Shown one piece after another: positions 1-28,374 of a DNA stretch of 28,374 bases (within the stretch, counting starts at the first letter, position 1; each line of letters begins with the position of its first letter). Below the pieces are notes generated by a model. That model had not been told where the DNA came from. It was given only the letters and a program-made list of their open reading frames with translations, and did no database searches. This DNA comes from Clostridia bacterium (lineage in GTDB: Bacteria > Bacillota_E > RBS10-35 > JAJYVN01). A program made the translations under genes and the position numbers. The DNA lies in NCBI GenBank assembly GCA_027335515.1, contig DAHWHT010000208.1:1-28374 (forward strand), read 5' to 3'.

Positions 1-379
1 CGCGGCGGCCGCGCTGGGCCAGCCGGTGCTTGCCACCCTGCCGCCCGCCGTCGCGCTGGAGCACCTTGCCGCCGCCCTGGAGCGCGCCGGTCGTGCCCGC
101 GCCGGCTACACCCCCGGCCCGCCGCGCGACCGCACCGCCGACCTGGGCCCGCGGGGTCCCGCCCGCGCCGCCTGCGACCGCCTGCCGCCCGAACTGGCCA
201 CCGCGCTCACCGCCTACTGGCGCCGCCAGGGCCAGTTGCTGCCCGGTCCGCGCGCCGCCCTGGCGCGAAACCTCGCGTCCAGGGTCGCGGCGGCCCTGGA
301 CGCACCGGGGCTCGACGCCGCCGACCCCGACGCCCTGGTGGAACACCTGGTGTGGCTGCTGCGCCCGCCCAGCGCCTGA
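1..379 (+). CDS. C-terminal end of an unidentified protein (5' end outside window)
   Basis: The frame is open from the first bases of the window and stops with TGA at 377-379. The GTG at 26 lies inside the continuous frame, so it is probably not the true start. The visible part is an alanine- and arginine-rich, mostly helical tail. It has an acidic/leucine helix near the end (DPDALVEHLVWLL) and a segment with an aromatic, an RR pair and regular PxxRxxLAxxLA spacing. That pattern resembles the C-terminal tail of some RDD-family membrane proteins, but no transmembrane part is visible here and the match is from memory only. The gene converges on the c-di-GMP enzyme gene that ends at 399. Coding character is supported by strong third-position GC; the function is not assigned. 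Confidence 0.5.
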   Translation, partial: AAAALGQPVLATLPPAVALEHLAAALERAGRARAGYTPGPPRDRTADLGPRGPARAACDRLPPELATALTAYWRRQGQLLPGPRAALARNLASRVAAALDAPGLDAADPDALVEHLVWLLRPPSA

Positions 380-398
380 CCCGCGGCGCGCCCAGGAT

Positions 399-2792
399 TC
401 AGCGCGCGGCCGGAAGCTGAAGGCGCCCGGACGAAAGCAGCCCCTCCACGTTCCGCGGGGCCATGGGGCGGGCGAAATAGTAGCCCTGGATGCGCCGGCA
501 GCCCATGCGGCGCAGGACGTCGACCTGCTCGACGCTCTCCACGCCCTCGGCCACCGGCTCGAGCCGCAGGCCGGAGGCCATGCGGATCACGGCCTCCAGC
601 ACGGTGCTCGCCAGGGGATCGCTTCCCAGGCGGGTGATGAAGGAACGGTCGATCTTGATCGCGTCCACCGGCAACCGCACCAGGGTGCTCAGGGAGGAAT
701 AGCCGGTGCCGAAGTCGTCCAGCGCCACCCCCACCCCCAGGGCCCGCAGCCGGGAAAGGACATCGACGACCGCGGCCGCGTCCTGGGCCACCATGCTCTC
801 GGTGATCTCCAGGATGAGTCGGCCGGGCCCGATCGCGGACGCCCGCAGCGCGCCGGCCACGTCATCGACGAGTTGGGGATCCGCCAGCTGCCGCGGCGAG
901 AGGTTCACGCCCATCCGCCACGCGGCGGCGGGCGGGTAGCGGCTGGCCCAGCGCGCCAACTGGGCACAGGCCTCGGCGACCACCCAGCGGCCGATGGGGA
1001 CGATCAGCCCGGTGCGTTCGGCGGCGGGAATGAAGGCGGCCGGCGGCGCCAGACCGCGTCCCGGCCGCTCCCAGCGCACCAGGGCCTCCAGACCGGTGAT
1101 GCCGCCGTCGACCACCCGGACGATCGGCTGGAAGTGCAAGACCAACTCCTGACGGTCCAGGGCAAGCGCGAGGTCCTGCTCGAGGTCCACCCGCTCCGCC
1201 ATGGCGGCCTGCGTCTCCGGCGTGAAGCGGTGCACCGGGGATGCGTCCGGCTCCCGCGCGGTCTGCAGGGCGAAATCGGCCTGGCGCCGCACCACCTCGG
1301 GGTCCGCGCCCGGGTCCGCCATCGCCACCCCGGCCCGGGCCCGCACGCTGGTCGCCACCCCGGTGGCCACCATCCGCCCGCCGACGGCGGCCACCAGACG
1401 CCGCGCCAGATTCTCGACGCCGGCGCCGTCCACCGCCCCCTGCAGCAGAACGCCGAACTCGTCCCCGCCCAGCCGCGCCACGACGGACCCGGCCCCCGCG
1501 CCCGTGCGCAGGCGTTCGGCAACCGTCGCCAGCAGCCGGTCGCCGGCGGCGTGTCCATAGAGATCGTTGACGCGTTTGAACCCGCCGAGGTTGATCAGGA
1601 TCAGGGCGGCGGGCGTCCCGGCCGCCAGCGTCCGTTGCATGGCCTGCCCAAAGCCCGTGCGGTTGGTCAATCCGGTGAGGGCGTCGTGGTAGGCGGCGTG
1701 GCGCAACTCGCGCTCCAGGGCCCGCCGGTCGGTGACGTCCCGCGCGTTGAGCACCCAGCCCGCAACCTCGGGCTGGTGCGACAGGTTGGAAACCGCCGTC
1801 TCAAAGTCCCGCCACCCGCCCTTGGAATGTCGCAGGCGCAGGTCGATCTGGCCCACCAACCCCGAGCGGTCGCCGGCTCCCGCCAGCAAACGCCCCAGGC
1901 GCTCGGCGTCCCCGGGGTGCAGCAACGACCCGAGCGGCGTCTCGACCAGGGCGTCTGGCGGCACGCCAAGCAGGCGAACCGCGGAAGCGCTCGCCCAAAT
2001 CAGGCTCTGTCCCGAATGGTCGAGGACCAAGACGACGTCGCCGCCGTATTGGACCAGGGCCCGCAGGCGCGCCTCACTGCGCACCAGGCCGGCCCGCTCG
2101 CCCGCGAGTTCCGCGCTGCGGGTCCGCAGCCGCACGCTCGAAAGGGTGAGGCTTGAGACCACCAGCCCCCCCAGGCCCAGCACCGCCAGGGAGCCGACGT
2201 CGGCGCCCCGCTGGTCGCGCTCGGCCGCGGCGATCTGGGCACGGGCCACCGGACGCACCCGGGCGAGGAAGGCGTGGAAGGCCGTCGCTTCCAGACCGGC
2301 GTCCACCTGCCGCGCCCGGCCGACCTGGCCGGTGACCAGATCGGCGACCACGGTGTGCACCGCGCCCCGGTAGGTGTCCGCCAGCCTGGCAAGCCCTGGT
2401 CGCTGCGCTGGCGCCAGACCCGCCAGGGCGCGCGCGCTGCGCCGGCCAAAGCGCGCATCCTCCCGCGCCAGATCGGCGGTGGAGAGCGGACGCTGTGTGG
2501 CGAGGGCGGCGTCTTCCGCGCGCTCGAGTTCCAGGGCACCCGTCACCCAGTGCGAAAGATCCAGGGCCACGTTGGTGCTGGCACGGGCCCGCGCCTCCAA
2601 GACCGCCGTGGTGGCCAGACTGGCCGCAAGGATCGCCCCCGCCGCCAGCAGCGCCCAGTTCGCCGACCCGATCCGCACCCACCGACCCCACCGGGGCGGC
2701 CGCGCGGCACCGCCGGTCACCCCCGCCCCGTCCGCCGGTGGGGTGTCGGAAGCCGCCCGCGGCCCGATCCACGCGCGGTGTGGCATGGCCAT
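399..2792 (-). CDS. Membrane-bound PAS-GGDEF-EAL c-di-GMP signalling protein
   Basis: A 797-residue protein predicted to make and/or break cyclic di-GMP at the membrane. One hydrophobic helix lies near residues 40-60 and a second near 200-220. The stretch between them is mostly helical and probably extracytoplasmic. A PAS domain follows (about 245-355), then GGDEF (motif at 442-446, intact) and EAL (motif EALVRW from 569). EAL-domain residues look complete: NLSPRQL, EITES, DDFGTGYSSL, KIDRSF, AEGVE and QGYYFARP, so phosphodiesterase activity is expected. The RxxD inhibitory site before GGDEF appears lost (GAGS in its place), so product inhibition of the cyclase is unlikely. The ATG at 2792 was chosen because GGGGAG lies 8 nt upstream; a GTG at 2801 and an ATG at 2786 are alternatives. 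It begins 31 bp after the esterase gene and is probably cotranscribed with it. Confidence 0.9.
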   Translation of the reverse strand: MAMPHRAWIGPRAASDTPPADGAGVTGGAARPPRWGRWVRIGSANWALLAAGAILAASLATTAVLEARARASTNVALDLSHWVTGALELERAEDAALATQRPLSTADLAREDARFGRRSARALAGLAPAQRPGLARLADTYRGAVHTVVADLVTGQVGRARQVDAGLEATAFHAFLARVRPVARAQIAAAERDQRGADVGSLAVLGLGGLVVSSLTLSSVRLRTRSAELAGERAGLVRSEARLRALVQYGGDVVLVLDHSGQSLIWASASAVRLLGVPPDALVETPLGSLLHPGDAERLGRLLAGAGDRSGLVGQIDLRLRHSKGGWRDFETAVSNLSHQPEVAGWVLNARDVTDRRALERELRHAAYHDALTGLTNRTGFGQAMQRTLAAGTPAALILINLGGFKRVNDLYGHAAGDRLLATVAERLRTGAGAGSVVARLGGDEFGVLLQGAVDGAGVENLARRLVAAVGGRMVATGVATSVRARAGVAMADPGADPEVVRRQADFALQTAREPDASPVHRFTPETQAAMAERVDLEQDLALALDRQELVLHFQPIVRVVDGGITGLEALVRWERPGRGLAPPAAFIPAAERTGLIVPIGRWVVAEACAQLARWASRYPPAAAWRMGVNLSPRQLADPQLVDDVAGALRASAIGPGRLILEITESMVAQDAAAVVDVLSRLRALGVGVALDDFGTGYSSLSTLVRLPVDAIKIDRSFITRLGSDPLASTVLEAVIRMASGLRLEPVAEGVESVEQVDVLRRMGCRRIQGYYFARPMAPRNVEGLLSSGRLQLPAAR

Positions 2793-2823
2793 CCCTGGCA
2801 CTCCCCGCTTCCCGGCCGTCCAA

Positions 2824-3654
2824 CTATCGACCGCGACCCGTGTGGCGGCTGCCGGCGGCGATGGCGCCGAATCCGCGCCGCTGTAGCCACGCGGCACAAC
2901 GCGTCGTCCAGTCGCCGACATCGCGGTCGCCGGCGGCCAGCCCCAGGCCGTGGCGCCCCGCCTCATACACGTGCAGCTCAAACGGGACGCCGCCGCGGCG
3001 CAGCGCGGTCGCAAAACCGAGGCTGTGCTCCACGGACACCGCCGCATCGTCCGCGGTATGCCAGACAAAGGCGGGCGGGGTCTGGGCCGTGACCTGCGTC
3101 TCCAGCGACAGCGCCGCGCAATCGGCCTCCGACGGCCGCGAGCCCAGCAGGTTGCGCCGGGTGCCCTCATGCGGCAGGCAGGAGAGGCTGATCACCGGAT
3201 AGCAAAGAACCATCAGGTCCGGGCGGCAGCCCTGGCGCTCCACCGGATCCGCGTCCGCCAGACGGCCCCGGTCCCAATAGGTCCCCGCCGTGGCGGTGAG
3301 GTGGCCACCGGCCGAAAAGCCCAACATACCAACCCGGCCGGGATCCAGACCCCTGGCGGTGGCCCGGTGGCGCACCAGCCGCAGGGCGCGCTGGGCGTCC
3401 TCCAGCGGCGCCGGATGGCGGTGGGGCGCGACGCGATAGCGCAGGACGAAGGCCGAGATCCCCAGCCGGTTCAACCAGGCGGCCACCGGCGTCGCCTCGT
3501 GTGCCGCCAGGCCGCCGTACCCGCCCCCGGGACAGATGACCATGGCCGCCCGCGGCGCCTCCGGCGACGCCAGCAGGTGGGCCTCCAGGCAGGGCGCGTC
3601 GTCGCCCGCCTCGGGCAGCCGTCCCGGCGGCCACAGCGGGATGCGCAGCGGCAT
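2824..3654 (-). CDS. Alpha/beta hydrolase, acetyl-esterase (Aes/BD-FAE) type
   Basis: A 276-residue serine hydrolase without an evident signal peptide. An oxyanion-hole motif of HGGG type (CPGGGYGGLAAHE) lies about 50 residues in. The nucleophile elbow is GFSAGGH, the acid is likely the Asp in TADDAAV and the base the His in GRHGLGL. This arrangement is typical of small carbohydrate or short-chain esterases of COG0657 (for example acetyl-xylan-esterase-like proteins); the substrate cannot be read from sequence. The ATG at 3654 is preceded by GAAGGG; an in-frame GTG at 3672 is an alternative. The frame stays open upstream to 3906, but that part overlaps the MauE-like gene and lacks family similarity. 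It is the middle gene of the MauE-like, hydrolase, GGDEF-EAL run. Confidence 0.85.
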   Translation of the reverse strand: MPLRIPLWPPGRLPEAGDDAPCLEAHLLASPEAPRAAMVICPGGGYGGLAAHEATPVAAWLNRLGISAFVLRYRVAPHRHPAPLEDAQRALRLVRHRATARGLDPGRVGMLGFSAGGHLTATAGTYWDRGRLADADPVERQGCRPDLMVLCYPVISLSCLPHEGTRRNLLGSRPSEADCAALSLETQVTAQTPPAFVWHTADDAAVSVEHSLGFATALRRGGVPFELHVYEAGRHGLGLAAGDRDVGDWTTRCAAWLQRRGFGAIAAGSRHTGRGR

Positions 3655-3730
3655 CGGCCCTTCGCCCGCCACCGGCAACCCTCCCCCGCTCCCCCCTTCG
3701 CGCGCGGCGCCAAGCGCACCTGCCGCGCCC

Positions 3731-4483
3731 TCAGGGACCCGGCGGTTCACCGGACCGGCGGCCGCGGGACCAGCGGGCGCGCAGGCCCAGGCGCCAGGCC
3801 CGGGCGCGCGGCACCAGCAGATAGCTGGCGGACACGTCCAGGCCGAAGGCCGCCGCCACCGCCTCCCTGGCCTGGGCATCCGGCCGGCCGGCGCGCCGCG
3901 CCTCAAGGTAACAGACTTCGGCGTAAGGATACCCGGACATGCCGGTCCGCGGTGCGGCCCGCCCCAGCACCCCCAGATAGGCGACCGCCGCCGCCGCGCC
4001 CACCGGCAGCCGGACCCAGGCGTGTCCGGTGGCGGGGTGCACGGCCAGAGCCACGGCGGCGGTGGAAAGCAGGGCGTTGCCGATCACCGCGGCCGGGCCG
4101 GGGGCGACGCTGCGCAGCCTCCCGTAACAGCGGCAATCCGCATCCCCGCCGCGCTGCAGGACTTCCGCCTGGTATGCTGCAAACACTCCGTAAAGGACAC
4201 CGGCGCACGCCAGGGCCGCGGACGCCGGGTGGAACAGCACGGCCAGGCCGCATGCCAACTCCAAAACGGGCAGCGCCACGGCCAGCGGGGCCACGAGTCG
4301 TTGGGGGACCAGCCGGCCCCGCTCCAGACCCTCGCGGAAGTCGTTGGCGTCGGTCGCCTTGCCGACGGCAGAGGCCACCAGCAGCCAGCCGAGCGCACCG
4401 GTTACCGCGGCCAGCCACACCGGCGGTCCCCCTTTGCCGGGGCGCCACCCGCCCCCAGGTGTGGCGCCGTTTTCGCTCGGCAC
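3731..4483 (-). CDS. MauE/DoxX-like integral membrane protein
   Basis: A 250-residue protein with about four hydrophobic helices, starting with WLAAVTGALGWLLVASAVGK, and a CRCYG motif after the third helix. The short Cys-x-Cys-Tyr-Gly motif and the FREGLERGRLVP segment match the methylamine-utilisation MauE family, membrane proteins linked to disulfide or redox maturation of periplasmic proteins. No methylamine dehydrogenase or thioredoxin-like partner is present, so its role here is open. After the membrane part there is an unusual hydrophilic tail of about 70 residues ending in an Arg-rich segment. The GTG at 4483 was chosen because AGGAGA sits 7 nt upstream. It is divergent from the hydrolase gene at 4537, with only 53 bp between the two starts. 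Confidence 0.8.
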   Translation of the reverse strand: MPSENGATPGGGWRPGKGGPPVWLAAVTGALGWLLVASAVGKATDANDFREGLERGRLVPQRLVAPLAVALPVLELACGLAVLFHPASAALACAGVLYGVFAAYQAEVLQRGGDADCRCYGRLRSVAPGPAAVIGNALLSTAAVALAVHPATGHAWVRLPVGAAAAVAYLGVLGRAAPRTGMSGYPYAEVCYLEARRAGRPDAQAREAVAAAFGLDVSASYLLVPRARAWRLGLRARWSRGRRSGEPPGP

Positions 4484-4536
4484 CGCGGGTCTCCTGCGCC
4501 CGGGGGCGGGGATGTCGGGGGAGCGATCCGGACGGG

Positions 4537-5568
4537 ATGCGCACGGAGGGGATTCGCACGCAGGAAGATGCGGCACCGATCCACGGACGCGACGTCCACT
4601 TCGCCGGTCCGGCCGGTGTTTTGGGAGGCAGCCTGCAGTTGCCGCCACCGGGTGTGGATCCACTGGCGGTCGTCGTCTTTTTGCACGGATCCGGCCCCCA
4701 GGACCGCGACGAGAACAGCCCGGGCGCCCCCCTGCAGATTTTCAACGCCTTCGCGGCCGACTGCGCCGCGGCCGGCTTGGCGAGCATCCGCTACGACAAA
4801 CGCGGCGTCGGGGCGTCGGCGGGCGAACTGCTGGAGGCCGACGTGCACGATCTGGCCGGCGACGGTCTGGCCGCCGTGCGCTTCGCGCGCCGACTGCACG
4901 AAACCGCCGGGCTGCCCGTCTTTCTGCTCGGCCACAGCGAGGGCACGACGTTGGCCATGCTCATCGCGGCCAGGCAGCCCGACCTGCTGGCCGGGCTGGT
5001 GCTGCTCGCCCCCGCGCTGACCCCGATGGAGGCCCTGCTGCGTCGGCAGGCGGCCGCCGTTCAACAGGCCATCGCGGCCCTGCCTCCGGCCGAGCGCCAG
5101 GAACTCGGCATTCCCCCGGGATTCGACCAGCGCGAGGCGACCGAGGCGCTGATCGTCGCCGTACGCGAGGCCGCGGCGGAGCAGCCGGTGGTGGAATTCC
5201 TGGGCCAACCCGTGCCGGCCCGCTGGTTTCGATCGCATTTCGAGCTGGACCTTGGCGCCCTCGCCGAGCAGGTGCGCGGTCCGGCGCTGGTGGTCGGCGG
5301 ATCCAAGGACGCCCAGGTGCCGCCGCAGGACGCCCAGGCCCTGGCCGACCGCATGCGACAGGCGGCGGCGGCGCGCGGCGAAACGCCCGACGTCCAGGCG
5401 TCGCTCCTGCCCGGCCTCACCCACATCCTGCGGCGCAGCGACGGCCCGGGCGACCCGTCGGAGTATGCCGCCCTGGCCGAGCAGCCGGTGGATCTGGAAC
5501 TGCGCGCGTTGGTGCGCGGGTGGCTGGCCGAACACCTGCCGCCGCCGCCCGCCGAGCCGCAGCCGTAA
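4537..5568 (+). CDS. Alpha/beta hydrolase (EstD/YfhR-like, GHSEG nucleophile)
   Basis: A 343-residue alpha/beta hydrolase, probably cytosolic (no signal sequence). Visible blocks are FLHGSGPQDRDEN (oxyanion region), the IRYDKRGVGAS strand-turn, nucleophile elbow GHSEG, acid region VGGSKDAQVP and the C-terminal His in LTHIL. The SGPxDRDE...YDKRGVG...GHSEG combination is typical of COG1073-like esterases such as Thermotoga EstD. A cap region with many Gln and Ala residues lies between about 165 and 230. Substrate unknown; probably short-chain esters. ATG at 4537 is the first good start in frame; GGGGGAG lies slightly far upstream, so the start is only moderately certain. A GC-rich hairpin (5573-5590) directly follows the stop, so it is probably transcribed alone. 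Confidence 0.82.
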   Translation: MRTEGIRTQEDAAPIHGRDVHFAGPAGVLGGSLQLPPPGVDPLAVVVFLHGSGPQDRDENSPGAPLQIFNAFAADCAAAGLASIRYDKRGVGASAGELLEADVHDLAGDGLAAVRFARRLHETAGLPVFLLGHSEGTTLAMLIAARQPDLLAGLVLLAPALTPMEALLRRQAAAVQQAIAALPPAERQELGIPPGFDQREATEALIVAVREAAAEQPVVEFLGQPVPARWFRSHFELDLGALAEQVRGPALVVGGSKDAQVPPQDAQALADRMRQAAAARGETPDVQASLLPGLTHILRRSDGPGDPSEYAALAEQPVDLELRALVRGWLAEHLPPPPAEPQP

Positions 5569-5572
5569 GGGT

Positions 5573-5590
5573 GGCCGCTGCTCCGCGGCC
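5573..5590 (+). terminator. Hairpin after hydrolase gene
   Basis: A perfect 6-bp stem GGCCGC/GCGGCC with loop TGCTCC starts 4 bp after the hydrolase stop codon. There is no T tract, so it is at best a weak or Rho-assisted terminator. The remaining sequence to the SDR gene (to 5714) holds a short palindrome, GTGGCGCCAC at 5596-5605, and the ribosome binding site of the SDR; I see no clear promoter. Confidence 0.35.
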
Positions 5591-5714
5591 TCCCGGTGGC
5601 GCCACGGGGATGGGCCCGGCCGTCTGCCGGCATACGCGGCCGCAGGGACGGAGGACGGGGGCGACCCGGCCGGATCCGGGCGGCGGCGGCCGCGCTGGGT
5701 CGTGAGGGGGATTG

Positions 5715-6515
5715 GTGCGAATGGACCTGGGACTGAACGGACGCGTGGTCGTGGTCGGCGGCGGCAGCGCGGGTCTGGGCCTGGCCACCGCGGTCGCGTG
5801 TGCCCGCGAGGGAGCCGCCGTGGTACTTGGCTCACGCGTTGCGCAGCGTGTGGCGGCCGCGGTCGATGCGGTCCGTCGGCAGGTGCCCGGCGCGGACGTC
5901 GCCGGCGTCGTCGCGGACCTTTCTCAGGCGGAGGGCTGCGCCGGTCTGATCGAAGCGGCGGTCACGCGCCACGGCGGCCTGGACGGCCTGCTGCTCAACA
6001 CCGGCGGCCCGCCGGCCGGCCGGGTCCTGGACGCGGACGACGCCACCTGGACCGCCGCCTTCGAGGCCGTGGTGCTGCCGATCGTGCGGCTGACCCGTCT
6101 GGCCGTGCCGCGCATGCGCCAGCGGGGGGGCGGCCGCATCCTTGCCGTGACGTCCACCTCCGTGCGCGAGCCGGTCGGCGACCTGGTGCTCAGCGGCGCG
6201 CTGCGGGCGGCAGGCGTCGGCTTTCTCAAGAGCCTGGCCGACGCCTGCGCACCCGACGGCATTCTGGTCAACGCGCTCGCCCCGGGGCGTTTCGCCACCG
6301 AGCGGATCGCCCTCCTCGACGGGCGCCGCGCCTCGGAAAGCGGCCGCAGCCTGGAAGCGGTCCAGGCGGACCTGCGCCGGGCCATACCGCTGGACCGCTA
6401 CGGCGAGCCGGAGGAATACGGCCGCGCGGCGGCGTTCCTGCTGTCGTTCGCCAACACCTACATCACCGGCACCCACGTCTACTGCGACGGCGGCGCGCTG
6501 CGCACGGTGCTCTGA
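5715..6515 (+). CDS. Atypical short-chain dehydrogenase/reductase-like protein
   Basis: A 266-residue Rossmann-fold protein of the SDR superfamily. The N-terminal nucleotide-binding loop is GGGSAGLG, followed by an NTGG block matching NAG and a catalytic-Ser region TSTSV. Aligned to FabG-type SDRs, the catalytic YxxxK reads SxxxR (SGALR), so both the general acid Tyr and the Lys are replaced. The downstream segments LKSLA and VNALAPGRFATERI are normal. A subgroup of SDRs with this substitution exists, and its activity is poorly defined. TTG 5712, GTG 5715 and ATG 5721 are all in frame after AGGGGG (5705-5710); GTG 5715 is my choice. The 3' end overlaps the convergent dacF gene by 37 bp. Confidence 0.82.
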   Translation: MRMDLGLNGRVVVVGGGSAGLGLATAVACAREGAAVVLGSRVAQRVAAAVDAVRRQVPGADVAGVVADLSQAEGCAGLIEAAVTRHGGLDGLLLNTGGPPAGRVLDADDATWTAAFEAVVLPIVRLTRLAVPRMRQRGGGRILAVTSTSVREPVGDLVLSGALRAAGVGFLKSLADACAPDGILVNALAPGRFATERIALLDGRRASESGRSLEAVQADLRRAIPLDRYGEPEEYGRAAAFLLSFANTYITGTHVYCDGGALRTVL

Positions 6516-7690
6516 GGCGCGCCGTCCCGGGACCACAACCGCCGCCACCACCGCCGATACCACGGGGCGCGCGCCACAAAGCCCCCCGCGACCAGCGGAA
6601 CCTGACCCAGGACCTCGCCCGCGCGCTCCAGCACCGCCTTCCCCACGACCTGGCCGGCACGGACCGGCGCCGTCAGCGTCGCGGGCAGTTCCAGGCGCAG
6701 CCGGGTGCGCGGCAACTCGGAAAGCGCGACGGGCACCGCCAGGGCGCCCGCACTGACCGCCGCCACCGACGCCCCACGCCGCGCCGCGGCGCGCACCGCC
6801 ACCCGGCCGACGACGGCGCCGGCCGGCAGGGTGCGGTCGCTGAAGTGGGCAAACCCCCACTGCAGCAGCTGCAGGGCATCCCCCCAGCGATGATCGCTGT
6901 GCAGGACGACGGCGATGAGGCGCAGGCCGCCCCGCGTGCCGGAGGCCACCAGGCAGTTGCCGGCCGCCCGGGTGGTCCCGGTCTTGACACCGTCGACCCA
7001 GTCATAGGCCAGCAGCAATTGGTTGGTGTTGCGCAACTCGCGGTGGAAGGCCCGCTGCAGCCGGTCGTAGCCGCTGATCTGCGCCGTGGCGCTGTCCACG
7101 ATCGCCGCGAACGCCGGCAGTTTCAGGCCGGCGCGAGCGATGCGGGCCAGATCGTAGGCGCTGGAGTAGTGGAAGGGCTCGGTCAGCCCGTGCGGATTGA
7201 CAAAGTGCGTGTTGCGCAGCCCCAGGGCCTGGGCGCGCGCGTTCATCAAGGCCGCAAAGTCCCGCACCGACCCCGCGACGTGCTCGGCGATCGCGACCGC
7301 GGCGTCGTTGCCCGAACGCAGCAGCAGACCGCGCAGCAGGGCGGCAAGCGTGTAGCGTTCACCGGCGCGCAGCCCGGCCGAAGACCCCGGCGTCGCGGCG
7401 GCGCGGCGGCCGACCGTGACGGTCGCGTCCGGGTTGCCCTGCTCCAGGGCAATCAGGGCGGTCATCATCTTGGTGGTGCTGGCCGGGGCCCGCGGCGTAT
7501 TCGCCGCCTTGGCATACAGCACACGGCCCGTGCGGGCGTCGATCAGCACCGCGGCGTCCGCCGTCACCGACGGGGCGGACGCGGCGTCGGCCGGCGGCGG
7601 CGGCGCGGCCCACGCCGCACCCGGCGCCAGGCACCCGACCGCCAGACAGCCACTCAGCAGGAACGGGAGGCAACGACCCAGGCGCGCCAT
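6479..7690 (-). CDS. dacF: D-alanyl-D-alanine carboxypeptidase (DacF-type PBP)
   Basis: A 403-residue low-molecular-mass penicillin-binding protein that trims the terminal D-Ala from peptidoglycan stem peptides outside the membrane. All three catalytic motifs are present: S71-T-T-K74, S126-G-N128 and K236-T-G238. A signal peptide covers about residues 1-28, with likely cleavage at AWA/A. A cysteine in LSGC could make a lipobox, but signal peptidase I processing is usual in the family. The C-terminal part (about 285-390) matches the beta-rich PBP5-type stalk domain. It ends in a basic, tryptophan-rich stretch (WYRRWWRRLW) that could act as the amphipathic membrane anchor. ATG 7690 is preferred over TTG 7696. 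It lies 44 bp after the RodZ-like gene on the same strand, which suggests a shared cell-wall/shape transcript. Confidence 0.92.
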   Translation of the reverse strand: MARLGRCLPFLLSGCLAVGCLAPGAAWAAPPPPADAASAPSVTADAAVLIDARTGRVLYAKAANTPRAPASTTKMMTALIALEQGNPDATVTVGRRAAATPGSSAGLRAGERYTLAALLRGLLLRSGNDAAVAIAEHVAGSVRDFAALMNARAQALGLRNTHFVNPHGLTEPFHYSSAYDLARIARAGLKLPAFAAIVDSATAQISGYDRLQRAFHRELRNTNQLLLAYDWVDGVKTGTTRAAGNCLVASGTRGGLRLIAVVLHSDHRWGDALQLLQWGFAHFSDRTLPAGAVVGRVAVRAAARRGASVAAVSAGALAVPVALSELPRTRLRLELPATLTAPVRAGQVVGKAVLERAGEVLGQVPLVAGGFVARAPWYRRWWRRLWSRDGAPQSTVRSAPPSQ

Positions 7691-7734
7691 GGCCAATGCC
7701 TATGCCCCGGGCCCGGGCCCCAGCCCAGGCGACC

Positions 7735-8790
7735 TCAGCCGGCGGCCGCCGAGGTCGCGCGGCGGAAGGTGAGCCATTCCACGTGGGTGTGCTCGGGCGG
7801 CAGCGCGGGGGTGGCAAGGCCGTTGACCGTCACGCCGCGCACCCCGGGGGCGTTGGCGACCTCGACGCGCAGCGTCCGGCTCGCCTTCCACGTCACGCTG
7901 CCTCCGGCCGGCAGGGTCAGGGACTGCGCCCGGGTGGACCCGTCGGTCCAGCGGTCGGTCCAGCAGGGCCGCCGGGTGGTGATCCGCACCGCCAGCCCTT
8001 GGGAGGCGGCGGCGGTAAGGACGTAGGTGCCGTGCCAACCATCGGCCTGGTGGACAAAGTGCACCTGAACCGCCGGGCGCGCCCTGGCGGCAGACGCACC
8101 GGCCGCGACCGCCGGCGGATGCTTCGTCGCCGGCGGCCGCGTGGAACCGGAGGACGCGCCGGTCGTGGCCGAAGCCTTCGCCGCAGGGGCCGCGCGGCGG
8201 GCGAAGTAGCCGGCAAGCGCGTAGCTCGCGAAACCCACCGCGACCACGGCCACCCCGCCGATCACCCAGCGCACCAGACCCCGCCGGACCCCCGCGGGGC
8301 CGATCCGGCGGGCGCGAATCCGGGCGCGGGCGGCCCGGATCGCCGCGTCGCGACCCTGAACGGCGCGAGACCCCCGGCGCGGCGCCCCAGCCCGGCGGAC
8401 CGACGTGCGGCGCTTCACATCCGGTGCCGGTCTTGACGGCGGTCGCGCCCGCTCGATGGGGGGGACCGCGTCGGGTTCCGGCGCGGCGGACCCGGAGGCG
8501 CCCTGGGGCGACGCGGCTTCAAGGGATCGCTTGTATTGGGCCACAAGCAGATCGCCCTCCAGCCCGACCGCGTTGGCGTAGGCGCGCACGAAACCCTTGA
8601 CAAAGACATCCCCGGGCAGTTCGGCGCGGAGCCCGGCGTCGATGGCCTCCAGGTATGCGACGCGAATGCGGGTGACCGCCTCGATGTCCTCCAGGCTGCG
8701 GCCTGCCGCCTCGCGGGCCTGACGCAGTCGCTCGCCGACCGCCGCGAGTTCCGGCGATACCCGCCCACCAGACCGCCGGCTTCCCGCCAT
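7735..8790 (-). CDS. RodZ-like protein: HTH_25 domain, one TM helix, DUF4115-like C-terminus
   Basis: A 351-residue bitopic membrane protein. Residues about 10-75 form the RodZ-type helix-turn-helix (GERLRQAREAAGRSLEDIE, TRIRVAYLEAID, PGDVFVKGFVRAYA), which in RodZ binds MreB rather than DNA. An Arg/Pro-rich linker follows, then one transmembrane helix (about residues 172-195) with cytoplasmic positive charges. The outer part has an Ala/Pro/Thr-rich linker and a beta-rich domain like DUF4115 (residues about 250-340). ATG at 8790 has GGAGG about 9 nt upstream. The frame runs further 5', but that region is non-coding or belongs to the opposite gene. Its neighbour dacF supports a role in cell-wall synthesis or cell shape. 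No mreB is in the window. Confidence 0.88.
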   Translation of the reverse strand: MAGSRRSGGRVSPELAAVGERLRQAREAAGRSLEDIEAVTRIRVAYLEAIDAGLRAELPGDVFVKGFVRAYANAVGLEGDLLVAQYKRSLEAASPQGASGSAAPEPDAVPPIERARPPSRPAPDVKRRTSVRRAGAPRRGSRAVQGRDAAIRAARARIRARRIGPAGVRRGLVRWVIGGVAVVAVGFASYALAGYFARRAAPAAKASATTGASSGSTRPPATKHPPAVAAGASAARARPAVQVHFVHQADGWHGTYVLTAAASQGLAVRITTRRPCWTDRWTDGSTRAQSLTLPAGGSVTWKASRTLRVEVANAPGVRGVTVNGLATPALPPEHTHVEWLTFRRATSAAAG

Positions 8791-8946
8791 CGACGCGCCC
8801 CTCCTCCCTGCCCCGCCGCCAGCCGAGGTCCGGTCGTTCCGCCGTGGGTCTTGGCCAGCCGACAGCGGGCCCGCCCCGGTGGGCCTGGCGTCGAGTTCGA
8901 CCCGCTTCGGGGTGCTCCTGCCAGGCCGCCGCGACGCCGAACCGGC

Positions 8947-8952
8947 TACAAT
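8947..8952 (+). promoter_or_regulatory. Possible -10 element upstream of the zinc-ribbon gene
   Basis: TACAAT stands out in an otherwise very GC-rich 240-bp divergent spacer (8791-9030), in the context GGCTACAATACGCC. No good -35 is visible at 16-18 bp upstream. It lies about 80 bp before the TTG start at 9031. Apart from this and the RodZ-like gene's ribosome binding site, I see nothing in the spacer. Confidence 0.35.
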
Positions 8953-9030
8953 ACGCCTGGATCCCGTCGGTCGGTACCGCGGTCGGCCAACACCGCGGGA
9001 CGGCGCGACGCTGAAAGGGCGTGTGCCCGC

Positions 9031-9780
9031 TTGGATGCGAAGGACCGGGGGACGCGCCCCGGCCGCGATCCGCTGGCGGCGGACGCGGGGGGCTACGCGC
9101 TGACCGAAGCGGAACTCCAGGCCGCGCTGGCGGCCGCGGCGGCGGACGGACGTCTGCGCTGCAGCCGCTGCGGCGTCGGGCTGCAACCCGCGCAGGCCCG
9201 GCTGGTGCGCCGGCGCCTTGCCCACCGCTGGGCGACGCTGCCCGTTTGCGCCGGTTGCGCACCGGCCCAGGCACCGCCGGCCGGCCCAGAGGCGGCGACC
9301 GACCCGATGCCTGCGCCCGTGCCCGCATCCGCATCCGGAGTCGTCGTGGCGCGCCTGGGCCGGTTCCTTGGTCGGGCGGCGCTCGCGGCGGTGGTGCTGG
9401 AGGCGGACCCACCGAGCCTCGCGGCCGGTCAGACGCGGCTCGACCTGGAGGACGGGCCGCCGGCCGAGGACTTCGATCCGGACATCGGGCCGATGGTGCG
9501 CGCCCTGCACCAGCAGTATGGGGATGTGCCGGTGCGGCTGCCCAGCGGCTTTGGCGCGCGCCTCACCTGGCACGACGGCGGCCTGCGGCTCTGCCTCCAC
9601 GGCCCCGCCGGGTCGTGGCACGTCGCCGCCGCCGCGGCAGACCTGCCGGCCCTGCGCGCAGCCCGGGCCGCGGCGCGGTATGCGCTGGTCCTGCTTGGCG
9701 CCGACGAACCGCTGGCCGCCCTGCTCTGCCCGGTCGCAGACCTTGTGTTGCCGTCGACCGACCAACCCCCCTGTGCCTGA
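9031..9780 (+). CDS. Uncharacterised protein with a CxxC...CxxC zinc ribbon
   Basis: A 249-residue protein that I do not recognise. An N-terminal helical part (EAELQAALAAAAADG) leads into CSRCG, then about 28 residues with basic side chains, then CAGC. These four cysteines are spaced as in a zinc ribbon. A Pro/Ala-rich linker follows, then an alpha/beta domain with DFDPDIGPMVRALHQQYGDV and a beta-hairpin region (GARLTWHDGGLRLCLHG). There is no signal peptide or clear membrane helix. The TTG at 9031 is the only plausible start between the TACAAT box and the conserved-looking part, and its GAAAGG is rather distant (about 12 nt), so the start is uncertain. It is divergent from the RodZ-like gene and converges on the aminotransferase gene. 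Confidence 0.65.
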   Translation: MDAKDRGTRPGRDPLAADAGGYALTEAELQAALAAAAADGRLRCSRCGVGLQPAQARLVRRRLAHRWATLPVCAGCAPAQAPPAGPEAATDPMPAPVPASASGVVVARLGRFLGRAALAAVVLEADPPSLAAGQTRLDLEDGPPAEDFDPDIGPMVRALHQQYGDVPVRLPSGFGARLTWHDGGLRLCLHGPAGSWHVAAAAADLPALRAARAAARYALVLLGADEPLAALLCPVADLVLPSTDQPPCA

Positions 9781-9781
9781 C

Positions 9782-9797
9782 CGGCGGACGCCCGCCG
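9782..9797. terminator. Hairpin between convergent genes
   Basis: CGGCGG/CCGCCG stem with a 4-nt ACGC loop, filling the 22-bp gap between the stop of the zinc-ribbon gene (9780) and the stop of the aminotransferase gene (9803). It could serve both strands. No T tract. Confidence 0.35.
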
Positions 9798-9802
9798 CAG
9801 CC

Positions 9803-11137
9803 TCACCCTCCGACGTCGGCGGCCTGCAGTTCGGCGGCAAGCTCGTCGGCCTCCGTGGCCGCGCCGCGCAGCGCCTCCAGGACGAAGTCCAACTGCGCCA
9901 CCGTCAGGACGGCCGGCGGCATCAACCGCAGGACGCGCGGTTGGTTGAGCGAATGGACCACCAACACCCCCGCCTCCAACAGACGGCTGAGCATCCACCC
10001 GCCCAAACCCTCGCTGCGCAACTCGATGCCCCACAGCAACCCGATCCCGCGCACCGCCGCGATACTCCGCGGATGCGCCCGCGCCAAGCGCTCCAGTTCC
10101 GGGCCGATGCGTTCCCCGAGCGCGCGGGCCCGCCCGCACAGGTCCTCCTGGTCGATCGCCTCCAGGGCCGCGAGCGCCGCCGCGCACGCCAGGGGACTGC
10201 CGCCAAACGTGGAGGTGTGCAGGAAGGGGTTTTCGTCGAACGGCCGCCAGCAGGCCTCCGTCGCCAGCGTGGCGCCAATCGGCATCACACCGCCACCCAG
10301 GGACTTGGCCAGGGTCACGATGTCGGGCCGCACCGCGTCGCGGCTGCAGGCAAACAGCGCCCCGGTGCGCCCCATGCCCGTCTGCACCTCGTCCAGAATC
10401 AGCAGAACACCGTGGCGGTCGCAGGCCGCCCGCGCGGCCGCGAGGTAGCCCTCCGGGGGCACCACCACCCCGGCCTCGCCCTGGATGGGTTCGAGCAGCA
10501 CCGCGGCCAGGCCTCCGGGCTGACGGACCGCCCGTTCGACATCGGCCCGGAGCGCGGCCGCGTCCCCGTAGGGCACGTGCGTGAACCCTTCCAGAAGGGG
10601 TTGGAACGGGTCGCGGTACATGGCCTTGCCGGTGGCGCTCAGGGCGCCCAGGGTCTTGCCGTGGAAGCCGCCGTCCGCCGCCAGCACGCCGGCGCGCCCG
10701 GTGGCCGCCCGCGCCAGCTTCAACGCCGCCTCCACCGCCTCCGCGCCGGAGTTCGAAAAGAAGGCATACGCCAACCCGGGCGGGGCGGCCGCCGCGAGCC
10801 GCGCCGCGAGTTCCGCCTGACCGGCGTGGGCCAGTAGCCGCGTGGACTGGGCCAGCACCGCGGCCTGATGCTGCACCGCCGCCACGACGCGCGGGTGGCT
10901 GTGGCCGTGGACGAACATGCCGTAGCCGCCGCAGTCGACATACTCGCGGCCGTGGGCATCGCGCACAACGGCACCATGCGCCTCCCACTCGACGGTCGTC
11001 AGCCCCATAAAGCGCATCACCCGCGCCAGGGCCGTGCCGACGTGGCGCTCAAAATCGCCCAGGACGCCCTCGGCCAGGGCGTCCGCATCCTGCGGCAGGG
11101 GCCGGGTCCATTCCCCACCGCCCGGCACCGTGCGCAT
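9803..11137 (-). CDS. Class III PLP aminotransferase, putrescine/ornithine-type
   Basis: A 444-residue fold-type I, class III aminotransferase. The PLP-binding lysine is K278 (TLAKSLGGG) and the pyridine-nitrogen Asp is D249 (LDEVQTGMGRTG). The phosphate site is NSGAEAVEAALKLAR, with FHGKTLGALSATG after it. The N-terminal motif TTVEWEAHGA and the SGYG-like block GGYGMFVHGHSHP resemble PatA/YgjG putrescine aminotransferases most closely; ornithine, GABA or acetylornithine are also possible donors. The protein is cytosolic, with no unusual insertions. ATG 11137 has AAGGGG 8 nt upstream. It starts 13 bp after the aroA stop, so the two genes are almost certainly cotranscribed, although no pathway link is evident. 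Confidence 0.88.
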   Translation of the reverse strand: MRTVPGGGEWTRPLPQDADALAEGVLGDFERHVGTALARVMRFMGLTTVEWEAHGAVVRDAHGREYVDCGGYGMFVHGHSHPRVVAAVQHQAAVLAQSTRLLAHAGQAELAARLAAAAPPGLAYAFFSNSGAEAVEAALKLARAATGRAGVLAADGGFHGKTLGALSATGKAMYRDPFQPLLEGFTHVPYGDAAALRADVERAVRQPGGLAAVLLEPIQGEAGVVVPPEGYLAAARAACDRHGVLLILDEVQTGMGRTGALFACSRDAVRPDIVTLAKSLGGGVMPIGATLATEACWRPFDENPFLHTSTFGGSPLACAAALAALEAIDQEDLCGRARALGERIGPELERLARAHPRSIAAVRGIGLLWGIELRSEGLGGWMLSRLLEAGVLVVHSLNQPRVLRLMPPAVLTVAQLDFVLEALRGAATEADELAAELQAADVGG

Positions 11138-11150
11138 CGGACCACCCCTT

Positions 11151-12500
11151 CTAACCGACCGCTCGCTCCAGTTCCTGAAAGAACCCCGGAAACGTCTTGG
11201 AAACGCAGCCCGGATCGGCGATGGCCACACCCGGTCGACGCAGCCCGGCCAAGGCAAAGCTCATCGCCATCCGGTGGTCGCCGTAGGTCCGCACCCGCAC
11301 CGGCCCGACCGCCTCCGGGGGCAGCGGCCAGACCGTGAACCCGTCGGGCCGCTCCTGGCAGCGCGCGCCCAGCCGGCGCAGTTCCGCCACGGCGGCGGCG
11401 ATGCGGTCGGATTCCTGCAACCGGATGTGGGCGACGTTGCGGACCTCGCACGGTCCATCGGCAAACAGCCCGAGCGCGGCCAGGGTGAGCACCTGATCCC
11501 CCATCGCGCTCATGTCGCGGCCCACCGCCCGCAGGCGGCCACCGTCCGGACCCTGCACCACCGCGCCCCCGTCCGCGGCGATCGACACCCGACAGCCCAT
11601 CGCCTCCAGCACGTCGAGGAAGGCCGCGTCGCCCTGCAGCCGGCTGCGACCGATGCCCGGCGTGTGCACGCGCCCCCCGCTCAGCGCCGCCAGCGACCAA
11701 AAGTAGGCGGCGGCGGACGCATCGGGCTCAATGGCGTACGTGCCGGGACGATAGGCCGCACCCGCCGGCACCCGAAAGCGCCCGGGCCCCGGGGACGCGC
11801 ACGCCACCCCGAAGACGGCCATCAGCCCGGCGGTCATCGCCACGTGCGGCAGGGCGGCCCGCTGGCTTTCGACGGTCAGCTCCAGGTCCCGGCGGGCAAA
11901 GGGACCGGCCATCAACAGGCCGGACGCCGGCTGCGAGGTGTCGTCCGCGCCGATCGCCAGGTCTCCGCCGGCCAGGCCCCCCGCGCCGTGCACGGTCCAG
12001 GGCAGGTCCGGACCGCCGTCAATCCGCACCCCCTGATCGCGCAGCGCCTGCCACAACACACCCATGGGGCGCTGCCGCAGGCGCGCGCCGCCGTCGAGCC
12101 GGTAGCGGCCACGCCCCAGGGCCATGTACGGGGCAAGAAAGCGCGCCGTCGTACCCGAAAGCCGCGCATCCACCTCGGCGGACGCCGCCCGGGGCCCGCC
12201 CCCGGGCCCTTCCACCACCAGGACGCGGCCGTCTTCCTCGCTGCGCACCGCCACGCCCAGCGCCACCAGCCCATCGGCACAGGCGGCGGTGTCGTCGCTT
12301 TGCAGGGCACCCTCCAGCCGCGAGCGGCCGGCGGCGAGCGCGGCCAGGATCAGGGCGCGGTTGGTCAGGCTCTTGCTGCCCGGGATCCGCACGCCTGCGT
12401 CGACGCGCTGGCGCAAAGCGAGCGGCCGTATGGCCCGGGCCCCTCCGCCCTGCGCGTCTTCGCCCGCCATCTCCATGTCGCGCGCGGGGCCGCCGGGCAC
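11151..12500 (-). CDS. aroA: 3-phosphoshikimate 1-carboxyvinyltransferase (EPSP synthase)
   Basis: A 449-residue shikimate-pathway enzyme that transfers the enolpyruvyl group of PEP to shikimate-3-phosphate. Visible signatures are PGSKSLTNRAL near residue 40, the SGTTARFL loop (equivalent to the GNAGT PEP loop), the first-half RQRPMGVL, the DDTSQPASGLL site (like SSQ/SSQF), IEPDASAAAYFW, RLQESDRIAA and GDHRMAMSF near the end. All fit a functional, full-length enzyme. The GTG at 12500 is chosen because AGAGGGGGAG lies just upstream; ATG at 12476 is the alternative and has no close ribosome binding site. The gene lies 47 bp after the SLH-protein gene and 13 bp before the aminotransferase gene, all on the minus strand. 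Confidence 0.95.
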   Translation of the reverse strand: MPGGPARDMEMAGEDAQGGGARAIRPLALRQRVDAGVRIPGSKSLTNRALILAALAAGRSRLEGALQSDDTAACADGLVALGVAVRSEEDGRVLVVEGPGGGPRAASAEVDARLSGTTARFLAPYMALGRGRYRLDGGARLRQRPMGVLWQALRDQGVRIDGGPDLPWTVHGAGGLAGGDLAIGADDTSQPASGLLMAGPFARRDLELTVESQRAALPHVAMTAGLMAVFGVACASPGPGRFRVPAGAAYRPGTYAIEPDASAAAYFWSLAALSGGRVHTPGIGRSRLQGDAAFLDVLEAMGCRVSIAADGGAVVQGPDGGRLRAVGRDMSAMGDQVLTLAALGLFADGPCEVRNVAHIRLQESDRIAAAVAELRRLGARCQERPDGFTVWPLPPEAVGPVRVRTYGDHRMAMSFALAGLRRPGVAIADPGCVSKTFPGFFQELERAVG

Positions 12501-12547
12501 CCGCTCCCCCTCTTTCGTCCCAACGTCTTGGCGCCTGAGCCCGCGGC

Positions 12548-14416
12548 CTACCCCTGCTTCAGATGCAGCGCGCGCATGACCAGCACCGCCGCCTGGGCAC
12601 GCGTCATCGCACTGCGCGGGTGCAGGGCGCCGGTCGCGCCACCGCGTACCAGCCCGAGCAGCACGGCCCGCGCAAACCAAGGTGCGTCGGGCGCCGCCAC
12701 CCGATTGCCGCCTGGATACGGCGCCAGGATGCCGGCCACCTGCGCCGCGGGCACGGCGGGCCACCCATAGGACCGCACCAGCCAGGCAACCGCCTGCTGC
12801 CGCTGCAGCGGCCGTCCCGGGTGGAACCGGCCGTGGGGGGTAACCCCGGGCAGGAGGTTGCCCACCGCGTCCACGAACGGGGCGGCCCACGAGGTCTGAG
12901 GCACATCGGCAAAGCCGTTGCGGCCGGGGCCAAACAGCGGCGTGCGCAACCCGGTCGCGAGCATCCGCGCCATCTCCGCCCGGGTGACCTTGGCGTTGGG
13001 CCGGAACCGCCCGTCGGGGTAGCCGCCGACGACGCCGTGGCGCACCGCCGCGGCGATACCGGCGCGCGCCCAGCTGCTCAGGGTGTCCACAAAGACACCC
13101 GAGACGCGCGGTACGGGAACAAAGGCCGCGTTGCGCCAAACCTGCAGGGACGACAGCACCAGGGTCGGGCTCTGCGCGTCGATCTCCAGCCCCCCGCTGC
13201 GGGGCCCCGCCACCCGCGACGCCCACGCCGCGCCCGGCCGCAGCGTGGTCAGCACCTTGCCGCCCGCGACCTGCACGGTGTATGGGCCGGCGGAGGCCTG
13301 CGGCGCCAGGGCCAGGCGCAGTTGCAGGCTCGCGCCGGCCGTGAAGTCAAGGGCGGTGAAGTTGCCGAAGGCGGGGCTCGGCCAGGGAAGGCGCCAGCGC
13401 ACCCAGTCGGCCGCCGCGAACGGCGAGTGGTTCGGCTGCGACGGCAGGCCGCTCCAAAAACGCAGCAGGGCGCGGCGCTGGGCGGCGGTCGGCGGCGGGC
13501 AGGCCGCCTGGTAGCCGAGCCCGCCCGGGTGACGAAACACGAAGGCGAAGTCCTCGGCAAAGCACTCCGGGGTCTGCTGGGCCCAGGGATACAGGGTCGG
13601 GTCGTGCCAGCGCAGGCCGCGAATCGCCAGGTAGGTACGCCAGAAGGCCGAAAGCGGCTGACCGCCTGCGGTGGTGTCGTAGCCGCCGTAGCGGAAATGC
13701 ATCGTATGCGCCAGTTCGTGGTACAGCACGTGGCGCAGATGCGGTTGGGCGTCGGCCGCCAGCCAGACGCGAATACCGGGACCGTACACGTCCGTGACCC
13801 CGTACTCCTGTGGCAGGCGGTAGGGCATCAGAAAGATGCGGTCTCCGGCAAACAGCGCCCCCGAAAGCGGCAGAGCGGCGATCAGGGCGCCAATCCGCGC
13901 CGGGGTCTGCACGTCCGGCCGGCGGTGGCTCCCGACCGCCGGGGTGGCATCCCGGTAGCCAAGGTCCGCGAACTTTGGATAGCCGCGCCGCGGCCCGACG
14001 CCCAGCCGGAACAACAGCGCCCGCTCCCGCGCCCAAAGGGCAAGGTCCAATACGTGCAGCACCGCGCTGGGGCCCGGCGGGTAGACGACCACCCCGTCCG
14101 CCTGCGGCTGACCCGCCGAGGTGTACAGCGCCGCCCGCAGGTCGGCGATGGCCAGCCACTGGTTGTAAAGCAGGCGCAGACCGGCGGGCCCGCGGGGATG
14201 CAGGGCGGCGAACTGGCGCGCGTCCAGCCGGTACCAGGCGCCCGGAGTGAGGCTGCGGCCATAGAAGAGGTCGATCCGGCCCGTCGAAACGAACCCGGAG
14301 GCCCCTGGCGGCAGGGCCGCACCCGCGGCGCGCGCCACCGGCGACCCAACCAACAGGGCACACAGCAACACGGCGACGGCTGGCGGGACGCGCCGCGCCC
14401 GACCCGAGCCCCCCAT
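12548..14416 (-). CDS. Secreted putative zinc metallopeptidase with three SLH repeats
   Basis: A 622-residue exported protein. Residues 1-30 are a Sec signal peptide (basic start, hydrophobic core, cleavage near VARA/A). The N-terminal domain carries H233-E-L-A-H237 in YHELAHTMHF, the gluzincin/zincin motif. A glutamate in TPECFAEDF (E284 or E288, 47-51 residues later) is the likely third zinc ligand, as in peptidase-like families where an ExxE/D helix follows. A beta-rich region (about 355-440) follows, then three SLH repeats (about 442-490, 500-551 and 556-618; for example FVDT...GYPDGRFRPNAKVTRAEM) that should anchor it to the cell wall. ATG 14416 has GGAAGGGG 10 nt upstream. Substrate unknown; a structural role with a vestigial active site cannot be excluded. 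It is divergent from bioY. Confidence 0.85.
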   Translation of the reverse strand: MGGSGRARRVPPAVAVLLCALLVGSPVARAAGAALPPGASGFVSTGRIDLFYGRSLTPGAWYRLDARQFAALHPRGPAGLRLLYNQWLAIADLRAALYTSAGQPQADGVVVYPPGPSAVLHVLDLALWARERALLFRLGVGPRRGYPKFADLGYRDATPAVGSHRRPDVQTPARIGALIAALPLSGALFAGDRIFLMPYRLPQEYGVTDVYGPGIRVWLAADAQPHLRHVLYHELAHTMHFRYGGYDTTAGGQPLSAFWRTYLAIRGLRWHDPTLYPWAQQTPECFAEDFAFVFRHPGGLGYQAACPPPTAAQRRALLRFWSGLPSQPNHSPFAAADWVRWRLPWPSPAFGNFTALDFTAGASLQLRLALAPQASAGPYTVQVAGGKVLTTLRPGAAWASRVAGPRSGGLEIDAQSPTLVLSSLQVWRNAAFVPVPRVSGVFVDTLSSWARAGIAAAVRHGVVGGYPDGRFRPNAKVTRAEMARMLATGLRTPLFGPGRNGFADVPQTSWAAPFVDAVGNLLPGVTPHGRFHPGRPLQRQQAVAWLVRSYGWPAVPAAQVAGILAPYPGGNRVAAPDAPWFARAVLLGLVRGGATGALHPRSAMTRAQAAVLVMRALHLKQG

Positions 14417-14556
14417 GCACCACAATCCCCTTCCGACTTGCCGCGAGCCAGGGGCCCAGGCCATCCGGCCCAAGATTCGCGGCCAAGCGGCCTTTTTCCC
14501 TCTGTCCACCAACGGGTACCGGCGCGGCAGCAGGAACCGGACGGCAGCCGCCGTAA

Positions 14557-14589
14557 CCGTAAACCCAGAAAAGCGTCGTGGGTTTACAA
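14557..14589 (+). promoter_or_regulatory. BirA-type biotin operator upstream of bioY
   Basis: CCGTAAACC (14557-14565), 15-bp spacer, GGTTTACAA (14581-14589). The second half matches the BirA half-site exactly and the first matches 7 of 9. Read without reference to the consensus, GTAAACCCA and TGGGTTTAC form a perfect 9-bp inverted repeat with an 11-bp centre. It is AT-rich against the background and ends 28 bp before the bioY start, where BirA-biotinyl-AMP binding would block transcription. The rest of the divergent spacer (14417-14556) shows only a GGCC-AAGC-GGCC element followed by TTTTT at about 14482-14496. Confidence 0.75.
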
Positions 14590-14617
14590 CCCGCGCCGAC
14601 TGGAGGGATCCCTGCCC

Positions 14618-15154
14618 GTGCGTCTGCGTCGTCTGGCCCTTGCGGCCCTGCTCGCCGCCCTGACCGCCGTCTGCGCCCAGATCGCCCTGCCCAACCCCCT
14701 GCTGCCCGGGGTGCCGTTCACGCTGCAGATCTTCGCCGTCTGCCTGACGGGCGCGCTGCTGCCGCCCCGCTGGGCCTTCGCATCCCAGGCGGTGTACCTG
14801 CTGCTCGGCGCGATGGGGCTTGCGGTGTTCGCGGGCGGCGGCGCCGGTCCGGCGGTCCTCTTCAGCATGGTGGGCGGGTTCCTGTGGGCCTACCCCCCGG
14901 CGGCGGCGGTCTGCGCCTGGATCGCGGGCGGCCGGCGCGCCTACCTGCGGCTCGCCACGGCCGAGGTCGTCGGCATCGCGGTCGTCTACGCCGGGGGGCT
15001 GGCCGGGATGGTGCTGTTTGGGCACCTGCCGCTCAACGGCCGCACCGTTTTGGGGCTGGCGAGCTTCCTGCCCTGGGACGTGCTCAAGGCACTCCTGGCG
15101 GCCGCCGTCGCCCTGCGCCTGCGCGTCGCCGTCCCGGAGGCGGCCGGCTCGTGA
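14618..15154 (+). CDS. bioY: BioY, biotin-binding S component of an ECF transporter
   Basis: A 178-residue integral membrane protein with about six hydrophobic helices. It contains the BioY-type N-terminal half (LPNPLLPGVPFTLQIFAV) and the LTGALLPPRWAFASQAVYLLLGAMGLAVFAGG pattern in pieces, a biotin-contact region in this family. The usual PTGGYL-like segment reads SMVGGFLWAY, so it is a somewhat divergent member. It captures biotin for uptake, either alone or with a shared EcfA/EcfT module; no EcfA/T genes are in the window. GTG 14618 has GGAGGG about 9 nt upstream. The BirA-type operator just 5' predicts repression when biotin is sufficient. The stop overlaps the next start (GTGA, 15151-15154), so the next gene is translationally coupled. 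Confidence 0.9.
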   Translation: MRLRRLALAALLAALTAVCAQIALPNPLLPGVPFTLQIFAVCLTGALLPPRWAFASQAVYLLLGAMGLAVFAGGGAGPAVLFSMVGGFLWAYPPAAAVCAWIAGGRRAYLRLATAEVVGIAVVYAGGLAGMVLFGHLPLNGRTVLGLASFLPWDVLKALLAAAVALRLRVAVPEAAGS

Positions 15155-15765
15155 GCAACCCACGCCTGCCCCCGGGACAGGTGGAGGCTGCCGGCTGGCC
15201 GGTCCTCCACCACGGGTCCGTCCCGGAGGGACCCGATCCCTGGCATCTGGATCTGGTCGGCGCGGTGGAGCGGCCAAGGCGCTGCACACTGGCGGAACTC
15301 GCCGGCCTGCAGGCGCGGACCCAAACGGCCGATGTCCATTGCGTCACCGGCTGGTCCGTGCTCGGACGGACGTGGACCGGAGCCGACTTCGCCCTCCTGG
15401 AATCCCTGGTGCGGCCCAAGCCGCAGGCACGCCACCTGATGGCCCACGCCGCAGGGGGCTGGTCCACCAACCTTGCGCTGGCCGACGCCCGCCGCCCGGG
15501 CGTGTCCGTCGTCTGGGCAACCGACGCTGCCCCGCTGCCGCGCGCCCACGGCGGACCCCTGCGGCTGCTCGTCCCCCACCTCTACTTCTGGAAGAGCTGC
15601 AAATGGCTCGTGGCCCTGGAGTGGATGGTCGACGACCGCCCCGGCTTTTGGGAGCGCGATACCGTCTACACCGAGATGGACCCGTGGCGGGCGGTGCGCG
15701 GCCGGCCGCTCGCCGAGGTTCTTCAATCGTCCCCGGCGTCACGGCGTTCGACCCGGACGCCGTGA
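15151..15765 (+). CDS. Sulfite-oxidase-like molybdopterin-dependent oxidoreductase
   Basis: A 204-residue protein of the Oxidored_molyb fold (COG2041, YedY/sulfite-oxidase superfamily), the short cytosolic type without a signal peptide or dimerisation domain. The Mo-ligating cysteine is C64 in DVHCVTGWS. Other family blocks are WPVLHHGSVP near residue 16, AAGGWSTNL, HGGPLRLLVPHLYFWKSCKW (substrate and cofactor region) and DRPGFWERD. Its physiological substrate is not known for this subgroup. GTG 15151 overlaps the bioY stop by 4 bp (GTGA), implying coupled translation and biotin-responsive expression. The last codons, after about residue 190, overlap the end of the convergent TIM-barrel/DUF6624 gene by 43 bp and look non-homologous, a likely recent extension of the C-terminus. 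Confidence 0.85.
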   Translation: MSNPRLPPGQVEAAGWPVLHHGSVPEGPDPWHLDLVGAVERPRRCTLAELAGLQARTQTADVHCVTGWSVLGRTWTGADFALLESLVRPKPQARHLMAHAAGGWSTNLALADARRPGVSVVWATDAAPLPRAHGGPLRLLVPHLYFWKSCKWLVALEWMVDDRPGFWERDTVYTEMDPWRAVRGRPLAEVLQSSPASRRSTRTP

Positions 15766-17027
15766 GCCTCCAACTGGCGGATGTATTCGCCAAAGCCGCT
15801 CATCCGGGCCGCGGCGCGCCGGCCGTCGATGCCGGATTCGTCCTCGATCGGAAACGGCCGCCAGCCGCCGTCGTCGGTGGATTGGAACTGGGTGCCGTAG
15901 CGCTGCGGGCGGCCCTCCAGCACCGCGAGGCGGTCCTCCAGGAACGCCAGGTGGCTGGCCTCCGCCTCTTCCCGCTGCACGGCGACGTCCAACAGGTCCC
16001 GCACCCGCCGAAACAGCGCCCAATCCACCCCGACGTGCTGCACCAGCAGCCAGGCGGCGGCGGCGCCGTCCCGCCCCACCAGGGACCAGCCGGGCCAGCC
16101 GTGCGCCGCAAGCACCTCATCCAGGCGGGCCCGCTGCGCCGGGGTGAGGGCGCGGGATCCGGCCCGGTCGCGCAGGGGCTTGGCCAGGGCCAGCAACTCG
16201 GCGCGCAGCGCCTCGTCGCGCGGCCGCAGCGTCAGGGTGTCGGTGAGGGCGCGGCGCACCCCGACGAACGCCGCACGGGCCAAGGCGGATCCGCTGCGCC
16301 GCCGCGACCCGGACCCCGGAGCGGCCGCCACCGAAAGCCAGCCCTGGTAGCCGGCCCGCACCAGCGCGCGCACCGCATCGACGACCAGCGCGGAGTCCCG
16401 CGCGGGCAGGCGGCGGTCGGCATCCGTCAGCTCCGCCGGCGGCACACCGTCCGGCGCCCCGCTGACGCGCGTCAGCAAGACTCGGTCCGCCGGCAGCGTC
16501 GCCAGGCGGTCCACGGCCACACCGGCGCGCCAACAGGTAAAGGCGTCCACGGCCACCCCCACATCGGGACGGCCGCTGGCCAGCGCCACCTCCACCAGCC
16601 GTTCCGGCGTGCCCATGGGGCCGTCCACCGCCAACTCCAGCGCGACCCGGCCGCCGGCGGGCAGCAGCCGCGCGGCGAGCCCTGCGGCGCGCTCGGCCAG
16701 CCGCCGCCGCGCCTGCGCCCAGGCGAGGCCCTTCAGCTCGGCGGGGTCGGCGCGCACCACCACGACCGTCGGGAAAAAGTGGGGGCCCACCCACGCCGCG
16801 AGCAGCCGGGCCGCCTGCGGCGCCTGCTCCGGATCCAGCGGCCCCAGCGCGGCCAGGAGGAGGCCGTGCCGCTCCAGGGCGCGCCGCACCGCGTCCTGCC
16901 CCTCACGGCCCGCGGCCGCCAGCGTCGGCCAATGCAGCTCCACGCCGGCAAACCCCCCGGCTGCCGCGGCCTCACAGTCTTCGCCCGGCGTCCGTTGCCC
17001 CTGCGTCCCGCCCCATGCCGCTCGCAC
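15723..17027 (-). CDS. Xylose-isomerase-like TIM barrel fused to a DUF6624-like domain
   Basis: A 434-residue, two-domain protein. Residues 1 to about 235 follow the sugar phosphate isomerase/epimerase (AP_endonuc_2) barrel: RAAWGGTQ strand, GFAGVELHW, a central LELAVDG strand, VGVAVDAFTCW, and a final GYQGWLSV. Some metal ligands usual in these enzymes are not obvious. Residues about 270-425 resemble DUF6624: LRDRAGSRALTPAQ, HGWPGWSLVGRDGAAAAWLLVQH, AFLEDRLAVLEGRPQRYGTQ, PFPIEDESGIDGRRAAARM. DUF6624 has no known activity. The fusion is unusual and suggests a metabolite-linked role. GTG 17027 was chosen from GGAGG 7 nt upstream and because the barrel begins there. It is divergent from the ABC ATPase gene and converges on the molybdopterin gene. 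Confidence 0.75.
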   Translation of the reverse strand: MRAAWGGTQGQRTPGEDCEAAAAGGFAGVELHWPTLAAAGREGQDAVRRALERHGLLLAALGPLDPEQAPQAARLLAAWVGPHFFPTVVVVRADPAELKGLAWAQARRRLAERAAGLAARLLPAGGRVALELAVDGPMGTPERLVEVALASGRPDVGVAVDAFTCWRAGVAVDRLATLPADRVLLTRVSGAPDGVPPAELTDADRRLPARDSALVVDAVRALVRAGYQGWLSVAAAPGSGSRRRSGSALARAAFVGVRRALTDTLTLRPRDEALRAELLALAKPLRDRAGSRALTPAQRARLDEVLAAHGWPGWSLVGRDGAAAAWLLVQHVGVDWALFRRVRDLLDVAVQREEAEASHLAFLEDRLAVLEGRPQRYGTQFQSTDDGGWRPFPIEDESGIDGRRAAARMSGFGEYIRQLEAHGVRVERRDAGDD

Positions 17028-17153
17028 CCTGCGCCCTCCCCATCCGACGGGACCCGCCGCCACGTCGACCGGTCCCGACAACCTTCTTTCTTCTTTCGGT
17101 CCGGCGGATCCCCGATCCTCCGATCCCGCCGCGCGGCCCCTTCCCAAAGCGGG

Positions 17154-17159
17154 TACGAT
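17154..17159 (+). promoter_or_regulatory. Possible -10 element of the ABC ATPase gene
   Basis: TACGAT in a GC-rich spacer, 28-46 bp before the two candidate ATPase start codons. No clear -35. The 160-bp divergent spacer (17028-17186) also holds three closely spaced GATCC units (17107-17126) and a pyrimidine-rich tract CTTCTTTCTTCTTT (about 17085-17098); either could be an operator, but nothing proves it. Confidence 0.3.
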
Positions 17160-17186
17160 TCTGGAAACTCGAAGCGGCCAGGGGCC

Positions 17187-17275
17187 ATGAAGCGGGGGCG
17201 GACCATGCGCGACGCTGTCCCGGCGATCGCCACCCAGGACCTTACCAAGGTATACCGTCAGTATCGCAGCCGTGG
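17187..17275 (+). pseudogene. ABC transporter ATP-binding protein, 5' fragment (interrupted by IS607-family element)
   Basis: Start and first strand of an ABC ATPase: ATQDLTKVYRQYRSRG, ending at the GG dinucleotide 17274-17275. LTKVYRQY is the N-terminal strand with the A-loop tyrosine that stacks on the ATP adenine. Two ATGs are in frame (17187 and 17205); the second gives the usual length. Past 17275 the frame runs into the insertion element and loses all similarity. Joining base 17275 to base 19765 restores the frame exactly (R-G-V-G-G-G-L-R), giving a protein of about 350 residues typical for the COG4586-like exporter ATPases. The gene is therefore split, not decayed, and the insertion looks recent. 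Confidence 0.88.
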
Positions 17276-17504
17276 TGTCAGCAGTTGCCCGGTTTGCCTG
17301 ACAAACCGCGACATCTGCCATTTGTGCCGCCCCTGCCGCAGGACCGGCCGTCAGGCCGGGGCCCGCTTCTGGCACCGAGGTCCGCGTGCCACGCGGCAGG
17401 GAGTCGCGATGCGCCTCTCGAGGCAAAGCCTCCGTGCCACTCACGCACCGCCAGCAACCAGCCCCACCACTGGTCAGCGCCTCCCGGCACTGACCGCAAG
17501 GGCA
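17276..17504 (-). ncRNA. Predicted omega-RNA (TnpB guide RNA) region
   Basis: 229 bp without a gene between the tnpB stop and the element end, the place where TnpB-associated omega-RNAs are encoded. It is rich in hairpins: GCCTC-TC-GAGGC (17413-17424), CCGCG/CGCGG (17382-17396), CCGGCC/GGCCGG (17344-17359) and the two terminal stems at 17276-17307. By analogy with known TnpB systems the scaffold would end at 17276 and the guide would be the adjoining ATPase sequence, minus strand from 17275 downward (CCACGGCTGCGATACTGACG). RNA existence and exact 5' end are inferred. Confidence 0.5.
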
Positions 17505-19079
17505 TCAGGCCGCAGGGGCATCCGTCGTTGACCTGACGTTGGCCCCCGCAACTGCGCCAGCCTTTCGGCCACGGCTTATTTCGGCCGCCCGCTTCTCCTG
17601 GGCGGTCGGGTACCGGAAGTTCCGGTCCCACTTCCGCTTGAGGTTCAGGGCCGCCACGATGTTCGCATCGCCCGTCCAGCCACAGTGCCCGCACCGGAAA
17701 CGGCTCGGATAGCCGCGCCCACCGGGAGAGAACCTCTCGCCCAGGTGGCTGCAGTGCGGGCAGGCTTGACTGGTCCAGGCAGGATTTCGTTCGACAACCA
17801 GGATCCCGTGACACACAGCGAGGTGCCGCACATGCGCCAGCACCTTGCCACGCAGCCAGTACGCGCGCTTGCGGTTCGTGCGCCGGCTCCAGGACAGGCC
17901 GTGTCCCGGGCGGTAGGGGCGTAGGTGCTCGAACACCAGCACCTGCAGCCCACAGGCCACCGCCCAGGTAACGATGGCGGCGGCGACCTGCCACGCCACC
18001 GCCGCATCGAGCCCCGCGATGTACCGCCACAGACCCCGGTTGCTGTGCTCGCCCTTGATGGGTCGGCCGCTGCGCTTCTGCCGCCGTGCAACCTTCTGCA
18101 ACACCTTCTCCCGTTTGGCGTTCTCGCGTCGGTGCCAGACGGTGCGGATCCCCCGGCAGGCAACGCCCTCCCATGCGGCAGCGGCGGCGCTGTCGGCGTT
18201 GAGATCGACGGTACCGACCTTCAGGTCCGGCTCCGCCCGCCGCCGATCCTCCGCCTTGCCCACGATGGGGGTACGCTTCTCGAATGGCACGTGCAGCCAC
18301 CACCCGTCGGGCTTATGCAGCAACGTCGGCGATTGGGCGACCCACACACCCGGTGTCGGTTGCAGGGCCCTCTTTTCGGTGTCCGTCCGCTTCGTGCGGC
18401 CTTCGGCCGCCATCCGCTGGTTCTGCTCGGTCCGCAGGGCGGTGATGCGTGCCCGCTCCTGGTCCGACTGCTCCAGCATCTCGGCAAAGTACGGCGGCGC
18501 CTGTACCGGGTAGTTCATCCACTCCCATCGCCGTCCGCTGAACACCTTCAGTCGTACAAACCCATGCCGGTAGTCCCCCAGATGCACCTGCGCCATCTGT
18601 GCGTAGGTAGTCAGATGGGGGTGAGGCTGCGGCGGCTTCGGCGCCCGACCGCGCCTCCTGGGATCGGTCTTCTCCCACCGTCGCAGGTTGGACAGGTAGC
18701 TTTGCACGGCGCCGGATGCGGCGTGGATGGCCGCCCGCCGCAGGTCGCGGGGCGCACCGGAACAAACCGCATCGAAGGAGCGGACCGGCGCGATGTCCGG
18801 GTGCGCCGCCGTGGCGACGGTCACAGACTCCGCCCAGGTCAGCCGGTCCTTCTCGTCCCAGGGCTTCTCGCGGGTCTCCCCGGTCTTGGGGTCCACCTCG
18901 GTCTTGCGCTGCTCGTATACGCCCGGGTGGTCGAGGAACAGGTCGGTGTAGAAAGTGACGGCGCGGTCCCAGACCCCCACGGTGGCGGGCAAGGGCGCCA
19001 GCTTGGCAGCGTTGGTGTTCGGCGCCAAGCGCAGGCGAATCGTGCGGATGGCCGGTACGCACTTGTGCTCAGCCAACAA
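17505..19079 (-). CDS. tnpB: TnpB, RNA-guided RuvC nuclease of an IS607-family element
   Basis: A 524-residue OrfB/TnpB protein, longer than the roughly 400 residues of compact IS605 TnpBs. RuvC catalytic acids are all present: D292 (TVDLNADS), E384 (VFEHLRP) and D471 (GDANIVAALNL). A four-cysteine zinc finger lies between the last two (CPHC ... CGHC), preceded by NPAWTSQACP. The N-terminal half carries the WED/REC-like region. A basic tail of about 45 residues follows RuvC-III. TnpB nucleases cut unoccupied target copies using a guide from the element end and so help keep the element. The start is TTG 19079 (or 19076), 9 nt after GGAGG and overlapping tnpA by 11 bp, so translation is probably coupled. 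The frame is open further upstream only as a shadow of tnpA. Confidence 0.92.
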   Translation of the reverse strand: MLAEHKCVPAIRTIRLRLAPNTNAAKLAPLPATVGVWDRAVTFYTDLFLDHPGVYEQRKTEVDPKTGETREKPWDEKDRLTWAESVTVATAAHPDIAPVRSFDAVCSGAPRDLRRAAIHAASGAVQSYLSNLRRWEKTDPRRRGRAPKPPQPHPHLTTYAQMAQVHLGDYRHGFVRLKVFSGRRWEWMNYPVQAPPYFAEMLEQSDQERARITALRTEQNQRMAAEGRTKRTDTEKRALQPTPGVWVAQSPTLLHKPDGWWLHVPFEKRTPIVGKAEDRRRAEPDLKVGTVDLNADSAAAAAWEGVACRGIRTVWHRRENAKREKVLQKVARRQKRSGRPIKGEHSNRGLWRYIAGLDAAVAWQVAAAIVTWAVACGLQVLVFEHLRPYRPGHGLSWSRRTNRKRAYWLRGKVLAHVRHLAVCHGILVVERNPAWTSQACPHCSHLGERFSPGGRGYPSRFRCGHCGWTGDANIVAALNLKRKWDRNFRYPTAQEKRAAEISRGRKAGAVAGANVRSTTDAPAA

Positions 19080-19710
19080 GCCCCTCCGCCTCCTTGGCCG
19101 CGTCCTTGACCTTCCGCCGAAACTGTTGTGAGCGGCTGCCGTAAAGCCGCGCCGCAAAGCAAGTGACGATGGCCAGCATGTCGACCACCAATTCCTGCGC
19201 GGCGTCGGTCGCGACCGGACCATCGAGCACCTCGACGCGGACACCGTGTGCCACCAGGGCCTCGACGAGGTAGGCGAACCCGAAGCGGGCCAGGCGATCC
19301 TTGAACTCGATCCGCACCACGTCGATCTCGCCGCTCGCCGCCAGGCGGAACAGGCGCCGCAAGCCGCGCCGTTTCTCGTTCAACCCGGATGCTTGCTCGC
19401 TCACCGTGGTGACAAGTTCGTATCCTTTGCCGGCCGCCGCCGCCGCCAGCCGTTCCTTCTGGCGCTCCAAGTTGCCGGCCTCGGCCTGCTTGTTGGAGGA
19501 GACACGGGCATAGATGGCGCAACGCTGTGCAGATCCACGTCTGCCCCTGAGCAGGGCATCGACCTGCCTGGCCGAGAACCGGCGCTGGCCGGAGGCCAGG
19601 CGCGTCATCGGCCGCAAACGGCCGGCGGCCTCCCAACGGTAGACCGTGCGGACGGAAATGCCGAGACGTTTCGCCGTTTGCCCCGTAGAGATCACCTGTT
19701 CGCACGCCAT
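19069..19710 (-). CDS. tnpA: TnpA, IS607-type serine recombinase
   Basis: A 213-residue transposase with the IS607 domain order: an N-terminal MerR-like DNA-binding domain (STGQTAKRLGISVRTVYRWEAAGRL, then RRFSARQVDALL) followed by a resolvase-type catalytic domain. The catalytic serine is S71 in YARVSSNKQ. Conserved resolvase arginines appear in LERQKERL and FKDRLARFG, and the tail is helical and basic. This class works by strand exchange at a 2-bp core, usually GG, through a circular intermediate and without target duplication, which agrees with the junctions seen here. ATG 19710 has AAGGG close upstream. It is intact, with no frameshift. Confidence 0.94.
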   Translation of the reverse strand: MACEQVISTGQTAKRLGISVRTVYRWEAAGRLRPMTRLASGQRRFSARQVDALLRGRRGSAQRCAIYARVSSNKQAEAGNLERQKERLAAAAAGKGYELVTTVSEQASGLNEKRRGLRRLFRLAASGEIDVVRIEFKDRLARFGFAYLVEALVAHGVRVEVLDGPVATDAAQELVVDMLAIVTCFAARLYGSRSQQFRRKVKDAAKEAEGLVG

Positions 19711-19716
19711 GCCCTT

Positions 19717-19744
19717 ATCATCTACCTTTGGCGGCCGATGTCAA
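19717..19744 (-). promoter_or_regulatory. Possible tnpA promoter at the element end
   Basis: On the minus strand a perfect TTGACA (19739-19744) is followed after 16 bp by GATGAT (19717-19722, 4 of 6 matches to TATAAT). Transcription would begin at or next to the tnpA ATG at 19710, giving a leaderless or nearly leaderless message. The promoter overlaps the CTACCTTT/AAAGGTAG inverted repeat, so recombinase binding could repress it. Confidence 0.4.
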
Positions 19745-19757
19745 GGGTTAAAGGTAG
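19722..19757. repeat. Inverted repeat at tnpA-proximal element end
   Basis: CTACCTTT (19722-19729) and AAAGGTAG (19750-19757) are perfect complements 20 bp apart, ending 5 bp inside the inferred boundary. IS607 elements lack long terminal inverted repeats, so this internal repeat is best read as a recombinase-binding or regulatory site. Confidence 0.6.
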
Positions 19758-19762
19758 CTCCC

Positions 19763-20746
19763 GGGGTTGGCGGCGGTTTGCGCGACCTTCTTGGGCGCCG
19801 GCACCGCGATATCGTGGCCGTCGACCACCTGACGCTGACGGTCGGCCCCGGCGAGCTCGTCGGCTACATCGGGGCCAACGGCGCCGGCAAATCCACCACG
19901 ATCAAGATGCTCACCGGCATCCTTGAGCCCACCTCCGGCGAGCTGCGGGTCAACGGCTACCACCCGCACCGCGAGCGGCGGGACTTTCTGCAGACCGTCG
20001 GCGTCGTCTTCGGTCAGCGCAGCCAGCTCTGGTGGGACATCGCGGTCCAGGAATCCTTCGGCCTGCTGCAGCGCATCTACCGCGTCGGCGACGACGACTA
20101 CCGCCGCGACTTCCTTGGCGAGACCGTGCCGCTCCTGGGGATCGAGGACCTGCTCCACGTGCCGGTGCGCAAGCTGTCCCTCGGTCAACGCATGCGCTGC
20201 GAGCTCGCCGCCGCACTGCTGCACCGCCCGCCGCTTTTGTTCCTGGACGAACCGACCATCGGCCTGGATACGGTCGTCAAGCTCCGCTTGCGGGAACGCC
20301 TGCGCGACCTCAACCGCCGTTATGGCACGACCGTGCTGCTGACCACCCACGACCTTGGCGACATCGAGGCCGTCTGCCCGCGCGTCGTCATGCTCGACCG
20401 GGGGCGCCTGCTGTTTGACGGCTCGCTCGCCTCGCTGCGCGGACGGTTCGCCGGGGGCCGCACCCTCCACCTGCGCTACGCCCGCCCACCCGACCAGACG
20501 GCCACGCTCGCCGAACTCGCCCGCCTCGGTTTGCAACCGCAGGGGATCTCGCCGCTGGAGGTCACCGCCCCCCTGCCGCCCGGGGGCCCCCCCGTCGCCG
20601 AGGTGGTGCGCCGCGCGTCCGCCCACGGTGAGGTCGAGGACGTTGAAGTGCGCCAACCCTCGGTCGAGTCGATCGTCGCCGCCATCTACGGCGGGTCTGC
20701 CACCCTGCCGCCGCCCGCAGCCGCCGCCGAAACCCCCGACGCCTGA
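19763..20746 (+). pseudogene. ABC transporter ATP-binding protein, main 3' fragment (COG4586-like)
   Basis: The larger part of the interrupted ATPase. Walker A GANGAGKSTT, Q-loop VVFGQRSQLWWD, signature LSLGQRMRCE, Walker B LLFLDEP with D-loop IGLD, and H-switch TTHD are all intact. QRSQLWWD and TIGLDTVVKLRLRE are hallmarks of the ATPase subgroup that partners ABC-2 permeases like those at 25130 and 25929. After the ATPase core comes a C-terminal regulatory-type extension of about 90 residues. The element supplies an in-frame ATG at 19709 (PLSSTFGGRCQGLKVAPG before the junction), so a 345-residue chimera could still be made. It would lack the first strand and the A-loop Tyr, and there is no good ribosome binding site. 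Listed as a disrupted gene; partial function is possible. Confidence 0.85.
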
Positions 20747-20854
20747 CCGACGCCGATCGCCCGCGACCGCGGTGGCGGCGGGGGCGACGCAAAGGCCGCC
20801 GCGCCGCAGGGCCGCGTGCCCGAGCGGCGAAGGGCATGGGACGGAGGCGATGGC

Positions 20855-21688
20855 ATGCGCTTTGCGGCCTGCAACGAGATGTTTCGCAACTGGCCACTGG
20901 ACCGCGCCTGTGCCGCCTGCGCCGCGGCCGGTTGCACCGGCATCGAGCTTGCGCCGTTCACGCTTGCGCCGGAGGGCGTAGACCACCTGGACGCGCAGGC
21001 GCGCGGGCGCATCCGCCAGACCGCCGCCGCGGCCGGCCTGACGGTCGTCGGCCTCCATTGGCTGTTGGTCGGTCCGGTCGGGCTCGGATTGACCGTCGAG
21101 GACGCGGCGGTGCGGGCGCGCACCGCCGCCTACCTCTGCGATCTGGTCGACTGCTGCGCCGACCTGGGTGGAGGCGTCCTGGTGCTCGGCTCGCCGCACC
21201 AGCGGAACCTGCCTCCCGGGATCGGAGAGGCCGAAGGAATGCGGCGGGCCGCGGCGACCCTGGCGCCCGCCGTTTTCCGCGCCCAGAGCTCGGGCGTTCG
21301 GTGGTGTCTGGAACCACTGCCCGCGCCGGAGACGAACTTCCTGCACACCTTGGACGCCTGCCTGGCGCTGGCGGACCTGCTGGGCGGCGGCCCAAGCGTC
21401 GGGGTGCAGCTCGACGTCAAGAGCCTCTGCGCCGAAGCGGGGGATCCGGCGGCGGCGATCCGCGGCCACGCGGCCGCCGCTGCGCGCTTCGGCCACCTGC
21501 ACCTGCAGGGCCGGGCCGGCGGTCCGCCCGACGACGCGGTGGCGTGGGGCGACCTCTGGGCCGCCCTGGGTGAAGTGGGCTACGACGGCTGGGGCTCCCT
21601 GGAGGTCTTCACGCCGGCCCAGGATCCCGCCGCCATGGTCCAGGCGGCCGTGGCGCGCCTGACCGCGGCGGGCGCTCCAAGGTCCTGA
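20855..21688 (+). CDS. Sugar phosphate isomerase/epimerase-like TIM barrel protein
   Basis: A 277-residue single-domain xylose-isomerase-like (AP_endonuc_2) barrel. Typical blocks are MRFAACNEMF at strand 1, GCTGIELAPF, GLTVVGLHWLL, GGGVLVLGSP, VRWCLEPLPAPETNF (metal-ligand Glu), VGVQLDVKSL (Asp), FGHLHLQGRAGGPPDD (His) and WGSLEVF (Glu near the end). The four metal-ligand positions look kept, so an active isomerase or epimerase is likely; 3-keto-sugar, inosose or hydroxypyruvate-type substrates are all possible. ATG 20855 has GGAGG 8 nt upstream. It is 108 bp after the ATPase fragment and 58 bp before the IolB-like gene, so it is probably part of the long plus-strand run. Confidence 0.88.
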   Translation: MRFAACNEMFRNWPLDRACAACAAAGCTGIELAPFTLAPEGVDHLDAQARGRIRQTAAAAGLTVVGLHWLLVGPVGLGLTVEDAAVRARTAAYLCDLVDCCADLGGGVLVLGSPHQRNLPPGIGEAEGMRRAAATLAPAVFRAQSSGVRWCLEPLPAPETNFLHTLDACLALADLLGGGPSVGVQLDVKSLCAEAGDPAAAIRGHAAAAARFGHLHLQGRAGGPPDDAVAWGDLWAALGEVGYDGWGSLEVFTPAQDPAAMVQAAVARLTAAGAPRS

Positions 21689-21746
21689 GCCCCCCGCCCG
21701 CCCGGCACGCCCGCCGGCTGCGGCCGGCAACGGAAGGAGGATCCCC

Positions 21747-22565
21747 GTGGCCATCGCCCCCGGTGTCCGGCGTCCCCTGCGCTCCCGCGGCTACGAATCG
21801 ATCTGCGCGGCGGGTGTCGACCTGGCCCACCTCAGCTTCGGTCTGTGCCGCCTGGACCCCGGTCAATCCTGGTCGCGGCCGCCCGATGGCCAAGAGGTGG
21901 TCGGCGTCGTCGTCCGCGGCCGCATCGACGCTGCGGCCGCAGGTGCGGCATGGTCCGGTCTGGGTGGGCGGCAGGACGTTTGGGACGGACCCGCAAGCGC
22001 CGTCTATGCCCCCCCCGGTGCGAATCTGACGCTGACCGCCACGGGGGGGCCGGCCCTGATCGCCGTCATCGGGTCCCCGGTCGCACCCGGCCTGGCCGGG
22101 CCGGATGCCTACGCGGTGCGTCCGGACGGGGTCCGGGTCCGCGAGCGGGGCCGTGCCCCTTTTGCGCGCACGGTCCACGACATCATCGACGCCGACCGCC
22201 CCGGGGTGCGCCTGCTGGTCGGCGAGACCTTCAACGCGGTCGGCAACTGGTCGAGCTATCCCCCCCATAAGCACGACGTCCACGGCGACGACGGCGAGGT
22301 GCCGCTGGAGGAGGTCTACTACTTCCGCATCGCCCCCCGTCAGGGATTCGGAGCGCAGTTTGTGTACACGCAAGACCAGACGATCGACGCGGCCTGGCCG
22401 GTCCGCCACGGCGACGTCGCGCTGCTTTCGCGCGGGTACCATCCGGTGGCGGCGGCGCCGGGGTATGGTCTGTACTACCTGTGGGCGTTGGCCGGTGAAG
22501 CGCGGCAGCTGCGACCCCACGACGACCCGGCCCACGCCTGGGTGCACACCGCGGAGGCCCGCTGA
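21747..22565 (+). CDS. iolB: 5-deoxy-glucuronate isomerase-like protein (IolB/KduI family)
   Basis: A 272-residue bicupin of the IolB family. IolB converts 5-deoxy-D-glucuronate to 5-dehydro-2-deoxy-D-gluconate in inositol breakdown. The C-terminal cupin has the metal ligands H174 and H176 (YPPHKHD), E189 (PLEEVYYFRI) and H232 (SRGYHP). QGFGAQFVYT and GLYYLWALAG are family signatures. The start is a GTG with GGAAGGAGG 6 nt upstream, one of the strongest ribosome binding sites in the window. None of IolA, C, D, E or G is visible in the window (the neighbouring TIM barrels could include an IolE/IolI-like member), so use in a related cyclitol or uronate pathway is as likely as classic inositol catabolism. 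Confidence 0.87.
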   Translation: MAIAPGVRRPLRSRGYESICAAGVDLAHLSFGLCRLDPGQSWSRPPDGQEVVGVVVRGRIDAAAAGAAWSGLGGRQDVWDGPASAVYAPPGANLTLTATGGPALIAVIGSPVAPGLAGPDAYAVRPDGVRVRERGRAPFARTVHDIIDADRPGVRLLVGETFNAVGNWSSYPPHKHDVHGDDGEVPLEEVYYFRIAPRQGFGAQFVYTQDQTIDAAWPVRHGDVALLSRGYHPVAAAPGYGLYYLWALAGEARQLRPHDDPAHAWVHTAEAR

Positions 22566-22664
22566 AACCGGCGGGGCCTCCCCCCCTCCGGCGCGGGCCG
22601 AGGCGCGGCCCCGCAGTCCGCACGTGCGCCGCCGGCCGGAAGCGAGAAAGGGGGACCGGTTCGA

Positions 22665-23465
22665 ATGCTGGGTCTTGTCACCTACAACCTCGCCCGCGGC
22701 TGGGACCTCGACACCCTGCTGGAGCGTTGCGGGGCGACCGGCTTTGACGCGGTGGAACTGCGCGTCGACCACGCCCACGGGGTGGGCCCCCACCTCGATC
22801 CGGCCGCCCGGCGCGAGGTGCGCCGACGCTTTGACGCCGGCGCCGTCCGCCTGGTCGGCCTGGGGACCACCTGCGAATACCACGCGCTGGAAGCCGAGAC
22901 GGTGGCGGAAAACGTGCGCCGCACCGAAGCCTGGATCGACCTGGCCGCCGACCTCGGCTGCCCGGGGGTGAAGGTGCGGCCCAACGGGCACCAGGAGGCG
23001 GCCGGCGTGCCGCGCCAGCATACCCTGCAGCAGATCGGCCGCGCCCTGGCGCGCTGTGCCGCCTATGGCGAGCAACGCGGGGTCGCCGTGCGTCTGGAGA
23101 TGCACGGCGCCGTCGCACAGGCGCAAGACATCGCGGCGATCGTGCGCGCGGCCGACCACCCCGCACTGCGGGTGTGCTGGAACTGCAACCCCTGCGACGT
23201 GTGCGACGGCTCGGTGGCGGCGGCGTTCGCCCGGGTATGCGACCGCATCGGCCTGGTGCACATTCAGGAGTTGTGGAACCCCGCCTACCCCTGGGCGGAA
23301 CTCTTCGACCTGCTCGCGCAGTGCGGCTACCAGGGCCCCTGTCTGGCCGAGATCCCGGAAAGCGCCGAACCCGTCCGGCTGATGCGGTACTACCGAGCCC
23401 TGTATGCGGCGTTGCAGCCGGCAACGCGGCAGGGCGACCACCGCGGAGCCCTGGCGGCTGGGTGA
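22665..23465 (+). CDS. Second sugar isomerase/epimerase-like TIM barrel protein
   Basis: A 266-residue AP_endonuc_2-type barrel of a different subgroup from the one at 20855. Strand 1 is GLVTYNLARGWDLD, then GFDAVELRVDHAHG, VGLGTTCEYHA, CPGVKVRPNG, VRLEMHG (metal Glu), VCWNCNPCDV (Asn/Asp position), IGLVHIQELW (His) and CLAEIPES (final Glu). The WNCNPxD block places it in a subgroup often found beside glycan-breakdown genes; the reaction is unknown. Five cysteines, three of them in a cluster (CWNCNPCDVC), are notable. ATG 22665 has AAAGGGGG upstream. It lies 99 bp after iolB and 100 bp before the DUF6807 gene. Confidence 0.88.
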   Translation: MLGLVTYNLARGWDLDTLLERCGATGFDAVELRVDHAHGVGPHLDPAARREVRRRFDAGAVRLVGLGTTCEYHALEAETVAENVRRTEAWIDLAADLGCPGVKVRPNGHQEAAGVPRQHTLQQIGRALARCAAYGEQRGVAVRLEMHGAVAQAQDIAAIVRAADHPALRVCWNCNPCDVCDGSVAAAFARVCDRIGLVHIQELWNPAYPWAELFDLLAQCGYQGPCLAEIPESAEPVRLMRYYRALYAALQPATRQGDHRGALAAG

Positions 23466-23565
23466 GGGCGACGACGCGCGCACCGGGCCCACAAACCGAC
23501 ACCGACGGGGAGGGAGCGGCCGTTTCTTCGCAGCCGGACAACGACGGAGGAACCGCCGCGCGTGT

Positions 23566-24687
23566 ATGAACTGGGCCTTGCAGCTGACCTTCGACGCGGC
23601 CCGACCGGCCGCGCCGCTGCGCTGTCCCTGTCCCGCCGATCTGCCCGACGGCCCCGGCCGCCTGAGCGGCCCGCAGGGCGATATCCCCTGCGACCTACGG
23701 GCCGGCTGGCTGCACGCCGTGCTGCCGGCCCTGCCCGCCGGGTCCGTGCGGTGGCATCTGGAGGACGCGCCGGCCGCACGCTCCGGGATCGCCGCGGCAC
23801 AGGCCGACGGCGCGGTGCGCTTCACACTGGACGGCGAGCCCTGGACGACGCTGCACCTGGCCGACGCCCCCAAACCCTACCTGTATCCGCTGCTGGCCCC
23901 GGGCGGCGTGTCCGTCGTGCGCGGCTGGCCCGCGGACCCGCATCCGCAGGACCGCACCGACCACCCGCACCAGCGCGGCCTGTGGGTGGCGCATGGCGAC
24001 GTGAACGGGGCGGACCTGTGGGACGAGCGCGCCGGCAGGGGCGGGCGCGTCGCGGTGTTGGCCAGCCGGGTGCTGCCGGCACAGACGCACACCGACGTGG
24101 TGCTCGACCTGCGCTGGGACGCGGTGGACGGGACGCCGTCGGTCACGGAGCGCCGCACCCTGCGGTTTTGGGCACTCTCGGGCGACGCGCGCCTCCTGGA
24201 CGTCCATTCGGAATACGGCGGCGTTGCCGGCGGACCGCTGCGCTTTGGCGACACGAAAGAGGGCGGACTCGTCGCGGTGCGCCTGGCGGCCGGTCTGGAG
24301 GCCGATCGCGGCGGCCGGATTCGCACCTCGACCGGCGCGGACGGCGAAAAGGAGGCATGGGGCCGGCCGGCCGACTGGTGCGACTGCAGCGGCACCACCC
24401 TGGATATGCCGCAGGCGGGCACGGTCGGCGTGGCCCTGCTCTCCCACCCCTCCAATCCAACGGGGACCATGCGCTGGCACGTGCGGGCCTACGGGTTGTG
24501 CGCCGCCAACCCCTTCGCCCTGCTCGCCTACGATCCCGCGGGCGGACGCAGCGGCGCCTGGGATGCGCCCGGCGGGCAGGCCCGCTTTGCCTTCCGCGTC
24601 TGCGTGCACCGCGGCGACGCCGGCGCGGTGCCGGGCCATTGGGGCGCCTGGGCCCAGCCCCCCATGTGCCGCTGGCGCCCCGCCTGA
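23566..24687 (+). CDS. DUF6807 (PmoA-like) family protein
   Basis: A 373-residue beta-rich protein. The core block is KPYLYPL, GVSVVRGWP, DRTDHPHQRGLWVAHGDVNGADLWDE, characteristic of DUF6807, a family annotated 'PmoA' by old homology naming. It is not part of particulate methane monooxygenase. These proteins usually sit in gene clusters with sugar isomerases and oxidoreductases and are thought to act on carbohydrate; the DHPH-type histidines could bind metal or substrate. Later blocks include FGDTKEGGLVAVRLA, GRPADWCDCSG and LSHPSNP, all family-like. No signal peptide. ATG 23566 follows GGAGG at a rather long 14 nt, so the start may be off by a few codons. Confidence 0.85.
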   Translation: MNWALQLTFDAARPAAPLRCPCPADLPDGPGRLSGPQGDIPCDLRAGWLHAVLPALPAGSVRWHLEDAPAARSGIAAAQADGAVRFTLDGEPWTTLHLADAPKPYLYPLLAPGGVSVVRGWPADPHPQDRTDHPHQRGLWVAHGDVNGADLWDERAGRGGRVAVLASRVLPAQTHTDVVLDLRWDAVDGTPSVTERRTLRFWALSGDARLLDVHSEYGGVAGGPLRFGDTKEGGLVAVRLAAGLEADRGGRIRTSTGADGEKEAWGRPADWCDCSGTTLDMPQAGTVGVALLSHPSNPTGTMRWHVRAYGLCAANPFALLAYDPAGGRSGAWDAPGGQARFAFRVCVHRGDAGAVPGHWGAWAQPPMCRWRPA

Positions 24688-24702
24688 ACGGGCCGGCTGC
24701 GG

Positions 24703-24708
24703 TACAAT
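24703..24708 (+). promoter_or_regulatory. Possible -10 element before the LiaF-like/permease genes
   Basis: TACAAT in the context GCGGTACAATGCGACC, 15 bp after the DUF6807 stop and 44 bp before the next start. It closely resembles the TACAAT at 8947. No clear -35. It would allow the membrane genes downstream to be transcribed independently of the interrupted ATPase. Confidence 0.38.
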
Positions 24709-24752
24709 GCGACCGGATCCGACCGAGGACGACCGACGGGGGGTCGTATGGT

Positions 24753-25100
24753 GTGCTGCGCGCCGGGTTTGCCGCGGCGCTGATCGGGTACGGGGCCGCC
24801 GTGGCCGTCAGCGCACTCGGACTCGTGCACCGCGCTCCCGTGGCGCTCGCCCGCACCTACTGGCCGGTCGTGCTCTTGGTCGCCGGGCTGGCGGGATTGC
24901 GGGCCGGCGCGTCGGACGGCGCGACATCGCGCTGGCTCGCGGCGGGCCTGGCCGTGGCGGGCCTGGTCCTGCTGGTGGGCCATCTCGCCGGGGTGCCGAT
25001 CGCCAGCCTGGTCATCGCCGGGCTGTTGGTCTGGGCGGGCGTCGCGGTGTGGTTGCGCGGTCGGGGCGCCGGCGGCGGTCCCGGCCCTTCGCCGCGCTGA
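24753..25100 (+). CDS. Small LiaF-like (DUF5668-type) membrane protein
   Basis: A 115-residue protein made almost entirely of four hydrophobic segments: AGFAAALIGYGAAVAVSAL, YWPVVLLVAGLAGL, WLAAGLAVAGLVLLVGHLAG and ASLVIAGLLVWAGVAVWL. YWPVVLLVAG followed by paired short helices is the pattern of the N-terminal membrane region of LiaF/LiaI-type proteins, which sense envelope stress in Gram-positive bacteria. The extracellular C-terminal LiaF domain is absent; it ends in a short Gly/Arg tail. The GTG at 24753 follows GGGGGG; there are other nearby GTGs in other frames. It ends 29 bp before the first ABC-2 permease gene, so an accessory role with that transporter is plausible. Confidence 0.7.
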   Translation: MLRAGFAAALIGYGAAVAVSALGLVHRAPVALARTYWPVVLLVAGLAGLRAGASDGATSRWLAAGLAVAGLVLLVGHLAGVPIASLVIAGLLVWAGVAVWLRGRGAGGGPGPSPR

Positions 25101-25129
25101 TCGGCCCATGGAGAGGTGGAACCGCGCCG

Positions 25130-25921
25130 GTGGCCGTGTTCTGGGCGATGGCCCGGCTGCGTTTCCTGACCATGCTCGCCTACCGCCTCAACTACTGGAG
25201 CGGGGTCCTGACCTACACGGTCTACATCGGCGGCTATTACTACATCTGGCGCGCCGTCTACGCAGGGCGCGCCTCGGTCGCCGGCATGTCGATCGACGCC
25301 ATGGTCACCTACCTCGCGGTGGCGTGGATGACCCGGGCCTTCACCTACAACAACCTGGACGCCGATATCGAAGAAGAGGTCCGCAGCGGCCTGGTGGCGG
25401 TGCAGTTGCTGCGCCCGTACCCGTACGTCGTCGGCAAGTTGTGGTCGGCTGGGGGCGAGGCGATCTTTCGCCTGGTATTCTGGATGCTGCCCGGCATGGT
25501 CGTGGCCGCCTTCCTCTTCCCGGTGCACCTGCCGACCCGCCCCGCGACCTACGCCGTCTGGACCGCGTCGGCGGCCTGCGCCTTCCTCGTCAACGCCCAG
25601 TTGAATGCCGCCTTCGGACTCTTTGCGTTCTCCTTGCAAAACGCCCGGGGGATCCGCTGGGCCAAGACCCGCCTGGTCGACCTCTTGTCGGGCGTGTACC
25701 TGCCGCTGGCCTTCTTCCCGACGGCGGCAAGGCAGGTGATGGCCTGGCTCCCGTTCCGCGACATCGCCTACGTCCCCGCGGCCATCTTCACCGGGTCCAT
25801 CCCGCCCGCCCAGGCCGCGGCGGCCGTGGCGGGCCAGGCCGCCTGGGTAGTCGGCATGGCGCTGTTGGTGGCGTTCTTCTGGCGCCGATTGCGGCGGGTT
25901 CTCTTGGTCCAAGGGGGGTGA
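25130..25921 (+). CDS. ABC-2 type exporter permease 1 (COG4587-like)
   Basis: A 263-residue membrane protein with about six helices. Features of this ABC-2 subgroup are the N-terminal FLTMLAYRLNYWSGVLTYTVYIGGYYYIW, here split by the first helix; the cytoplasmic stretch DADIEEEVRSGLVAVQLLRPYPY, a helix that contacts the ATPase; and the later FFPTAARQVMAWLPF...FTGSI block. With the adjacent permease and the interrupted ATPase it makes a heterodimeric exporter-type set of unknown substrate. GTG 25130 is chosen; ATG 25148 is possible. It is separated from permease 2 by 7 bp. Confidence 0.88.
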   Translation: MAVFWAMARLRFLTMLAYRLNYWSGVLTYTVYIGGYYYIWRAVYAGRASVAGMSIDAMVTYLAVAWMTRAFTYNNLDADIEEEVRSGLVAVQLLRPYPYVVGKLWSAGGEAIFRLVFWMLPGMVVAAFLFPVHLPTRPATYAVWTASAACAFLVNAQLNAAFGLFAFSLQNARGIRWAKTRLVDLLSGVYLPLAFFPTAARQVMAWLPFRDIAYVPAAIFTGSIPPAQAAAAVAGQAAWVVGMALLVAFFWRRLRRVLLVQGG

Positions 25922-25928
25922 ACCGCGC

Positions 25929-26792
25929 GTGGCCGTCATCGGGGCCCCAACCCGCGCCGGGCGGGTGCTGCCGAGCTACGCGCCGGCCGGCCCCGCGGGC
26001 CTGCGCCGCTACCTCGGGTTGACGGCCGGCTACCTCGGCCAGTATGTGCGCGGGCGCCTGGAGTATCGGGCGGACTTGCTGAGCGGGGTGCTGTCGGAGG
26101 TGTTCACGCAGGCGATCAGCCTCACCTTTTTGGCCGTGCTGTTCACCCACGTGCCGGCCCTGGCTGGCTGGTCCCACCCCGAGGTCTACGTCATGTATGC
26201 CTTCTTTCAGCTGTCCTGGGGCCTGGCCGACAGTTGCGCCGGCGGCGTGTGGGGCTTTGGCGAACGCTACATCGCCCGCGGCGAGCTCGACCGGCTGCTG
26301 CTGCGACCCGCGGCCCCCCTCTTCCAGTTGCTGCTGGAGGGCGTCGACCTGGAGTCCTTCCTGCAGGTGGGCGCGGGGGTGGTCATCCTGCTGTGGGCCA
26401 TGGGTGCGGCCCACGTCCACTGGAGGTGGTGGATGCCGCCGCTGATCGCCCTGTGGACCGCCACCGGGGCGGCGATCTTCCTCGGCGTCTTTCTCGCCCT
26501 GACCTGCGCCGCCTTCTGGGTGGACGGCCGGACCGGGGTGATGCCCCTGGTCTACAACACCACCGCCTACGGCCGCTACCCCGTCACGATCTACGGGCGC
26601 TGGCTGCGCATCCTGTTCAGCTATCTGCTGCCGTTTGCCTTCGTCGCCTTCTACCCCGCGGCCGCCCTGCTGCGACCGGCCGCCTACGTATCCTGGGGCG
26701 TGGGCGCCGTGCCCGCTGCGGCGGCCACCTGCGCCGTGGCGGCCCTCGTCTGGACCCGCGGCCTGCGGCGCTATCAGGGAACCGGATCCTGA
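25929..26792 (+). CDS. ABC-2 type exporter permease 2 (COG3694-like)
   Basis: A 287-residue membrane protein with about six helices, paired with the gene before it. Its N-terminal cytoplasmic part (LRRYLGLTAGYLGQYVRGRLEYRADLL, in short blocks) precedes helix 1. The motif YIARGELDRLLLRPAAPLFQLL corresponds to the ATPase-coupling helix (GELDxxLLRP is highly typical), and YPVTIYGRWLRILFSYLLPFAF marks the C-terminal half. GTG 25929 has AAGGGGGG close upstream. It is the last gene of the plus-strand run; a strong hairpin (26846-26870) follows. The substrates of this class are mostly unknown; the setting suggests a glycan, lipid or toxic sugar product. Confidence 0.88.
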   Translation: MAVIGAPTRAGRVLPSYAPAGPAGLRRYLGLTAGYLGQYVRGRLEYRADLLSGVLSEVFTQAISLTFLAVLFTHVPALAGWSHPEVYVMYAFFQLSWGLADSCAGGVWGFGERYIARGELDRLLLRPAAPLFQLLLEGVDLESFLQVGAGVVILLWAMGAAHVHWRWWMPPLIALWTATGAAIFLGVFLALTCAAFWVDGRTGVMPLVYNTTAYGRYPVTIYGRWLRILFSYLLPFAFVAFYPAAALLRPAAYVSWGVGAVPAAAATCAVAALVWTRGLRRYQGTGS

Positions 26793-26845
26793 GGCGCGGG
26801 CCCAGCGGTCACAGCGGGATTCCAGGGCGATCCGTTCGGAACCAG

Positions 26846-26870
26846 GGGGGCGCCGAGATCCGGCGCCCCC
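26846..26870. terminator. Strong hairpin between convergent operons
   Basis: Perfect 9-bp stem GGGGGCGCC/GGCGCCCCC with a 7-nt loop, lying between the permease 2 stop (26792) and the stop of the CBM9-like lipoprotein gene (26888). It can fold on either strand and probably ends both transcripts. There is no long T tract on either side. Confidence 0.6.
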
Positions 26871-26887
26871 GCCGCGACCCGCCGCCG

Positions 26888-27631
26888 TCAGAGCAGCTTG
26901 ATCGCGCCCCAGCCGCTGTCGCTGTTCCAGTTGGTGTTGGTGCCCTGCCACATCAGCTGCCCGCTGCGCTTGGTCGCGCCCTTGCCCGGAAAGTCGACGC
27001 CGACGGTGAAGCCGACGTCGGTGCCCTTCTTCACGGTGGTGCCGAGGTTGCCCCACGGCATCGCGAGCAGGACCTGGTAGCCCGTGGATGTGGTGTGCTC
27101 CAGGGCGGTGGCGCCGCTGGTCGGCAGCTTGGCGTGGTCGCCGCCGAGCGTGCTGTTGGTGAGGCCGCCGCTGTTGACCAGGATCTGGCCGGTACCCTGC
27201 GGGTATGCGCCCGAGTGATCGTTGCTGCCGCTCAGATAGATCTCGACGGAATCGTCTTCCCACTGGTTGGTCGTGTTGGTGTTGATCACCGGGCGGCCCG
27301 TCACGACGTTCGCATAGATGTATAGGTCCTTGGCGGTGTATGCCGCCTTCCACTTCGCGCTGGTGCCGGATGGCGCGCTACCGATCACCGCCAGCGTAAT
27401 CGGGGTGCCCTTGATCCCAGCCCAGCACTTGCCGGCGATCGTATCCACGCCCGCCGTCGGCTCCAGGGGTGCCGTGCCGACCGCGCCCTTGGCCGCCGCA
27501 CCCGCGACGCACTTGCCGTTGGAGGCCGCCGCCGGCTTGGCCCCGCCCTTGGCACCGCAGCCCGCCATCGCCACCAGGAAACCGGCCGCCAGGGTCGCGC
27601 CGCCCATGCGCCTCAATAGGGTTGTAGCCAT
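26888..27631 (-). CDS. Lipoprotein with a CBM9-like sugar-binding domain
   Basis: A 247-residue exported protein. A basic start, a hydrophobic core and the lipobox MAGC (Cys25) give a lipid-anchored, extracellular protein. A low-complexity Gly/Ala/Lys linker follows. From about residue 65 comes a beta-sandwich domain with blocks typical of carbohydrate-binding family 9-like (DOMON-related) domains: KWKAAYTAKDLYIYANV, QWEDDSVEIYLSG, GYQVLLAMPWGNLG, DVGFTVGVDFPG and a final SGWGAIKL. In this family the WEDDSVEIY strand and later aromatics contact sugar and calcium. The Asn/Thr-rich surface is unlike its neighbours. ATG 27631 is the likely start (GGGAGA is upstream, somewhat far). It may deliver or sense sugars for the catabolic genes nearby. 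Confidence 0.85.
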   Translation of the reverse strand: MATTLLRRMGGATLAAGFLVAMAGCGAKGGAKPAAASNGKCVAGAAAKGAVGTAPLEPTAGVDTIAGKCWAGIKGTPITLAVIGSAPSGTSAKWKAAYTAKDLYIYANVVTGRPVINTNTTNQWEDDSVEIYLSGSNDHSGAYPQGTGQILVNSGGLTNSTLGGDHAKLPTSGATALEHTTSTGYQVLLAMPWGNLGTTVKKGTDVGFTVGVDFPGKGATKRSGQLMWQGTNTNWNSDSGWGAIKLL

Positions 27632-27821
27632 GGCTTCTTCATATCTCCCGTCGTCCGCCATGTTGCCGTCGGGCCGCCACCGTTTGTCGCCGGCACCCCT
27701 CCCCCCTCGCCGGGTCCAGCGGCACCAGCGAGCCGCGACGGCGCCGCCGGCCGGCAACGCCCGCCGCGTCGCAGCGTGCATGGCGGTTGGCGACCTGGAT
27801 CGGAATTCCTGCCGACGTTGG

Positions 27822-27860
27822 GGCCGGAGCGCCCGTCCGTTGGAGCGGACGACTCCGGCC
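27822..27860 (-). terminator. Two-tier hairpin after the terminal isomerase gene
   Basis: Outer stem GGCCGGAG (27822-27829)/CTCCGGCC (27853-27860) and inner stem CGTCCG (27834-27839)/CGGACG (27846-27851) with a 6-nt loop. It begins 2 bp past the stop of the isomerase gene (27863, minus strand), as a terminator would. No T tract follows. The rest of the spacer up to 27632 shows no other clear signal. Confidence 0.55.
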
Positions 27861-27862
27861 GC

Positions 27863-28374
27863 TCAGACGGTGAAAACCTTGCGCAGATACTGCCGACTGA
27901 GCTTGAGGTCGTCGACCTGCCGGCGGGTCTGGCGGGTCTCGGCCTCATGGTTCAGTTCTACGACGAGCAACACCTCATGCTTGAGCGGACGCGCCACCTT
28001 GTCGACCGCCCGCAGGTCGATGTCCCCGTCGCCGAGTTCCTCGCTCCAGACGCCGTCGCGCGTCTGCCGCAGGTGCAGCGTCTTGAGGCGGTCCTTGTAG
28101 GCGGCGGCGATCGCGGCCGCATCCCCGCCGCCGCGCTGGCACCAGGCCACGTCCAGCGCCAGGCCGATGTTCGCGTCGCCCGCCGTCGCGTCGAGCATGC
28201 GGCGCAGGATCCGGCAGCCATCGGCGCTCTCGACGGCGTCGTTGTGCAGGGCGAGCCAGGCGCCGCGGCGGCTGAGGCTCGATCCGAGTTGCTGGATCCG
28301 CGCGATGCTCGCGTCGACGGCCGCGTCGTCACGCGGCCGCCCGCCGGCGAGCGGCACGAGCACCACACCGCGGA
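27863..28374 (-). CDS. Sugar isomerase/epimerase-like TIM barrel protein, C-terminal part (5' end outside window)
   Basis: The frame is open to the right edge, so only about 170 C-terminal residues are visible. Blocks are GAWLALHNDAVES (metal-ligand strand, LHNH-like), GLALDVAWCQRGGGD (Asp strand), LKTLHLRQTRDGVW (His) and EVLLVVELNHE (final Glu). GDGDID is typical for the loop before the last helix. This is another AP_endonuc_2-type barrel, distinct from those at 20855 and 22665. The GTG at 28366 is inside the frame and is probably not the start. It lies upstream of the CBM9-like lipoprotein gene on the same strand, separated by 231 bp and a strong hairpin. Confidence 0.85.
   Translation of the reverse strand, partial: RGVVLVPLAGGRPRDDAAVDASIARIQQLGSSLSRRGAWLALHNDAVESADGCRILRRMLDATAGDANIGLALDVAWCQRGGGDAAAIAAAYKDRLKTLHLRQTRDGVWSEELGDGDIDLRAVDKVARPLKHEVLLVVELNHEAETRQTRRQVDDLKLSRQYLRKVFTV

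Follow-up and report, generated by a model that had tools for sequence, protein, structure and literature searches.

An ABC ATPase gene is interrupted by a mobile element in the stretch of DNA analysed here (28,374 nucleotides, hereafter the window), raising the question of exactly where the element ends and what the gene looked like before insertion. The original prediction held that an IS607-family element splits the gene, that it spans 17276 to 19762 next to a GG core, and that the gene rejoins in frame with no lost or gained base. The family assignment and the split of the ATPase gene hold, and tnpA and tnpB are both open. Specifically, the element is an IS607-family insertion sequence of ~2.49 kb that lies on the minus strand in the ATPase gene of an ABC-2 transporter, at codons 29-30 counted from the ATG at 17187. 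The most probable edges are a few bases from the positions first given (Table 1).

Table 1. Features of the element and its host locus. Positions are those of the window.
Feature	Position	Strand	Basis or remark
IS607-family element including both end dinucleotides	17272..19759	-	2488 bp; body 17274-19757
tnpA, IS607-type serine recombinase, 213 aa	19069..19710	-	NCBIfam, Pfam, PDB
tnpB, RNA-guided-nuclease family, 524 aa, TTG start	17505..19079	-	Pfam and aligned residues
Promoter-like site for tnpA	19717..19744	-	TTGACA, 16, GATGAT; 10/12 matches
RE region 3' of tnpB, candidate guide-RNA (reRNA) scaffold	17272..17511	-	Alignment, fold, covariation
Predicted guide, host ATPase-gene sequence adjoining the RE end	17252..17271	-	By analogy with the IS607 TnpB guide layout (accessible text of PMC10711439, PMC11061315)
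ABC ATPase gene, 5' fragment	17187..17273	+	MKRGRTMRDAVPAIATQDLTKVYRQYRSR, counted from ATG 17187; letters and homologues P0241, P0242
ABC ATPase gene, 3' part	19760..20746	+	Opens with Pro codon CCC; ABC_tran and P0241/P0242 alignment
Predicted open frame from an element ATG into the ATPase remainder	19709..20746	+	MPLSSTFGGRCQGLKVA followed by PGVGGGL...
Two ABC-2 permease genes, open	25148-25921 (start uncertain); 25929-26792	+	Pfam

The element genes carry the hallmarks of the family. In TnpA, an HTH_17/MerR domain (residues 7-58) precedes a Resolvase domain (65-203; Pfam), which is the IS607 order of an HTH domain N-terminal to the serine-recombinase catalytic domain. The protein scores 175.8 bits against NF033518 transpos_IS607 (NCBIfam cut-off 110) and matches ISC1926 TnpA (PDB 6dgc) at 6.4e-33. 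TnpB scores 44.7 bits against PF07282 (Pfam cut-off 26.3) and falls under the cut-off of the curated NF040570 model (74.6 versus 100; NCBIfam). It has the RuvC D-E-D residues and the C-terminal zinc-finger domain, with CxxC pairs, of a TnpB protein. Among nine aligned proteins D292 and E384 are invariant, and the third Asp, in a GDAN motif, is present in TnpB and not invariant as aligned. A promoter-like site for tnpA occurs once in 17000-20000, compared with 0.1 +/- 0.3 times in shuffled sequences. As in other IS607 elements, terminal inverted repeats are lacking: the outer 123 nt of the tnpA-side end (LE) and 127 nt of the tnpB-side end (RE) share no inverted 7- or 8-mer, only 6-mers. There is likewise no apparent target-site duplication, as originally proposed; a unit of at most two bases is common to both sides, and the frame of protein homologues appears to need it once.

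The interrupted gene belongs to a transporter of recognizable type. Its 3' part scores 96.3 bits against ABC_tran (Pfam cut-off 25), and drrA, its top NCBIfam name, falls well short of the cut-off (173.8 versus 312.45). The permeases, which remain intact as first described, score 58.1 and 151.5 bits against ABC2_membrane_6 (Pfam cut-off 22), giving the ABC_tran ATPase and two permeases of an ABC-2 transporter with ABC2_membrane_6 permeases. The open frame that runs from the element into the ATPase remainder is listed from a GTG at 19646 by the ORF program. Also, the ATPase homologues start at the second Met of the window frame.

To read the junction we relied on uninterrupted homologues. The join originally proposed, from 17275 to 19765, yields the in-frame RGVGGGLRDLL; a GG is at 17274-75 and a GGGG run at 19763-66, which allows three placements of the right-hand GG. 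The resulting protein is one residue short relative to homologues. The closest two, P0241 and P0242 (92% and 90% identity), read YRQYRSR-P-GV, and the missing Pro is encoded by CCC at 19760-62, immediately outside the element. Among 120 homologues, 118 have a residue in the junction column (71 P, 18 S, 10 E, 8 A, 4 G, 4 K, 2 T, 1 Q; 2 gaps), and the preceding R is equally frequent (118, with 2 gaps). Furthermore, 68 of 75 homologous loci are one residue longer than the earlier join and the remaining seven have other offsets; five of the initial 80, whose matches started too far along, were left out. With CCC kept as host sequence the join reads SRPGVGGG, which scores highest with all four homologues compared. 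Against P0241, this GT/CCC join scores 1608, compared with 1601 when CT is kept, 1590 for the earlier join and 92 for a GG core on the other strand.

Rejoining in frame is upheld, but the absence of a lost or gained base is not: the empty-site join put forward earlier (CGTGGGGTTGG) lacks the Pro codon seen in both close homologues. Instead, we infer an empty site of AGC-CGT-CCC-GGG-GTT (S R P G V), with one two-base GT unit counted once. These bases are read back from homologous proteins.

Related elements lead to the same edges. TnpB searches gave 24 matches from 42 genomes of one order, that of genome G162, with matches in 17 of the 42; two of them (L102 and L108) are pieces of one element. 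A scan for RE ends gave 25 rows, from which L098, L103 at 668, L109 and L111 were dropped as chance matches; it found no end in L091, L096 or L105, nor the ends in genome G548. The RE end is ACCAC at 17 of the 20 relative sites kept and ATCAC, ACCAT or GCCAC at the other three. With the window included, 20 of 21 sites end in CAC (L095 has CAT), as do all three G548 copies. LE starts were picked by eye from sequence common to sister elements, with L081, L102 and L104 weaker; GAGCT is common to the window, L086 and L088 (TnpB 63% and 61% identical). Both ends could be read in 15 elements, taking the RE ends of L102 and L095 from the scan and leaving out L096, which has an LE but no RE. The LE/RE dinucleotides are AG/AC in eight, AC/AC in six (three of these being copies in one genome) and AA/AT in one.

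Judged from these relatives, the element runs from AG-CTACC... on the tnpA side to ...GACACC-AC on the tnpB side; the RE core is AC (+ strand GT 17272-73) and the LE core AG (+ strand CT 19758-59). The GT, the last two bases of the ATPase 5' fragment, is common to the tnpB-side element end, and the relatives suggest that two bases are shared by element and host. By the same comparison GG 17274-75 is element sequence, the complement of the relatives' ...GACACC-AC end, and GGGG 19763-66 is host sequence, in codons GGG GTT. The original prediction had named copies with other ends as an argument against its boundaries, and related elements do end at other bases. Its GG core and its circle junction, ctccc-GG-tgtcag, do not survive this assignment; the revised circle junction is predicted to be ..AAAGGTAG-(C or G)T-GGTGTCAG.. 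The corrected edges and empty site bear on annotation, and read mapping would target the right junctions.

Reading frames at insertion sites agree with a two-base unit in part. For L088, which lies in a gene, a shared unit of two bases is the only one of the lengths tried (0-4 bases) to keep the long frame open (159+155 codons), and a 69% identical paralogue in the same genome is gap-free at the site, where it has Asp (GAT). L103 likewise has its longest frame with two bases (199+161). A two-base unit yields the longest common frame for only 5 of 12 elements (the window, by a single codon, L088, L090, L094 and L100), a count to be read with the provision that many sites may lie outside genes. 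Zero or three bases give far longer frames for L102 (114-115 versus 62 with two) and slightly longer ones for L086 (73 versus 63), and no base count is singled out for L089 or L107.

Two readings would retain a GG core. A core on the + strand (17274-75 and 19763-64), with the element at 17276-19762 and a host gene natively one codon short, accounts for the identical GG at both junctions and for the in-frame join, but we consider it very improbable. The residue that this join omits is found in 118 of 120 homologues and likewise in the two at 90-92% identity, and the RE end of relatives extends two bases past 17274 (CAC, 20 of 21 sites). Moreover, this core is CC on the tnpA-to-tnpB strand, where studied IS607 elements use GG, as we interpret the strand meant in the accessible text of PMC6188088 and PMC10711439. 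If GG instead lay on the tnpA-to-tnpB strand (CC at 17270-71 and at 19760-61 of the + strand) and 4 bp were then lost at the junction, for example by CCGT-CCGT slippage, the known (G)GG target (PMC6188088, accessible text) would be satisfied; in the window ACCAC is indeed followed by GG, and at the LE AGCTACC is preceded by GGG. This reading is equally hard to credit. The join shifts the frame to a stop at 51 aa, and the bases after ACCAC differ among relatives (TA, TC, GC, CT, CA and others), so the GG there in the window is most simply host sequence. The three G548 copies, with AC at both ends, are followed by CA, CG and GG.

The explanation that we find very probable as a whole is an IS607 insertion with the revised ends, an (S)G-AC target, mismatch-tolerant exchange at the LE and recognition of the empty site by TnpB. 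TnpA would have excised a circle, which would have inserted at the (S)G-AC target through a two-base staggered serine-recombinase exchange. With AG in the LE and AC in both target and RE, a mismatch of one base may have been tolerated during exchange at the LE junction and afterwards fixed as AG, the RE dinucleotide staying AC. TnpB and RE-derived RNA could then recognise the empty site. Serine recombinases are generally considered to require that the two bases of the overlap be identical. A matching dinucleotide is also spoken of in the accessible text of PMC4058570. It is rather unlikely that the difference has no mechanistic origin, the exchange having used a matching AC core and the LE base having changed by later mutation or come down from an ancestral element. 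AC/AC ends in 6 of the 15 elements show that the group has matching ends, but AG is at the LE in eight whose TnpB proteins are only 36-63% identical to that of the window, a spread that a single late mutation would not give.

With mismatch-tolerant exchange, the circle might tentatively be pictured with a heteroduplex core, and excision would then yield one daughter with the host base and one with a point change, so that a one-base difference could arise between the empty site and the TnpB target. The original prediction further proposed that the insertion is recent or reversible and that some cells may carry the excised form, which is conjecture; if the one-base difference between the ends has any effect here, it would lower the certainty of clean excision. 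The AG/AC mismatch appears to be the only mildly novel point, drawn from few cases; native bases are deduced in just two (Arg in the window, Asp at L088), and Asp and Glu often replace each other. How much mismatch IS607 transposases tolerate could be learned from a clade whose end dinucleotides are unequal, and so could whether one end is fixed by the guide-RNA scaffold.

The RE region is a candidate source of such a guide RNA. When seven RE regions were aligned and folded, 92.2% of cells were paired, and 15 pairs had two-sided change compared with 8.7 +/- 1.7 in shuffles; further pair types did not rise above shuffles (33 versus 30.6; 87/500). The RE terminus CACCAC pairs with GUGGUG ~180-215 nt upstream, recurring in the fold. 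We do not claim this pairing, which is without covariation and in which no single sequence stands clearly apart from shuffles (between 30 and 267 out of 300 attained the observed value, under a faulty tie rule).

The accessible text on known systems offers several parallels. IS607 of H. pylori, IS1535 and ISC1926 have the same HTH and serine-recombinase TnpA with TnpB downstream, and likewise lack terminal inverted repeats and target duplication (PMC6188088). The best-studied IS607 elements have a matching GG core (PMC6188088, PMC10711439), whereas the window has AG and AC ends and an inferred G-AC target. Matching GG at both ends and target is typical of studied members, not defining: CsISt1, a Group B IStron, uses AG rather than GG (PMC4227781). 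Group B IStrons share the IS607-type ORF A and insertion after a conserved 5' motif with a variable 3' flank (PMC4227781). An IStron, a group I intron fused to an IS, was rejected here, as no Rfam match was found in the window at the gathering threshold; this also sets the element apart from RAGATH-18-associated ones. ISXfa1 and RAGATH-18-associated IS607 TnpB elements have the same order of tnpB then structured RE RNA, with a guide from the RE flank (PMC10711439, PMC11061315). Their TAMs are GGG, or AGGAG/GAGGG, where the predicted empty-site bases before the guide are (S)GAC, and their TnpB proteins have ~330-433 aa (PMC11061315) compared with 524 aa.

Beyond the order of G162, TnpB and TnpA found no relatives in the viral contigs searched, and the element DNA had no match in plasmids. 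The TnpA protein matched 223 plasmid records, all at <60% identity, and nothing in two further genome sets (0/78, 0/4). TnpB was without matches in three further sets (0/4, 0/80, 0/72) and matched 3/398 and 3/199 genomes in two others, the same three in both.

The original prediction held that excision by a GG-to-GG join would restore the split ABC-2 ATPase gene exactly in frame, with no base lost or gained. The window carries GG at 17274-75 and GGGG at 19763-66, and this join does keep the frame, reading RGVGGGLRDLL, but the resulting protein is one residue short relative to its homologues. These were found using the ATPase remainder alone as the query, which presupposes no join. The closest uninterrupted homologues, P0241 (92% identity) and P0242 (90%), read YRQYRSRPGVGGG and YRQYRSRPGVAGG at the join region, respectively. 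The column that the GG-to-GG join leaves empty holds a residue in 118 of the 120 homologues listed (a gap in 2), and an R precedes it in 118, with gaps in the other 2. An independent set of ATPase loci (75 of 80 examined) contains 68 that are one residue longer than this join and 7 with other offsets. The proposed comparison with uninterrupted ATPases does not bear out the claim that no base is lost or gained.

The missing residue is present in the window as CCC at 19760-62, immediately 5′ of GGG GTT. Against P0241, joining 17273 to 19760 scores 1608, the top value among candidate joins, compared with 1601 for 17271 to 19758 and 1590 for the GG-to-GG join. A GG core on the other strand was also considered and rejected, the join scoring only 92.

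Sister copies provide a second view of the element ends. The search for them started from a distant match and then covered the order of that match's genome, where 17 of the 42 genomes gave a total of 24 TnpB matches, with identities of up to 63% over most of the protein and 66% over one 135-residue fragment. A motif scan for the tnpB-side end (RE) returned 25 rows, 4 of which we dropped as chance matches; the same scan found no RE end in L091, L096 and L105. The scan pattern held ACCAC with up to three substitutions and was not blind to the motif, and with it the 21 RE ends kept, window included, read CAC in 20 cases and CAT in one (tnpA-to-tnpB strand), and ACCAC in 18, with varying bases beyond. 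The window ends are GGG-AG-CTACC on the tnpA side (LE) and GACACC-AC-GGCTG on the tnpB side. The sister elements L086 and L088 have G-AG-CTTC and CACC-AC, whereas three copies in genome G548, outside the RE scan, have G-AC-TTACAC and ATACC-AC. On the evidence of these ends, GG 17274-75 is read as part of the element and host sequence as resuming at 19760. The boundaries 17276/19762 are thereby displaced; identical ends had been expected in copies elsewhere, and the sister copies end at other bases.

Frame tests address how many host bases lie between the flanks. L088 is inserted in a gene that we judge ATPase-like from its sequence, and when 0 to 4 bases were tried, only two kept a long frame (149+151 codons; 159+155 over a longer stretch). 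An uninterrupted paralogue (L131, G550:C200), 69% identical to the gene split in L088 (G550:C370) and encoded in the same genome, aligns gap-free across the site, with Asp (GAT) there. For L103, in a gene that is chemoreceptor-like by eye, two bases give the longest frame (199+161) and zero bases shorter ones; L089 and L107 do not distinguish between base counts. Among 12 elements, taken regardless of whether their sites lie inside genes, two bases give the longest common frame in five (the window, by one codon, L088, L090, L094 and L100). Zero or three bases are favoured in L102 and, slightly, in L086, and the remaining elements are short either way. For the window, the Arg codon leads us to infer (N)C as the native pair, which agrees with AC at RE and disagrees with AG at LE.

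The window's ends, AG at LE and AC at RE, differ from the GG that serves as insertion site and stands at both termini in IS607 elements studied so far (PMC6188088, PMC10711439); one IStron uses AG (PMC4227781). We found no report of unequal IS607 end dinucleotides in the text of the literature searched, which is not proof of absence. Both ends were read in 15 elements (LE/RE): AG/AC in 8, AC/AC in 6, three of them copies within one genome, and AA/AT in 1. For L102 and L095, the RE ends counted here come from the separate motif scan, and LE starts were picked by eye from sequence common to sister elements, L081, L102 and L104 being weaker. All 16 LE dinucleotides follow a G, a count that is not independent because G also anchored the picking; C or G precedes that G in 15 of 16.

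TnpA probably excises a circle and inserts it at (S)G-AC. If one strand of the circle has RE-AC and its partner the complement of LE-AG, the RE junction at an AC target would be perfect, with a mismatch at the LE junction only. Such a one-sided mismatch would keep RE constant while LE varies, and may explain the pattern of ends observed. The G548 copies (L089, L103 and L107) represent one related IS607 element with AC at both ends, and lend themselves to mapping how targets are chosen.

Features of the element and its surroundings
Feature	Coordinates	Strand	Remarks
tnpA	19710-19069	-	open; curated NCBIfam IS607 transposase model 175.8 bits (cut-off 110)
tnpB	19079-17505	-	open; Pfam PF07282 above cut-off
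ATPase remainder frame	19709-20746	+	open upstream into element; ATG 19709 antisense to tnpA start
Xylose-isomerase-like TIM-barrel genes (three) and CBM9-domain protein	15723-17012, 20816-21688, 22665-23465, 26888-27781		around split transporter

TnpA passes the curated IS607 model, in keeping with the family originally assigned, and its nearest solved structure by sequence comparison is ISC1926 TnpA (6.4e-33). TnpB falls under the NCBIfam TnpB cut-off (74.6 versus 100). Nothing in Rfam reached threshold anywhere in the window, which holds for group I introns too, and the element DNA had no match among plasmids.

The region from tnpB to RE adopts a like fold in seven aligned sequences, with 92.2% of cells paired; these include L122 and L123, which have no TnpB match alongside in the searches made. 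Two-sided changes occur in 15 RE pairs, whereas shuffling gave 8.7 ± 1.7 and sliding no more than 5, the structure being derived from the same alignment used for counting; further pair types do not exceed the shuffles. The predicted fold fits a candidate guide-RNA scaffold whose guide would be read from the ATPase gene. Three like RE ends in genome G545 (L123, L126 and L129) lie on contigs without matched TnpB, and could represent fragments left at contig ends or else short derivatives.

The insertion removes the first 29 ATPase residues (from ATG 17187), first strand included, and among them a tyrosine that we take to be the one stacking on the adenine of ATP. If transcribed, the remainder could yield a putative ATPase product with 17 element-encoded N-terminal residues. 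Both downstream ABC-2 permease genes are open. The surroundings are perhaps a sugar-related locus.

A plasmid record that lacks annotation and bears the label Klebsiella pneumoniae (L085, NZ_CP061967.1; 441-1772 and 2597-4685) encodes an IS607 TnpA (51% identical) and, by eye, an IscB-like ORF; our impression is that the record may be mislabelled or contaminating.
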